Assembly: GCA_945883235.1 (NCBI GenBank)
Contig: CAMCXF010000002.1
Span: 62,001 to 126,000 of the forward strand
Direction of reading: 5' to 3'
DNA from: Phenylobacterium deserti
GTDB taxonomy: Bacteria > Pseudomonadota > Alphaproteobacteria > Caulobacterales > Caulobacteraceae
DNA: 64,000 bases
Below the pieces are notes generated by a model. It was given only the letters and a program-made list of their open reading frames with translations, had not been told where the DNA came from and did no database searches. Positions 1-64,000 of the stretch are shown piece by piece; position 1 is the stretch's first letter; the number at the start of each line of letters is the position of its first letter. A program made the position numbers and the translations under genes.

Positions 1-1
1 T

Positions 2-220
2 CGGATTCGGGTCAACGCCCTTTGTCCGGGCTGGGTGATCACCGAGCGCCAACTGGAGCTGTGGCTGACACCCGAGGCGGAGGCGGAACACTTGAAACTG
101 GTCGCGCTCAAGGACCGGATCATGCCGGACGATCTGGCCCGCGCGGCCCTGTTCCTGGCGTCGGACGACAGCCGCATGATGACCGGCCAGAACATGGTTG
201 TCGACGCAGGGCGCACCTGA
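2..220 (+). CDS. SDR-family oxidoreductase, C-terminal fragment (cut by window start)
   Basis: Only the last 72 codons are present; the frame is open to the window edge. The motif NALCPGW matches the N-A-x-x-P-G segment that follows the active site in short-chain dehydrogenases/reductases. The tail ALFLASDDSRMMTG followed by VVDAGR is the classic SDR C-terminus. The Rossmann fold and catalytic YxxxK lie outside the window, so the substrate cannot be read. Its stop overlaps the dgoK start by one base (TGATG), so it is probably the upstream gene of a sugar or sugar-acid operon, perhaps a galactose- or arabinose-type dehydrogenase (inference from context). Confidence 0.85.
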   Translation, partial: RIRVNALCPGWVITERQLELWLTPEAEAEHLKLVALKDRIMPDDLARAALFLASDDSRMMTGQNMVVDAGRT

Positions 221-1134
221 TGGCGACCGCTGCCTTGCTGGCCTGCGACTGGGGTACCACCAATCTGCGGGCGTGGACGCTTGATGCGGCGGGCGGTGTG
301 GTGGCCGAGCGGGAGTTTCCGTTTGGCGTGTCGAGACTGGGCCCCGGCGAGGCCGCTGTCCGCTTTGCGCAAGACGTGCGCCCGAGGCTGGGCGCGGAGA
401 GATTGCCGGCGATCCTTTGCGGCATGGTGGGGTCGAATCTTGGCTGGACGCCGGCCCCTTATGCCGATTGTCCGGTCAATTTGAGTGACCTCGCGTCGCA
501 TCTGGTTCAGCCGCCCGGCGCGGCGGACGTCCGGATTATTCCCGGCGTCCGCACCCGGGGATTCAACGGCCAGGGCGATGTGATGCGCGGCGAGGAGACG
601 CAAGCGTTCGGCTGGCTGGCGGCCCAACCGGAACGTGCGCAGGGTCGCCATCTGATCTGCCACCCCGGCACCCACACCAAGTGGATGGTCGTCGAGGACG
701 GGCGCTTGACCAGCTTCGTCACCGCGATGACCGGTGAGCTGTTCGCGGTGCTGGGCACCCACAGCGTTCTGCGCAGCGACGTTCCGCCAGATGACCTCGC
801 CGCCTTTGATCTGGGCGTCGCGGCGGCGGGGGATGGCGGCGGGCTGGCCGCGCGCCTGTTCACCACCCGCGCCCGCATGGTGGGGCAGGGCGCGCTGCCT
901 GAAAGCACCTCAAGCTACCTGTCGGGCCTGCTGATTGGCGCTGACGTGGCCGCGACGCCGGGCCTGCTGGGGATGGGCGAATTCGACACGCTGTCGCTGC
1001 TGGGCGATGCCCATTTGTGTGGCCTCTATGATCGGGCGCTCAAGGCCCGTGGCCAGTCGGCCGAAATCTTCGATGGAGAAGCTGCTGCCGTGGCTGGCCT
1101 CTTCGCCCTGTATCAGATGGGACAGCGCACATGA
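220..1134 (+). CDS. dgoK: 2-dehydro-3-deoxygalactonokinase (DgoK)
   Basis: Kinase of 304 aa that would phosphorylate 2-keto-3-deoxygalactonate in the De Ley-Doudoroff D-galactonate pathway. The N-terminal CDWGTTNLRAW (residues 9-19) is the sugar-kinase phosphate-1 loop. Later motifs HPGTHTKWM and TGELFAVL match the DgoK family as I recall it. The start at 220 is chosen because it overlaps the upstream stop (TGATG) and the glycine-rich loop then lies near the N-terminus; the frame is open further upstream but without family-like sequence. The stop overlaps the dgoA start (ATGA), so the two are translationally coupled. Length is normal for the family. Confidence 0.9.
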   Translation: MATAALLACDWGTTNLRAWTLDAAGGVVAEREFPFGVSRLGPGEAAVRFAQDVRPRLGAERLPAILCGMVGSNLGWTPAPYADCPVNLSDLASHLVQPPGAADVRIIPGVRTRGFNGQGDVMRGEETQAFGWLAAQPERAQGRHLICHPGTHTKWMVVEDGRLTSFVTAMTGELFAVLGTHSVLRSDVPPDDLAAFDLGVAAAGDGGGLAARLFTTRARMVGQGALPESTSSYLSGLLIGADVAATPGLLGMGEFDTLSLLGDAHLCGLYDRALKARGQSAEIFDGEAAAVAGLFALYQMGQRT

Positions 1135-1748
1135 CCCTCGACGAGGCCCTGGCCGAATGCTGCGTGGTGGCCATCCTGCGCGGAATCAAGCCGGACGAGG
1201 CGCTGGACCACGTCCAGGCCCTCTTCGACGCCGGGATCCGGGTCGTCGAGGTGCCGCTCAATTCCCCCGACCCGCTGGAGTCGATCTCCCGCGTCGCCAA
1301 GGCGTTCGGCGATCGCATGGTGGTGGGTGCGGGTACGGTGTTGACCGAGGCGCAGGTGGATGCGGTCCATGCAACGGGCGGAAAGCTGATCGTCTCGCCG
1401 AATGTGGACGTGGGCGTGATCCGGCGGACCGTTGCGCTGGGGCTCTGGTCCGCGCCGGGCTTTGCCACCGCCAGCGAGGCGTTCGCCGCCATCCACGCCG
1501 GCGCGCGACACCTGAAACTGTTCCCGGCGACGACCTTTGGCCCAGGACACCTGAAGCAGCTCGGGGCTGTCCTGCCGGCGGATGTCACGGTCGTCGCTGT
1601 GGGCGGCGTCGGTGCCGACAACATGGCCGACTGGCGGGCGGCGGGCGCCGGGGCGTTCGGGATCGGCGGCGAGCTCTATCGGCCTGGCCAGGGTGTGGCG
1701 GAGACGGCGAAACGGGCAGGCGGGGTTGTTGCGGCGGCCGGTTCATGA
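1131..1748 (+). CDS. dgoA: 2-dehydro-3-deoxy-6-phosphogalactonate aldolase (DgoA)
   Basis: Class I aldolase of 205 aa, KDPG/KDPGal family, cleaving the DgoK product to pyruvate and glyceraldehyde 3-phosphate. Visible family motifs: VAILRGI near residue 13, the general acid/base glutamate in VVEVPLN (E40), VGAGTVL near 65-71, and the Schiff-base lysine in HLKLFPA (K129). Coupling to dgoK by ATGA makes the galactonate isozyme more likely than the glucose-pathway Eda enzyme, though Eda cannot be strictly excluded. It is the last gene of the operon; the dusA remnant starts 20 bases downstream. Confidence 0.9.
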   Translation: MTLDEALAECCVVAILRGIKPDEALDHVQALFDAGIRVVEVPLNSPDPLESISRVAKAFGDRMVVGAGTVLTEAQVDAVHATGGKLIVSPNVDVGVIRRTVALGLWSAPGFATASEAFAAIHAGARHLKLFPATTFGPGHLKQLGAVLPADVTVVAVGGVGADNMADWRAAGAGAFGIGGELYRPGQGVAETAKRAGGVVAAAGS

Positions 1749-1807
1749 GGATGTGGTAGAAAGACGTGGTGACCACACTCCAACCCCATCGCCTCTCCGT
1801 CGCCCCG

Positions 1808-1820
1808 ATGATGGACTGGA
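1808..1820 (+). repeat. Left direct repeat, putative attachment core (dusA)
   Basis: ATGATGGACTGGA, a perfect 13-bp copy of 5669-5681. Immediately upstream both copies still encode A-P but differ at wobble bases (GCCCCG versus GCGCCC), which marks the edge of exact identity. Confidence 0.75.
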
Positions 1821-1857
1821 TAGAATTATTAATTAAATCAATAAATTATTGTTGGTT

Positions 1858-1878
1858 CGGTGCAAAAATTGTGCACCG
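1858..1878. repeat. Perfect 7-bp inverted repeat near island left end
   Basis: CGGTGCA and TGCACCG separated by seven bases (AAAATTG), about 40 bases inside the left boundary. It could be a terminator-like hairpin or a protein-binding site. Its arm resembles the ATGGTGC motif repeated upstream of hipB. Confidence 0.5.
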
Positions 1879-2092
1879 GCGTTCGCCTTCGTTCGTCCGA
1901 TCAGGCCCTGGTATGCCCGATAGGAATCCCCTCCTGACCCTATAGCCGGCGGTCGCACGGCGACCTTTTCGATCCTGCGCCACACTGCGCTGTCGCGCGC
2001 ACTGAATCTGGCGCTCAGGTCATGCATGGCCAGCTATGGGACACGGCTTCATCCATTGCGCATCGCTTGTTTGTCGCGCGCCCGGTCGGGAT

Positions 2093-3334
2093 TCAGGCGA
2101 CGGCGCGCGCCAGGTCCTCGTGCTGGAAGGCGCTGGCCATTCGGTCGATCTGGTTGGCGGTGAGACCATGTTGGCCGGCCACGTCGCGCCAGGTGGCGAC
2201 GACGTCACCGACCGCCTTGGCGATGGCGGCGGCCTCGTCCTTGTCGACCCGGAAGTAGGCGGCGATGCCCAGCACAGTGTCCAGGGAGGCGTCCTGGTCG
2301 GTCTCGTTTAGGGCTAGCGCGTGGATCCTTGGCTTCACGTCGACCGGCATGGGATTGAGATCGAAGGCCGGCGAGAGCCGCCAGCCGCCAGGCTCGCGCA
2401 GGAAACCGTGGTTGCGCAGGTGGTCGTCGGTGTTGGAGATCAGGACGTTGAACACCATCCGCCGCCAGAGCTGGGCCGCGTCGCCGGGAGCATCGGCGCC
2501 GTCCTGGCGCAGCACGTCCACAAGCTCCAGGTAGCTGCGAGTCTCGCCGTCGGCGGCGCCCAGCGCTGTAAGCGCCGAGCAGAACGGCCGACGGTGGCCA
2601 TCGGCCATCCGGTCGAAGCGGGACATCATGAACACCGGGCGCTTGGCGACGTGACGCAGTTGGAAGGGTGGGACGACCACGCCGGCCCGTTCGGCGAGCG
2701 TCATAGCCACCGACTCCCAGACCGGGATCGGCCAGTCGTCGGTCTGACTGGGGAACTTGGCCATCATGAGCTGGCCGTTGGCGTCGAGCACTGAGGCCTT
2801 CGGCCGCGCGCCGCCCAAGGAGCTGCCGGGGGCCAGCAGCAGGCGCAGGTCCTCGTCGGTCTCCTTGTCGTCGATGACGCGGCGGGCCGCCGCCAGCAGC
2901 TTCGGCAGGGCGACCAGCGGCGGGACGGGATGGGTGTCGGCCGCCTGGAAGGCCTCTGCGCCTTGGTCGCGGAAGCGCAGGGCGCCCAGGCGCGTCTGGT
3001 CATCCACCAGCATCAGGAAGTCCGCCTCCAGCAGGGTGCGTGGCGCGCGACCCTCCGCCTTGGCCAGCGCGCGTTCGCGCCGGCCCATCAGGCTGCGGCC
3101 CCAGCGATCGGGGGCCGGGTCGCTGAAGGCGTTGAAGAGGCCTCCATCCCAATGAGCGTCACCGCGCACCAGCGGTAGGTTGGGATCGAGCGGAAAGGCG
3201 CCGCTCAGGCCCAGCCAAGCGGCGTCATAGGCGAACGAGCAGGTCTGGCGCGCGCCCTTGGCCCGGGCCCAAAGGCGGCCTACCGGCAGCGTCGCCCCGT
3301 CCCAGTCGATATGCACCTCGATTTGACGTTCCAT
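2093..3334 (-). CDS. hipA: HipA-type serine/threonine kinase toxin
   Basis: Kinase of 413 aa with the HipA N-terminal domain (about 1-125) followed by the kinase domain. Visible motifs: glycine-rich loop GSSLGGARPKA (170-180), the ATP lysine in AKFPS (K193), catalytic-loop NTDDHLRNHGF (301-311) and metal-binding AFDLNP (D325). Known HipA toxins phosphorylate aminoacyl-tRNA synthetases such as GltX and halt translation, producing persistence; the target here is unknown. It starts one base after the hipB stop (TGA-G-ATG), the standard antitoxin-toxin order. All key residues are present, so the toxin appears intact. It is the main recognisable cargo of the dusA island. Confidence 0.9.
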   Translation of the reverse strand: MERQIEVHIDWDGATLPVGRLWARAKGARQTCSFAYDAAWLGLSGAFPLDPNLPLVRGDAHWDGGLFNAFSDPAPDRWGRSLMGRRERALAKAEGRAPRTLLEADFLMLVDDQTRLGALRFRDQGAEAFQAADTHPVPPLVALPKLLAAARRVIDDKETDEDLRLLLAPGSSLGGARPKASVLDANGQLMMAKFPSQTDDWPIPVWESVAMTLAERAGVVVPPFQLRHVAKRPVFMMSRFDRMADGHRRPFCSALTALGAADGETRSYLELVDVLRQDGADAPGDAAQLWRRMVFNVLISNTDDHLRNHGFLREPGGWRLSPAFDLNPMPVDVKPRIHALALNETDQDASLDTVLGIAAYFRVDKDEAAAIAKAVGDVVATWRDVAGQHGLTANQIDRMASAFQHEDLARAVA

Positions 3335-3335
3335 C

Positions 3336-3665
3336 TCAGCGGGCTTCCGCCTTGGCGCGGACCCGCTTGGGCAGTTGCTCCTCGGCCAGCGTCAGGCCTA
3401 CTTGGTCGGTGGCCGGATCGGCGAGGCTCGCCAGCCGGTCGGCCAGGCCCAGCACGAACAGCACCGTGGCGTAGATGCCGAGCGCCACGCCGGCGTCGCC
3501 GCGCTCCACCCGGGTGACGGTGTTGCGCCCGATGAAGGCGCGCTCCGCCAGGGTCGCGATGGTCATACTTCGGCGGCGGCGGGCCGTGGAGATGTCGCGC
3601 CCGAGCGTCGCCAGGGCGCGTTTGACGGGCAGGGGCAGGGCGGACTGGGCTTTGGAGGCCTTCAT
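3336..3665 (-). CDS. hipB: HipB-like XRE-family antitoxin/repressor
   Basis: Protein of 109 aa with an XRE-type helix-turn-helix at roughly residues 20-75 (RRRRSMTIATLAERAFIG and NTVTRVERGD match the recognition region). In HipBA systems HipB binds HipA and represses its own promoter. The start at 3665 is preferred: the frame continues 13 codons upstream but only this start leaves the promoter region free. A basic C-terminal tail (KRVRAKAEAR) follows. Likely autoregulated through sites in 3666-3934. Confidence 0.85.
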   Translation of the reverse strand: MKASKAQSALPLPVKRALATLGRDISTARRRRSMTIATLAERAFIGRNTVTRVERGDAGVALGIYATVLFVLGLADRLASLADPATDQVGLTLAEEQLPKRVRAKAEAR

Positions 3666-4085
3666 GATTGCACCAGAAGCGGGGGCCTGACTACGATAAC
3701 GCACGATTTATGGTGCGGAGGCTATTTTTACAAGCTTAACGACGCGGATGGTGCTCTATAAAATATGCGCAAAGCCGATTAGCGCGCGTTTTATGGTGCA
3801 ATGTTCGCTTCTTCCGGATCTTCGGTCTGAAGCCGCGTTCTGCCGACGCGACATAGTTCTATGCGACACATCCGCGGCTGCACATAATGTTCCTATTTCG
3901 TTCTTGACGCACATCTTCGATTGTGAGATGGTGCCGCGGCGTCGATCACTGCCGCGCGCCACCCGCCGCTGAGCGGACAAGGCGCCGCACCAAGAGCCAC
4001 GCACTCCTGATCATTGATCGCAGCGGCACAGCCGCTGCGCGCCCGCCGCCGCTCAGCGCGGGTCATTTCCATGAGGAGAGCACGC
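3666..4085. promoter_or_regulatory. hipBA upstream region with repeated ATGGTGC motif
   Basis: A 420-base stretch without a convincing gene. ATGGTGC occurs on the + strand at 3710-3716, 3748-3754, 3793-3799 and 3928-3934; the copy at 3791-3799 extends to TTATGGTGC, shared with 3708-3716. An inverted near-copy (TGCACCA) lies at 3669-3675 beside the hipB start. These are candidate HipB operators. The last ~100 bases lead into the 4086 gene. Confidence 0.45.
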
Positions 4086-4742
4086 ATGCCCTATGGCCAG
4101 ATCGATCCCGCGCGCCTCAATGGCGACGCGCTTACTCAGTGGTACTTGCGGTCGCCGGCGGAAATCGAAGAGGAGAAGCGCCAAGCCGCGAGCCGCGCCC
4201 ACAACGCCTTCTTTTCTCAGCCTGACGATCCTCGACCCCACGGCGGTTCAGAAGCCGCATCAATGCCCGCGGCGGCATCAACCGACGCGGGCTCAAGCCA
4301 TGCCGATGTCATTTGGCGGCAGATCGGCCCCAATCGGCTTCGGAGCGAGCGCGCATCCGTCCCACTGCAGATGTCGGATGCCGACACCAGCGGCTTTCAG
4401 CTCGCCGCGGCTACGTTCCCCGCTTGGGGCCGCTGGCCGATCAATGGATGCATCAATTGCCACAATCCGCGAACAGGAGACCTGCTCCCCGGTAGGGGTC
4501 CGGCTCCCAGCCCGCCGATGTTCAGTCCTAGAGCCGGAGGCTCAGGGGGAGGATCGTCGTCACGGAAGGGAGAGTGGAGCGACAAGCCTCAGTGCAACCA
4601 ACAATTCAACAATGATCGCAGGATCTGTCAGCAAGCGAAGTCGCCTAAATGCTGGGAGAACCAAATGGAGCGCCTAGCCACGTGCAATCGCACGGATTTG
4701 ATTGGGATACCTCAGCTCGGGTTCGGCCCGCCTGGGCGGTGA
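4086..4742 (+). CDS. Hypothetical cysteine-containing protein (island cargo)
   Basis: Protein of 218 aa that I cannot assign to a named family. The start at 4086 follows a strong ribosome-binding site (GAGGAGAG, 4073-4080). The N-terminal module contains YGQIDPARLNGDALTQWYLR and then SPAEIEEEKRQAA, a charged helical segment. The middle is low-complexity (Pro, Ala, Gly, Ser). A CINC pair lies near residue 119. The last ~55 residues carry four spaced cysteines (PQCNQQ, RICQQ, PKCWEN, ATCNR), suggesting a small Cys-stabilised domain. There is no signal peptide. A conserved leader plus a variable C-terminus resembles a polymorphic effector, but this is inference. It converges on 4712-5263 with a 31-bp overlap. 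Confidence 0.6.
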   Translation: MPYGQIDPARLNGDALTQWYLRSPAEIEEEKRQAASRAHNAFFSQPDDPRPHGGSEAASMPAAASTDAGSSHADVIWRQIGPNRLRSERASVPLQMSDADTSGFQLAAATFPAWGRWPINGCINCHNPRTGDLLPGRGPAPSPPMFSPRAGGSGGGSSSRKGEWSDKPQCNQQFNNDRRICQQAKSPKCWENQMERLATCNRTDLIGIPQLGFGPPGR

Positions 4743-5263
4743 GGGCGCGCGCATAACGGCGGGTCCAATTCCGGACCCGCCCATTCGGCGATGTTCGGGT
4801 GGATCGCTTCGGAAAAGCTGTAGATCGTGACGGCGCTGTCGGCTTCGTTCGTTGCGGTCCAGATGTCCAAGAACTTCCAGGTCGAACTGAGGCATATCAG
4901 CGCGTGCGACAAGGCATCTTCAGGGAGGCGAAGGCTCGCTTCGAACGGCGATCCTTCGTCGCCCATTCGATTCCGGTAGAAACGACCGACGTCCCCGCTG
5001 CGGGCGTTGAACCGAACCTTTCGGCCAAATGTAGAGATCCAAACCGAAATCTGCGCGCCACGATGGGGGCTCGGGGCGCGGATTCGGCCGGTAACGACAA
5101 CGGGCCGAGTGTACATAAGACCACCCTGGAACCGTTGGCTCGCGATCGCCCGCGGATGGCTCAGACCGACCGTCAGAGCCCAATTCCATTGTTCGATCTC
5201 GACCATGAACCGGCCGTTGAAGAATGAGGGATCGGGAGTTGTTCTCGAAGTGTCGGTCGACAT
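4712..5263 (-). CDS. Hypothetical protein, possible partner of the 4086 gene
   Basis: Soluble protein of 183 aa, no signal peptide or membrane segment, family not recognised. It looks beta-rich: FMVEIEQWNWAL, VVVTGRIRAPSPHRGAQ and ISVWISTFG suggest a compact beta-sandwich, and a Trp-rich helical part follows (STWKFLDIW). Its 3' end overlaps the convergent 4086-4742 gene by 31 bp; both lie inside the dusA island. A converging pair could be effector and immunity protein, but such pairs are more often co-directional, so this is weak inference. Confidence 0.55.
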   Translation of the reverse strand: MSTDTSRTTPDPSFFNGRFMVEIEQWNWALTVGLSHPRAIASQRFQGGLMYTRPVVVTGRIRAPSPHRGAQISVWISTFGRKVRFNARSGDVGRFYRNRMGDEGSPFEASLRLPEDALSHALICLSSTWKFLDIWTATNEADSAVTIYSFSEAIHPNIAEWAGPELDPPLCARPHRPGGPNPS

Positions 5264-5635
5264 GGTGAGTCCAGCGTCGGGAAAGGAGGTTGGCTAGCCG
5301 ACCCAGAGTATTCGTTTTGTTCTGCTCGATCCAGCCGTGTCAACAGCTGCGTCCAAAGTCGGCGCGATGCGGGGCTCGCATCACGTTTCGCGGCTATGGG
5401 AGAGCTGCGGCGTTTTTCCTTGAGTTATCGTCTGGGTGGAATTCTATAATCTAAAGGTTATCGGCTAGGGCCTGCGATCGCCTGTGTTCACATGTGAGTG
5501 GATGCACGGGCGGCACATCCTAACGTCGATCTGCCCGACATTCCGCCACCCGGATTGCACACCTACTTTTCTAAGAGCATGAAAATACCAATGAATCCGT
5601 CCAATCCAGTATAGGGTCGATTTTGGCCAAAATTG
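5264..5635. other. Gene-free right end of island
   Basis: 372 bases with no supported gene, becoming AT-rich toward dusA. It contains the promoter-like pair at 5420-5450. No integrase or excisionase fragment was recognised. Confidence 0.5.
5420..5450 (+). promoter_or_regulatory. Possible sigma70-type promoter supplied to dusA
   Basis: TTGAGT (5420-5425) and a perfect TATAAT (5445-5450), with a somewhat long 19-base spacer, about 185 bases upstream of the rebuilt dusA start. It could replace the promoter lost through insertion. Confidence 0.35.
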
Positions 5636-6667
5636 ATGAATAAAAACAATAAGTTATCCATTGCGCCCATGATGGACTGGACGGACCGGCATTGCCGCGT
5701 GCTGCATCGCACGCTGACGCGGCGCAGCCTTCTTTACACCGAGATGGTGACGACGGGGGCGGTCTTGCACGGGGATCGGGCGCGGTTGCTGGGGTTTAGT
5801 CCGGTTGAGCACCCCGTGGCGCTGCAGCTGGGTGGGTCGGACCCCGTCGATCTGGTCGCGACAGCGCGGATCGGCGAGGCCGAGGGCTATGACGAGATCA
5901 ACCTCAACGTCGGGTGTCCGTCGGACCGGGTGCAGTCGGGGCGGTTTGGTGCCTGCCTGATGCGTGAGCCGGAACTGGTGGCCGAGTGCATGGCGGCGAT
6001 GGGCGCGGCGGTGAAGGTTCCGGTGACCGTGAAGTGCCGGATCGGGGTGGATGATCAGGAGCCGGAGGATAGCCTGTTCCGGCTGGTGGAGCTCTGCTCA
6101 CAGGCCGGGGTGAAGCTGTTCGCGGTGCATGCGCGCAAGGCGCTGCTGAAGGGGCTGTCGCCCAAGGAAAACCGCGATGTGCCGCCGCTGAACTATCCGC
6201 TGGTCTGGCGATTGAAGCAGGAACGTCCGGACCTGACCATCGTCATCAACGGCGGGATCGGGTCACTGGATGAGGCTGAGGAACATCTGCGCCATGTGGA
6301 CGGCGTGATGCTGGGCAGGGCGGCCTATCACACGCCCTCGATCCTGGCGGATGTGGACGCGCGGATTTTCGGCGAAGGCCCGGGGCCTGGACCGTTCGCG
6401 GCGGTCGAGGCTTATCGCGATTATGTGGGTCGCGAACTGGCGCGCGGCACGCATCTGGCGGCCATGACGCGACACATGCTTGGGCTGTTCCACGGCATGC
6501 CGGGGGCCCGGACCTGGCGACGGATCCTTACCGTTGAAGGCGTGAAGTCAGGCGCAGGGCTTGAGGTGATCGACCACGCGCTGGCCGCCGTCTCAGGGTT
6601 CGAAGCGCAGCGTGTCGCGGGTGGCCTCGAAGCGGGTGAGGCGGCCCAGGTAGCTCATTCCCAGTAG
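5636..6667 (+). CDS. dusA: tRNA-dihydrouridine synthase A (DusA)
   Basis: Flavoenzyme of 343 aa reducing uridine to dihydrouridine in the tRNA D-loop (U20/U20a in E. coli). Family motifs are complete: APMMDWTDRHCR near the N-terminus, QLGGSDP, INLNVGCPSDRVQSGRFGAC (with the catalytic cysteine), KCRIGVDD, VHARKALLKGLSP, INGGI and MLGRAAYHTP. The ATG at 5636 is preferred to the TTG at 5633. The first residues (NKNNKLSI) are encoded by AT-rich island DNA and differ from the original N-terminus preserved at 1769. No clear Shine-Dalgarno is visible. The last ~25 codons overlap the convergent protease gene and look unlike a normal DusA tail. Confidence 0.93.
   Translation: MNKNNKLSIAPMMDWTDRHCRVLHRTLTRRSLLYTEMVTTGAVLHGDRARLLGFSPVEHPVALQLGGSDPVDLVATARIGEAEGYDEINLNVGCPSDRVQSGRFGACLMREPELVAECMAAMGAAVKVPVTVKCRIGVDDQEPEDSLFRLVELCSQAGVKLFAVHARKALLKGLSPKENRDVPPLNYPLVWRLKQERPDLTIVINGGIGSLDEAEEHLRHVDGVMLGRAAYHTPSILADVDARIFGEGPGPGPFAAVEAYRDYVGRELARGTHLAAMTRHMLGLFHGMPGARTWRRILTVEGVKSGAGLEVIDHALAAVSGFEAQRVAGGLEAGEAAQVAHSQ
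5669..5681 (+). repeat. Right direct repeat, putative attachment core (dusA)
   Basis: ATGATGGACTGGA, identical to 1808-1820, encoding M-M-D-W of the intact dusA. It marks the right boundary of the island. Confidence 0.75.
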
Positions 6668-7099
6668 CGACACGTCCAGACCCTCGGCGACCACCAGGGC
6701 CTTGACGTCCTGCAGGCGGGCGCCATTGACGGACACCGACGTCAGGGTCACCTGGGCCGCCCGCGTCGAGCCGGTGGCGGTGGTGACGCTGTGGCCGTAT
6801 TTGAGATCGGCGGGCTTGAAGCCCAGGCGTTGCGCGTCGGCGGGGGTCAGGGCCACCGCCGTGGCGCCCGTGTCGACCAGGAAGCGCACGCGCTGGCCAT
6901 TGACGTCAGCGTCGGCCCAGAAGTGGCCGTCAGAGGCCTTGGCCACCGCGCCGGACCCCGACCACGGCGCCGATGGCGCAAAGCCTTTCACCTCGAAGCG
7001 CGCGATGCGCATCGGCTCATGGTCCACGGCGGCGACCGCGCCGGCGCTGGCCAGCGCCGCGAGCCCAGCCGCAACGGCGAGTTTAATGAGAGAAAACAC
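6593..7099 (-). CDS. Retropepsin-like aspartic protease, exported
   Basis: Protein of 168 aa matching the clan AA single-domain aspartic protease family (TIGR02281-like). A GTG start is followed by an N-terminal hydrophobic signal or anchor (residues 1-24). The active-site motif FLVDTGATAVALTPADA gives the catalytic D-T-G, and SLLGMSYLGRL is the second hydrophobic-hydrophobic-glycine segment. Such proteases act as homodimers in the envelope; substrate unknown. Its 3' end overlaps the dusA 3' end by 75 bp, tail to tail. Confidence 0.85.
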   Translation of the reverse strand: MFSLIKLAVAAGLAALASAGAVAAVDHEPMRIARFEVKGFAPSAPWSGSGAVAKASDGHFWADADVNGQRVRFLVDTGATAVALTPADAQRLGFKPADLKYGHSVTTATGSTRAAQVTLTSVSVNGARLQDVKALVVAEGLDVSLLGMSYLGRLTRFEATRDTLRFEP

Positions 7100-7205
7100 C
7101 CGGCATCACCCAAATGAAGCGGCCATTCCGGCCTGTCTTGCTGACGTGAAACTAGGCCGGGTTAGGTTTGGAAGCGGTGAACCGGCACGGTTTCCGGGGG
7201 GTGAA

Positions 7206-7412
7206 TCAAAACATCGCCAGTTTCTCGGGGCGGATCAGGGTGCGCCGCGCGGGCAGGGTGACCATGATCGCCTCGCGCTCGTCGTCGCTGTAGCGGCCCC
7301 AGGCGGCGACCTCGCTCAGTTTTCGATAGCAGCCCATGCACAGGCCGCTCTCGCCATCGACGATGCAGAGCTTGATGCAGGGGGTTTTCACGGGAGTGGG
7401 GGCTATGCTCAT
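7206..7412 (-). CDS. DUF1289 family small cysteine protein
   Basis: Protein of 68 aa with the DUF1289 pattern: TPCIKLCIVD, then LCMGCYRKLSEVAAW, giving four cysteines likely to bind metal or an Fe-S cluster, and W followed by SDDEREAIM. Function unknown. Its start overlaps the stop of the upstream thioesterase remnant (ATGA), so it was probably the downstream gene of a two-gene operon whose first gene has decayed. Confidence 0.85.
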   Translation of the reverse strand: MSIAPTPVKTPCIKLCIVDGESGLCMGCYRKLSEVAAWGRYSDDEREAIMVTLPARRTLIRPEKLAMF

Positions 7413-7540
7413 CCAGGTATAGCGTAGGTGACATTGGCCTGGGCCGCCAGTCGCTCGGGGCTCTCGGTCCAGATGCGGATGTCACAGACCGCCAGCCTGC
7501 GGCCCAGTCGCAACAGTTCGGCGTCCGCCGGGCAGAAGTC
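7409..7540 (-). pseudogene. Remnant of PaaI-type hotdog thioesterase (C-terminus only)
   Basis: An open frame from 7648 ends with LRLGRRLAVCDIRIW and AQANVTYAIP, the C-terminal strands of PaaI/hotdog acyl-CoA thioesterases. The preceding ~37 residues (back to 7648) do not look like the family and lack the helix and active-site region. A gene of ~140 codons has therefore lost its 5' two thirds. The stop still overlaps the DUF1289 start. DNA from 7541 to 7836 holds no supported gene. Confidence 0.6.
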
Positions 7541-7744
7541 GAAGGTTTTGCGAAGCTGCGTTGCAAGGTTTCGGAGACGCTTCGATTCTTGAATTGCAAG
7601 CTGTTGAAAGAGGCACCCTCCGGATTTGGTGAGGCTGCCGTAACGCACGTAAAATGCGCGAGGCGTCCATCGCCCGGCTGCGAAGGCGAGTTGCGTCCTG
7701 GGCCCCTCAATTTCAGACGACTCAAAATCTGAATCGTCCTTCCG

Positions 7745-7760
7745 TTGACGTAAGGGTCAT
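7745..7760. promoter_or_regulatory. Possible fatty-acid-regulator operator before acyl-CoA dehydrogenase
   Basis: TTGACGTAAGGGTCAT contains a TGAC/GTCA inverted pair around GTAAGG, 77 bases upstream of the acyl-CoA dehydrogenase start. It resembles the ACGT-type operators of MerR/TetR regulators of acyl-CoA metabolism in Proteobacteria; the match is partial. Confidence 0.3.
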
Positions 7761-7836
7761 CTTTTCACCCGCCCGCCACGCAGGTATTAGGTCGCAGCGA
7801 ATACATGCCCTGTAAACCAGCCTGCGGAGGACGCCC

Positions 7837-9042
7837 ATGAACCTCGATTTCACGCCTGAAGAAAACGCCTTCCGCGACGAGGTTCGCGCCTTCATCAAAG
7901 ACAACTATCCCGCCGATCTGCGCGCCGCGCAGAACGAGGGTCGGACACTGACCAAGGAGGAGCACCTCTCCTGGCACAAGGTGCTGGCCAAGAAGGGCTG
8001 GCTGGCCCCGTCCTGGCCGGTGGAACACGGTGGCACCGGCTGGACGCCGACGCAGAAGTACATCTGGTCCGAGGAGAGCGCACGCGCCGATTGCCAGGGC
8101 GTCCTGCCGTTCGGCGTTTCGATGCTGGCCCCGGTGCTCTACACCTTCGGCACCGAGGAGCAGAAGAAGCGGTTCCTGCCGGACATCTACAACGGCAAGG
8201 TCTGGTGGTGTCAGGGCTACTCCGAGCCGGGCGCCGGGTCCGACCTCGCCAGCCTGAAGTGCAAGGCCGAGCGGATGACCGCCGACGACGGCAAGGAGTA
8301 CTACCTCGTCAACGGCCAGAAGACGTGGACGACACTGGGCCAGTTCGCCGACTGGGGCTTTTTCCTGGTGCGCACGGATCAGAATTCGAAGCCGCAGGCG
8401 GGTATCTCGTTCCTGCTGATCGACATGACGTCGCCGGGCATTTCGGTGCGTCCGATCATCACCCTGGAAGGCGGCCATGAGGTCAACGACGTCTTCCTCG
8501 ACAACGTCAAGGTGCCGGTCGAGAACCGCATCTTCCACGAGAACCAGGGCTGGACCTGCGCCAAGGCGCTGCTGGCCCATGAGCGCAGCGGCATAGCCGG
8601 CGTGGCGCGCTCGAAGCGCAATCTGGAAAAGCTGCGGACCATCGCCGGCACCGAGCGGTCGGACGTGGGGGGTTCGTTGCTGTCCGAGGCCTTCTTCCGC
8701 CGCAAGGTGGCCGAGCTGGAAATCGACCTGACGGCGCTGGAATTCACCGAACTGCGGACGCTCGCCGGCGAGAGCAGCGGCAAGGGCCCCGGCCCGGAAA
8801 GCTCGATTCTCAAGATCAAGGGCACCGAGATCCAGCAACGCCTGCAGGAACTGGCGCTGGAGGCGGTCGGCCATTATGGCGCGCCGTTCCTGCGTGAAGG
8901 CCAGGGCAACAACCTAGGCATTGGCCCCGACTACGCCGACGGCCTGGCCGGCGAAATGTTCAACGGCCGCAAGACCTCGATCTACGGCGGCTCGAACGAA
9001 ATCCAGCGCAACATCATCGCGAAGGCGGTGCTGGGGCTCTGA
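7837..9042 (+). CDS. Acyl-CoA dehydrogenase
   Basis: FAD enzyme of 401 aa catalysing alpha,beta-dehydrogenation of an acyl-CoA. Domains: N-terminal helical (about 1-120), beta barrel with YSEPGAGSDLASLKCKAER (from ~128), C-terminal helical ending GRKTSIYGGSNEIQRNIIAK. The SNEIQRN end is typical of the family. A usable ribosome-binding site (GGAGGA) precedes the ATG. The partner dehydrogenase at 9605 suggests a two-subunit enzyme of the type used for steroid, bile-acid or branched side chains (inference); a DUF559 gene now separates them. Substrate unknown. Confidence 0.9.
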   Translation: MNLDFTPEENAFRDEVRAFIKDNYPADLRAAQNEGRTLTKEEHLSWHKVLAKKGWLAPSWPVEHGGTGWTPTQKYIWSEESARADCQGVLPFGVSMLAPVLYTFGTEEQKKRFLPDIYNGKVWWCQGYSEPGAGSDLASLKCKAERMTADDGKEYYLVNGQKTWTTLGQFADWGFFLVRTDQNSKPQAGISFLLIDMTSPGISVRPIITLEGGHEVNDVFLDNVKVPVENRIFHENQGWTCAKALLAHERSGIAGVARSKRNLEKLRTIAGTERSDVGGSLLSEAFFRRKVAELEIDLTALEFTELRTLAGESSGKGPGPESSILKIKGTEIQQRLQELALEAVGHYGAPFLREGQGNNLGIGPDYADGLAGEMFNGRKTSIYGGSNEIQRNIIAKAVLGL

Positions 9043-9046
9043 AAAA

Positions 9047-9166
9047 AGCCCTCTCCCCCTTGCGGGGAGAGGGTTGGGAGTGGGGGTGTCAGCGCCGCGC
9101 CTGACGGTTTGCCTGAAAAGCGCAGAAAGCGCCCCCACCCCCGACCCCTCCCCGCAAGGAAGAGGG
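9047..9166. repeat. Palindromic repeat pair upstream of DUF559 gene
   Basis: Two related GC-rich units in opposite orientation. Unit 1 holds a perfect 10-bp hairpin CCCTCTCCCC/GGGGAGAGGG (9049-9058 and 9064-9073) followed by TTGGGAGTGGGGGTGTC. Unit 2 (about 9131-9166) is the reverse orientation, with CCCCCACCCCCGACCCCTCC and a CCGCAAGG loop. Unit 1 could also terminate the dehydrogenase transcript. A third unit lies at 9544-9590. Confidence 0.8.
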
Positions 9167-9184
9167 GAGATGCGGGTTGGATAG

Positions 9185-9601
9185 GTGGAACGAACGCCGG
9201 GAGCCATTCACAAGTCGGTCCGCGCAGATCGTGCCGCCCGCCGGATGCGTCGCGCGCCGACCTACGCGGAACCACGGTTCTGGAAGGTTCTGCGGAAAAC
9301 AGACCGGCATTTCCGACGACAGGCACCATTTGGGCCTTACATCGTGGATTTCGTGTGCCATGAACATCGGCTGATTGTGGAGCTGGACGGCGGGATTCAT
9401 GACCTGCCGTCGGTGACTGCCAGGGATGTCGAACGCGACGTCTGGCTGACAGGACGCGGATACAGAGTTATGCGGTTCACCAACCAAGAGGTGGCCACCG
9501 ATATCGATGGGGTAGTTCAGATGATCCTTGGCCGGATCAGCGCGGACACCCCCACCCCCAGCCCCTCCCCGCAAGGGGGAGGGGAGTCACGTTGGAGTTA
9601 A
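9185..9601 (+). CDS. DUF559 domain endonuclease-like protein
   Basis: Protein of 138 aa with a DUF559 domain, a PD-(D/E)XK fold related to very-short-patch-repair nucleases. Motifs: AEPRFWKVLR, FRRQAPFGPYIVDFVC, LIVELDGGIHD (putative catalytic E and D) and RGYRVMRFTNQEV. The start is a GTG at 9185. The tail TPTPSPSPQGGG is encoded by a palindromic repeat unit and is not part of the domain. It lies between two acyl-CoA dehydrogenase genes and is bracketed by three repeat units, suggesting insertion as a repeat-plus-nuclease cassette. Natural function of DUF559 proteins is not established. Confidence 0.85.
   Translation: MERTPGAIHKSVRADRAARRMRRAPTYAEPRFWKVLRKTDRHFRRQAPFGPYIVDFVCHEHRLIVELDGGIHDLPSVTARDVERDVWLTGRGYRVMRFTNQEVATDIDGVVQMILGRISADTPTPSPSPQGGGESRWS
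9544..9590. repeat. Palindromic repeat unit overlapping DUF559 3' end
   Basis: Third copy of the 9047-9166 repeat, with hairpin CCCCTCCCC/GGGGAGGGG (9562-9570 and 9576-9584). It encodes the last residues of the DUF559 protein and ends just before the second dehydrogenase. Confidence 0.8.
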
Positions 9602-9604
9602 ACG

Positions 9605-10747
9605 ATGGATTTCAGCTTCACCGAAGAACAGTCGATGCTGCGCGATACGGTCGCCAGCTATCTGGCCGACCACTATGATTTCGACAAGCGCCGCGCAGCG
9701 GTGGGCAAGGAGCCGGGCTGGCGGCCTGAGGTCTGGAAGGCCTTCGCCGAGGAGCTGGGCATTCTGGGCGCGCCGTTCTCGGAGGAGCTGGGCGGCCTGG
9801 GTGGCGGGCCCATCGACAACATGATCGTCATGGAAGAGTTCGGCAAAGCGCTGGTCGTCGAGCCCTATCTCGGCACCGTGGTGATCGGCGGCGGTTTCCT
9901 GAAGCATTCGGGCCATGCTTGCGCGGCCGACCTGATCGGCAGCGTCATCGAGGGCAAGACCCTGTTCGCCTTCGCCCAGGCCGAACCGCAGAGCCGCTAC
10001 AACCTGGCTTCCGTGGCCACCACGGCCAAAAAGGACGGTGCAGGCTGGACGCTGAACGGTCACAAGGCCGTGGTCATGGGCGCGCCCTTCGCCACGCACC
10101 TGATCGTCACGGCGCGCACGTCGGGCGGCGAGCGCGACGCGGGCGGCATCTCGGTGTTCCTGGTCGACAAGTCAGCCAAGGGCGTCACCACCCGCGACTA
10201 TCCGACGGTGGACGGCAACCGCGCCTCGGAAGTCTATTTCGAGAATGTCTCGGTCGGTGCCGATGCCCTGATCGGAACCGCCGACAACGGCCTGCCGCTG
10301 GTGGAAAAGGTCGTCGACGAGGCCATCGCCGCGGTCTGCGCCGAAGCCTGCGGGGTGCTCAGCCGCCTGCACACCGGCACGCTGGAATACACCAAACAGC
10401 GCAAGCAGTTCGGCGCGCCGATCAGCTCTTTCCAGGTGTTGCAGCACCGGATGGTGGACATGTTCATCAACGTCGAACAGGCGATCTCGATGACCTACAT
10501 GGCCAACATCAAGGTCAGCGACGACGCTGAGCGCGCCAAAGCCGCCTCCGCCGCCAAGGTGCAGATCGGTAAGGCCTGTCGCTTCGTGGGCCAGAACGCC
10601 ATCCAGTTGCACGGCGGCATGGGTATGACCGACGAAATGGCCATCGGCCACTACTTCAAGCGCGCCACCATGATCGAGAGCGCGTTCGGCTCGGTCGACC
10701 ACCACTTGGCCCGTTACGAGGGCCTCAGCCTGGGCAAGGCGGCGTAG
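9605..10747 (+). CDS. Acyl-CoA dehydrogenase (second subunit type)
   Basis: Protein of 380 aa in the acyl-CoA dehydrogenase superfamily. N-terminal MDFSFTEEQSMLRDTV is characteristic. The middle has the FAD/substrate barrel, and the C-terminal domain carries KQRKQFGAPISSFQVLQHR and HGGMGMTDEMAIGHYFKR. The C-terminus lacks the SNEIQRN segment of its neighbour, as in beta-type subunits of heteromeric FadE pairs, so it probably works with the 7837 gene (inference). The ATG follows the DUF559 stop by three bases; the repeat may have displaced the native upstream spacing. Confidence 0.88.
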   Translation: MDFSFTEEQSMLRDTVASYLADHYDFDKRRAAVGKEPGWRPEVWKAFAEELGILGAPFSEELGGLGGGPIDNMIVMEEFGKALVVEPYLGTVVIGGGFLKHSGHACAADLIGSVIEGKTLFAFAQAEPQSRYNLASVATTAKKDGAGWTLNGHKAVVMGAPFATHLIVTARTSGGERDAGGISVFLVDKSAKGVTTRDYPTVDGNRASEVYFENVSVGADALIGTADNGLPLVEKVVDEAIAAVCAEACGVLSRLHTGTLEYTKQRKQFGAPISSFQVLQHRMVDMFINVEQAISMTYMANIKVSDDAERAKAASAAKVQIGKACRFVGQNAIQLHGGMGMTDEMAIGHYFKRATMIESAFGSVDHHLARYEGLSLGKAA

Positions 10748-10766
10748 AGGCGCTCAACTCTTTTTT

Positions 10767-10893
10767 CCGCTCATCCCGGCGAAGGCCGGGACCCAGATGG
10801 AATGGCTCGGATGCGGGCTCGACAGGCTCGGCGAAGGACCAACGCACATCGGCGCTTGTCGATCTGGGTCCCGGCCTTCGCCGGGATGAGCGG
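10767..10893. repeat. Large perfect inverted repeat (2 x 32 bp), MITE/REP-like
   Basis: Arms 10767-10798 and 10862-10893 are perfect reverse complements over 32 bp; each contains TCATCCCGGCGAAGGCCGGG or its complement. The 63-base centre is not coding. A six-T run precedes the left arm. The GIY-YIG gene starts 16 bases after the right arm. Confidence 0.9.
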
Positions 10894-10909
10894 AGATTGA
10901 GGGGGCATC

Positions 10910-11191
10910 GTGTTCTACACGTACCTCATGGCCAGCAAGCGTAACGGCACACTTTACGCGGGTTCAACGGATAGCATCGTCACGCGTGGCTACGAGCATC
11001 GAGAAAAGGTGCGTCCCGGCTTCACGTCGAAATACAACATTTCCATTCTGGTCTGGTACGAGGAGCACGACACCCGGGAAACCGCGTTTCGGCGAGAGCG
11101 GCAGATCAAGGAATGGCGACGGTCCTGGAAACTGCGGCTGATTGAAGAGAACAATCCGACCTGGCGCGATCTCTACGAAGATCTGATTTAG
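10910..11191 (+). CDS. GIY-YIG family endonuclease-like protein (YhbQ type)
   Basis: Protein of 93 aa forming a single GIY-YIG domain: YTYLMAS and TLYAGSTD supply the Y-x-Y and Y-x-G segments, then RGYEHREK and FTSKYN, the RETAFRRERQIKEWRR helix, and a C-terminal NPTW. The start is GTG at 10910. The gene sits directly after the 32-bp inverted repeat, as a second nuclease-with-palindrome unit close to the DUF559 one. Stand-alone GIY-YIG proteins of this size have no firmly known role; DNA repair or mobility have been proposed. Confidence 0.88.
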   Translation: MFYTYLMASKRNGTLYAGSTDSIVTRGYEHREKVRPGFTSKYNISILVWYEEHDTRETAFRRERQIKEWRRSWKLRLIEENNPTWRDLYEDLI

Positions 11192-11235
11192 GACCAACGG
11201 TTGCCCCGGCTCCCGGCGCAACGTAACCCCCGCCC

Positions 11236-12129
11236 ATGGCCCTCCGCGATTTCGCGCTCCTGATCCTGATGTGCCTGGTCTGGGCCTCGAACAACATACT
11301 CTCGAAGTATGTTGTCAGCGGGCTCGAGGTGCCGCCGCTGTTCTATGCTGCAGCCCGGTTCGCGATCCTTGCGGTCGTATTGATCCCGTTTCTTCGCCCG
11401 GCGCCGAGGCCGATCTGGCGGCTGGTGGTCACTGCGCTGTTGATGGGTGGTGGCAATTTTGCGCTGATGTTCGTTGGTCTGAAGATGTCGACGCCGTCCG
11501 CGGTGTCGGTAGTGTTCCAGCTGGGACTGCCGATGACGGTGCTCCTGTCGGTGCTCATGTTGCATGAGCGTATCGGCCTGTGGCGCGGGTTCGGGATCGG
11601 CCTGACCTTTGCGGGTGTTGTGATCGTGATTTTTGATCCGAAGGGGCTGGAGATTTCGACCGGCTTGCTGCTGGTGGCCGCTGCGACCTTCATGTCTTCG
11701 CTGGGCGCGGTGATGACCAAGCAGATTGAAGGCATGCGCCCGCTGACCTTCCAGGCCTGGGTGGGCTTCTCGTCTGTCTGGCCGCTGGCGGCACTGTCAG
11801 CCTGGCTGGAGCCAGGGCAAGTCGAAATCGCCCTGCATGCCGGGTGGCCCTTTGTCGGCGCCTTGCTGTTTTCGGCGCTGATCGTCTCGCTGTTTGCGCA
11901 CACCTGTTATGTGATGCTGCTGCAGAAATATGAAGCCAACCTGATCTCGTCGCTGACCTTGATGACGCCGATGATCACCATCGGCATGGGCGTTGTCCTG
12001 CTGGGCGATCCGTTCGGGCCGCGGATGATGATCGGCAGCGCCCTGGCGATCATCGGCGTGCTTGTCATTGCGCTTCGACGCAATCAAATCATGGCGATGC
12101 TGATGGCGGTCCGGAGCCGGCTGATATGA
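11236..12129 (+). CDS. DMT superfamily (EamA) transporter
   Basis: Integral membrane protein of 297 aa with about ten hydrophobic helices arranged as two EamA repeats (about 1-140 and 150-290). The N-terminal LILMCLVWASNNILSKYVV and the second-repeat LMTPMITIGMGVVLLGDPFG are typical drug/metabolite transporter segments. Substrate unknown. The stop overlaps the amidase start (ATGA), so the two are coupled. Confidence 0.88.
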   Translation: MALRDFALLILMCLVWASNNILSKYVVSGLEVPPLFYAAARFAILAVVLIPFLRPAPRPIWRLVVTALLMGGGNFALMFVGLKMSTPSAVSVVFQLGLPMTVLLSVLMLHERIGLWRGFGIGLTFAGVVIVIFDPKGLEISTGLLLVAAATFMSSLGAVMTKQIEGMRPLTFQAWVGFSSVWPLAALSAWLEPGQVEIALHAGWPFVGALLFSALIVSLFAHTCYVMLLQKYEANLISSLTLMTPMITIGMGVVLLGDPFGPRMMIGSALAIIGVLVIALRRNQIMAMLMAVRSRLI

Positions 12130-12845
12130 ACATCATCGAGGCCCCTTCGCCCAACTTCGACACGCGGACCGCGCCGCCCAGCCTGCTGGTGCTGCACTAC
12201 ACGGGCATGCGGACAGGCCAGGAGGCGCTGGACCGGCTGCGCGATCCAGAGGCGAAGGTCTCGTCACACTATCTGGTGGAGGAAGACGGCCGTGTGTTCC
12301 GGCTGGTGGCCGAGGAGCGCCGGGCCTGGCACGCCGGAGTGTCCTACTGGCGTGGACGCAGCAATGTGAACGGCGAGTCGATCGGCATCGAGATCGTCAA
12401 TCCCGGACACGAGTGGGGATATCGGGCGTTTCCGGATGTCCAGATCGCCAGCGTGATCGCGCTGGTGGCGGATATCCGCACCCGCTGGGACATCGACGAC
12501 CGCGACATCATCGGCCACTCCGACATTGCGCCCGACCGCAAGGACGATCCGGGCGAACTGTTCCCCTGGAAGCGGCTGGCCGAGGCCGGCCACGGCATCT
12601 GGGCCGATTGGCCGCCGGCACCGGGCGCGCCGATTGGCGAGGGCGAGGAAGGGGCGGCGGTATTTGCCCTGCAGGCCGGTTTGACCAGACTGGGCTTTGA
12701 CCTGCCGCCGTCCGGCCGGTTTGATGCGGCCACCACGGTCGCGGTGCGCGCGTTCCAGCGGCACTGGCGACCTGAACGGGTGGATGGGATTGCGGATGGC
12801 GAAACCCGCGCGCGCCTGATCGCCCTCTTGAGGATTTCGACCTGA
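12126..12845 (+). CDS. N-acetylmuramoyl-L-alanine amidase, AmpD type, with peptidoglycan-binding domain
   Basis: Zn-dependent Amidase_2 protein of 239 aa. LLVLHYTGM carries the first zinc histidine, then SHYLVEEDG and AWHAGVSYW, and IIGHSDIAPDRKDDPGELFPW supplies the remaining ligand and catalytic residues (split here as IIGHSDIAPDRK and DDPGELFPW). A C-terminal PG_binding_1 repeat (about 180-235; VFALQAGLTRLGF, FDAATTVAVRAFQ) follows. No signal peptide, so a cytoplasmic AmpD role in recycling anhydro-muropeptides is likely. It is coupled at both ends to its neighbours. Confidence 0.9.
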   Translation: MNIIEAPSPNFDTRTAPPSLLVLHYTGMRTGQEALDRLRDPEAKVSSHYLVEEDGRVFRLVAEERRAWHAGVSYWRGRSNVNGESIGIEIVNPGHEWGYRAFPDVQIASVIALVADIRTRWDIDDRDIIGHSDIAPDRKDDPGELFPWKRLAEAGHGIWADWPPAPGAPIGEGEEGAAVFALQAGLTRLGFDLPPSGRFDAATTVAVRAFQRHWRPERVDGIADGETRARLIALLRIST

Positions 12846-13447
12846 TGCATCCGGCGTCTGTATTCAGGGAAACAGAAGCGGCGCGTTTGCTGGCCTGGGT
12901 CGAGGCGCATCCCTTCATGACCCTGACGGCGGCACCCGAGGGACGGCCGCTGCTCGCTCACGCACCGGTGGTTGTTCGACGGCTTCCGGAAGGGCTGGCG
13001 CTGGATTTTCATCTTGCGCGCAACAACGCCCTGGTTGGCGCATTGACCGCGGGCTTTCACGGCGTGCTGCTGCAGTTGGGACCCGACGCCTATATCAGCC
13101 CCGACTGGTACGGGAGCGCCGATCAGGTGCCGACCTGGAACTACGTCTCCATCGAGATCGAGGGCCCGGTGGCGGTCCTGAATGACGCAGGCTTAATCGC
13201 GCAACTGGATGCGCTGTCGGCGCAGGAAGAGGGGCGCCTGGCGCCGAAGCCGCCCTGGACGCGGGCGAAGATGACGCCAGGCGTCTTCGAGCGCATGAGC
13301 CGCGCGATCATCGGTGCGCGCATGACCGTCGAGCGCCTGGAAGGCACGTTCAAGCTTGGCCAGAACAAGTCGGAGATTGATGTGGAAGGCGCTGTGTCCG
13401 CACTGGGCGACCATCCGTTGGCGGGATTGATGCGCCTCCCCCGTTGA
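12845..13447 (+). CDS. PaiB-like FMN-binding protein / negative transcriptional regulator
   Basis: Protein of 200 aa matching the FMN_bind_2 (PaiB) family: N-terminal MHPASVF, then LTAAPEGRPLLAHAPV, DFHLARNN, DAYISPDWY, VPTWNYVSIEIEG, and a C-terminal KLGQNKSEID. Members have a split-barrel flavin fold; Bacillus PaiB affects sporulation and degradative-enzyme genes. The start overlaps the amidase stop (TGATG). A link to cell-wall recycling is only positional. Confidence 0.88.
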   Translation: MHPASVFRETEAARLLAWVEAHPFMTLTAAPEGRPLLAHAPVVVRRLPEGLALDFHLARNNALVGALTAGFHGVLLQLGPDAYISPDWYGSADQVPTWNYVSIEIEGPVAVLNDAGLIAQLDALSAQEEGRLAPKPPWTRAKMTPGVFERMSRAIIGARMTVERLEGTFKLGQNKSEIDVEGAVSALGDHPLAGLMRLPR

Positions 13448-13478
13448 CCCCGAAGGGGCCAGCGACCATGGTCCGCGC

Positions 13479-13863
<385 letters not shown>

Positions 13864-14148
13864 ACACTTCCTTCACCCGCGATGGGCGAAGCCGCCTCAG
13901 CGTCAGAGCTTCTGAAACTCGGCTACTGTAGTCATCCCCAATGGTTAACGGTTCCGAGTATGTTCTGTGGATAACTACTATTCGTTAACCATTATGTCGC
14001 ACGAGACCTTTGTTTTTGCCTCATTTCACCATTGAGTGTCATTGAAACCCATTTGATCCCATGTTAACCCAGTCATCATTCGCTAACCAAAGCGGCGCGT
14101 CGACGCGCGCCCAGGTCCGGTTGCGATGGCAGGGGGTTGTTGGCCAAG
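13864..14148 (+). promoter_or_regulatory. mraZ (dcw) upstream region with TTAAC motifs and DnaA box
   Basis: 285 bases without a gene, visibly AT-richer than the flanks. They contain TTAAC at 13945-13949, TTAACCAT at 13985-13992 and TTAACC at 14064-14069, resembling CtrA half-sites but without a paired TTAA at N7. A perfect DnaA box lies at 13966-13974. AGGGGG at 14131-14136 is the likely mraZ ribosome-binding site. Probably the main promoter region of the dcw cluster. Confidence 0.55.
13966..13974 (-). promoter_or_regulatory. Perfect DnaA box
   Basis: TGTGGATAA on the + strand equals TTATCCACA on the - strand, the consensus DnaA 9-mer, 175 bases upstream of mraZ. Confidence 0.6.
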
Positions 14149-14616
14149 ATGTTTCTCTCGACTTTCGAGAAACAACTGGACCTGAAGCGGCGCATCGTGG
14201 TGCCGCAGGAATTCCGCGCCGCAGTATCCGGACCCTTTGATGGCGTTTTCTGCTTCCCCTCGATTGAGGCGGACTGCATCGAGGGCGGCGGCAAGGCCCT
14301 GTTTGATCGCTACAATGGAGTGATCGAGGAGCTGCCGTTCGGCGATCCGCTGCGTTCGGCGCTCGAGACGTCGGTCCTGGGCGGCATGGTGCAGCTCTCC
14401 TTCGACACTGCTGGTCGGATCACGCTTCCGGACTTGATCTGCAAGGCCTTCGGTCTGACCGATTGGGTGAGCGTGGTCGGCCTGGGCGATCGGTTCCAGA
14501 TCTGGGAGCGCGAGGCCTTCAAGGCGCACCGCGCTACGCAGCGCGACTTCGCCCGCGCGGGCCTCGCCGAAATGCGCGCCCAACAGCGCAACGCCAAACT
14601 GGGAGGCGCGGCATGA
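14149..14616 (+). CDS. mraZ: Transcriptional regulator MraZ
   Basis: Protein of 155 aa, first gene of the dcw cluster, a doubled SpoVT-AbrB-like DNA-binding fold that in other bacteria binds repeats before mraZ itself. The ATG at 14149 gives the family N-terminus [23 protein letters not shown] codons at 14137 and 14140 are possible but less likely. The second repeat contains [20 protein letters not shown]. The stop overlaps the rsmH start (ATGA). Confidence 0.93.
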
Positions 14617-15545
14617 TCGCGCCCCATGTTTCCGTGCTGCTCGACGAAGTGATTCAAAATCTCGCCGTTGGTCCCGGCGACGTGGTCGTGGACGGCACGT
14701 TCGGCGCCGGCGGCTATTCCCGCGCTATCCTGGCGACAGGTGCCAGGGTGGTGGCGTTCGACCGCGATCCCACCGTGCGCCGGTTTACGTCTGACCTGCC
14801 GACCGACCGGTTTCAGCTGGTCGAGGGCCTGTTTTCGGAAATGGACGAGGTGCTGGGCGAGGCGGCGGTGGACGCTGTGGCGCTGGATCTCGGTGTTTCC
14901 TCCATGCAGATCGACGAAGCCGAGCGCGGCTTTTCGTTCATGCAGGACGGGCCGCTGGACATGCGGATGGGCGGCGAGGGGCCTACAGCAGCAGAGCTGG
15001 TCAACACCGCCGAACAGGACGAACTAGCCCGGATCATCTTCGTTTACGGCGAAGAGCGCGAGAGTCGTCGCGTTGCCCGCGCCATCGTGCGTCGTCGCAC
15101 CGAGCAGCCCTTCACGCGCACACTGGAGCTGGCCGATTTCGTGGAACGTGCTCTGGGCGGTCGCCGCGGTGCCAAGATCCATCCGGCGACGCGCACCTTC
15201 CAGGGTCTGCGTATCGCGGTGAACGAGGAGCTTTCCGAACTGGAAGCCGGCCTTGTCGCGGCCGAGCGATCACTGAAAGTTGGCGGTCGGCTTTGCGTGG
15301 TCACCTTCCACTCGCTGGAAGACCGTATCGTGAAAAACTTCCTGTCTGTGCGCGCCGGGCGCAGTCCTGGCGGTTCGCGTCATGCGCCGGAGCTCGCAAA
15401 AGGTGCTCCCCCCAGCTTCCGCCTCGTTTTTAATGGCGCTCAGGCTCCGAGTGACGCTGAAACCCTGGCCAATCCTCGCGCCAGGTCCGCAAAACTGCGC
15501 GCTGCGATACGCACTGACGCGCCGGTCTGGAGGGTCGCGGCATGA
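14613..15545 (+). CDS. rsmH: 16S rRNA m4C1402 methyltransferase RsmH (MraW)
   Basis: SAM-dependent methyltransferase of 310 aa that N4-methylates C1402 of 16S rRNA. N-terminal [10 protein letters not shown] and [14 protein letters not shown] (SAM loop), then [44 protein letters not shown] and [12 protein letters not shown] are family signatures. The start at 14613 is set by the ATGA overlap with mraZ and by homology; the frame is open upstream. Its stop overlaps ftsL (ATGA). Confidence 0.95.
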
Positions 15546-15982
15546 ATGTGTTCACGCGCAAGATCCGGGGATTTCGTCTGCTCGACCTGGTGGGTGTCAG
15601 CCTGCTGGTGGTGATCATTCTGGGTGTGTACCTCGCCAAGACCCTGGCCGGGCGTGAGCGCGCCGAGATCGCGACCGTCGAGCGTGAAATCAAGACCGTG
15701 AAGGCGCGCATTCGTCTCCTGCAGGCTGAGGTCGCGCACCTGGAACAACCGGGACGGATCGAACGTCTGTCAGTTGCCTATCTGAAAATGGAGACGGTGC
15801 CAGCCAGCCGCGAGGCGACCGCCGAGCAACTCGCCGATCTGGCGCGCGCGGGCCCGGCCCCCAAGGCCGATGCTGTATCTGCCGTCGCCACCATGGTGGA
15901 TGGAACCGGGGTGACCCCGGGCGTCCCGCCGCCGCCGCCGGCCGAGGCTCGGCCAGCCCAGTTGGCCGAGGCCGCCCGATGA
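15542..15982 (+). CDS. ftsL: Cell division protein FtsL (putative)
   Basis: Bitopic protein of 146 aa: short cytoplasmic N-terminus, one membrane helix (about residues 15-34, [20 protein letters not shown]), then a coiled-coil stretch (about 38-72) rich in Glu, Arg and Lys heptads, and a Pro/Ala-rich tail. Sequence conservation of FtsL is low; the call rests on topology and its exact slot between rsmH and ftsI. FtsL with FtsB and FtsQ activates FtsW/FtsI at the septum. The tail after residue 100 is longer than in E. coli FtsL. Confidence 0.85.
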
Positions 15983-17736
15983 GCCTCAGTCAGCCGTCCA
16001 TGGGTCGCTCTGGACTGCCCCGTTGGCTGATCGAACGCATCTGGGGCCTGGAGCACGCGTTCGAGCGTGCCCGGGCTTCGGGCCGGGCGGAGGACGACAC
16101 CCGCCTGCGCATCTTCTTCGTGCTGGCGCTGTTTTCCTTGTTCTTTGTCACCTTGGCGATCGGGGCGACCCGGGCAGCAATGTTCTCTGATGCGGCGCGC
16201 AATCTCGGCTTCGTGGCCCCTGTTGGCGCGTCGCGGGCCGATCTTGTGGACCGTAACGGACGCATGTTGGCGGCCAACCTGGTTCACTACGGCCTCTACA
16301 TCGATCCCCGCGAAATCTGGGACCAGGCCGAAACCCGTCGCGGCCTGCTACAGATGCTGCCGGACCTGGATGCTGCGCGACTGCAGCGCGCGCTCAGGGG
16401 TAATCGGCGGGTGTTCGTGATGGGCGCGCTTGATCCCGGCGATCGCAATCGCGTGCATAGCCTGGGCCTGCCGGGCGTCAGCTTCGAGCCCGAACAGCAC
16501 CGGGTCTACCCACTGGGCACGACGGCCGCCCACATCATCGGATTTTCGGATAGTGGCGGCGAAGGACTGGCAGGCGCGGAAGCGGCCTTCAACGAAGAGA
16601 TTCGCGCCGCCTCCGTCAAGGGCGAGACCATTCCACTGTCCATCGACCTGCGGGTCCAGGGTGCGCTGGAGGACGAGATCTACAAGGCTGTGGCAGAGTT
16701 CACACCGCGCGGCGCCGTCGGCATCGTCACCGACGTGCAGACCGGTGAAGTCCTGGGCATGTCCAGCTGGCCGGTTTTCGATCCAAACAAGCCGGGCAAG
16801 GCCAGCGAGTACAGCCGCACCAATCGTGCCGCAGCTTCGGTCTTCGAGATGGGTTCGACCTTCAAGGGCTTCACCGTCGCCATCGGCCTCGACGCAGGGG
16901 TAACCACGCCCAAGACCACCTTCGACGCCCGGTTTCCCTACCAGCTCGGCTATCGTACTATCCACGACTACCACGCCGCCCGGAAGATCCTCAGTCTGGT
17001 AGAGGTGTTCCAGCATTCCTCCAACATCGGCACCGCCAAGCTCGCCCAAAGTGTCGGTCCGACGCGGATGTCTCAGTATTTCAATGGCCTGGGGCTGACA
17101 TCGCCGGCCAAGGTTGAGTTGCTGGAAAGTGCGCGTCCGTTGACTCCCAAGGTCTGGAACGACGACGCAGTTGCCTCGACCTCGTTCGGCCACGGCATCA
17201 ACGTCAGTCCGCTGGCGCTGTCGCGGGCCTATGGCGCGGTGCTGAACGGTGGGCGTCTGATCCCGATGACCATCCGCAAATTGCCAGCCGACGCCAGGAC
17301 CAGTGGCCCCCGGGTGATGTCGGAAAAGACCTCGCTGCAGATGCTGTCGATCATGCGGGCCAATGTGACCGGCGGCAGCGGCAAGTCAGCCAACGTCGCG
17401 GGCTATTACGTGGGCGGCAAAACCGGTACCGGCGAGAAATATGACCCGGCGATCCGCGCGTACAATCACGCCCGGCAGGTTTCGTCCTTCGCCGCGATCT
17501 TCCCGACCACCGGCGGCGCTGACACCAAACGCTACTTCGTGCTGGTGTTGCTGGACGAACCGCATGGAACGGCCAACAGCGCCGGATATTCCACCGGTGG
17601 CTGGGTCGCGGCCCCGGCGGCAGGTCGGATCATCGAGCGCATCGCGCCGTTCCTGGGTGTCCAGCGCCGTAACGACCTGACCCAGGCTATCCCCGTCGAG
17701 GAGCCTGTCGAGGCGGAAACGGCGGGGGCGCAGTGA
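15979..17736 (+). CDS. ftsI: Peptidoglycan transpeptidase FtsI (PBP3)
   Basis: Class B penicillin-binding protein of 585 aa, the septal transpeptidase. One N-terminal membrane helix (about 40-62), a pedestal domain (about 80-230), and the transpeptidase domain with SxxK = STFK (catalytic S293), SxN = SSN near 347, and KTGTG near 480. It overlaps ftsL by ATGA and murE by GTGA. The target of cephalexin/aztreonam-type beta-lactams in other species. Confidence 0.95.
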   Translation: MSLSQPSMGRSGLPRWLIERIWGLEHAFERARASGRAEDDTRLRIFFVLALFSLFFVTLAIGATRAAMFSDAARNLGFVAPVGASRADLVDRNGRMLAANLVHYGLYIDPREIWDQAETRRGLLQMLPDLDAARLQRALRGNRRVFVMGALDPGDRNRVHSLGLPGVSFEPEQHRVYPLGTTAAHIIGFSDSGGEGLAGAEAAFNEEIRAASVKGETIPLSIDLRVQGALEDEIYKAVAEFTPRGAVGIVTDVQTGEVLGMSSWPVFDPNKPGKASEYSRTNRAAASVFEMGSTFKGFTVAIGLDAGVTTPKTTFDARFPYQLGYRTIHDYHAARKILSLVEVFQHSSNIGTAKLAQSVGPTRMSQYFNGLGLTSPAKVELLESARPLTPKVWNDDAVASTSFGHGINVSPLALSRAYGAVLNGGRLIPMTIRKLPADARTSGPRVMSEKTSLQMLSIMRANVTGGSGKSANVAGYYVGGKTGTGEKYDPAIRAYNHARQVSSFAAIFPTTGGADTKRYFVLVLLDEPHGTANSAGYSTGGWVAAPAAGRIIERIAPFLGVQRRNDLTQAIPVEEPVEAETAGAQ

Positions 17737-19187
17737 CCGTCCGCCTGACCTCTCTGGTAAAGCGACACCTGGGTGTCGACCCTGAGATCACCGGTGTGAC
17801 CGCTGACAGTCGCAAGGTGAAGCCGGGCTTCCTGTTTGCAGCCCTTTCCGGCTCCCAGACTGACGGTGCCGCATTCGCCGCCAAGGCTGTAGAGGCTGGT
17901 GCGGCGGCGGTCCTGGCGCAGGAGGACCTCAATCTATCTGTCCCCACGCTGGTATGCCGCGATCCGCGCCGGGGTTACGCGCTGGCTGCGGCCAATTTCT
18001 GGGGTCGCCAGCCCCAGACCTGCGTGGCGGTGACCGGCACCAACGGCAAGACCTCGGTGGCCACGTTCTGCCGCCAGATGTTCTCCCACGCTGGTCATGT
18101 CTCGGCCAGCATGGGCACGCTTGGCGTCACCGTCTCGCGACCCGGCGGCGTTGTCGATCAAATCACGCCGCCTGGCCTGACCACCCCAGATGCCGGCGAT
18201 CTGGCTGAATTATTGATGCGAATCAGTCAGTTGGGCGTGACGCATTTTGCCATGGAAGCCTCCTCCCACGGCATTGATCAGCGACGCCTCGACGGGGTGC
18301 GTTTATCAGCCGCAGGCTTCCTTAATCTGACGCAGGATCACCTGGATTATCACGGCACCATGGAGGGCTATCGCGGCGCGAAGCTCCGGCTGTTTGAACA
18401 ACTTATGCCGCGCGGCGCCACGGCGGTCCTGAACGCCGACTCCGAGGCCTTCCCGTTCTTTGCTGCAGCCTCGGTTGTGTCGGGTCAGAGGGTGATGAGC
18501 GTCGGCGAGACCGGCCAGGCATTGCGCCTGATGTCTCGTACGCCCCTTGCCGATGGCCAGCGCCTGTCGATCCGCGCCGAGGGGCGTATCTATGACGTGA
18601 AACTCCCGCTGGTGGGCGCATTTCAGGCATCGAATGCCATGGTCGCTGCGGGACTGTGCCGGGCCGCAGGCCTCAGCTACGACGACACATTCGCAGCGCT
18701 GGAAAAAATCGACGGTGCCCCTGGGCGTCTTCAACGGGTGGGCCAGGCACCCCGCGGTGGCGAGGCCTATGTCGACTATGCCCATACGCCTGATGGCCTG
18801 GAGACGGTGCTGCGCGCCCTTCGCCCTCATGTACGTGGCAAGCTGATCGTCGTGTTCGGCGCGGGCGGAGATCGCGACAAGACCAAGCGTCCCTTGATGG
18901 GCCGGTTTGCGGCGACTCTGGCAGACGTCGCCATCGTCACCGACGACAATCCTCGCTCCGAGATTCCCGCCGCGATCCGGGCCGAGATCATGTCGGGAAA
19001 TGCGGGCCTGACGGAAATCGGCGATCGCCGCGCAGCTATCCAGGCGGCTGCAGCGTTGTTGCAGGATGGAGATGTCCTGGTGGTGGCCGGCAAAGGCCAC
19101 GAGCAAGGTCAGACTGTTGGCTCCACCGTCCATCCGTTCGACGATGTCGCAGAGACCGCCAAGGCCCTGGAGTTGGTCCATGGGTGA
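17733..19187 (+). CDS. murE: UDP-MurNAc-L-Ala-D-Glu:meso-DAP ligase MurE
   Basis: Mur ligase of 484 aa adding the third stem residue. ATP loop VTGTNGKTSVATF near residue 102; FLNLTQDHLDYHGTM and YVDYAHTPDGLE are family blocks; DNPR in IVTDDNPRSEIP identifies the meso-diaminopimelate-adding type, as expected for a Gram-negative. The GTG start at 17733 overlaps the ftsI stop. It overlaps murF by 8 bases. Confidence 0.96.
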   Translation: MTVRLTSLVKRHLGVDPEITGVTADSRKVKPGFLFAALSGSQTDGAAFAAKAVEAGAAAVLAQEDLNLSVPTLVCRDPRRGYALAAANFWGRQPQTCVAVTGTNGKTSVATFCRQMFSHAGHVSASMGTLGVTVSRPGGVVDQITPPGLTTPDAGDLAELLMRISQLGVTHFAMEASSHGIDQRRLDGVRLSAAGFLNLTQDHLDYHGTMEGYRGAKLRLFEQLMPRGATAVLNADSEAFPFFAAASVVSGQRVMSVGETGQALRLMSRTPLADGQRLSIRAEGRIYDVKLPLVGAFQASNAMVAAGLCRAAGLSYDDTFAALEKIDGAPGRLQRVGQAPRGGEAYVDYAHTPDGLETVLRALRPHVRGKLIVVFGAGGDRDKTKRPLMGRFAATLADVAIVTDDNPRSEIPAAIRAEIMSGNAGLTEIGDRRAAIQAAAALLQDGDVLVVAGKGHEQGQTVGSTVHPFDDVAETAKALELVHG

Positions 19188-20598
19188 CCGGATCGCGACC
19201 ACGCCGCTCTGGGCATCGCGTGAAATTGCAGCGGCGACCGGCGGCTCGACCAGCGGTGACTTCTCTGCCACCGGGGTTTCCATAGACACACGCAGCCTGG
19301 AACCCGGCGACCTGTTCATCGCGCTGGCCGGCGCCCGGGACGGTCATGACTTTGTCGATCTGGCGATGCGCAAGGGCGCGTCTGGCGTGCTGTCGTCGCA
19401 GGCTGTGGCAGCGCCGTCGGTCGTCGTCGCCGATACGATGGCCGCTCTCGAACTGCTGGGTAGCGCGGCGCGCAAGCGGGCTGTGAACGCCCGTCGGGGT
19501 GCCGTGACCGGGTCTGTCGGCAAGACCAGCGTCACCCAGGCGGTGATGGCAGGCCTGTCGCTGGCCGGTCGGGCGCATTCGTCCGTGAAGTCCTACAACA
19601 ACCATATCGGCGTGCCGCTGACGCTGGCCCGAATGCGACGGGACGCCGAGCGCGCGGTGTTCGAGGTCGGCATGAACCACGCTGACGAGATCCGTCCCCT
19701 GTCCCGCATGGTCCGCCCCCACGCTGTCCTCGTGACCACAGTCGGCCCGGTGCATACCGAGAATTTCCCCGATGGTGAGTTGGGCGTAGCCAGGGCCAAG
19801 GCCGAAATTTTCGAAGGCCTGGAGCCCGGCGGTGTTGCAATCCTAAATGCCGACAACAGCTGGTTCGACCTGCTGAATGCCGAAGCTCAAAGAGTCGGGG
19901 CTGTGGTGCGGACTTTTGGTACGGGCGCAGACTGCGACGCTCAGCTGATCGACTTCGCCGTCGCGGGGCCAAAGGCGGTGATCTCTGCCCGTTGGCGCGG
20001 CAAGGTACTCGACTTCCCGATCCTGCAGACCGGGCTCCACTGGGGCCTGAACAGCATGGCCGTGTTGCTGATGCTTGAAGCGCTGGACGTCACGCTTGAC
20101 GATGGCCTGGCGGCGCTGGGCAGCTTCGAACCACTTGTCGGTCGTGGTGCCGAGGTGGCGGTTCGCTTGGCAAAGGGGGCATTCACCCTGATCGACGAGA
20201 GCTATAACGCCAATCCGATCTCCATGGCATCGGCCATCGCGACATTGGGGGCCAGAAAGACGGCGGCTCGCCGGATCGTGGCGCTGACGGACATGCTGGA
20301 GCTGGGGCCCGAAGCCAACGGGCTTCATGCCGCAATCGCCACCGCGTTGGACGCTGCATCGATCGACCTTGTGTTCTGCGCGGGTCCTTTGATGAAATCA
20401 CTCTGGGATGCGCTTCCGCCGACTCAGCGGGGCGGCTACGCAAAAGCGGCTTCGGACTTGGCACCGCAGCTCGCCGGGGCCGTCCAGGCAGGCGACGTCG
20501 TGATGGTTAAGGGATCGAAGGGGTCAGAGGCCAGCGTCGTCGCTGAGGCCCTGACCGCGCTCGGTGCACCTGGAGTCGGACTTGGGGAGGCTGGCTGA
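19180..20598 (+). CDS. murF: UDP-MurNAc-tripeptide:D-Ala-D-Ala ligase MurF
   Basis: Mur ligase of 472 aa adding D-Ala-D-Ala. [17 protein letters not shown] is the N-terminal UDP-binding block, [15 protein letters not shown] the ATP loop, [15 protein letters not shown] and [13 protein letters not shown] central family motifs. The start at 19180 is set by the N-terminal alignment and the 8-base overlap with murE. The stop shares one base with mraY (TGATG). Confidence 0.95.
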
Positions 20599-21707
20599 TG
20601 TTCTACTGGCTCTACGAACAGTATGCCTCATCCGGCTATGTCCCGATCCTCAACCTGCTGAAGTATCAGACCCTCCGCACGGGGCTGGCAATCGTTACCG
20701 CCCAGATCGTTGTTGTGGCCCTGGGGTCGCGGTTCATCCGCTGGATGAAGGCTCGCCAGGGGAAGGGCCAGCCGATGCGCGCCGAGGGCATCGAGCGGCA
20801 CGTGCTGGAGAAGTCCGGCACGCCCACTATGGGCGGCGTGATGATTCTGGCGGGGTTGTTTGCGGGCACCTTGCTCTGGGCGGACCTGAGCAATGTCTAC
20901 ATCTGGGCGGTAATGCTGGTCACCGGCGGTTATGGTTTCGTCGGGTTTCTGGACGACTACGCCAAGGTCACCAAACAGACGACCGCGGGGATCTCCAGCC
21001 GTACCCGGCTGGGTCTGGAAGCCCTGATAGCCGTCGCGGCTACAGCGTTGATCATCCTCTTCGCCGCCAAGCCCCCGGAGAGCCCGGAATTGCTCACCTC
21101 GGTGACCTTCCCGATATTCAAGCAGCTCTTCGTCGACATGGGTTGGTTTTATCTGGCCTTCGGTGCCTTCGTCATTGTCGGTGCCGCCAACGCGGTGAAT
21201 TTCACCGACGGGCTGGATGGCCTTGCGACCGTGCCGGTGATGATCGCAGCCGCCGCCTACGGGCTGATCGCCTATCTGGTCGGGAACTTCATCTTCTCTG
21301 ACTACCTGCAGCTCCACTTCGTCCCGGGCGTCGGTGAGTTGGCGGTGTTCTGCGGGGCGATGATCGGGTCTCTGCTGGGGTTCCTGTGGTACAACGCGCC
21401 GCCCGCAAAGATCTATATGGGTGACACCGGCTCCCTTGCGCTGGGTGGCGCGGTCGGGACCGTCGCCGTAGCAACGCGCCATGAGATCGTGCTGGCGATC
21501 ATTGGTGGCCTGTTCGTGGTCGAGCTCTTGTCGGTGGTGATCCAGGTGGCGTGGTTCAAACGCACTGGACGCCGCATCTTCCTGATGGCGCCGATCCATC
21601 ACCATTTCGAAAAACTGGGCTGGTCGGAATCGACCATCGTCATCCGCTTCTGGATCGTCTCGATCATGCTGGCCCTTGTCGGGCTTGCTACCCTGAAACT
21701 TCGGTAG
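20598..21707 (+). CDS. mraY: Phospho-MurNAc-pentapeptide transferase MraY
   Basis: Polytopic enzyme of 369 aa making lipid I from UDP-MurNAc-pentapeptide and undecaprenyl phosphate. About ten membrane helices. Active-site motifs: [12 protein letters not shown] (near 75), GFLDDYAKV (Asp pair), [10 protein letters not shown] (near 197) and the HHHFEK segment near 334. Length is typical of alphaproteobacteria. Confidence 0.96.
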
Positions 21708-21725
21708 GGGGCAGCGCAGGGCGAC

Positions 21726-23141
21726 ATGATCCCCGTCACCGCCTTTGTCGGCAAGACCGTCGCGGTGTTTGGCCTGGCCCGCACGGGGCTGGCGGCGGCG
21801 CGGGCGCTGCTGGCTGGCGGGGCGAACTTGGCGCTGTGGGACGACAAGGCCGCCTCGCGTGACGCGGCCCGGGCTGAAGGCTTTGAGCTTACCGATCTGA
21901 ACAGCGCCGACTGGAGCGGTTTCGCCGCGCTGATCTTGTCGCCTGGCGTGCCGTTGACCCACCCAAAACCGCACTGGACCGTCGATAGGGCCAGATCTGA
22001 AGGCGTCGAAATTCTGGGTGATATCGAACTGTTCGCGCGCGCCGTGAACGCGGCGCCGGAACACAAGCGACCGCGAATCGTGGCGATCACCGGCACCAAC
22101 GGCAAATCCACCACCACGGCCCTGATCGGCCACATCTGCGCCGAGGCCGGGCGCGATGTGCGCGTAGGCGGTAATATCGGCGTGGGCGTGCTTGCGCTCA
22201 ACGACATGCATGGCGGCGCGGTCTATGTGCTTGAACTCTCGTCCTATCAGCTGGATCTGACGTCCAGCCTGAAGCCCGACGTGGCTGTGATCCTGAATAT
22301 CTCCCCGGACCACCTTGAGCGGCACGGCAGCATGGAAGGCTATGTCGCCGCCAAGCGCCGGATCCTCGCCAATCAGGGAAAGGGCGACACGGCCGTCATT
22401 GGCGTCGACGATGAGTACGGCGGCCGCATCTGCACCAAGATCACCGCTGCCAACCGCCGTACGATTGTCGCCATCTCGGCCAGCAAGACCATCGGCCGGG
22501 GCGTCTACGCGCTGGACGGGTTGCTCTACGACGCTACGGCTGAACGTACCGTCGAGGTCGGTGATCTGAAGCGGGCCCGGTCGTTGCCCGGCCGGCACAA
22601 TTGGCAAAACGCCGCCGCCGCCTATGCCGCAGTAAGGGGGCTGGGCATCGATGCCGTCCAGGCCGCCCGCGCGCTCATGACATTCCCGGGTTTGGCCCAC
22701 CGGATGGAAACCGTCGGCGTGATCGGCAAGGTGCGGTTCGTGAACGACAGCAAGGCCACCAACGCCGACGCCGCGCGCCAGGCTCTGTCCAGCTATCCCA
22801 AGGTCTACTGGATTGTCGGCGGCCAGCCCAAGACCGGCGGCATCGACGACCTGGCGGATCTGTTTCCGCGTGTGACGAAAGCCTACGTCATCGGAGAGGC
22901 CGCGCCAGCGTTTGCCGAAACCCTGGCTGGTCGGGCTGAAACTGTTCTTTGCGGAACAATCGAAGGCGCGACACAGCAAGCTTTCAAGGACGCAGCTACG
23001 ACAGGTCGGGACGCCGTTGTCTTGTTGTCGCCGGCCTGCGCTTCCTTCGACCAGTTCGCCGACTTCGAAGCGCGGGGCGAGGCATTCCGCGGTGCGGTCC
23101 AGGCCCTCGCCGTCAATCCATCACTCAAGGGTGTCGCATGA
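21726..23141 (+). CDS. murD: UDP-MurNAc-L-Ala:D-Glu ligase MurD
   Basis: Mur ligase of 471 aa. N-terminal Rossmann-like domain FGLARTGLAAARALLAG; ATP loop ITGTNGKSTTTALIGH near 120; LELSSYQLD; NISPDHLERHGSM; C-terminal FVNDSKATNADAARQAL and LLSPACASFDQF are MurD hallmarks. An 18-base gap separates it from mraY; the stop overlaps ftsW (ATGA). Confidence 0.95.
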   Translation: MIPVTAFVGKTVAVFGLARTGLAAARALLAGGANLALWDDKAASRDAARAEGFELTDLNSADWSGFAALILSPGVPLTHPKPHWTVDRARSEGVEILGDIELFARAVNAAPEHKRPRIVAITGTNGKSTTTALIGHICAEAGRDVRVGGNIGVGVLALNDMHGGAVYVLELSSYQLDLTSSLKPDVAVILNISPDHLERHGSMEGYVAAKRRILANQGKGDTAVIGVDDEYGGRICTKITAANRRTIVAISASKTIGRGVYALDGLLYDATAERTVEVGDLKRARSLPGRHNWQNAAAAYAAVRGLGIDAVQAARALMTFPGLAHRMETVGVIGKVRFVNDSKATNADAARQALSSYPKVYWIVGGQPKTGGIDDLADLFPRVTKAYVIGEAAPAFAETLAGRAETVLCGTIEGATQQAFKDAATTGRDAVVLLSPACASFDQFADFEARGEAFRGAVQALAVNPSLKGVA

Positions 23142-24313
23142 CAACTGCCAGCAACGCCCACGCCTTTCCCCGCTCCGACCGATCCGCATTGGGTGTCTGG
23201 TGGTGGACCGTCGACCGGTGGATACTGGGCGTCGTCGGCGTTCTGATCGCCATCGGCGTGGTGATGTCCTTCTCGGCCAGTCCCGCTGCGGCCGCCAGGA
23301 TGAACATCGGCGATCCCTTTCATTTCGCCGTTCGCCAGTGCGTCTTCGCCGGCGGGGCAACCTTCATCCTGCTGGCCACCTCGATGTTGGACGTCCGCGA
23401 CACCCGGCGCGCCGCCTTCTTCATCTGGGCGGCGGCCATCGCGGTGATGATTGCCCTGCCGTTCATCGGCCACAACGCCAAGGGCGCGACCCGCTGGCTG
23501 GAGTTCGGCGGGTTTACTTTCCAGCCCTCGGAATACATGAAGCCGGCCCTGGTGATTCTTGTCGCCTGGATGTTCTCGGAGGGACAAAAGGGACAGGGCG
23601 TGCCCGGGGTCTCCATCGCCTTTGGCCTCTATGCTGTGTCCATCGGCCTGCTTTTGATCCAGCCGGACGTCGGGCAGACCGTGCTGATCACTATCGCCTT
23701 TGGTGCCGCGTTCTGGATGGCGGGTGTCCCAATGTCCTGGGTCATGCTGCTCGGCGCAGCGGCGGCGGCGGGGCTATCGTCGACCTATTTCCTGTTCCCG
23801 CACGTGGCCAGCCGGGTTGACCGGTTCCTGTCTCCGGACCGGGCCGACACGCATCAGGTCGACGCCGCAGCGATTGCGCAGGCCGCTGGAGGCATCTTTG
23901 GCCAAGGGCCGGGCGAGGGGGTGATGAAGCGCCACGTGCCCGATCTGCACACCGACTTCATCTATTCCGTGGGCGCGGAGGAGTACGGGTTGGTGTTCAG
24001 CCTGCTGCTGATCTCGCTGTTCGGGTTTGTGGTGATCCGTGGGCTCTACCGGGCAATGAAGCTGTCGGACCCGTTCGAGCAGGTGGCAGCGGCGGCGTTG
24101 TTCGTGCTGGTGGGCCAGCAGGCGATCATCAATGTGGCGGTGAACCTCAACCTGATCCCGACCAAGGGCATGACCCTGCCGTTCATTTCGTACGGTGGCT
24201 CATCGATGCTGGCCATGGGCCTGACGCTGGGCCTGGCGCTGGCGCTGACGCGACGTCGGCCGGGTGCCTATGCCCACGCCGAGGGCCTCTCCAAGGCCGG
24301 CACGTACTCTTAG
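23138..24313 (+). CDS. ftsW: Septal peptidoglycan glycosyltransferase FtsW
   Basis: SEDS-family polymerase of 391 aa with about ten membrane helices. RWLEFGGFTFQPSEYMKPAL, QPDVGQTVLI, and the C-terminal GMTLPFISYGGSSMLAMGL are family signatures; the conserved Asp is in QPDVGQT. It works with FtsI at the septum. The start is set by the ATGA overlap with murD. An N-terminal cytoplasmic tail of about 25 residues precedes the first helix. Confidence 0.95.
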   Translation: MTTASNAHAFPRSDRSALGVWWWTVDRWILGVVGVLIAIGVVMSFSASPAAAARMNIGDPFHFAVRQCVFAGGATFILLATSMLDVRDTRRAAFFIWAAAIAVMIALPFIGHNAKGATRWLEFGGFTFQPSEYMKPALVILVAWMFSEGQKGQGVPGVSIAFGLYAVSIGLLLIQPDVGQTVLITIAFGAAFWMAGVPMSWVMLLGAAAAAGLSSTYFLFPHVASRVDRFLSPDRADTHQVDAAAIAQAAGGIFGQGPGEGVMKRHVPDLHTDFIYSVGAEEYGLVFSLLLISLFGFVVIRGLYRAMKLSDPFEQVAAAALFVLVGQQAIINVAVNLNLIPTKGMTLPFISYGGSSMLAMGLTLGLALALTRRRPGAYAHAEGLSKAGTYS

Positions 24314-24327
24314 AGGGGTTCCGGGCC

Positions 24328-25422
24328 ATGCGCAGGATCGCCGTTGTCGCTGCCGGAGGGACCGGGGGGCATCTATTTCCCGCCCAGGCGCTTGCTGAGG
24401 CGCTGATCGCCCGCGGCTGGGGCATAGTGCTGGCCTCTGATGAGCGCGTGGCGGGCCTCGCCCAGGACTTTCCAGCGGAACGGCAAATCGGGCTGTCGGC
24501 GGCGACCTTCAAATCCGGCGACCCCATCGGTATGATGCGTGCGGGGTTCGCCGTGATGCGCGGCGCATTGCAGGCGCGAGCGCTGTTCCATGAGATCAAT
24601 CCGAATGTGGTGGTAGGTTTCGGCGGCTATCCCTCGGCACCCGCGCTGGTGGCCGCCCTGCTGGATCGTCGCCCCACGGTGATCCACGAGCAGAACGCGG
24701 TGATGGGCCGGGCTAACCGCATGCTGGCGCCGTGGGTCAAGACCGTGGCCTGCGCCTTTCCGACGCTGAAGAAAGCCCCGCCCAAGGTGGCCGTCCGCGC
24801 CCAGGTGGTGGGCAATCCGATCCGACCGCCGATCCGCGCCCTGGCCGAACTGGCCTATGTGCCGCCCGAGCCCGGTGGACCGCTGCGTTTGTTGGTCACG
24901 GGAGGCAGCCAGGGTGCGCGGCTGTTGTCCGAATTGGTACCCGAGGCGGTCAAGGCGCTTCCGGATGAGCTGAAGGCCCGGCTGACGGTCCAGCAGCAGA
25001 CCCGCGCAGAATCCATGAACACCGCGCGCCGGATCTATCGCGACGCGTTGGTCGAGGCCGAGATCGCACCTTTCTTCCGCGACATGGCCAGCCGCCTGCG
25101 TGACGCTCATCTGGTGATTGGTCGAGCCGGGGCGGGCACAGTCTGCGAGTTTGCAGTCGCCGGTCGCCCGTCAATCCTGGTGCCTTTGGCTATCGCGCTG
25201 GACGACGACCAGGGCCAGAACGCCAAGCTGCTTGCTGACGTGGGCGGGGCCGAGATTGCGCGCGAAAGTCAGCTGACGGTGGACAGTCTGGCGACTGCGC
25301 TGGCCACCCTGCTGAGCAATCCGGAGCGCCTGGCACGCATGGCCGCGGCGGCGCGGTCGGTGGCGATCCCCGATGCCGCAGAACGTCTTGCCGATGTGGT
25401 GGAGCGAACGGCGCGTCCTTGA
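24328..25422 (+). CDS. murG: UDP-GlcNAc transferase MurG
   Basis: GT28 glycosyltransferase of 364 aa converting lipid I to lipid II at the inner membrane face. [15 protein letters not shown] lies at the N-terminus; [13 protein letters not shown] and [12 protein letters not shown] follow; the C-terminal donor domain has [13 protein letters not shown] and [17 protein letters not shown]. Fourteen bases separate it from ftsW. Confidence 0.95.
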
Positions 25423-25459
25423 GGTTTCCCCCGCCGCAGCATTGCGCTACCCACGCAAC

Positions 25460-26872
25460 ATGACCCGTCGTCCCGTCCCCTTCGAAATTGGCCCCGTGCA
25501 CTTCATTGGCATTGGCGGTATCGGCATGAGTGGCATCGCCGAGATCATGATGCGTACCGGCTATACGGTGCAGGGCTCCGACGCCAAGGCCAGCGCCAAT
25601 ACGGAGCGATTGGAGAAGCTGGGCGCGAAAATCTTCATTGGCCAGGACCCGGCCAATGTGGAGGGTGCCTACGCCATCGTCTATTCCACCGCCGTGAAGC
25701 CCGACAATCCGGAGATGGTGGCGGCCCGCGAGCGGCGTCTGCCGTTGGTGCGTCGCGCCGAGATGCTAGCCGAGCTGATGCGGCTTCAGTTCTCCATCGC
25801 GGTCGGCGGCACACACGGCAAGACCACCACCACCTCGATCATCGCCAGCCTGCTGGACGCCGGCGGCATGGACCCCACCGTGGTCAATGGCGGCATCATC
25901 AACGCGTACGGCACGAATGCCAAAGTGGGCACGGGTGACTGGATTGTGGTCGAGGCCGACGAGAGCGACGGCACCTTCCTGAAGCTGAAATCCACCTGCG
26001 CGGTGGTCACCAATATCGACCCCGAGCACCTGGACCACTACGGCGACTTCGACGCGGTGAAGAAGGCGTTCCGCGATTTCGTGGAAAACATCCCGTTCTA
26101 CGGGTTTGCGGCGATCTGCACGGACCACCCCGAGGTGCTGGCCATGGCGGCCCGGGTCGAGAACCGACGGCTGGTGACCTATGGCGTCAACCCCCAGGCC
26201 GAGGTGCGGGCCGAGGCGATCACCATGGGCCCTGACGGCGCGCGCTTCGACGTGGTGATCCGGCCGCGTGAGGGCGAGGCATTGCGCTTTGTCGATCTGC
26301 ATCTGCCGATGGCCGGCCACCATAATGTTCTCAACTCGCTGGCCGCTGTCGCGGTGGCCCGTGAGCTGGGCCTGGACGAGGCGGCGATCCGCAAAGGTCT
26401 TGCGGAATTCGGCGGGGTAAAGCGGCGCTTTACGACGACAGGCGTCGCGGGCGGCGTGCGCGTGGTCGACGACTATGCCCACCATCCGGTGGAGATCTTC
26501 TCGGTCTTGAAGGCCGCCCGCGCGGTGACTGGGGGCAAGGTAATCGCCGTCGTCCAGCCGCACCGCTATTCGCGGCTGAAAGACCTTTTCAACGAATTCT
26601 GCGCCTGCTTCGCCGACGCCGACACTGTGATTGTGGCCGACGTCTATGCCGCTGGTGAGGCTCCGCTAGAGGGTGTCAGCCGCGAGAGCCTGGTGGAGGG
26701 CCTGCGTCGCTATGGCCATCGCCGGGTGCTGCCGCTGGGCGCGCCGGGCGATCTGGCGGAGATGGTTCGCGGTGAGACCACTTCCGGCGATCTGGTCGTC
26801 CTGCTGGGCGCAGGCGACATCACCAGCTGGGCTTATGCCTTGCCCGGTGAACTGGAGGTCCTGTCGGCGTGA
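25460..26872 (+). CDS. murC: UDP-MurNAc:L-alanine ligase MurC
   Basis: First amino-acid ligase of the pathway, 470 aa. [17 protein letters not shown] at the N-terminus, ATP loop [17 protein letters not shown] near 115, [26 protein letters not shown] and [12 protein letters not shown] are diagnostic. The ATG at 25460 is chosen from the family N-terminus; an open frame continues upstream into murG without homology. The stop overlaps murB (GTGA). Confidence 0.95.
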
Positions 26873-27768
26873 CAGACTGGCGCGACACCCTGCCGCCAGT
26901 GCGCGGCAAACTGTTGCGCGACGAGGCGCTGGGCCCCTTCACCTGGTTCCGGGTTGGAGGCGCGGCAGATGTACTGTTCCTCCCGGCGGATCACGACGAT
27001 CTCGCGAGTTTCCTCAAGGGCTTGTCGGATGCGATCCCGGTAACTGTGCTGGGTGTCGGCTCCAACGTGATCATCCGTGATGGTGGCGTCGCGGGTGTGG
27101 TGATCCGGCTTGCCGGGCGCGCCTTCGCGGGCATTGAGATTGAGGGCAACCGGATCGTGGCGGGATCGGCGGCGCTTGATTCCGCTGTCGCCCGTGCCGC
27201 GGCCAAGGCCGGGCTGGCCGGGCTGGAGTTCTACGCTGGTATTCCGGGCACCATCGGGGGTGCTCTGACCATGAACGCTGGCTGCTATGGCGCGGAAACA
27301 AAAGACATACTGGTTTCCGCATGGGGCTATGACCGCACAGGCACCCGGCGCGAACTGGCCGTCCACGACTTCGGCTACACCTATCGCCACAGCGAAGCCC
27401 CTGCCGACATCATCTGGGTGGCCGCGACCTTTCAGGGCTACCCCGACGATCCGGCGGCGGTGCAGGCGCGCATGGACGAGATCACCACACGTCGCGAAAC
27501 CACCCAGCCGATCCGCGAAAAGACCGGCGGCTCCACCTTCAAGAATCCTCCTGGCCATTCGTCCTGGAAACTTGTGGACGAGGCCGGCTGGCGAGGAAAG
27601 CTTCACGGTGGAGCGATGTTCTCGCCGCTGCATTCCAACTTCATGATCAACTCCGGGACGGCGACCGCTTCCGATCTGGAGGGCCTGGGTGAAGCGGTCC
27701 GAGCTGATGTGAAGGCGAAAATGGGCATCGATTTGCAGTGGGAGATCAAGCGGATCGGGCGGGCGTAA
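26869..27768 (+). CDS. murB: UDP-N-acetylenolpyruvoylglucosamine reductase MurB
   Basis: FAD enzyme of 299 aa reducing enolpyruvyl-UDP-GlcNAc to UDP-MurNAc. [12 protein letters not shown] and [12 protein letters not shown] are FAD-binding blocks; [18 protein letters not shown] is the core; GSTFKNPPG holds the catalytic serine, followed by [13 protein letters not shown] and HSNFMIN. GTG start coupled to murC. The shorter architecture without the E. coli-type loop fits the type II group. Confidence 0.95.
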
Positions 27769-27790
27769 CCGCTGGCGAAACTGACTTGAG

Positions 27791-29122
27791 TTGACCGTAG
27801 TCATGGTGCCCGTGCTTCCGAGGGCCTACGGTGGGCAAATGCCGGATGGAACCGCAACGGCCCACCGCTACTGGCCCAAGCTCGCAACAACGCTCATCGA
27901 AGGATATGGGTTCGACACACTGCGTCGAGACGCCATGGCGGGTCTCACCGTCGCAATCCTGGCGCTGCCGCTTTCTATGGCCATCGCCGTCGCCTCGGGT
28001 GTTTCGCCCGACCGGGGAATCTATACCGCCATCATCGGTGGCTTCCTGGTGTCCGCCCTGGGTGGCAGCCGCTTCCAGATCGGCGGTCCGGCGGGTGCCT
28101 TCATCGTTCTGGTGGCCGCCACGGTGACGCGGTTGGGGATCGATGCGCTGATCCTCACGGTCCTGATGTCCGGGGCGATGTTGACCCTGATCGGTGTGCT
28201 CCGGCTGGGGTCACTGATCCGTTACATTCCATATGCGGTGACGGTGGGCTTCACCAGCGGCATCGCAGTGACCATCGCGCTGAGCCAGATCAAGGACCTG
28301 GCAGGCTTGAAGCTCGTAGGCACGGAGCCCGGCCCGGTGCTCCCGAAACTGTTCGTTCTGGGTCAGGCCCTGCCGACGTTTAACCCCGTGGCACTGGTCG
28401 TGGGCGCCGGCGTCGCGGCAACAATTCTGGGCCTTCGGAGGCTGCGGCCGGGATGGCCCGGGATGCTGGTTGCCGTCGTCGCGGCAACACTTGCAACGAC
28501 CTTGCTGCATCTGCCCGTTGAAACGATCGGCAGCCGGTTCGGCGGCATACCTCATGGATTGCCGATGCCGCATCTGCCGAAAATTTCCCTGGAAATGCTG
28601 ATGACGGTGTTTCCGGTGGCGCTCAGCTTCACCCTGCTGGGCGGCCTTGAGAGCCTGCTCTCGGCCAAGGTGGCGGACGGCATGACGGGGCGCGTGCACC
28701 GGTCGAACATGGAACTAGTGGCTCAAGGCGTCGCAAACATGGCCTCGGCGCTGTTTGGAGGGATCAGCGTCACCGGAACCATCGCGCGCACCGCTACCAA
28801 TATCCGGGCTGGCGCGCGAACCCCGGTCGCAGGGATGCTGCACGCGGTGTTCCTGCTGGGCTTCCTGGTCGTCGCAGCACCCCTGGCAAGCTATGTGCCG
28901 TTGGCGGCGTTGGCCGGCATCCTGGTTGTCGTGGCCTGGAACATGATCGAGCGGCGTGAGTTCGCCAGCCTGCTGACTCAATGGCGGCCTGCCATGGTCC
29001 TGCTAGCCACGTTCGGCCTGACCTTGCTTCACGATCTTACCGCCGGAATCATGGCCGGGTGTGGCCTCGCCGCCTTGTTCTGGATTGCCGCCAGGACGCG
29101 GCGGACCTTCACACGCTCTTGA
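27791..29122 (+). CDS. SulP-family anion transporter lacking a STAS domain
   Basis: Membrane protein of 443 aa with 10-12 helices. The family block [20 protein letters not shown], followed by [20 protein letters not shown] and [13 protein letters not shown], is typical of SulP sulfate/bicarbonate/dicarboxylate transporters. It ends after the last helix ([15 protein letters not shown]), so the usual C-terminal STAS domain is missing. Start uncertain: TTG 27791, ATG 27803 or ATG 27839; the first hydrophobic segment starts after residue ~45 in the longest form. Its position between murB and ddl is unusual for a dcw cluster. Substrate unknown. Confidence 0.85.
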
Positions 29123-29180
29123 CCGGACCGCTCGGCTCGGTCACCGCCAAGTCAGGATGCTCAATCAGCCCGAGTCGCTC

Positions 29181-30158
29181 ATGACCGCCCCCCTTGCCGG
29201 ACACCATATTGCCGTTCTCCTCGGGGGGCTTTCGTCCGAACGTGAGGTCAGTCTGGTCTCGGGTCGCGAGTGCGCCGACGCCCTCGAACGATTAGGAGCC
29301 ACGGTGACGCGCGTCGATGCCGGGCGCGATCTGGCTCAGGTGCTGGCCCGATTGAAACCCGACGTCTGTTTCAACGCGCTGCATGGTGCCTGGGGTGAGG
29401 ACGGTTGTGTCCAGGGGGTGCTGGAAACCTTGGGGCTGCCCTACACCCACTGCGGCGTTCTGGCCTCGGCGCTGGCCATGGACAAGGCCAAGTCCAAGGC
29501 GGTGCTGGCGGCGGCGGGCGTTGTGGTGCCGGGCGGCGGGCTGTTCAACCGCTTGGATGTGGCGGCTGCTCACGTCATGCCCCCGCCCTATGTGGTCAAA
29601 CCCAATGCCGAGGGATCGTCGGTCGGCGTTTTCCTGGTGTTCGAGGGAGCCAACAGCCCGCCGCAAGAGGTCGTGGCTCCGTCCTGGACGTTCGGAGACG
29701 AGGTCATGGTGGAGCCTTACATCCGGGGTCTCGAACTCGCCGTCGGCGTCCTGGGCGGCAAGGCGATGACGGTAACCGAAATAATTCCGGCCACAGGATT
29801 TTATGACTACGACGCCAAGTATGTTGCTGGGGGTTCGCAGCACATCGTTCCGGCCAGAATTCCACCTCATGTCTTTGAACAAGCTAAGAAACTGTCCGAG
29901 ATGGCGCACGCTGCGCTGGGGTGCCGGGGCGTGACCCGCTCAGACCTGCGTTATGATGATATTAACGACGTTTTGGTTCTACTGGAGGTCAACACCCAGC
30001 CGGGGATGACGCCGACCTCGCTCGTACCCGAGCAAGCTGCGGCGGGCGGGGTGGATTTCGACCAACTGGTGCTTTGGATCACGGAGGACGCTTATGCCCG
30101 CGGCAGTGCGGGGGGGATCGCAGACCGCGGCGAAACCTCGGGCGAAGACGCCCGCTAG
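29181..30158 (+). CDS. ddl: D-alanine--D-alanine ligase
   Basis: ATP-grasp ligase of 325 aa supplying D-Ala-D-Ala to Mur[21 protein letters not shown] at the N-terminus, [44 protein letters not shown] and the C-terminal [20 protein letters not shown] are signatures. The start at 29181 fits the family; an in-frame ATG at 29157 would add eight residues. Its last 65 bases overlap the ftsQ start region. Confidence 0.94.
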
Positions 30159-30981
30159 TCCGACCCGGCGCCCCACGGCGAAGGCGGAGGGGGAACGTCG
30201 CAGCCTTACCCCTCAACATGTTCTGATGATCGCCGGCGGGGTTCTGACCCTGGCGCTGGCTGTCACCCTGGCGACGGGCGGGCGCGGGCAGCAGATCGCT
30301 GACGCCATCGGGTCGGGTGTGGACAGCCAGTTCGCCGGCGCGGGCTTTCGCCTGAACGCCGTCAAGGTGACCGGGGCCTCGGGGCTGGCCAAGCCGGACA
30401 TTCTGGCCGCCGCCGCCCTTGCCCGGGATCTGCCTTTGCTCGGCCTGGACCTCGACGCGGTCAAGGCGCGGGTTGAGACGGTGGGCTGGGTGCAGGAAGC
30501 GCGCGTCTCCCGAATGCTGCCTGACACCCTGCTGATTTCGGTCAAGGAACGCCGCCAGCTCGCGGTCTGGCAACACCAGGGCCGCAGTGTCGTGATCGAC
30601 GACCAGGGTCGGACAATCCCTGAAGCCGACCCCGCCCGTTTTCCGGGCCTTCCCCTTGTTGTAGGTGCCGGCGGGGCGCAGCACGCCGGCGAGATCTTGC
30701 CTCTGCTGGCGCAGCGTCCTGTCCTGATGTCGCATCTGGAAGCCTTGGTCCGGGTCGATGATCGTCGCTGGGATCTGCGCCTGAAGGACGGTTCCCTGAT
30801 CCAACTTCCGGCCGTCGATGAGGAGCAGGCGTTGGTCCGGCTGGAGCAGCTGGAAAAGCGCTCACACCTGATCGCGGTCGGCTTCGAGCGCATCGACCTG
30901 CGAAACCCCGATGCGGTGGCCTTCCGGCCGCGCGCCGCCCAGCCCCCCGCGCCCACCGCGCTGCTCGCCGATGGCGTGTAA
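30094..30981 (+). CDS. ftsQ: Cell division protein FtsQ
   Basis: Bitopic protein of 295 aa. A basic, Pro/Ala-rich cytoplasmic tail (1-42), one membrane helix (about 43-63), a POTRA domain starting at [14 protein letters not shown] (about 86-155), then the FtsQ beta domain ([15 protein letters not shown] near 226). It bridges FtsL/FtsB to other divisome parts. It overlaps ddl by 65 bases, which makes the ATG at 30094 tentative, but the cytoplasmic tail is usual in alphaproteobacteria. Confidence 0.92.
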
Positions 30982-30987
30982 GGACAA

Positions 30988-32367
30988 GTGACCGACCCCA
31001 TGTTGAAGACCGCAGCGCGTAGCCAGGATAACCGCCAGACCGAGCAGCGTAAGGCTGATCAACGCAAGGATGGGCGCGACGGGCTCAAGGCTGCGCTGGC
31101 TCCGCCCAAGGTCACCGCCGCGGTGGATCTGGGGGCGTCCAAGGTCACCTGCTTCATCATGAAGCCCGAGGGCGTGCATCGTGGTGACCGGACCCTGACC
31201 ACCTGCGGCGTCGGCTATGTGCAGTCACGCGGCATCCGCGGCGGCTCCATCGTCAATCTCGATGAGGCCTCCGCTGCCATCGCCCAGGCCGTGGAGCGCG
31301 CCGAGAACCTGGCCGGCGTCAATGTCCAGGGCGTGACCATAGCGACGGCCGGCGGAGCGTTGACCTCCACCCGCGTCACCGGCCGCGTCTCCATCGGTGC
31401 CCGGCCCATCGCGGACAACGATCTGGTCCGCGCGATCAGCAATGCTCTGGCCCAGATCAAGCTGCCGGGTCGACGCGCCATTCACATCCTGCCGATGAGC
31501 TGGGCGGTCGACGGGCAGGGCGGCGTGCGCGATCCCCGCGCCATGTTCGGAAAGACCCTGGGCGTCGAGCTGTTGGTGGTCTCCGTGGCCGAGACCGTCT
31601 TCAACACCCTGGGAGCCTGCGTCGAGCGGGCGCACCTGCAGCTGGACGGCGTGGTTGCTGCGCCCTTCGTTTCGGCGCTGGCCGCGCTGGAAGAAGACGA
31701 AATGGACCTGGGCTCCGTCTGCATCGACATGGGTGGCGGCTCGACCTCGGCGTCGGTGTTCCGGGGCGGCAGTCTGGTGCACGTCGAGACCGTGCCCGTG
31801 GGCGGCCAGCATGTGACCCAGGATATCGCGCGCGGCCTCTCGACCTCCATCGTCGGGGCCGAGCGCATCAAGACCCTGCACGGCTCGGCAATCGCCTCGG
31901 CCAATGAGGACCGCGAGATGATCGAGGCCCCGCCGCGTGGCGACGACCCCGGCGCCGGTCCGGTGATCGCGCCTCGCTCGCTGCTGAAGGGCATCATTGC
32001 GCCCCGCGTCGAAGAGACCCTCGAGCTGCTGCGCGACCGGTTAAAGGCCGCCGGCGCGCCCATCGAGCCGGGCGCGGGCCTGGTGCTGACCGGTGGCGCC
32101 AGTCAGCTGGCCGGGGTGCGCGAAGTGGCTGTCCGGGTGTTTGATCGCCCTGTGCGGCTGGGTCGTCCCCGCCGGGTGCCGCACCTGGCCGACGCGGCGT
32201 CAGGCCCGGCTTTCACCGCCTGCGCCGGCATCCTGCACCGCTCGGCCTTCGGCCCCCGCGAGGCGGTGTCGACCAAGCAGTTCTCGTCCACCAAGCTACT
32301 CCAGCCTCTGGACCCGAGGGCCAACCCGGTCGCCAAGGCGGCGGCTTGGTTGAGGGACAACCTCTAG
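30988..32367 (+). CDS. ftsA: Cell division protein FtsA
   Basis: Actin-like FtsZ membrane tether of 459 aa. TAAVDLGASKVTCFI is the phosphate-1 loop; CIDMGGGSTSASVF the phosphate-2 loop; LVLTGGASQLAGV the adenosine motif. The C-terminal KAAAWLRDNL is a membrane-binding amphipathic helix. GTG 30988 or ATG 31000 may be the start; both give an N-terminal charged extension of ~30 residues. In most relatives ftsZ follows directly; here 5.9 kb intervene. Confidence 0.95.
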   Translation: MTDPMLKTAARSQDNRQTEQRKADQRKDGRDGLKAALAPPKVTAAVDLGASKVTCFIMKPEGVHRGDRTLTTCGVGYVQSRGIRGGSIVNLDEASAAIAQAVERAENLAGVNVQGVTIATAGGALTSTRVTGRVSIGARPIADNDLVRAISNALAQIKLPGRRAIHILPMSWAVDGQGGVRDPRAMFGKTLGVELLVVSVAETVFNTLGACVERAHLQLDGVVAAPFVSALAALEEDEMDLGSVCIDMGGGSTSASVFRGGSLVHVETVPVGGQHVTQDIARGLSTSIVGAERIKTLHGSAIASANEDREMIEAPPRGDDPGAGPVIAPRSLLKGIIAPRVEETLELLRDRLKAAGAPIEPGAGLVLTGGASQLAGVREVAVRVFDRPVRLGRPRRVPHLADAASGPAFTACAGILHRSAFGPREAVSTKQFSSTKLLQPLDPRANPVAKAAAWLRDNL

Positions 32368-32389
32368 GGCAACCTGAACGCCCTCCGCC

Positions 32390-33886
32390 TCACTTCACCG
32401 CGATAAACACCGGATTGGCGTAGAACCACAGGTCGGACCAGGGGTCCTCGCCGGCGGTGTCGGGGGTGGGTTCCAGTTCCGCGCCGTTGGTGCCTCGAAC
32501 GCGCAGGTAGAGCGGGCCGGTGACGTTGCGGAGGGTGTGAACCATGGACAGGCGTTCGCCGTCGCGGGTCCAGTCCCGTGGGCCGAAGCGGCGCACGACA
32601 CGGGTGGTGGGGCTTTTGTCCGTCGTGCGATCTGCGGCGGGGCCGGTCACGTCGCCCAGGATCAGGTCAACGCGCGCAACTTCGGAGGTCTTGCCGTCGA
32701 CATTGGCACCGGCGGGGTCACGCAGGCGGATCACCACCGTGACGTCCGAGCCCGGGGCGACGTTGAGCATTCCGCCGATCTCGGCCTTGCCTTGCCCGTC
32801 AGCGGTCTGAACCGTGATCTCCAGTTCCGAGACCAGATCGCCCAGCACCGTGAACACCCGACCGTTCCTCAGGCCGTCCAGCACGTCGGCCGGCTGCTTG
32901 ACCGCCTTCACATAGGTCTTGGAATATTCGCCCGGCCAGAAGTCGCTGCCGCCCTCGGTATAGTGGCGATGGGAGTCCGAGGTTGACGTGATCCACCAAT
33001 GGCGGCCCTCGGCCAGCATGGAATCCCAGAACCCCCCCAGCCGCGCCGTCATCTGGTCATAGCCACCCATGGTCGGCGCGCGTCGGTAGGCTCCCCGGAA
33101 CGCGTCGTCGGGGTCAGCCTGGGCCTTGGCGTTCAGCGCCCCGGCCTGGTGACCAGGCGCGCCTTCCATGCCGATGGCCACCTGCGGCGCGGCGTCGTTC
33201 CAGTTGCGAAGCTCGCCCGGTGACACCTGGGTGTAGACCCCCACACCGGTCGCCGTCCGCGCCGGGTGGTTGGCGATCACCACGGGCGGGGCGGGGATCT
33301 CGGCCATGTACTTCAGCGCCTCAACCATCCGCGCCTCGGTGTTTCGGGCGGGGTCGACGGGCCAGGCGTCGCGGTGATCGTACCGGCTCTCGATGCCGAA
33401 CAGCACGTCGCGCTCGGCGGCGTTCTTCGGAACGATCACACTGGAGTGTTCGGCGCCGGGGGTGTTCAGCTCCATGCCATAGAACTGGATGACGCCCGGA
33501 TGCGCGCGGCGCGACTTGACGAGTTCGGGATAGGCCAGATCGCGAGTGACCTTCGAATGGTTCGGCCCGCCGTGATCGGTGGCGACCATCCACGACAGGC
33601 CGAACTTTGCGCCCATCGCCGTGTTGGTGGGGATCGGATACTTGGCGTCGCCCGCGATCACGGGTGTGGGGGGTAATTTGCCATCCGGATTGGCCGTGTA
33701 GCTGACGCTGTAGCGGCTGTGGACGTGATGGTCCCCCGCCAGCCACCGCCGCTTTGTCGGGTCGACCTTGACCGCCTTCGTTCCCTTTGGTGCCACAATC
33801 AGGTTCGGGTGTTGGCCCTCGTGGGCGACGCCCGTCCCCGGCAGACCCAAGGCGGCGACAACGAAAATACCCGCGAACCTGCGCAT
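32390..33886 (-). CDS. Exported PHP-type metallophosphoesterase (CehA/McbA-like)
   Basis: Protein of 498 aa with a signal peptide (1-21, cleavage near GVAHEG). The PHP metal-binding motifs are visible: GDHHVHSRYS (~51-60), ATDHGGPNHS (~104-113), ANHPAR (~204-209) and SDSHRHY (~302-308). PHP/CehA-type enzymes hydrolyse phosphate or carbamate esters using bound metals. A C-terminal beta-sandwich-like part follows. It is co-oriented with and 128 bases downstream of the TonB receptor, separated by a strong terminator-like hairpin. With the nearby phytase it may release phosphate from organic phosphates in the periplasm (inference). Confidence 0.82.
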   Translation of the reverse strand: MRRFAGIFVVAALGLPGTGVAHEGQHPNLIVAPKGTKAVKVDPTKRRWLAGDHHVHSRYSVSYTANPDGKLPPTPVIAGDAKYPIPTNTAMGAKFGLSWMVATDHGGPNHSKVTRDLAYPELVKSRRAHPGVIQFYGMELNTPGAEHSSVIVPKNAAERDVLFGIESRYDHRDAWPVDPARNTEARMVEALKYMAEIPAPPVVIANHPARTATGVGVYTQVSPGELRNWNDAAPQVAIGMEGAPGHQAGALNAKAQADPDDAFRGAYRRAPTMGGYDQMTARLGGFWDSMLAEGRHWWITSTSDSHRHYTEGGSDFWPGEYSKTYVKAVKQPADVLDGLRNGRVFTVLGDLVSELEITVQTADGQGKAEIGGMLNVAPGSDVTVVIRLRDPAGANVDGKTSEVARVDLILGDVTGPAADRTTDKSPTTRVVRRFGPRDWTRDGERLSMVHTLRNVTGPLYLRVRGTNGAELEPTPDTAGEDPWSDLWFYANPVFIAVK

Positions 33887-33907
33887 GAGCCCGACCCCTG
33901 ATCTCTA

Positions 33908-33948
33908 TTAAAGACCGCCCGCCCCGGAGAGACTTCCGGAGCGGGCGG
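33908..33948 (-). terminator. Rho-independent terminator after TonB receptor
   Basis: On the - strand CCGCCCGCTCCGGA pairs with TCCGGGGCGGGCGG with one mismatch, then TCTTTTAAT. It lies just 3' of the receptor gene and before the PHP gene, so the latter is either separately transcribed or fed by read-through. Confidence 0.75.
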
Positions 33949-34014
33949 CGCTCGTTACCTATACACAGAATATGACGCCCGCTTGACCCCGCGCCCCACC
34001 GGGACGCCCATGGT

Positions 34015-36780
34015 CTAGAAGGTGAAGTTGACCCCGGCGATGAAGCGGCGGCCAAACTTCTCGAATTCGATCGGATTGGCCGACACATCGCCGAAGCGCC
34101 GACCGCGATCATTGGTCAGGTTGACCGCGTCGAAGGTCACCTCGAAGTTGTCGTTGACGCGGTAGCGAGCCGAGAAGTCCAGCTCCTCGTCGCTGTCCCA
34201 GTAGACGTCGCCATTGGTGACCGGGACGGTCTTGCCGTTGAGCACCTGGTAGTCGCCCACACCCTGGCCCCAGGGGGTGCGGTACTGATAGGCCAGTCGC
34301 GCCGAGATGCCGTAGCGCTCGTAGTAGATCGAGACGTTGTAGGCCGTATCCGAGGCACCGGTCACCGGGATCCTGCGCTCCGGCACCACGCCTACGCCGG
34401 GTACGCGGAATTCGGTGTCGTTCAGGGTGATGTTGGCCTGAACGCCGAAGCCCTTGACCCAATCGGGCGCGCTGCTGTCTTCCAGGAACGGTTCGATTGA
34501 CTGGGCGATGGCCGCCTCGGCCCCGAGGATGTGGCCCTTGCCGCCGTTGCGAAGGGTGCTGAGCGTGTAGCCGGACCGGTCCAAGCCGCCGAAGTTCAGG
34601 GTGTCGCGGCCGAAGACGCCGGATTGGGTGAACAGCGCGTCCTTGATGTCCTTGTAGTAGACGCCCAGCGACAGGTAGCCGCCCGAGGCCATGTACCACT
34701 CATAGTAGGCGTCGACGCCGTAGGCCCGCTCAGGCTTGGCATCGGGATTGCCGCCCGAGATGGTCTGGGTGCTGTCATTGGCCACCAGATTGGGCCGCAG
34801 TTCGTCGAAGTCCGGCCGCGCCGCGCCGGTGGTGAAGCCCAGGCGCACCTTCATCTCGTCGTTGAGGTTCCAGTTGATGTGGGCGCTGGGGAACACCAGC
34901 ACCTGGTCATTGGTCGCTGTCACCAGGGTGTTGGCCGCGCCGACACCGCCGAAGGCCGTGCCGGTGTTCTTCACGCGCTCGATGCGGGCGCCGGCGACGA
35001 TGTTGCCCCAGTCCTGGGTCCAGGTGCCCTTGGCGTAACCCGCCAGGATTTCTTCCTGCACGCGGAAGAAGTTGGCATTGGTGTTCTGGCGGATGAGGAT
35101 CCCGGCCTTGAGCAGGTCGTTGGCGCGCTTGTCGACGGCGTCCTTCGAGAAGTAGTTGAAGTCGTAGCCCATAACGAGTTCGCCCTGAAAGGGCTTGAGG
35201 TTGCGGATCTGGTCGAAGTTGAAGCTCTGCCCGGCTGCGGTGATCTGGGCGATAGTCGCTGAGTAGAGCGTCTCCTCATGCTTCTTGGTGCGCGAGCCGA
35301 ACAGGCCGCCGAACTTCAGCTTGAAGGGCGATCCGAACATCTCGAACTCACGCTCGACGTCGAATTTGGCGGTGTAGGCGAAGGTCGGCTCACCGCCATC
35401 GGTGGTGGAGATGGAGACCGCGGGCGCCAGGAACGCATCGATGGATTGAACCGCCGCGCCGCGCGAGCGAACCGCTGTGGCTCCGGTTCCCGTCACCACG
35501 GTGCGGAAAAGTCGCACGATGTTGTTGTCGGGATCGGTGAAGTCATAGTCGACCGTGGGCCGGTCGGCGATCGCGGCGGGGCTCGCGAAATTGGAACGGG
35601 CCGGAGCATCCTGGCCGTCCTCGGCCTGGGTGTAGTTCAGCTTCCAGTTGACGTTCCAGTCGCTCCACAGGTGCTCACCGCTCAGGGTATTGGTCCAGGT
35701 GTACTCTGCGGTTTCCAGCGAGTTGAAGTTGGAGGTGATCTGCGCGCCGTAGACCGTGCCCTTCTGCGGGGTATTGCCGTTACAGATGTCGGCGAAGCCG
35801 CTGGTGGTCTGCGGCGCGACGACGGCCGGGCAGGCGACGGCGGCAGTGGTTGTCGCGCCGTTGTCCATCCGGAAGATGTAGTTGTTGCGCAGTTCTTCAT
35901 CGATGTAGGAGGTATAGATGGAGCTGATACCGACCTTGTTGTTGTCGTCGAATTCATACTCCACCTTGAACGTCCCGCCGATGTTCTGGCGCGTCAGGCG
36001 ATAGGGCTTGTTCTCGAACTCCCGCGCCCAGCGGCGGTCCTGGTTGCCGGGCCGCGCGTCGCGACCGTTGCCGGCGGTCTGGTAGGGGTCGGTCTCCCAG
36101 TTATCGGTGACCATGTTGCGGTGGTAGAAGGACCCGAGCGCCAGAACGCCAAGACGGCCATCCAGGAAGCGGTCGGACAGTATGAGCGAGACATCCGACT
36201 CCTCGCCGCCGCCCAGTTCCACGTAGCCCAGCGCCGCCTTGCCGGCGACGAACAGGCCGGAGCGGTCAAAGGCGCTGCGGGTGCGGATATCGACGTTGCC
36301 GGCGATGGTTTCGCCGGGCATGTCCGGGGTCACCGCCTTGGTCACCACGATCTGGCTGGCCAGCGCCGAGGGGATGTTGTCGAAGCGCGACTGGCGGCCC
36401 TCGGGGCTGACGATGGTCAGGCCGTCGAACGAGACCGTTGTCCAGTTGATCTTGGATCCACGCAGGTTGACGTAGCGGGCCTGGCCCTGGTCGCGCTCCA
36501 CGGCGACGCCCGGCAGGCGGCCGATGGCGAAGGCGATGTTCTGGTCAGGCAGGCGGCCCACCGCGTCGGCGGCGATAACGCTGACCAGCGAGGGGGATTC
36601 TTTCTGGATCAGGAGCGCTGCAGCCTGGGATTCTGCGATGGGTCGTCCGGTGACGACCACCTCGTCAACACTGGTCTCTGCCTCGGCGACCGCATCGGCC
36701 GCCATCGCGGGGTGAGCGGCAAGTGCCGTGAACATCGCTGCTCCGGCCATAAGAGCCGCGCGAGACGAAAATTTGAGCAT
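34015..36780 (-). CDS. TonB-dependent outer-membrane receptor (Caulobacter/Xanthomonas type)
   Basis: Receptor of 921 aa: signal peptide (1-27, ending PAMAAD), TonB box-like VDEVVVTGR (~38-46), plug domain (~50-165; PDQNIAFAIGRLPGVAVERD, YVNLRGSKINW), then a 22-strand barrel ending in GRRFIAGVNFTF with the terminal phenylalanine required for insertion. The plug pattern matches the TonB-Xanth-Caul family (TIGR01782). Substrate not readable; its divergent neighbour is a phytase, and co-location of such receptors with beta-propeller phytases is known, so phytate or a breakdown product is possible. It could equally import another substrate. Confidence 0.93.
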   Translation of the reverse strand: MLKFSSRAALMAGAAMFTALAAHPAMAADAVAEAETSVDEVVVTGRPIAESQAAALLIQKESPSLVSVIAADAVGRLPDQNIAFAIGRLPGVAVERDQGQARYVNLRGSKINWTTVSFDGLTIVSPEGRQSRFDNIPSALASQIVVTKAVTPDMPGETIAGNVDIRTRSAFDRSGLFVAGKAALGYVELGGGEESDVSLILSDRFLDGRLGVLALGSFYHRNMVTDNWETDPYQTAGNGRDARPGNQDRRWAREFENKPYRLTRQNIGGTFKVEYEFDDNNKVGISSIYTSYIDEELRNNYIFRMDNGATTTAAVACPAVVAPQTTSGFADICNGNTPQKGTVYGAQITSNFNSLETAEYTWTNTLSGEHLWSDWNVNWKLNYTQAEDGQDAPARSNFASPAAIADRPTVDYDFTDPDNNIVRLFRTVVTGTGATAVRSRGAAVQSIDAFLAPAVSISTTDGGEPTFAYTAKFDVEREFEMFGSPFKLKFGGLFGSRTKKHEETLYSATIAQITAAGQSFNFDQIRNLKPFQGELVMGYDFNYFSKDAVDKRANDLLKAGILIRQNTNANFFRVQEEILAGYAKGTWTQDWGNIVAGARIERVKNTGTAFGGVGAANTLVTATNDQVLVFPSAHINWNLNDEMKVRLGFTTGAARPDFDELRPNLVANDSTQTISGGNPDAKPERAYGVDAYYEWYMASGGYLSLGVYYKDIKDALFTQSGVFGRDTLNFGGLDRSGYTLSTLRNGGKGHILGAEAAIAQSIEPFLEDSSAPDWVKGFGVQANITLNDTEFRVPGVGVVPERRIPVTGASDTAYNVSIYYERYGISARLAYQYRTPWGQGVGDYQVLNGKTVPVTNGDVYWDSDEELDFSARYRVNDNFEVTFDAVNLTNDRGRRFGDVSANPIEFEKFGRRFIAGVNFTF

Positions 36781-36789
36781 ATTATTAAT

Positions 36790-36810
36790 CCCCGATTGAT
36801 TGAATTGGGG
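36790..36810 (-). promoter_or_regulatory. Hairpin covering the receptor ribosome-binding site
   Basis: In the receptor mRNA, CCCCAAUU pairs with AAUCGGGG-type sequence (eight pairs, one wobble, five-base loop). The 3' arm GGGGA, about nine bases before the ATG at 36780, is the only Shine-Dalgarno candidate, so the hairpin would mask it. Confidence 0.4.
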
Positions 36811-36824
36811 CTTAATTCTGTATT

Positions 36825-36842
36825 TTGACGGTTCAGCGACAG
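36825..36842 (-). promoter_or_regulatory. Possible Pho box
   Basis: On the - strand CTGTCGC-TGAA-CCGTCAA, two 7-mers with the 11-base period of PhoB sites (consensus CTGTCAT-N4-CTGTCAT), 10 of 14 positions matching, 45-62 bases upstream of the receptor start. Confidence 0.4.
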
Positions 36843-36969
36843 TTTTGTCACCTTATCAAGAACCGCTGGTTATTCTCATCGATGTGTTGCCGAGATCACA
36901 GATTGATAATGCGCGACAAACAAATGATCGACGAAATTTCTAGCTGCACTCATTGCCGGAAATCATCTG

Positions 36970-38064
36970 ATGCATAAATTATACTCATCCATCCATGCCT
37001 GCGTTGGAACTGGGTTGAGCATCATCTTGCTGGCGGGCTGCGCGACTCCTGCCCCGGAGGCTCTTTCTGACTCGGCGGGAATGACGGTTGGCGTCGGAAC
37101 ACCCGTCATCGCGTCGGCCGAGACCCCGGCAGTCGGCACAGCGGTCCTGGATGCCGCAGACGACCCGTCGATCTGGGTGGACCCCGCGGACCGCGCCCGG
37201 GGCGTCATCATTGGAACGGACAAGAAGGCCGGTCTTTACGTCTATGACCTGAACGGCAAGCAGCTTCAGTATGTGCCGGGGGGCATGCCGAACAACGTCG
37301 ACCTGCGTGAAGGCTTCCCGACATCCCAAGGCCCGAGAGTCCTGGTCGCAGCCTCGGATCGCGGTCGGCGCGGGGCCGGCGCGGCCCTCTTCCTGCTGGA
37401 CCCCGCGACCCTGAAACTGACGTTCTGGGCCGCTGTGCCGATCAGTCTAGTTGAACCCTATGGACTTTGCCTCGCGAGGCGGGGCGACGCCTTTCTGATG
37501 ATCATCAACGGCACCGATGGACAGGTGCGGCAACTGCGCGTCTCAACCCGGCGGAATGGAAAGCCCATGCTGACCGAAGAGCGTCGCTTTGCTGTCGCGA
37601 CCCAACCCGAAGGCTGCGTCGCCGATGATGCGCGGGGTCGTCTGTATCTCGGCGAGGAAGGGCGTGGGGTCTGGCGCTATGACCTTGGGACTGGCCCAGC
37701 ATCCGGCGAACTCATTGCCCAGGCACCATCGGCCATGCTGGCGCCGGACGTGGAAGGGTTGACCCTGCTGGACGACGGTGCCGCTACCTTCCTGATCGCA
37801 TCAAGCCAGGGCGACTCCGCCTTTGCTGTCTGGCGGGTCGATGGGATGACGCCTGACTACAAGGGTCGGTTCAGCGTGGTCGCGTCCGGCGGCGTCGATG
37901 CGGTCACCGGCACGGACGGCGTGGCGGCCCTGGGCGGCCGGGTCGGGGGATTTCCCGAAGGTCTGGTCGTGATGCAGGATGATGTTGATGAGGGTTCAAC
38001 CGGCGCGCGACAAAACTTCAAACTGGTCGATTGGCGCGAAGTGAAACGCGCACTGGGATTGTAG
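36970..38064 (+). CDS. Beta-propeller phytase (3-phytase), lipoprotein
   Basis: Protein of 364 aa. A lipoprotein signal peptide ends at LLAGC (lipidated Cys at 24). The body is a six-bladed propeller phytase: DDPSIWVDP (~65-73), IIGTDKKAGLYVYDLNGK, NNVDLREGF, LARRGDAFLMIINGTDGQVR, QPEGCVADDARGRLYLGEE, APDVEGLTLLDDG and FLIASSQGDSAFAVWRV. These acidic motifs bind the calcium ions and phosphates in known phytases. The enzyme releases phosphate from inositol hexakisphosphate in the periplasm or at the outer membrane. It diverges from the TonB receptor and sits just upstream of the ftsZ promoter region. Confidence 0.9.
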   Translation: MHKLYSSIHACVGTGLSIILLAGCATPAPEALSDSAGMTVGVGTPVIASAETPAVGTAVLDAADDPSIWVDPADRARGVIIGTDKKAGLYVYDLNGKQLQYVPGGMPNNVDLREGFPTSQGPRVLVAASDRGRRGAGAALFLLDPATLKLTFWAAVPISLVEPYGLCLARRGDAFLMIINGTDGQVRQLRVSTRRNGKPMLTEERRFAVATQPEGCVADDARGRLYLGEEGRGVWRYDLGTGPASGELIAQAPSAMLAPDVEGLTLLDDGAATFLIASSQGDSAFAVWRVDGMTPDYKGRFSVVASGGVDAVTGTDGVAALGGRVGGFPEGLVVMQDDVDEGSTGARQNFKLVDWREVKRALGL

Positions 38065-38287
38065 GTTTCGGGAACGGGGTACGTCTGTGGCCATGATTCG
38101 GGGGACACTCTCTGCGGCGCAAGCCCGAAAAACACGTCATCTGAACCTCGACGCCGTTCCGACTCACGCTATGCGGTTAACCCTCGATTAACGGTGTCGG
38201 CGCGTACTTAACGCATCGTTACTCGGGTGCGTCGGGACAGGGGCCGGACGCGCTAAACCGCAGAATCCGGAAGGACCGTCTAGTCCC
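38065..38287 (+). promoter_or_regulatory. ftsZ upstream region with CtrA and GANTC sites
   Basis: 223 bases. GANTC (CcrM) sites at 38095-38099 (GATTC) and 38161-38165 (GACTC), a CtrA box at 38177-38191 and another TTAAC at 38208-38212. This is the arrangement expected for cell-cycle control of ftsZ in Caulobacter relatives. Confidence 0.65.
38177..38191 (+). promoter_or_regulatory. CtrA binding site (TTAA-N7-TTAA)
   Basis: TTAACCCTCGATTAA: perfect full CtrA consensus, 97-111 bases before the ftsZ start. CtrA represses ftsZ in Caulobacter crescentus. Confidence 0.75.
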
Positions 38288-39772
38288 ATGACCATCTCTC
38301 TCTCAGCGCCGCGCGCCACGGAACTGAAGCCCCGGATCGTTGTGTTCGGTATCGGTGGGGCCGGCGGCAACGCCGTCAACAATATGATTGATGCCGGCCT
38401 GGAAGGCGTCGAGTTCGTGGTCGGCAACACCGACGCGCAACAGCTGCAGTTCGCCAAGACCGAACGCCGCATCCAGTTGGGTGTGCAGGTGACGCAGGGC
38501 CTGGGTGCCGGCGCCCACCCGGAAGTCGGCATGAGCGCGGCCGAAGAAAGCATTCCCGAGATCGGTGAGCACCTGGACGGTGCCCACATGGTCTTCATCA
38601 CCGCCGGCATGGGCGGCGGCACCGGCACCGGTGCCGCACCGATCATCGCCAAGTGCGCCCGTGAGCGCGGCATTCTGACGGTGGGCGTGGTCACCAAGCC
38701 TTTCCACTTCGAGGGCCGTCACCGGATGCGCCTGGCCGACGCCGGCATCGCCGAACTGCAGCGCTACGTCGACACCCTGATCGTCATCCCCAACCAGAAC
38801 CTGTTCCGGGTCGCCAATGAGCGGACGACGTTCGCCGAGGCCTTTGGCATGGCCGACCAGGTGCTGCATTCGGGCGTGCGTTCGATCACCGACCTGATGG
38901 TGCTGCCCGGCCTGATCAACCTCGACTTCGCCGACGTGCGTACGGTGATGACCGAGATGGGCAAGGCGATGATGGGTACCGGCGAGGCGACCGGTGAGGA
39001 CCGCGCCCTGATGGCCGCCCAGAACGCCATTCAGAACCCGCTTCTCGATGAAGTCTCGTTGAAGGGGGCGAAGGCCGTGCTGGTCAATGTCACCGGCGGC
39101 CTCGACATGACCCTGCTGGAAGTCGACGAGGCGGCCAACGCCATCTCCGAGCAGGTTGATCCGGAAGCCAACATCATCTTCGGTGCCGCCTTCGACCCGT
39201 CGCTGGAAGGCATGATCCGGGTATCGGTTGTGGCCACCGGCATGGACGGCGCATCCATGGCGGCCATCGAGCCAAAGATCGAGCGCCGCTCGCTCAACGT
39301 GGAGCCGCTGCGCGCCACCGTGACACCGCGTGTACCGGAGCTTGAGCCGGTCATGGTTGCGGCCGCCGCAGAGCATGAACTGACCATGGACGCCCGCGAA
39401 GAACAGCAGCCCGACATCTTCAGCGTGCCTCTGACGGTGGATGCCGAGCCGGTAGAAGCTGCGGCGGATCTGGCCACGGCAGAGACCTCTGAGCTGGCGG
39501 CAGCACCGACCCGTGACATTCTGGATGAGCCGCTATTCGCCGAGCCGGCCTATGAGCCCCGGCGGCCGCGCGGCGGTTTCCTGAGCATCTTCGGAGGTCG
39601 GCCGCGTTACGAAGCCCCGGCGGCTCCGGCTGCCCAGGCACCGGCGGCCCGGACGGCACCTGCACCCTCACGCGGCGGAGCCCAGCCAGTCGAGGCTACC
39701 AACCCCTCTGAAGTGACAGATCAGAACGAGGACCTTGAAATCCCGTCTTTCCTCCGCCGTCTCGCGAACTAG
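38288..39772 (+). CDS. ftsZ: Cell division GTPase FtsZ
   Basis: Tubulin-like GTPase of 494 aa forming the Z ring. [16 protein letters not shown] near the N-terminus, the tubulin signature [14 protein letters not shown] near 109, and the T7-loop region [11 protein letters not shown] near 215. A long Pro/Ala-rich linker (~320-480) precedes the C-terminal conserved peptide [11 protein letters not shown] that binds FtsA. The long linker is typical of Caulobacter. The ATG follows the CtrA-regulated upstream region. Confidence 0.97.
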
Positions 39773-39851
39773 AAATCATCACAAAACCGCCACGCCGCGG
39801 AAGGCAATTCGCAGCTAGAGTCCTCCCTGAGCCTGCTCCGGGAGGATTTCT

Positions 39852-40070
39852 ATGTCTGACCATCGCATCATCTGGGTCTCGCCTCTGGCGGATGGCTGGA
39901 GTGTGTCCTGCATTGGCCTCGAGCCGCTGATTTTCCGTTCAGGTGGGCGGGCAGAGGCCCAGGCCCGGCGGCTCGCGCTCGCCCTGGCCAAGCTGGGACG
40001 TGCGGTTCAGGTACGTATCCAGGACCGTGCCCGGAACCTAGTCGGCACGCTGCTGTATCCGGCCATATAG
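39852..40070 (+). CDS. Small hypothetical protein
   Basis: Protein of 72 aa with an excellent ribosome-binding site (GGGAGGATTT before the ATG). It reads as a small alpha-beta domain: IIWVSPLADGWSVSC, then a helix SGGRAEAQARRLALALAKLG, then VQVRIQDRARNLVGTLLY, resembling small DUF2188-type proteins, though I cannot confirm membership. Soluble, no signal peptide. It lies between ftsZ and lpxC, 79 bases after ftsZ. Confidence 0.7.
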   Translation: MSDHRIIWVSPLADGWSVSCIGLEPLIFRSGGRAEAQARRLALALAKLGRAVQVRIQDRARNLVGTLLYPAI

Positions 40071-40278
40071 CGCCATCAGCGGTGCAGCCGGCGGCGGCTC
40101 TGATCGCTCCAGACTATCCTTTAGAGTCATAGGGATAGGGCTCCAGAACATGAACCGAATCTTAATGGAAACATTGCGAAACACGATGTGCTTTGCTGCA
40201 GTGCATCAACCAGCTTAGTTGCGCGTTAGGGGCACAGGCTTGGTCGTAGGACCGGGTATCGATGCAGGAAGGTCCACC

Positions 40279-41172
40279 TTGTCCGCGCAGGCATTCCAAC
40301 ACACCCTCCGATCGCCCGCTCTGTTCGCAGGCGTCGGCGTCCATACCGGTGAGTACACCCGCGTTACGGTTCGGCCGGCAGCGGCGGACACCGGCATCGT
40401 TTTCGTGCGCACCGACGTCCAGGAACGCGACAACCGGGTTCTGGTCACCGGCGAGGCGGTCTGCAAGACCCAGCTGGGTACCGTGATCGGCAATGCGGCC
40501 GGCGTCACCGTCGCCACGATCGAGCATCTGATGGCGGCCCTGGCCATGCTGGGGATAGACAACGCGCTGGTTGACGTTGATGGGCCCGAAATGCCGATCA
40601 TGGACGGTTCATCTGAACCCTTCGTCCGGGTTCTGGATCGCGCCGGCAAGCGGGCCCAGGACGCGGCGCGGACCTTTATCGAAATCCTGGAGACGGTCGA
40701 GGTTATCGACGGCGACAAGCGTGCGACGCTGAAGCCTGCGGATCGGTTCGAGATGGCCTTCGAAATCGTCTTCGACAGCGCCGCCATCGGCCGCCAGTCG
40801 GTGGATATGGTGATGGACGAGCAGGCATTCCGTGCCGAGCTGGCCAACTGCCGGACATTCGGGTTCCTCAAGGATGTCGAAGCCTTGCGCGCTATCGGCC
40901 TGGCGCGCGGCGGGTCCATGGACAATTGCGTGGTGATCGACGCCGATGAGGTGTTGAACCCCGAAGGCTTGCGTCGCCCGGACGAGTTCGTGCGCCACAA
41001 GGCGCTGGACGCCATTGGTGATCTCTATGTGCTGGGCGGACCCCTGCTGGGCCGCTTCGAAGGCGTACTGGCTGGCCATAGCCTGAACAACGCGGTGGTC
41101 CGGGCCCTGCTGGCGCGCCCGGACGCCTGGCGGCTGCGCACCTTCGTCGAGAGCCTGCGCGCGACCGGGTGA
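40279..41172 (+). CDS. lpxC: UDP-3-O-acyl-N-acetylglucosamine deacetylase LpxC
   Basis: Zn hydrolase of 297 aa, first committed step of lipid A synthesis. HTLRSPALFAGVGVHTG at the N-terminus; zinc histidine in TIEHLMAALAMLGIDNA; DGPEMPIMDGSSEPF; second zinc site RHKALDAIGDL (His and Asp); catalytic His in LAGHSLNNAVVRALL. The start chosen is TTG 40279: AGGAAGG (40266-40272) lies six bases upstream and the protein then begins close to the usual QHTL. TTG 40219 would add 20 residues without homology. A rare start codon fits a tightly controlled enzyme. Confidence 0.93.
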   Translation: MSAQAFQHTLRSPALFAGVGVHTGEYTRVTVRPAAADTGIVFVRTDVQERDNRVLVTGEAVCKTQLGTVIGNAAGVTVATIEHLMAALAMLGIDNALVDVDGPEMPIMDGSSEPFVRVLDRAGKRAQDAARTFIEILETVEVIDGDKRATLKPADRFEMAFEIVFDSAAIGRQSVDMVMDEQAFRAELANCRTFGFLKDVEALRAIGLARGGSMDNCVVIDADEVLNPEGLRRPDEFVRHKALDAIGDLYVLGGPLLGRFEGVLAGHSLNNAVVRALLARPDAWRLRTFVESLRATG

Positions 41173-41259
41173 AAAGCGGCCGTTTGTCTCCCGGCCATGC
41201 TGACATCATGTTGTCAGCAGTCACAGTGTCTGATGTGATCCAGGCTAACGGAGACCGCC

Positions 41260-41871
41260 ATGGCTGATGACGCGACCGCGAACCTGAATGATCGCTACAA
41301 GCCGCCTCACGCGTTTGTCACGGCGAAGTGCCTGGATCATATCGATCCACATGGTCGCCGGTTCATTGAGCTGTCGCCGTTCGCTGCCGTCGCCTCGACC
41401 GGGCCGTCGGGTAGTCTGGACGTTTCACCGCGCGGCGGTGGTCCGGGCTTCGTGCGCGTGGCACCGGACGGCAAGAGCCTGATCATGCCGGATCGTCCCG
41501 GCAACAACCGTCTCGACACCCTGCGCAACATCGCCGAGGGCTCCGGAGAGGTGGGTTTCATGTTCATGATCCCCGGCGTGGACGATATCTACCGCGTGAA
41601 CGGTCGCGCCAGCGTGCTTGTGGACGATGACCTGGCCAGCTCTTTCGAAGAATTCGGCAAGGTTCCCCTGACCCTGCTGCGGGTTGAGGTGCGCGAAGCC
41701 TATCTGCATTGCCCCAAGGCGTTGATGCGGGCTGACCTCTGGGGCGACACCAACCGCATAGACCGCGCCACCCTGCCGTCGCTTAGTGAGATGGTCAGCG
41801 ACCAGATCGGCCTGCCGAAACCGACCGCGACGCATCTGCAACAGGTCGAAGGGCTTAAACAGACGCTCTGA
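41260..41871 (+). CDS. Pyridoxamine 5'-phosphate oxidase-like FMN protein (MSMEG_1061 type)
   Basis: Split-barrel flavin protein of 203 aa. FIELSPFAAVASTGPSGSLD, VSPRGGGPGFVRV, MPDRPGNNRLDTLRNI and FMIPGVDDIYRVNGRA are the conserved blocks of the small PPOX subfamily that also includes DR2398/MSMEG_1061 proteins. Substrate unknown. C-terminal LHCPKALMRADLW is typical. It stands alone between lpxC and bamD. Confidence 0.85.
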   Translation: MADDATANLNDRYKPPHAFVTAKCLDHIDPHGRRFIELSPFAAVASTGPSGSLDVSPRGGGPGFVRVAPDGKSLIMPDRPGNNRLDTLRNIAEGSGEVGFMFMIPGVDDIYRVNGRASVLVDDDLASSFEEFGKVPLTLLRVEVREAYLHCPKALMRADLWGDTNRIDRATLPSLSEMVSDQIGLPKPTATHLQQVEGLKQTL

Positions 41872-41953
41872 CCGCTGCCCCGCCGTTTGCTCGCCACAGT
41901 CTGTGGTGTAGATAGCGACTCCGCATTCCGGGGTGCGGGTCGGACTTGAGGTG

Positions 41954-42955
41954 ATGGTGTCTTTCTTACGCAATACGACCAAGGTGGCGGGCATTGCCGT
42001 GATGTGCGCGCTGGCGCTCTCGGCCTGCGCCGGCAACAAGAAAAAGCCGCGCCTGGCCTATGAGGAGCGGCCGGTTGAGCTGCTCTATGCCACCGGCGCT
42101 GACCGGCTGGACCGTCGGCAGTGGAGCCAGGCCGTCGGCTATTTCCAGGAAGTAGAGCGTCAGCACCCTTATTCAGAATGGTCCCGACGTTCGATCCTCA
42201 TGCAAGCCTATGCCCACTACCAGGGCAATGACTACGTTGAGGCGGTCGCCGATGCGGACCGGTTCATGCAGCTCTATCCGGGCAACGCCACCGCCGCCTA
42301 TGCGCACTACATCAAGGCCATCTGCTACTTCGAACAGATCGTCGACGTGAACCGCGACCAGGCCGCGACCGCCCAGGCACTGGATAATCTGCGTGATGTG
42401 GTCCAGCGCTTTCCGCGCACCGAATACGCTGCCGATGCCCGTCTGAAGATCGACATGGTCAACGACCAGCTGGCCGGCAAGGAAATGACCATCGGCCGTT
42501 ATTATCTGAATCAGGGCGACACTCTGGCGGCGGCGAATCGATTCCGCACTGTGATTGATCGCTATCAGACGACCACGCACACCCCGGAGGCGCTTTACCG
42601 GCTGGTAGAGAGCTATCTGACCCTCGGTCTGCTGGACGAAGCCAACCGCAACGGCGCGGTTCTGGGCTTCAACTATCCGGGCGACCCCTGGTACGGCGAC
42701 GCGCACCGGCTGCTGACCAGCAAGGGGCTCAAACCTGCCGTAGAGCCCAAGGCCGGCGGTGGTCGTTTCTTCCGGATCCCCTTTACCAAGGACAAGAACA
42801 AGACGGTGACGCCTCCCGAGGCCATAGAACCGAACGCTGCCGTGTCCTCATTGAAGAACACCGACAAGCGTTCAATCTTCCGGATGCCCTTCGGCAAGAA
42901 GGACAAGGGCGCTCTGCCGGACGCGAACGCGGACGCGGAAGCGGAAGCGAAGTAG
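41954..42955 (+). CDS. bamD: Outer-membrane assembly lipoprotein BamD
   Basis: Lipoprotein of 333 aa: signal with lipobox LALSACAG, then TPR repeats (about 40-250; QWSQAVGYFQEVERQHPYSE, YVEAVADADRFMQLYPGN, DTLAAANRFRTVIDRYQ) and a low-complexity C-terminal extension (RIPFTKDKNK and RMPFGKKDKG are related segments). BamD is essential for beta-barrel insertion with BamA. The start is uncertain among GTG 41933, ATG 41954 and GTG 41957; 41954 is chosen, with GAGGTG just upstream. The ~70-residue tail is longer than in E. coli. Confidence 0.9.
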   Translation: MVSFLRNTTKVAGIAVMCALALSACAGNKKKPRLAYEERPVELLYATGADRLDRRQWSQAVGYFQEVERQHPYSEWSRRSILMQAYAHYQGNDYVEAVADADRFMQLYPGNATAAYAHYIKAICYFEQIVDVNRDQAATAQALDNLRDVVQRFPRTEYAADARLKIDMVNDQLAGKEMTIGRYYLNQGDTLAAANRFRTVIDRYQTTTHTPEALYRLVESYLTLGLLDEANRNGAVLGFNYPGDPWYGDAHRLLTSKGLKPAVEPKAGGGRFFRIPFTKDKNKTVTPPEAIEPNAAVSSLKNTDKRSIFRMPFGKKDKGALPDANADAEAEAK

Positions 42956-43036
42956 ATCGGACTTTCGGATGGGCGGTGGGAACAAAACACGTCCGCCCCC
43001 TTCTATCGCGTCTGATTCCGTACGATCCTGTTCGCC

Positions 43037-47910
<4,874 letters not shown>

Positions 47911-47914
<4 letters not shown>

Positions 47915-49728
47915 GAGATTGGCCTGGTTACGTCGTTGAGCCAGTCGCGAACCTCGGTCTCCACCAGCGGTCCGATCACATCGCGGACCTGGGCATGGTA
48001 GGCATCCAGCTGCTGGCGTTCCTCCGCCGACAGCATCGCCGCCACGGTCAGTCGTCGGTCGATGGGCGCCAGGGTCAGGGTTTCCCACCCCAGCATGGGC
48101 CGCTCCCCGCCCGGGATCGGAGCCGCCGGTGTCACCACCTGCAGGTTCTCTATCCGGATCCCGTAGGCACCTTCCTTGTAGAAGCCGGGCTCATTGGACA
48201 GGATCATGCCGGGTCGAAGCGCCACGGTGTTGGGGGCCTTGGCGATCCGCTGCGGGCCTTCGTGGACGCCCAGATACGAGCCCACTCCGTGGCCGGTGCC
48301 GTGGTCATAGTCGAGGCCATGCTGCCAGAGCGCCATGCGAGCGAGCACGTCCAGTTGTGAGCCGGTGGTGCCCGCCGGGAACCGTACCCGCGCCAGGGCC
48401 AGATGCCCCTTGAGCACCAGGGTGAAGCGCTCGCACATTTCAGCCGACGGCTCACCGATGGCAACGGTGCGGGTTACATCGGTGGTGCCGTCCAGATACT
48501 GGCCGCCGCTATCCACCAGCAGCAGCGTTCCGGCATCGGCTCTCCGGTTCAGCCGTTCTGTAGGGCGATAATGGGGCAGGGCGCCGTTGGAGGCCGCGCC
48601 CGCGATGGTGTCGAACGACAGGTCTTTCATCACGCCGGTCGCTTGCCGGAACCCCTCCAGTTTGCGCACGGCACTGATCTCGTCGAGGGGGTTGATCTGG
48701 CCCTCGGTGGCCAGCCAATGGAGAAACCGGGTCAGGGCTGCACCATCGCGAACATGGGCGTTTCGGGTGCCCTGGACTTCCACGGCATTCTTGCAGGCGC
48801 GGGGCAGGGCGCAGGGATCTTCGGATCTGACGACGGTTGCGCCAGCCGCGCTCAACGCCTCGAAGTACCAGGCCGAGGATTGCGCAGGGTCGATCACCAC
48901 CGACTTGCCCTTCAGTGCGGCCAAGGCGCCGGGCAGGTCGTCCGGCGTTTCCAGAGTCACCTGATTGCCCAGCCAGGCCGGCAAGTCCGGCGTCACCTTG
49001 GCTGGATCGAGGAACAGTCGGGCCGTCCCGTCCTTGCTCAGGATCGCCTGTCCGATGGGCAATGGCGAGCGGATCACATCGCCGCCGCGCACATTGAACA
49101 GCCAGGCAATCGAAGCCGGTGCCGTCAGCACGGCTGCCTCTCCGCCACGCAGGGCGATCAGAGCCCCGACGCGGGCCCGTTTGGCGTTGGACTCCTCGCC
49201 GGAATAGTCCAGCGGGTGCGGCACCACCGGGGCCTGTGGCTGGCCGGGCCGGGCCTTGCCCCACGCCTGATCCAGAGGATTGTCATTGACCGCCAGTAGC
49301 TCGCAGCCGGCGCGGGCCGCTGCCGCCCTTAGGTGCGCCAAAGCGTCAGGGCTATGCAGGCGCGGATCGTAGCCGATTTTCTGGCCGCGCCCGGTGGCGG
49401 CTTCGAGATAGGCGGGCACCCCACCGTCTACCAGATCGCGGATCTCGAACAGCTGGCTGTCGACCTGATCTCGGACCTGGATAGTGTATCGGCCGTCCAC
49501 GAAAACGGCGGCTTTCTCCTTCAGGATAACGGCGGCACCGGCCGAGCCGGTAAAGCCCGTGGCCCAGGCCAACCGGTCGTTGGCAGCCGGCAGGTACTCG
49601 TTCTGATGCTCGTCCTCGTGCGGCACCAGAAAGCCGTCAAGGCCCTGGGCCGCCATAGCCTGGCGGATCAGCGGCACATGCTTTGCGCCGAAGGAGCGGT
49701 CGGTGGTTTCGTTGAAGGTCTGGAGCAT
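47911..49728 (-). CDS. Xaa-Pro aminopeptidase (M24B family)
   Basis: Metallopeptidase of 605 aa removing N-terminal residues before proline. Two N-terminal creatinase-like domains (1-300), then the pita-bread domain: LLVDSGGQYLDGTTDVTRT (two metal Asp), HGTGHGVGSYLGVHEGPQ (metal His), ILSNEPGFYKEGAYGIRIEN (metal Glu) and a final Glu downstream. The length matches the eukaryote-like three-domain aminopeptidase P1. The start methionine at 49728 gives the expected LQTFNETTDRSF. Coupled to the downstream methyltransferase. Confidence 0.92.
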
Positions 49729-49831
49729 GGCAGAGTTTTAGGCCGATCCCGCCGGCCCCGCAAACCTTGGCGGCTGAATTATTTAATCCGGGTAAAATTG
49801 ACAAATCAGGCTCGTCAGGCTACCCGGTGTC

Positions 49832-50176
49832 ATGGACAATCAATCCCGCCGCGCCCTCGTCCGCGACTACAAGGAACGCAAGGCCGTCGCCGGCGTCTAC
49901 GCCGTGCGCTGCGTGCCATCCGGCGAGTTCTGGACGGCCGGGTCGCGCAATGTCGACGCGCAGCAGAACAGCCTGTGGTTCGGCCTGCGCAACGGCGGCC
50001 ATATCAACCGCGCCATGCAGGGCGCCTGGGCCGTCCATGGCGAGGCGGCGTTCAGCTTCGAGGTGCTGGAGCGGATCAATGATGAGGCTCTGACGCCTCA
50101 GGGGGTACTAGACCGGCTGAAGATCCGCCAGCAGCACTGGCTGGTGGAGCTTGGGGCGAAGAAGGCGGTGGGTTAG
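49832..50176 (+). CDS. GIY-YIG nuclease family protein
   Basis: Protein of 114 aa. [20 protein letters not shown] corresponds to the GIY and (degenerate) YIG segments, where the second motif reads WTAGS. A helix with [14 protein letters not shown] and a C-terminal [10 protein letters not shown] follow. This subgroup has no known role, and the altered YIG segment leaves catalysis uncertain. It is the only + strand gene in a run of - strand genes and converges on prmA, overlapping by four bases. No palindromic repeat is visible beside it. Confidence 0.78.
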
Positions 50177-51039
50177 CCCTTCCGCAGCACCAATGTCGCC
50201 CAGGCGTCGCGATGGATGCGGCGCACCAGGCGGAAACCCTTGGACGTGTAGGCCGCCAGCACCCGTCGCTGCTGGGTGCGCAGCAGACCTGACAGGATGG
50301 CGATCCCGCCGGGTCTCAAGGCACGTTTGATATCCTGCGACAGCGCCACCAGCGGCGGGGCCAGAATGTTGGCGAAGGCCAGGTCGTAAGGACCATCGCC
50401 GCGGATCAATGGGTCGTTCAGGCCCGAGGCATGGACGAAGCGGGCCCGGGCGCCATTGAGCGCGGCGTTCTCGTTGGCAATCCGGACTGACGGTGCGTCG
50501 ATGTCGGTGCCGACGGCGATGGGCGACCCGGTCCGGGCCGCCGCGATCGCCAGCACTCCGGTGCCGCAGCCCACATCGAGAACTCGCGGAAACGTCCGCT
50601 GCTTCAGCAGGTCATGGAAGGCCAGCAGGCAGCCGACTGTGGTCCCGTGGTGGCCGGTGCCGAACGCCGCGCCGGCCTCGATCCGCAGGTTGACCGTGCT
50701 GGCCGGGGCGAGGCCCCCATCGTGGGCACCGTAGACGAAGAACCGCCCGGCCCGAACCGGTGGTAGTCCGGACAGCGCCATGGCCAGCCAGTCGGCGTCC
50801 GCCAGGGCTTCGGTGATCACCCGCAGCGTTGGGTAGCGCGCAAGGATCGTCCCGATGGCGGCCTGTTCCTCAGGTTCCGTGGGAAAGGCGTCAATCCGCC
50901 AGACGTCGTGGTCCTCGTCTTCCTCCAGGATAGAAAACGTCAGGGCTTCTGTAGCGGGGTCAACCTCAATAGCCGCCGCCGCAGCCTCGGCGTCGGCGCG
51001 GGGACCGCGTGCGATGATCTGGAAAGCCTCGTCACTCAT
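50173..51039 (-). CDS. prmA: Ribosomal protein L11 methyltransferase PrmA
   Basis: Methyltransferase of 288 aa. The N-terminal substrate-recognition domain (1-110) is divergent. The catalytic domain has [55 protein letters not shown] and [13 protein letters not shown], the PrmA N-P-P-like loop (here ANILAPP). It trimethylates ribosomal protein L11. Confidence 0.9.
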
Positions 51040-51103
51040 GGGCCGGAGGCTCTAAAGGTAAGCCGCGTGAAAGGCGAGGGGCGATGCGGAGGCGACGCTC
51101 AGC

Positions 51104-52072
51104 CTAGAACCACTTGTTCCGGCGAAACGCGAAGAACAGGCCGGCGCAGATTGCCGTCACGACGCTCAGGACGACCAGATACCCGTAACGCCATTGAAGT
51201 TCCGGCATCACCTCGAAGTTCATGCCGTACAGGCCGAACACAGCGGTCGGCACGGCCAGGATCGCGGCACCGGCCGTCAGCCGGCGACTGACGTCATTCT
51301 GTCGCTGCTGCTCGAACAGGTTCGAAACCTCGAATACCGACGACAGCACGTCCCGCAGCCCCTCGATGGAGCTGGACACCCGGCGCAGATGATCGCCGAC
51401 GTCGCGGAAATAGGGCCGCACACTGGGGTCCATGAACGGCAGGTGCATATGCTCCAGCCGGGCGCAGACTTCCTCCATCGGGCCCAGCATGCGCCGGAAC
51501 CGGGTCAGGGACTGACGCAGGTTGAACAGGTGGGTGACATCCTCGCGGCTCAGGAAGGTGTCCAGCGCCCGGCGTTCGATGGCCAGCACATCTTCCTCGA
51601 TCTCGTCGACGATCGGCTGGTAGCCGTCCACGATGAAGTCGAGAATTGAATACAGCACATAGGCGATGCCGTGCCCCAGCATCGCGGGCGAGCTCTCCAG
51701 GTGCCGGCGCACCTCGGTATGCCCACGCTCGGAACCGCGCCGCAGGGTGATGATGTAGTTCTTGCAGAGAAAGGCACACGTCTCGCCGTAGACGATCTCC
51801 TCGTTCTCCAGCCTGGCGGTGCGGCAAACCACAAAGATCTGGTCGCCGTACGCGCTGACCTTGGGCAACGGGTGGTCGCAGAGCGCGTCCTCGACCGCCA
51901 GAGGGTGAAGACCGAAGCGGGCCTGAAGGATCGCAAGTTCATCAGGCGTCGCATCCACCACGCCGATCCAGGCGAACTGATGCGGTTGAACCGCCCGGTC
52001 CTCGATGTCGTGCAACCGCAAATGCCGCAGGCGGTGGCCCTCCGAATAGACCCTGGCGGCGGCGATCGGCAT
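51104..52072 (-). CDS. corA: CorA-family magnesium/divalent cation channel
   Basis: Membrane protein of 322 aa: a large cytoplasmic N-terminal domain (1-255; LAVEDALCDHPLPKVSAYGD, then long helices) and two C-terminal helices with the selectivity motif YGMNFEVMPE between them. The C-terminus FFAFRRNKWF is the basic end of CorA. Expected to work as a pentamer for Mg2+ uptake. The start at 52072 is the first good methionine. Confidence 0.92.
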   Translation of the reverse strand: MPIAAARVYSEGHRLRHLRLHDIEDRAVQPHQFAWIGVVDATPDELAILQARFGLHPLAVEDALCDHPLPKVSAYGDQIFVVCRTARLENEEIVYGETCAFLCKNYIITLRRGSERGHTEVRRHLESSPAMLGHGIAYVLYSILDFIVDGYQPIVDEIEEDVLAIERRALDTFLSREDVTHLFNLRQSLTRFRRMLGPMEEVCARLEHMHLPFMDPSVRPYFRDVGDHLRRVSSSIEGLRDVLSSVFEVSNLFEQQRQNDVSRRLTAGAAILAVPTAVFGLYGMNFEVMPELQWRYGYLVVLSVVTAICAGLFFAFRRNKWF

Positions 52073-52158
52073 TTGGTTCGGGTGTCCCTGGCTGGCGTCG
52101 ACAGTGTGGGGGCAATGGTGAAGCTAAGGCAACGGCTGGATTCGACAGAGATCGTGGC

Positions 52159-54504
52159 TCAGGTCGCTTTCTCAACGAAACTGTCGATGACCTTTTTCTC
52201 GCCGGCCTTGTCGAACGCCACGGTGAGCTTGTTGCCTTCGACGCCGCGCACCGTGCCGTAGCCGAACTTGATGTGGAACACCCGGTCGCCGCGGGCGTAG
52301 TCGCTGGCCGCAGACCCCGCCGAGGTGGCGACCAGACGGCCGTCGCCTTCAATCACCTGTTGCCGACCGGGATGGCTGCCCTTGTAGTTGGAGGCTTGGG
52401 CGCGGCGCCAGCCGGGAGAGGAATACCCAGTCCCGAATGAGGGCGTCTCGTCCCATCGCGAGCCGTGCTGCTGCATGCCGGGCCCTCCGCCGTAGTAGCC
52501 GGTTTCGGACGACGCCTCGACATTGGCCAGCGGCATCTCATCGACAAACCGGCTAGGCAGCTGGCTGGTCCAGCGGCCATAGACTTGGCGGTTGGCGGCG
52601 AAGGAAATCCGGGCCTCCTCGCGGGCCCGGGTGATGCCCACATAGGCGAGGCGCCGCTCCTCCTCGAGACCCTTTTCGCCGCTCTCGTCCATGCTGCGCT
52701 GGGAGGGGAAGACGCCTTCCTCCCAGCCCGGCAGGAACACCAGCGGGAACTCCAGCCCCTTGGCCGAGTGCAATGTCATGATCTGGACGGCGTCGGCCTG
52801 CGGACCGCGATCCAGATCCATCACCAGTGAGACGTGCTCCAGATAGGCCTGCAGGGTCTCGAAATTGGCCATCGACTGGACCAGTTCCTTCAGGTTCTCC
52901 AGACGGGTCTGGCTGGTAGGGTTTTTGTCGAGGCGTAGGGCATCAGTGTAGCCGCTCTCCTCCAGCACCTGTTCCATGATGCGGGCGTGCGCTGTGCGCT
53001 CGGCCTCTGCGCGCCAGCGGTCCAGATCGCGCAGGAAGTTGGACAGGCTGGTCCGGGTCCGCGCCGCCAGCTCGTCGGTGCGTACCAGTTCGCGCGCGGC
53101 GGTGGCGGCGGACACGCCGTTCAGCCGCGCCATCTGCAGCAGCTTCTGCACCGTAGTCTCGCCGATGCCGCGCTTGGGTACATTGACGATCCGTTCAAAG
53201 GCCAGATCGTCCTCATCCGAATTGATCAGCCGCAGATAGGCGTGCGCATCGCGGATTTCGGCGCGCTCGAAGAAGCGCGGGCCGCCCACCACCGTGTAGG
53301 GAATTTGCAGCATCACGAAGCGCTCTTCGAAGGCCCGCATCTGGAACGAGGCCCGGACCAGGATGGCAATGTCGCGGAACTTTCGCGGGTCCTTGTCGGT
53401 GGAACCCTTCTTCGCGCGTTCGATCTCGTCTGCGATCAGGCGGCTCTCGGCCTCGCCGTCCCAGACCCCGCGCACCACGACCTTCTCGCCGCCGTTCTGT
53501 TCGGTCCATAGCGTCTTGCCCAGCCGGCCCTTGTTGGCGGCGATGAGCCCAGAGGCGGCGGCTAGGATGTGGCTGGTTGAACGATAATTCCGTTCAAGGC
53601 GTACGACTTTCGCGCCCGGAAAATCTCGCTCGAACCGTAAAATGTTGTCCACCTCGGCCCCGCGCCAGCCATAGATCGACTGGTCGTCATCGCCGACGCA
53701 GCAGAGGTTCTGACTTTTCTGCGCCAGCAACCGCAGCCACAGGTACTGGGCGACATTGGTGTCCTGGTACTCGTCCACCAGCAGATAGCGGAACCGACCG
53801 TGGAACTCGGCCAGGATTTCGGGGTGCGTCGTGAAAATGGTCAGGTTGTGAAGCAGCAAGTCGCCGAAATCGCAGGCGTTCAGGGTGCGCAGCCGCTCCT
53901 GATAGAGCCGGTACATGGCCTGGCCCTTGTTGTTGGCGAAGTGGGCGTTCTCGGCCACCGGCAGCTGATCGGGCCGCCAGCCGCGGTTCTTCCAGTGGTC
54001 GATCAGCCCCGCCAGCGCCTTGGGCGTCCAGCGCTTGGTGTCGATGTTCTCGGCTTCCAGCACCTGTTTGATCAGCCGTTCCTGATCGTCGGTGTCGAGG
54101 ATCGTGTAGTTGGACTTCAGGCCCACCAACTCGGCGTGTCGCCGCAGGATCTGGGCGGCTACCGAGTGAAACGTGCCCAGCCAGCGCAGGCCCTCGGCTG
54201 AAGGCCCGATGATGGCGGCGATCCGCTCGCGCATTTCCCGCGCCGCCTTGTTTGTGAAGGTGACGACCAGCAGCTCCCACGGCCGGGCGCGGCCGGTCGC
54301 CAGGATGTGCGCCAGCCGCGTGGTCAGCACCTTGGTTTTGCCCGTACCCGCGCCGGCAAGCACCAGCACCGGCCCGTCGACAGCCTCGACGGCGGCGCGT
54401 TGTTCTGGGTTCAGGCCCGCGAAGTAGTCGGCAGGTCGTAGATCAGCGCGCGCGAGGTCGCTGATGCGCGGGGCGAGCAGGTCGGGGGATTCGGATGGCG
54501 ACAT
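52159..54504 (-). CDS. uvrD: UvrD/PcrA-type superfamily 1 DNA helicase
   Basis: Helicase of 781 aa for repair and replication. Q motif and Walker A (GLNPEQRAAVEAVDGPVLVL, GAGTGKTKVL), Ia TFTNKAAREMRERI, II LLVDEYQDTN, III GDDDQSIYGWRGAEV, IV ERNYRST, V TLHSAKGLEFPLVFLPGWEE, VI YVGITRAREEARIS. The C-terminal ~55 residues form a small Tudor-like domain (GDRVFHIKFGYGTVRGVEGN) as in PcrA/UvrD. UvrD and PcrA cannot be separated from the sequence alone. Confidence 0.92.
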   Translation of the reverse strand: MSPSESPDLLAPRISDLARADLRPADYFAGLNPEQRAAVEAVDGPVLVLAGAGTGKTKVLTTRLAHILATGRARPWELLVVTFTNKAAREMRERIAAIIGPSAEGLRWLGTFHSVAAQILRRHAELVGLKSNYTILDTDDQERLIKQVLEAENIDTKRWTPKALAGLIDHWKNRGWRPDQLPVAENAHFANNKGQAMYRLYQERLRTLNACDFGDLLLHNLTIFTTHPEILAEFHGRFRYLLVDEYQDTNVAQYLWLRLLAQKSQNLCCVGDDDQSIYGWRGAEVDNILRFERDFPGAKVVRLERNYRSTSHILAAASGLIAANKGRLGKTLWTEQNGGEKVVVRGVWDGEAESRLIADEIERAKKGSTDKDPRKFRDIAILVRASFQMRAFEERFVMLQIPYTVVGGPRFFERAEIRDAHAYLRLINSDEDDLAFERIVNVPKRGIGETTVQKLLQMARLNGVSAATAARELVRTDELAARTRTSLSNFLRDLDRWRAEAERTAHARIMEQVLEESGYTDALRLDKNPTSQTRLENLKELVQSMANFETLQAYLEHVSLVMDLDRGPQADAVQIMTLHSAKGLEFPLVFLPGWEEGVFPSQRSMDESGEKGLEEERRLAYVGITRAREEARISFAANRQVYGRWTSQLPSRFVDEMPLANVEASSETGYYGGGPGMQQHGSRWDETPSFGTGYSSPGWRRAQASNYKGSHPGRQQVIEGDGRLVATSAGSAASDYARGDRVFHIKFGYGTVRGVEGNKLTVAFDKAGEKKVIDSFVEKAT

Positions 54505-54547
54505 TGGAACATATGTAGCACGAACGTGGACGAGCTTAAGCGTTTGC

Positions 54548-54691
54548 CTTCCCTCCCTTAATGGGGAGGGCCAGACCGTGAAGCGGTCAGGGTGGGGCTG
54601 TGTGGATCAGACGCAATTCCCTCAGCCCCGTCGCGGCCTCCCCACCCTGCTCGCCGCTGGCGAGCTGTCCCTCCCCATTAAGGGAGGAAAG
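54548..54691. repeat. Palindromic element (~144 bp), MITE-like
   Basis: Outer arms CTTCCCTCCCTTAATGGGGA+GGG (54548-54570) and the reverse complement (54669-54691) with one mismatch; an inner pair around CAGGGTGGGGC (54588-54598) and CCCCACCCTG (54640-54649). Each outer arm also folds on itself. No nuclease gene is inside or adjacent. It overlaps the 3' end of the ribbon-helix-helix gene. Confidence 0.75.
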
Positions 54692-54890
54692 CATAACCCA
54701 GCGCCGCCACCCGGCACGCAGACGCCAGGGCCCGTTCACCACGGCTTCGGTCGATGGTCAGGATCAACCCCGCGAGGCTGGATCCCCGCGCCGCCGCCAT
54801 CGCCTCCAGCACCGCCCAGAACTCGGGCTCCAGCGCGATGGAGGTGGCGTGGCCGGCGAGGAGGACGGAGCGCTTTTTCAGTGCGGGCAT
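54678..54890 (-). CDS. Ribbon-helix-helix domain protein
   Basis: Protein of 70 aa matching the RHH_4 pattern: KRSVLLAGHATSIALEPEFW, then LEAMAAARGSSLAGLILTID and SACRVAALGYA. Such proteins are small DNA-binding repressors; partner unknown. The same frame is open for 310 codons upstream across the COQ4 gene, but only from MPALKK does it look like a real family. The last few codons are encoded by the palindromic element's right arm. It diverges from coq4, 105 bases away. Confidence 0.8.
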   Translation of the reverse strand: MPALKKRSVLLAGHATSIALEPEFWAVLEAMAAARGSSLAGLILTIDRSRGERALASACRVAALGYAFLP

Positions 54891-54995
54891 GGAGCTTCTG
54901 TTTACCCCCTTTCTGGTAAACGCAAATCGCGTCTTGAATAAAGATGACGGGGCGTCATCTTTGTGGGCAGTTGCTCGACCCAGGGATTGTGACCG

Positions 54996-55757
54996 ATGGC
55001 CATGACCGCAGACGCTGCCGACTTCCGCGCTGAACCTAAACCCCACGCTCCCCGGCTGGAGTGGGGCGCTGCCTGGCGCGCCCTGCAGCGGCTGCTGAAA
55101 GACAAGGAAGACACACTCGCTGTGTTTGAAATCATGCGCGCCTTGAGCGGAAATTCCATCGCCAAGGGCTATCAGCGCTTGCTGGACACGCCTGGCGGCG
55201 GCCGCATCGCCTACGAGCGCCAGGAGTTCGCCGGGAAGCTGATGGACGACGCCTGGCTCGACAGCCTTCCGACTGGCAGCGTCGGGGCCGCCTATCGGGA
55301 GTTCATCCGCAGCGAACAACTCTCCGCCGATGGCTTGGTGGAGATCAGCCGCGATGGTGGTGAGCAAATCGACGAACCGCATCCCTACGCCTGGTTCGGT
55401 CGCCGCACGCGCGATGTGCACGACATCTGGCACATCCTGTCGGGTTATCACCGCGATGCCTTGGGCGAGGCCTCTCTGGTGGCCTTCTCCTACGCTCAGA
55501 CCCGCAGCCTCGGTTGGGCCTTCATCGCCTTCGGTGCCGCCTCGACTGCGCGTAGGTCCGAGTACCCGATGGTGAAGGCCATCTGGCAGGGCTATCAGCG
55601 CGGCAAGGCGGCCGCCTGGCTGCTGGGTCAGGACTATGAGCGTCTGATGTCGGAGCCGCTGGAGGCGGCGCGCCGCCGCCTGGGCATCACCCCTGCCACG
55701 ATCTATGACGCGATCCCCGCCGACATCCGTGACGGTGCGGTGGCGCTCGCCGCTTGA
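54996..55757 (+). CDS. coq4: COQ4-family ubiquinone biosynthesis protein
   Basis: Protein of 253 aa matching COQ4. The metal-binding pattern is in RDVHDIWHILSGYHRDALGE: H-D-x-x-H with the distal Glu. RALSGNSIAKGYQRLLDTPG and FAGKLMDDAWLDSLPTGSVG are further conserved blocks. COQ4 acts on the ubiquinone head group (oxidative decarboxylation in recent work). Start 54996 or 55002. Confidence 0.88.
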   Translation: MAMTADAADFRAEPKPHAPRLEWGAAWRALQRLLKDKEDTLAVFEIMRALSGNSIAKGYQRLLDTPGGGRIAYERQEFAGKLMDDAWLDSLPTGSVGAAYREFIRSEQLSADGLVEISRDGGEQIDEPHPYAWFGRRTRDVHDIWHILSGYHRDALGEASLVAFSYAQTRSLGWAFIAFGAASTARRSEYPMVKAIWQGYQRGKAAAWLLGQDYERLMSEPLEAARRRLGITPATIYDAIPADIRDGAVALAA

Positions 55758-55773
55758 CGACAGGCCACAGCTG

Positions 55774-55950
55774 TCAGTCGACCAGCTTCTTCCCGGAAAG
55801 GTCCGCTTGCGCCCTCGCGGATTCAAGTTTGGCGGCCAGGGTCTCGGCCTTGGATTGGCCGAACCGAATACGGTTCTGCGCCGCCTGAGCCTTGGTCTCG
55901 GCGCGCGTTCTGACCTTCCTGGCCCTGTTGAGATTGATCAGTTCGGCCAT
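55774..55950 (-). CDS. DUF4169 family small protein
   Basis: Protein of 58 aa: MAELINLNRARKVRTRAETK and AAQNRIRFGQSKAETLAAKL match the short basic DUF4169 family of alphaproteobacteria; function unknown. The start at 55950 matches the family start and has GAGGGAG ten bases upstream. Confidence 0.85.
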   Translation of the reverse strand: MAELINLNRARKVRTRAETKAQAAQNRIRFGQSKAETLAAKLESARAQADLSGKKLVD

Positions 55951-56086
55951 TCCCGGGGGCTCCCTCAGCTCAGTGTGCCGGAGTCGCCGCGTGAATCCTA
56001 TCCTCGCCAGTGTGGCCATCATGGCCGCGGCCTATCCTAGAATGTATGGGCGTCCGTCGCCGATAGCCGCGCCCTGACAGCAGGGT

Positions 56087-56482
56087 CTAGGCCTTGGCCC
56101 GGTGATAGGTCAGGGCGAGCGCGATAAGGTGCCTCAGCGCGGCCTCAGGCGGCGGCGATCCCGTCGAGAAGATCACCGCGCGTTGGCCTTCGAACTGAAA
56201 GGTGTCTGGATAGAGCAGACGGTAGCTGTCCAGGAGGGTTGTCTTGCAGTTGACGAACATCGCATAGCGATCCGGTGACCCCTTGATCGCATCGATGCGG
56301 ATGGTCGTGCCGGTTCGCGGCCGTGCGGTCAGATACGCCGGCTGCCCCCACTTCAGGGTTTCGACGATCTTGCCGACATCTGCACCAGCCGCCGTCTCCA
56401 GGATCAATCGGCGCAATTCCAAAAGCCCGGTGCGCAGGGCCGGCGGATAAGCGTCGAAGACCGCACCGACGTCAGAGACCAT
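56087..56482 (-). CDS. DUF1801 domain protein
   Basis: Protein of 131 aa in the DUF1801/YdhG-like fold: VFDAYPPALRTGLLELRRLI, IVETLKWGQPAYLT, DRYAMFVNCKTTLLDSYR, YPDTFQFEGQRAVIF and ALRHLIALALTYHR. It resembles the fold that binds small molecules in frataxin/YdhG relatives; function unknown. Confidence 0.82.
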   Translation of the reverse strand: MVSDVGAVFDAYPPALRTGLLELRRLILETAAGADVGKIVETLKWGQPAYLTARPRTGTTIRIDAIKGSPDRYAMFVNCKTTLLDSYRLLYPDTFQFEGQRAVIFSTGSPPPEAALRHLIALALTYHRAKA

Positions 56483-56535
56483 CGCAACCTTCTCTGTGTC
56501 CGCTGGTTAACCCGTCCCCAGTCCAGGAGATCATC

Positions 56536-56772
56536 ATGATCCACGAATCAAAAATACTCGAACACATGGAAGTCATAGGTTCTGATGGCGGACATGTCGG
56601 CAAAGTTGACCGCGTGATTGCCGGCGATATCGAACTGGCCAAGTTCGATTTCGGAGCAGGCTTGAAGCACCACCTCATCCCGATGATTTGGGCGAGCGAA
56701 ATCCTGGACAACAAGATTTGTCTGAGCCTGACCAAGGATGCCGCAAAGGCCGCCTGGCACGAAAAGGTCTAA
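56536..56772 (+). CDS. DUF2171 domain protein
   Basis: Protein of 78 aa: MEVIGSDGGHVGKVDRVIAG, IELAKFDFGAGLKHHLIPM and KICLSLTKDAAKAAW match the DUF2171 (PRC-barrel-like) family. Small, cytoplasmic, often stress-linked in relatives. The start at 56536 has GGAG nine bases upstream. Confidence 0.85.
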   Translation: MIHESKILEHMEVIGSDGGHVGKVDRVIAGDIELAKFDFGAGLKHHLIPMIWASEILDNKICLSLTKDAAKAAWHEKV

Positions 56773-56813
56773 GCCGACCTGAAGGGCGGCGCCTGTCGCG
56801 CCGCCCTGGTTCG

Positions 56814-58865
<2,052 letters not shown>

Positions 58866-58925
58866 GCCGAAGCGCAGCATGGATATTGCCGCAAGGGTCG
58901 AAATCTACCCGTCCGACGCAACAAG

Positions 58926-58955
58926 CTTGCCCCACATCCCCCTTTTCGATACATA
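58926..58955 (+). promoter_or_regulatory. Possible promoter for leuL-leuA
   Basis: TTGCCC (58926-58931), 18-base spacer, TACATA (58950-58955). The expected transcription start is about at the AUG of the leader peptide (58963), giving a leaderless mRNA. Confidence 0.4.
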
Positions 58956-58962
58956 GCTACCC

Positions 58963-59031
58963 ATGCGCACGCGGCTCCACAGCCTGCTTCTTCTCTCGCT
59001 GGGGCTTAGCCGCCCCTGGGCGCCTCTCTAG
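58963..59031 (+). CDS. leuL: Leucine-rich attenuator leader peptide
   Basis: ATG at 58963 opens a 22-codon frame, peptide MRTRLHSLLLLSLGLSRP then WAPL, with 8 leucines, four consecutive (residues 8-11). It stops 85 bases before leuA. Hairpin candidates overlap and follow it: GGGGC/GCCCC at 59002-59016 and GGGG...CCCC at 59062-59083. A leucine-codon run before the first gene of leucine synthesis is the hallmark of transcription attenuation. No ribosome-binding site is visible, consistent with leaderless translation. Confidence 0.75.
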   Translation: MRTRLHSLLLLSLGLSRPWAPL

Positions 59032-59115
59032 GCACGCGCATGTTCGCGGCCGGGCGAGCCAGGGGTTCGAAGACCTCCGCCCCATGAACAACACCGCGAA
59101 GAGATTTCAAGTCCC

Positions 59116-60693
59116 ATGACCGACCCTGTATCTGATGCCGCCCCGGCACCGTCCGACCGCGTCATTGTCTTTGACACCACCATGCGCGACGGCGAGCAGT
59201 CGCCTGGTGCCTCAATGAGCCACGACGAAAAGCTCGAACTGGCCAAAATCCTTGAGGACATGAAGGTCGACGTCATCGAGGCGGGCTTCCCGATTGCCTC
59301 CAACGGCGACTTCGAGGCCGTCCGCGCCATTTCCGGCATCATCACCGAGAGCGTGGTTTGCGGCCTTGCCCGCGCCGGGATGGCCGATATCGAGCGCTGC
59401 GCCGAGGCGATCAGAAAGGCCAAGCGCGGCCGTATCCATACCTTCCTGTCCACCAGCCCCAGCCACCGCGACCACATCCTGCACGCCAGCCAGGAAGACA
59501 TCTTGGAGATGATCACCAAGTCGGTGACCCATGCGCGCAACCTGTGCGGCGATGTGGAATGGTCCGCCCAGGACGCCACCCGCACCGAGCCGGACTTCCT
59601 GCGCCGCTGTGTGGACGTCGCCATCAAGGCGGGGGCCGGGACCATCAACCTGCCTGACACCGTCGGCTACAGCTATCCATCCGAATATGGCGACATGTTT
59701 CGCGACATCATCGAGAACGTCGAGAATGCCGACACGGTGATCTTGTCCACCCACTGCCACAATGACCTTGGTCTGGCGGTTGCCAACAGCCTGGCCGGTG
59801 TTCAGGGCGGAGCTCGGCAGGTCGAGGTGGCCATGAACGGCATCGGCGAGCGGGCGGGCAATGCGGCGCTGGAAGAAATCGTCATGGCGCTGAAAGTTCG
59901 CGGTGACCATCTGCGCTACCACACCGGCATCGAGACCCAGCACATCACCCGGGCCAGCCGCTATGTTTCGGCGATTACCGGCTTTCCGGTTCAGTTCAAC
60001 AAGGCGATCGTCGGCAAGAATGCCTTCGCCCACGAGAGCGGCATCCATCAGGACGGCATGCTCAAGGATCGGGGCACCTACGAGATCATGCAGCCCGAGG
60101 ATGTGGGGCAGGGCGGCTCCAACCTGGTGATGGGCAAGCACGCCGGTCGCGCCGGATTCCGCGAAAAGCTGCGCACCCTGGGCTACGAGCTGGGCCAGAA
60201 CGCGCTGAACGAGGCCTTCCAGCGCTTCAAGGACCTGGCCGACAAAAAGAAACATGTGTTCGACGACGACATCGTGGCCCTGGTGGACGACGCCCTGGCC
60301 AGCGGTGCCGACCGCGTTCAGGTCAAGCACCTGCGCGTCATCGCCGGCACCGAGGGGCCGCAGCAGGCCTTCCTGACGGTTACCATCGAGGGCGAGGAGA
60401 AATCCGCCAACGCCACTGGCGACGGTCCGGTGGATGCCGTGTTTAACGCCATTCACGCGGTGATCCCGCACACCGCCATCCTGCGCCTCTTCCAGGTGCA
60501 CGCGGTGACCGAGGGCACAGACGCCCAGGCCCAGGTCTCGGTCCGCCTCGAGGACGATGGCCGCATCGCCACGGGGCAGGCCGCCGACACCGACACGCTG
60601 ACCGCCTCGGCCAAGGCCTACATCAACGCGCTCAACAACCTCTTCGCGCGCAAGGAAAAGACCGCCCCCGGCAAGGTCGCCAGCGGGTTCTGA
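59116..60693 (+). CDS. leuA: 2-isopropylmalate synthase
   Basis: Enzyme of 525 aa condensing acetyl-CoA and 2-oxoisovalerate, first step of leucine synthesis. DTTMRDGEQSPGASM at the N-terminus, STHCHNDLGLAVANSLAGV (metal His), NGIGERAGNAALEEIVMALK and GKNAFAHESGIHQDGMLKDR are diagnostic. The C-terminal LeuA dimer/allosteric domain (~395-520) mediates leucine feedback in relatives. The ATG follows the leader region 58963-59115. Confidence 0.95.
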   Translation: MTDPVSDAAPAPSDRVIVFDTTMRDGEQSPGASMSHDEKLELAKILEDMKVDVIEAGFPIASNGDFEAVRAISGIITESVVCGLARAGMADIERCAEAIRKAKRGRIHTFLSTSPSHRDHILHASQEDILEMITKSVTHARNLCGDVEWSAQDATRTEPDFLRRCVDVAIKAGAGTINLPDTVGYSYPSEYGDMFRDIIENVENADTVILSTHCHNDLGLAVANSLAGVQGGARQVEVAMNGIGERAGNAALEEIVMALKVRGDHLRYHTGIETQHITRASRYVSAITGFPVQFNKAIVGKNAFAHESGIHQDGMLKDRGTYEIMQPEDVGQGGSNLVMGKHAGRAGFREKLRTLGYELGQNALNEAFQRFKDLADKKKHVFDDDIVALVDDALASGADRVQVKHLRVIAGTEGPQQAFLTVTIEGEEKSANATGDGPVDAVFNAIHAVIPHTAILRLFQVHAVTEGTDAQAQVSVRLEDDGRIATGQAADTDTLTASAKAYINALNNLFARKEKTAPGKVASGF

Positions 60694-60703
60694 ACCGCAC
60701 CCG

Positions 60704-61585
60704 ATGCTCTGGATCATCCTCGCCGCCGCCGCCGCGCCCTTGCAGGTGGCGCGTAACGCCATGCAGCGCGGGCTGGTCGGTGACGCCGGTCCGTGGGGTG
60801 CCACGCTGGTGCGCTTCCTGTTCGGCTTGCCCTTCTCGAGCGCAATCTTCGGGGTGATGTCGCTCCTGACCCCTGATGCGGCGCCCGACCCCTCGGCGCG
60901 GTTCTGGATTGCCGTCGTGCTGGGTGCGATCAGTCAGGTTGCGGCGACCGGTGCACTGCTGATGGCCATGCGCAGCTCCGGTTTTGCGGTGGCGATCATG
61001 CTGCAGCAGTCTTCCCTGCCGATCGCCGCCGTACTGGGATGGGTTGTGCTCGGCGATGCGCTGGGTGCACCGGCCTGGTCTGGCGTCGCGATAGGGACCC
61101 TCGGATTGCTCGTGCTGTCGTGGCCGAGACAGGGGCAGGCCAGGGCGGATCTGCCCGGCGGTTTGATGGGGCTGGCTGCCGGGGCCAGTTTTGGCATCGC
61201 TTTCAATGCCTACCGCCAGGCCGGCCAGGCGTTTGACGCCGGCCACCCGCTCTATTCGGCCTCGGCCGCGCTGGTGGCGGCCCAGGTCATGCAGTCGGTG
61301 GTGCTGACATTGATCCTCGCCGTGACCAGCCCCGGGGCGTTGAAAGCTGTGGCCGGTTCCTGGCGCACGTCATTGGCGGCGGGGTTCTTCGGGTCCGCTG
61401 CGTCGGCTTGCTGGTTCGGGGCCCTGGCTCTGGCACCCGCCGCCCCGGTTCGGGCCGTCGGCTTGATCGAGGGACCGATCGCCGCCGCCGTAGGTCGCCG
61501 TCTGTTCAAGGAACACCTGAGCCCACGCCAGTGGATCGGCGGCGGCCTGACGGCGTTGGGGGTTCTTTTGACGGTTCTGGGTTAG
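60704..61585 (+). CDS. DMT superfamily (EamA) transporter
   Basis: Membrane protein of 293 aa with about ten helices in two EamA repeats: RNAMQRGLVGDAGPWGATLV, QVAATGALLMAMRSSGFAVA, then LIEGPIAAAVGRRLFKEHLS in the second repeat. Its start is 10 bases after the leuA stop, so it may be cotranscribed with leuA. An amino-acid or keto-acid exporter role is possible but unproven. Confidence 0.85.
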   Translation: MLWIILAAAAAPLQVARNAMQRGLVGDAGPWGATLVRFLFGLPFSSAIFGVMSLLTPDAAPDPSARFWIAVVLGAISQVAATGALLMAMRSSGFAVAIMLQQSSLPIAAVLGWVVLGDALGAPAWSGVAIGTLGLLVLSWPRQGQARADLPGGLMGLAAGASFGIAFNAYRQAGQAFDAGHPLYSASAALVAAQVMQSVVLTLILAVTSPGALKAVAGSWRTSLAAGFFGSAASACWFGALALAPAAPVRAVGLIEGPIAAAVGRRLFKEHLSPRQWIGGGLTALGVLLTVLG

Positions 61586-61681
61586 GCGCAAACGGCCTAT
61601 TCCGCGGCAAGGGTTCACCTGACCCTGCAGCCGATCTACATATCGGGTCCCGACCAAAGCCAGATTGCGCAAGGAACTCCG

Positions 61682-62476
61682 TTGTTGCTGGTTCGCCGTT
61701 CCTTGCTGATCGTCGCCCTGGGCAGCCTGACCCTGGCTTTCAGCGCGACGTCGACAGCAGGGCAGGCACGCGCGCCGACCATTGCGGCGGCCTCGGATCT
61801 CTCTGCGGCGTTGCCAGAGGTCGCCGCCGCCTTTCAGGCCAGCACCGGCCAGCAGGTCAGGCTGACCTTCGGGTCCTCTGGAAATTTCACGCAACAGATC
61901 CTGAACGGCGCGCCGTACGAGGTCTTCCTGTCCGCTGACGAATCCTATGTGGAGACCTTGCGCAAGGCCGGACGCACCGAGGGCTCAGGCGCCCTGTATG
62001 GGACCGGCCGGATCGGGATATTCACGCCGACCGGCTCGCCGGTGAGCGCTGATGCTGCGTTGGCGGGTCTGGCGACTGCGCTTCGGGCCGGTCAGGTGTC
62101 CAAAGTCGCCATCGCCAATCCTGACCACGCCCCCTATGGCCGTGCGGCCCGGCAGGCCTTGCAGAAGTCGGGGCTGTGGGACGCGCTGCAAGGCAAGCTG
62201 ATCCTCGGCGAAAACGTATCCCAGGCCACGCAGTTCGCGATCAACGGCGGCGCCCAGGCTGGGATCATTCCGTTGTCCCTGGCCCTGACCGCACCCGTAA
62301 AGGCCGCCGGCGTCTTCGTCCTGATCCCGGCGGATCGGCATGCCCCGCTGCGCCAGCGCGGCGTGTTGATCCGTGGTGCAGGAACCACCGCGAAGGCCTT
62401 TTACGCCTTTCTGCAGGGTCGCGAGGCGCGCGCGATCCTGATCCGGCATGGTTTCACCGTGCCGCCGGTCCGGTAA
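61682..62476 (+). CDS. modA: Molybdate ABC transporter substrate-binding protein ModA
   Basis: Periplasmic protein of 264 aa. Signal peptide 1-29 (cleaved near GQARA). IAAASDLSAALPEVAAAF with FGSSGNFTQQI are the oxyanion-binding ModA blocks; IANPDHAPYGRAARQAL and LGENVSQATQF follow. Start TTG 61682 with AAGGA six bases upstream. First gene of modABC; spacing to modB is five bases. Confidence 0.92.
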   Translation: MLLVRRSLLIVALGSLTLAFSATSTAGQARAPTIAAASDLSAALPEVAAAFQASTGQQVRLTFGSSGNFTQQILNGAPYEVFLSADESYVETLRKAGRTEGSGALYGTGRIGIFTPTGSPVSADAALAGLATALRAGQVSKVAIANPDHAPYGRAARQALQKSGLWDALQGKLILGENVSQATQFAINGGAQAGIIPLSLALTAPVKAAGVFVLIPADRHAPLRQRGVLIRGAGTTAKAFYAFLQGREARAILIRHGFTVPPVR

Positions 62477-62481
62477 CCGCC

Positions 62482-63150
62482 TTGGATTGGGAAGCCTTCA
62501 AACTCTCGTTGCTGCTGGCGGCCTGCACCGCCGGCCTGTTGATGCCGATGGGATTGATCCTCGCGCGATGGCTGGCCTTTCACAGGTTCCCGGGACGCGG
62601 TGTGCTTGAGGCCCTTGTCATGGCACCGCTGGTGCTGCCGCCGACTGTGCTGGGGTTCTACTTGTTGAGTGCGATGGGCGGGAATTCGTCGCTGGGGAAG
62701 CTCTGGATCGCGATCTTCGGCCATCCGCTGGCGTTCAGCTTCGAGGGCCTGGTGGTGGCCTCCTTGATCTTCAATCTGCCGTTCGCCGTGCAACCCATGC
62801 AGCGAGCCTTCGAGGCTCTGCCACCGGATGTCCGGGAAGCCGCTTGGGTCAGCGGCCTCTCGCCCTGGCGCACCTTCTGGCGCATCGAGGCACCGCTGGC
62901 CTGGCCCGGCCTGCTGTCGGCGCTGGCACTCACCTTCACCCACACTATGGGCGAATTTGGCGTCGTGCTGATGGTGGGCGGCTCGATTCCCGGCGAGACG
63001 CGGACGCTGGCCCTGGCAATCTATGACCGCGTCCAGGCTTTTGACACTGACGGTGCCCAGCTTATGAGCGCGATCTTGCTGGTCTTCTCGGTCGGCGCGA
63101 TCCTCATTGCCAATGGCCTGACCGCACGTGTTGGGCGCAGTCATGGCTGA
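62482..63150 (+). CDS. modB: Molybdate ABC transporter permease ModB
   Basis: Inner-membrane protein of 222 aa, about five helices. PLVLPPTVLGFYLL and the EAA loop EALPPDVREAAWVSGLSPWR, then TMGEFGVVLMVGGSIPGETR are ModB signatures. The best start is TTG 62482, five bases after the modA stop; the same frame is open upstream inside modA. The stop overlaps modC by eight bases. Confidence 0.9.
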   Translation: MDWEAFKLSLLLAACTAGLLMPMGLILARWLAFHRFPGRGVLEALVMAPLVLPPTVLGFYLLSAMGGNSSLGKLWIAIFGHPLAFSFEGLVVASLIFNLPFAVQPMQRAFEALPPDVREAAWVSGLSPWRTFWRIEAPLAWPGLLSALALTFTHTMGEFGVVLMVGGSIPGETRTLALAIYDRVQAFDTDGAQLMSAILLVFSVGAILIANGLTARVGRSHG

Positions 63151-63862
63151 GCCGGGTCTCTCCGTATCGCTACATCAGTCCGGCCCTATCCCGCTGGACG
63201 TGGCGTTTAGCTGTGCGCCTGGCGAGGTGCTGGGGCTTGTCGGCCCGTCGGGAGCTGGCAAGACCACGGTGCTTCGCGCCATCGCCGGGCTCTGCCGCAC
63301 CCGCGCCGGACGTGTCTGCGTCGACGGTGCCGTCTGGTTTGACAGCGAGACCAAGGTGTTTCTGCCACCGCACAACCGCCGCGTTGGGCTGGTGTTTCAG
63401 GAGCACGCGCTGTTTCCGCATCTGTCTGCAGCCGACAACGTCGCCGGGGCGCTGACCCATCACCCGCGCGCCGAGCGCCGCAGTCTGGCCATGGCGCTTT
63501 TATCGCGGGTCCATCTCGACGGTCTAGAATCGCGCAAACCCGCCGAACTGTCCGGCGGCCAGAGGCAGCGCGTGGCCATTGCCCGTGCCCTGGCCCGGGA
63601 CCCGCAGGTGCTGTTGCTGGACGAACCGTTCTCTGCCGTCGACCGGCGGACCCGGGTTCACCTGCAGGCCGAAATCGTCGCCCTTCGCAGGGATCTCGCG
63701 ATCCCGATGCTTCTGGTCACCCATGACGTTGACGAGGTTGCCAGGCTCGCGGATCGGTTGTGTATTCTGGATCAAGGGCGAGTTTGCCTCATCGGTCGAC
63801 CCGACGAGGTCCTCGCTGAACCGGCTATCAGAGCGCTACTCTTGGGAGACGAAGTCCCTTGA
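63143..63862 (+). CDS. modC: Molybdate ABC transporter ATPase ModC, without TOBE/Mop domain
   Basis: ABC ATPase of 239 aa. Walker [16 protein letters not shown]-loop [16 protein letters not shown], signature [16 protein letters not shown], Walker [13 protein letters not shown] and the H-loop VTHDVDEV. It ends about 240 residues in, so the C-terminal TOBE (molybdate-sensing) domain found in typical ModC (~350 aa) is absent. ATG 63143 preferred (ATGGCTGA overlap with modB); GTG 63128 is possible. Confidence 0.9.
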
Positions 63863-64000
63863 GGCCCATCCGAGCAGAGCACCGCGTACTGCCGCAGAAG
63901 TCTCGCAAACAAGACTCGCGTCGCAGGCGAATTCACCTGTCGCTCTTTTGGCCTTGAAATGACCAATGTGTCAGGGCAGAGGGTCCTCAAAGCCCGACAG
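63863..64000. other. Window end, no supported gene
   Basis: 138 bases after modC. No family-like frame is visible; no obvious terminator hairpin. Confidence 0.5.

Follow-up and report, generated by a model that had tools for sequence, protein, structure and literature searches.

How did a segment that encodes no recognisable integrase come to lie in the 5' end of dusA? The question is raised by the 64-kb window, the whole stretch of Phenylobacterium deserti DNA that was analysed, in which a truncated dusA start is followed, after 3.86 kb of inserted DNA, by a complete dusA. The remnant, read from GTG 1766, gives VVTTLQPHRLSVAPMMDW and then passes into island sequence (GTG 1769 is also in frame). 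The downstream gene at 5636-6667 matches Pfam Dus (E 1.5e-77) and NCBIfam DusA (E 4.6e-151). The 13-mer ATGATGGACTGGA has just two exact matches in the window, starting at 1808 and at 5669 of the + strand, each enclosed in one copy of a 25-nt direct-repeat pair (1796-1820 and 5657-5681) with 84% identity. AT content is 80% over the 40 nt from 1821 to 1860 and 65% over 5600-5665, compared to 35% for the whole window, where equally AT-rich stretches account for 0.02% of 40-mers and 0.1% of 66-mers. As in dusA islands, the insertion is located at the APMMDW codons between imperfect direct repeats, and the island provides the new dusA 5' end, with the old one left at the far boundary. The sequence-only reading had described a surviving native start, an intact dusA from 5636, a perfect 13-bp repeat and an AT-edged insert; all four descriptions held, and the observation of a dusA-inserted island is confirmed. 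The features of the locus are as follows, with G numbers denoting genomes used for comparison.

1766..1820, + strand: native dusA 5' end, truncated by the insertion; 1780-1820 (41 nt) is 92.7% identical to the uninterrupted dusA of G098
1796..1820, + strand: predicted left attachment site, a 25-nt imperfect direct repeat with the 13-bp core at 1808-1820, from repeat comparison
1821..1859, + strand: AT-rich left end with the IHF-like sequence AATCAATAAATTA
1860..1876, + strand: pair of arm-like half-sites, GTGCAAAAATTGTGCAC, separated from the 12-nt core by exactly 40 nt, from pattern match and alignment
2093..3334, - strand: hipA, predicted HipA-like kinase toxin, 413 aa (HipA_C, E 9.8e-47; Couple_hipA, E 3.6e-6)
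3336..3704, - strand: hipB, predicted helix-turn-helix antitoxin adjoining hipA (couple_hipB, HTH_31)
4086..4742, + strand: ORF3, with a Cys-rich C-terminal half; homologues 36-72% identical
4712..5263, - strand: ORF4, present as tandem copies in several relatives
5424..5681, + strand: conserved right end, termed type W, similar to the ends in G365, G084, G075 and G015
5555..5560, + strand: TTGCAC, an unpaired arm-like half-site at -114 relative to the right core, a position common to four of nine type W ends
5657..5681, + strand: predicted right attachment site with the core at 5669-5681, from repeat comparison
5636..6667, + strand: dusA with the island-supplied start MNKNNKLSIAPMMDW, 343 aa

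The sequence-only reading had reported that no integrase is visible, and searches with DAI, the tyrosine integrase of dusA islands, bore this out. A model of 12 DAI proteins, one of them fragmentary, gave only matches of E ≥ 4.9 on the 64-kb window, and tblastn of the same proteins against 1701-5700 gave a best E of 0.076. The DAI gene that lies beside dusA in dusA islands is thus missing here. None of the four island ORFs matched a recombination or transfer family in Pfam, NCBIfam or PHROG, and both predicted attachment sites are retained together with the island ends, as in CIMEs. By sequence, the insert is a segment between two predicted dusA attachment sites, with island-type ends, an in-frame swap of the dusA start and no recognisable recombinase. 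The sequence and the relatives support its interpretation as an integrase-less dusA-specific island, and we infer that the island has moved. A helper integrase was also sought in the source genome; the 14 PF00589 matches (13 over the cut-off) were all on contigs other than that of the window and none was DAI-like, with DAI queries matching at 28% over a partial stretch at best. Since the source genome now lacks a DAI, current mobility of the island is doubtful.

An empty site is provided by the congener G098, in which dusA is uninterrupted. Window positions 1780-1820 and 5657-7528 align to the G098 locus with an overlap of 25 nt, and joining the flanks in silico yields an open reading frame for native DusA, with 90.6% identity to that of G098. 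The sequence-only reading had predicted such a continuous gene in relatives, directly preceded by dgoA. The first part was found in G098; the second was not, as another gene, by reading a putative luciferase-like monooxygenase, precedes dusA there. In the source genome this gene is located at C2:28320-31460, some 32 kb upstream of the dusA remnant, and the dgoA neighbourhood is therefore a separate rearrangement. Among the loci of relatives that were tested, dgoA and galK were present only in the window, a partial test because many of these loci end inside their own islands. The 32 kb before the remnant was considered as another dusA island and rejected, as a second attachment core is absent there.

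In Phenylobacterium, the dusA 5' end is an insertion hotspot: of 51 classified dusA loci, 17 have an intact DAI beside dusA, 6 have DAI fragments and 28 have none. Five islands were bounded by both sites (2.2-28.3 kb); a tyrosine integrase was undetectable in all of them, three carry a toxin-antitoxin-like pair, and two occupy the distal position in a tandem with a DAI island. DAI and general integrase models gave nothing at E 0.1 on eight island segments, and the PF00589 matches of six island-bearing relatives all lie outside these integrase-less islands. Pfam detected no serine recombinase among the island ORFs searched (4 in the window, 6 of 7 in G075, 5 of 7 in G002, 2 of 4 in G034, 6 of 14 in G365 and 19 of 29 in G084), a comparison that covers part of the ORFs, draws on lists with different length limits and leaves out G015. 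The sequence-only reading had placed the window island among the smallest of its kind. At 3.86 kb it is indeed below the published minimum of 4,758 bp (Farrugia 2015, PMC4482086), but an integrase-less dusA island of 2.18 kb in G034 is smaller. Tandem arrangements were found in three genomes: in G075 and G002 an integrase-less island comes first, then a DAI island of 63 or 60 kb that has no further attachment core inside it, then dusA, and in G084 the order is a segment with a broken DAI, a type W island and dusA. Most of the genomes compared are drafts.

The left end of the window island has the layout usual for DAI islands, namely core, 40 nt and GTGC. This pattern had 22 exact matches in 101 genomes of the genus, the window included, compared to 2 for a reversed control. 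Among the 36 sites listed by the scan, 14 had one mismatch; nine of these 14 were unrelated sequence by eye, six of them representing one recurring gene. The layout is not universal: the left ends of the G058 and G052 islands are missing from the matches, the latter being a DAI island with an off-pattern end. A viral vehicle was considered and rejected. The left-end pattern occurs in 14 viral contigs, none of which has a dusA site, a DAI or a match to the window's ends, indicating that the exact pattern can arise by chance in large collections.

The right end tells the window island apart from DAI islands. Core included, it is 73% identical over 262 columns to the end in G365, 76% over 153 to G084, 88% over 89 to G075 and 73% over 111 to G015, and several type W ends resemble it over just 49-84 nt, core counted. 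Type W right ends occur in seven genomes (source genome counted), none with an adjoining integrase and with differing cargo; a parent combining such an end with an integrase was absent from the sets of 101 and 390 genomes. The 28.3-kb integrase-less island of G084 resembles the window island at both ends, its left end being 85% identical over the 89 nt that begin at the core. Beyond the ends, no other BLASTN match between the two was obtained at E 1e-8, and no cargo is shared. Of 16 DAI right ends, 15 carry the GTGC motif as a pair at -146/-147, whereas type W ends have TTGCAC at -114 in four of nine, the motif being absent from G075a, G015, G034a, G034b and G002b. The DAI-type motif near -147 also occurs in 2 of the 28 DAI-less loci, G023 and G054 (at -140). 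The motif TTGCACACGG at -114 is exact in G084, with one mismatch in G365 and G075b and two in the window, a score equalled by 14% of random stretches; the window, considered by itself, gains no strong support from it.

The cargo comprises hipBA and two genes without a known family, as had been proposed from sequence alone and as domain searches agree. HipA has N- and C-terminal domains, a kinase-domain match to solved HipT/HipA chains and, aligned with solved HipA relatives, a retained NTDDHLRNHGF stretch. The HipB-like helix-turn-helix partner is encoded just upstream, its matches to couple_hipB (E 5.9e-7) and HTH_31 (E 9.7e-5) both lying below curated cut-offs. We consider hipBA a predicted HipBA toxin-antitoxin pair. 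For ORF3, Pfam gave nothing above cut-off and PADLOC, NCBIfam and PHROG gave no match; ORF4 had no match in any of the four, and neither was matched in plasmids. ORF4 occurs in 21 of 390 family genomes (source genome counted), with two to four copies at five of the ten loci examined; at four of the ten, an ORF3 homologue is convergent with the ORF4 homologue.

Taken together, these results point to a cargo-only, CIME-like dusA island that was inserted by a DAI-type integrase in trans or in tandem and is kept by HipBA, a reading to which we assign a probability of about 0.7. A DAI-type tyrosine integrase encoded by another dusA island would recombine native dusA with the attachment site of the circular island, acting purely in trans or during a tandem arrangement of the two islands, and this helper would be absent afterwards. 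HipBA, and perhaps also the ORF3/ORF4 pair, would select against loss of the island. The island supplies the dusA start codon and presumably the promoter, so that tRNA modification would be kept. If a DAI were supplied again, excision of the island and return of the native dusA frame would be expected. However, DAI may not act on the type W right end, as its half-site layout differs from that of DAI islands.

The sequence-only reading had left open whether the island is a decayed remnant or a cargo-only element mobilised in trans, and the evidence leans towards the latter because a related integrase-less right end recurs in seven genomes with different cargo. An ordinary decayed remnant, that is, a larger DAI island from which internal deletion removed the integrase and most of the cargo but left both ends, requires no integrase-less movement, but we consider it unlikely. 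In the genus, DAIs commonly decay in situ, with fragments at 6 of the 51 dusA loci; CIMEs are described as deletion-decayed elements (PMC7563491); and a hipBA homologue (HipA 85% identical) lies in the same orientation roughly 1.8 kb in from the left end of a 140-kb DAI island in G082. Yet DAI genes begin at -152 to -154 (from 5 of the 16 DAI ends, located by pattern), while the homology to the integrase-less G365 right end extends about 245 nt from the core, and the window is free of DAI traces such as the six decayed loci retain. Assembly of the cargo in place, by recombination of hipBA and ORF3/ORF4 into an older empty dusA scar with both ends, would fit the separate sources of the two modules (hipBA loci correspond to 2112-3803, and an ORF3/ORF4 locus from a different genome to 3887-4607). 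We regard it as improbable: none of the segments examined was a near-empty type W scar, and the smallest, of 1.7 and 2.2 kb, both contain ORFs. A chance repeat or assembly artefact, with two dusA-like starts and no mobile element, is hardly credible even though the core encodes a DusA motif common to any dusA fragment and the draft assembly consists of 109 contigs, since the locus is interior to a 160-kb contig, both ends match island ends of other genomes, an empty site exists and G084, which shares the ends with different cargo, refutes it in practice.

Beyond the window, type W may represent a lineage of satellite islands in at least two Caulobacteraceae genera, with integrase-binding ends, a characteristic right end, no integrase of their own, use of their neighbours' DAIs and interchangeable cargo of toxin-antitoxin, transport and stress genes; we propose this only tentatively and hold it somewhat less probable than its converse. 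If DAIs act in trans, one integrase would serve several cargo-only islands at one gene, and recurrent toxin-antitoxin cargo would explain the persistence of an island incapable of moving itself. In the present data, integrase-less dusA islands are recognisable by their ends alone.

The published survey of dusA islands, as described (PMC4482086), starts from the integrase gene and is thus blind to such islands. It reports 94 islands of 4.8-185 kb with an integrase common to all, and names islands of Phenylobacterium zucineum and Caulobacter sp. K31. The window island shares with them the dusA 5'-end site, the imperfect direct repeats and the island-supplied dusA start, and differs in its right end and in having no integrase. 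The CIMEs of Streptococcus, as presented in PMC7563491, derive from ICEs or IMEs at other target genes, are defined as decayed and measure 1.2-13 kb. Like the window island, they keep attachment sites and carry cargo without recombination genes, and the tandem order of CIME, active element and target gene reported there is also seen in G075 and G002; in contrast to them, the integrase-less right-end type of the window recurs in several genomes. Among the Dehalococcoides ssrA-GIs, 15 of 31 are reported to lack the integration module, are suggested to be cis-mobilizable and form tandem arrays at one gene (PMC3146451), although these use serine recombinases and the tmRNA gene, unlike dusA islands. 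GI21 and CGI48 of Shewanella putrefaciens are, according to PMC8978831, yicC-type islands, there within a tRNA-Trp island, whereas the window site is dusA, and GI21 has integrase and excisionase genes of its own, unlike the window island. The likeness lies in the HipAB-type pair carried by both, which on the Shewanella genomic island was shown to stabilise the island.

The native start of dusA at this locus breaks off, and a complete dusA with a different start follows downstream. The features are:

1766-1820, native dusA start, broken off at the codons APMMDW
2093-3334, minus strand, hipA
3336-3704, minus strand, hipB
4086-4742, plus strand, ORF3
4712-5263, minus strand, ORF4
5636-6667, plus strand, complete dusA with a different start

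A window-wide search located the 13-mer ATGATGGACTGGA only twice, at the native remnant and at the complete dusA, as part of a 25-nt repeat of 84% identity. hipA, hipB and two convergent ORFs lie between the repeats, and AT content at the island edges is far above that of the window overall. Searches of the segment with Pfam, NCBIfam, PHROG and known dusA-type tyrosine integrases (DAIs) detected no integrase. The sequence-only reading, an integrase-less island in the dusA 5' end with both junctions readable, is thus confirmed. A retropepsin-like aspartic protease gene (6593-7099, opposite strand) overlaps the dusA 3' end; in one comparison with relatives, each of the 29 loci had this gene next to dusA.

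A genome search identified an uninterrupted dusA in G098, a relative whose DusA is 89% identical to that of the window. Window positions 1780-1820 and 5657-7528 aligned with 5061-5101 (92.7% identity) and 5077-6946 (81.6%), respectively, of the G098 locus L128, where the two alignments overlap by the 25-nt site. Joining the window flanks in silico yielded an open reading frame for DusA, which begins VVTTLQPHRLSVAPMMDWTDRHC and has 90.6% identity to that of G098 over 341 aa. The continuous dusA of G098, the overlap and the open joined frame indicate that the segment is an insertion into the native dusA. An empty site with dgoA directly upstream had been predicted; the uninterrupted gene was found, whereas dusA is preceded by dgoA (KDPG/KHG aldolase family) in the window and by another gene in G098. 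The dgoA part fails because of a separate difference: the G098-type upstream gene is located at C2:28320-31460 on the window's contig, separated from dusA by about 32 kb of other genes (G000:C2:31461-63779, the last part being window 1-1779). This stretch includes dgoA and its neighbours, many genes appearing by eye to be catabolic or transport-related, and no att core (the short repeat inside the dusA attachment site) was found in it, far side included.

The genus is regarded as Phenylobacterium, in the Caulobacteraceae. We classified the 51 dusA loci available, including that of this genome, among the 101 genus genomes used in the left-end scan described below. An intact DAI was directly upstream in 17 and DAI fragments in 6; 28 had none within the 1.5 kb inspected (only 127 bp for G068 and 966 bp for G086). 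The latter comprise G098 and others with GC-rich, native-looking starts, plus AT-richer starts that by appearance are island-derived. Five integrase-less islands are complete, that is, bounded by cores on both sides:

Complete integrase-less islands (genome, size, content)
Window, 3.86 kb, hipBA and ORF3/ORF4
G075, 7.16 kb, porin, metal-responsive repressor, ABC transporter, DUF433/DUF5615 pair
G002, 9.05 kb, helicase, DUF2130, ParB, AbiEi/AbiEii
G034, 2.18 kb, an ORF encoding 462 aa, with no match in Pfam
G084, 28.3 kb, mechanosensitive channels, trehalose synthesis, superoxide dismutase, others

Three of the five carry a toxin-antitoxin-like pair; we take DUF433/DUF5615 to be of this type. 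An additional 1.7-kb segment in G034 lacks a recognisable left end. BLASTN matches among eight segments were confined to the ends, save for a DUF302 gene common to G084 and G365. In six island-bearing relatives and G098, PF00589 matched nothing inside the integrase-less islands; in G075 and G002, the contigs that hold the islands gave matches only to the DAIs adjoining dusA. In G034 (L053, 14283-18117), dusA is preceded by two neighbouring segments without an integrase, 1.7 and 2.2 kb long, both smaller than the window's island.

The usual left end consists of a 12-nt core, exactly 40 nt and GTGC, mostly with a second half-site behind. Scanning the genus with up to one mismatch yielded 36 sites, spread over 31 of the 101 genomes (reversed control pattern, 2). 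Among the 22 exact matches are the left ends of all five complete islands, the window's being one; 9 of the 14 inexact sites seem unrelated by eye. As exceptions, a DAI island in G052 lacks GTGC at that place, and the core differs in G058.

At right ends, a paired GTGC motif at -146/-147 (nt from the right core) occurs in 15 of 16 DAI-type ends and is not present in the window's right end. Relatives of the window's right end, here type W, were found in G084, G365, G075 (two), G015, G002 and G034 (two), giving, with the window, nine ends in seven genomes, G365 belonging to another genus of the Caulobacteraceae. The G365, G084 and G015 ends and one from G075 strongly resemble that of the window; the others do so more weakly (over 49-84 nt, core included). 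With window 5400-5668 as query, matches occurred in 5 of 390 family genomes (own included), in 2 of 22 genera. No integrase lies beside any of the nine, the farther G075 end having only 2.8 kb of upstream contig. Homology between the window and G365 extends to about -245, beyond the DAI start at about -153, from which we infer that a DAI was absent from this position in the ancestor of type W ends. The type W end of G084 (L116/L136) and that of G365 (L245) belong to longer segments. These carry genes of stress type (channels, trehalose, superoxide dismutase, DUF302; patatin, phospholipase D, Fic), and no integrase was found on them.

In the tandem arrangements of G075 and G002, an integrase-less island is followed by a DAI island (~63 or 60 kb, with no further att core inside) and dusA; in G084, a segment ending in a broken DAI is followed by the type W island and dusA. 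If each insertion enters next to dusA, newer ones lie nearer, and a DAI island was apparently already present in G084 when the type W island inserted.

Homologues of hipBA (HipA identity 82–87%) occur in eight other genus genomes, as two fragments in G011. That of G082 (L273, G082:C34:250000-262000) lies in the same orientation within a DAI island at dusA, ~1.8 kb from the left end; the end next to dusA is ~140 kb away, and the stretches inspected in between contained no further att core. ORF3 and ORF4 (4086-5263) overlap tail to tail. Among ten ORF4 loci examined, four have an ORF3 homologue facing ORF4, and five carry ORF4 in 2–4 tandem copies. ORF3 and ORF4 may be a toxin-immunity pair.

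At the sequence level, these comparisons establish insertion at dusA, restoration of the reading frame, lack of a recognisable recombinase and sharing of ends. A DAI, acting in trans or supplied by an adjoining island in tandem, would have integrated the island, and HipBA would maintain it. Genome-wide integrase searches found no DAI in this genome now, so the island may be stranded.

Within the library searched, a query combining dusA, integrase and Phenylobacterium matched only PMC4482086, and among the matches listed no title concerned integrase-less dusA islands. In the portions of the sources consulted, DAI islands are described via their integrase (PMC4482086), and elements with att sites and no recombinase occur at genes other than dusA (PMC7563491, PMC3146451). 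The latter resemble the window's island in having att sites without a recombinase but differ in target gene. Judged by the titles found and these portions, DAI islands at dusA and recombinase-less att elements elsewhere are already known, and the integrase-less island at dusA appears to be a new form of such elements.
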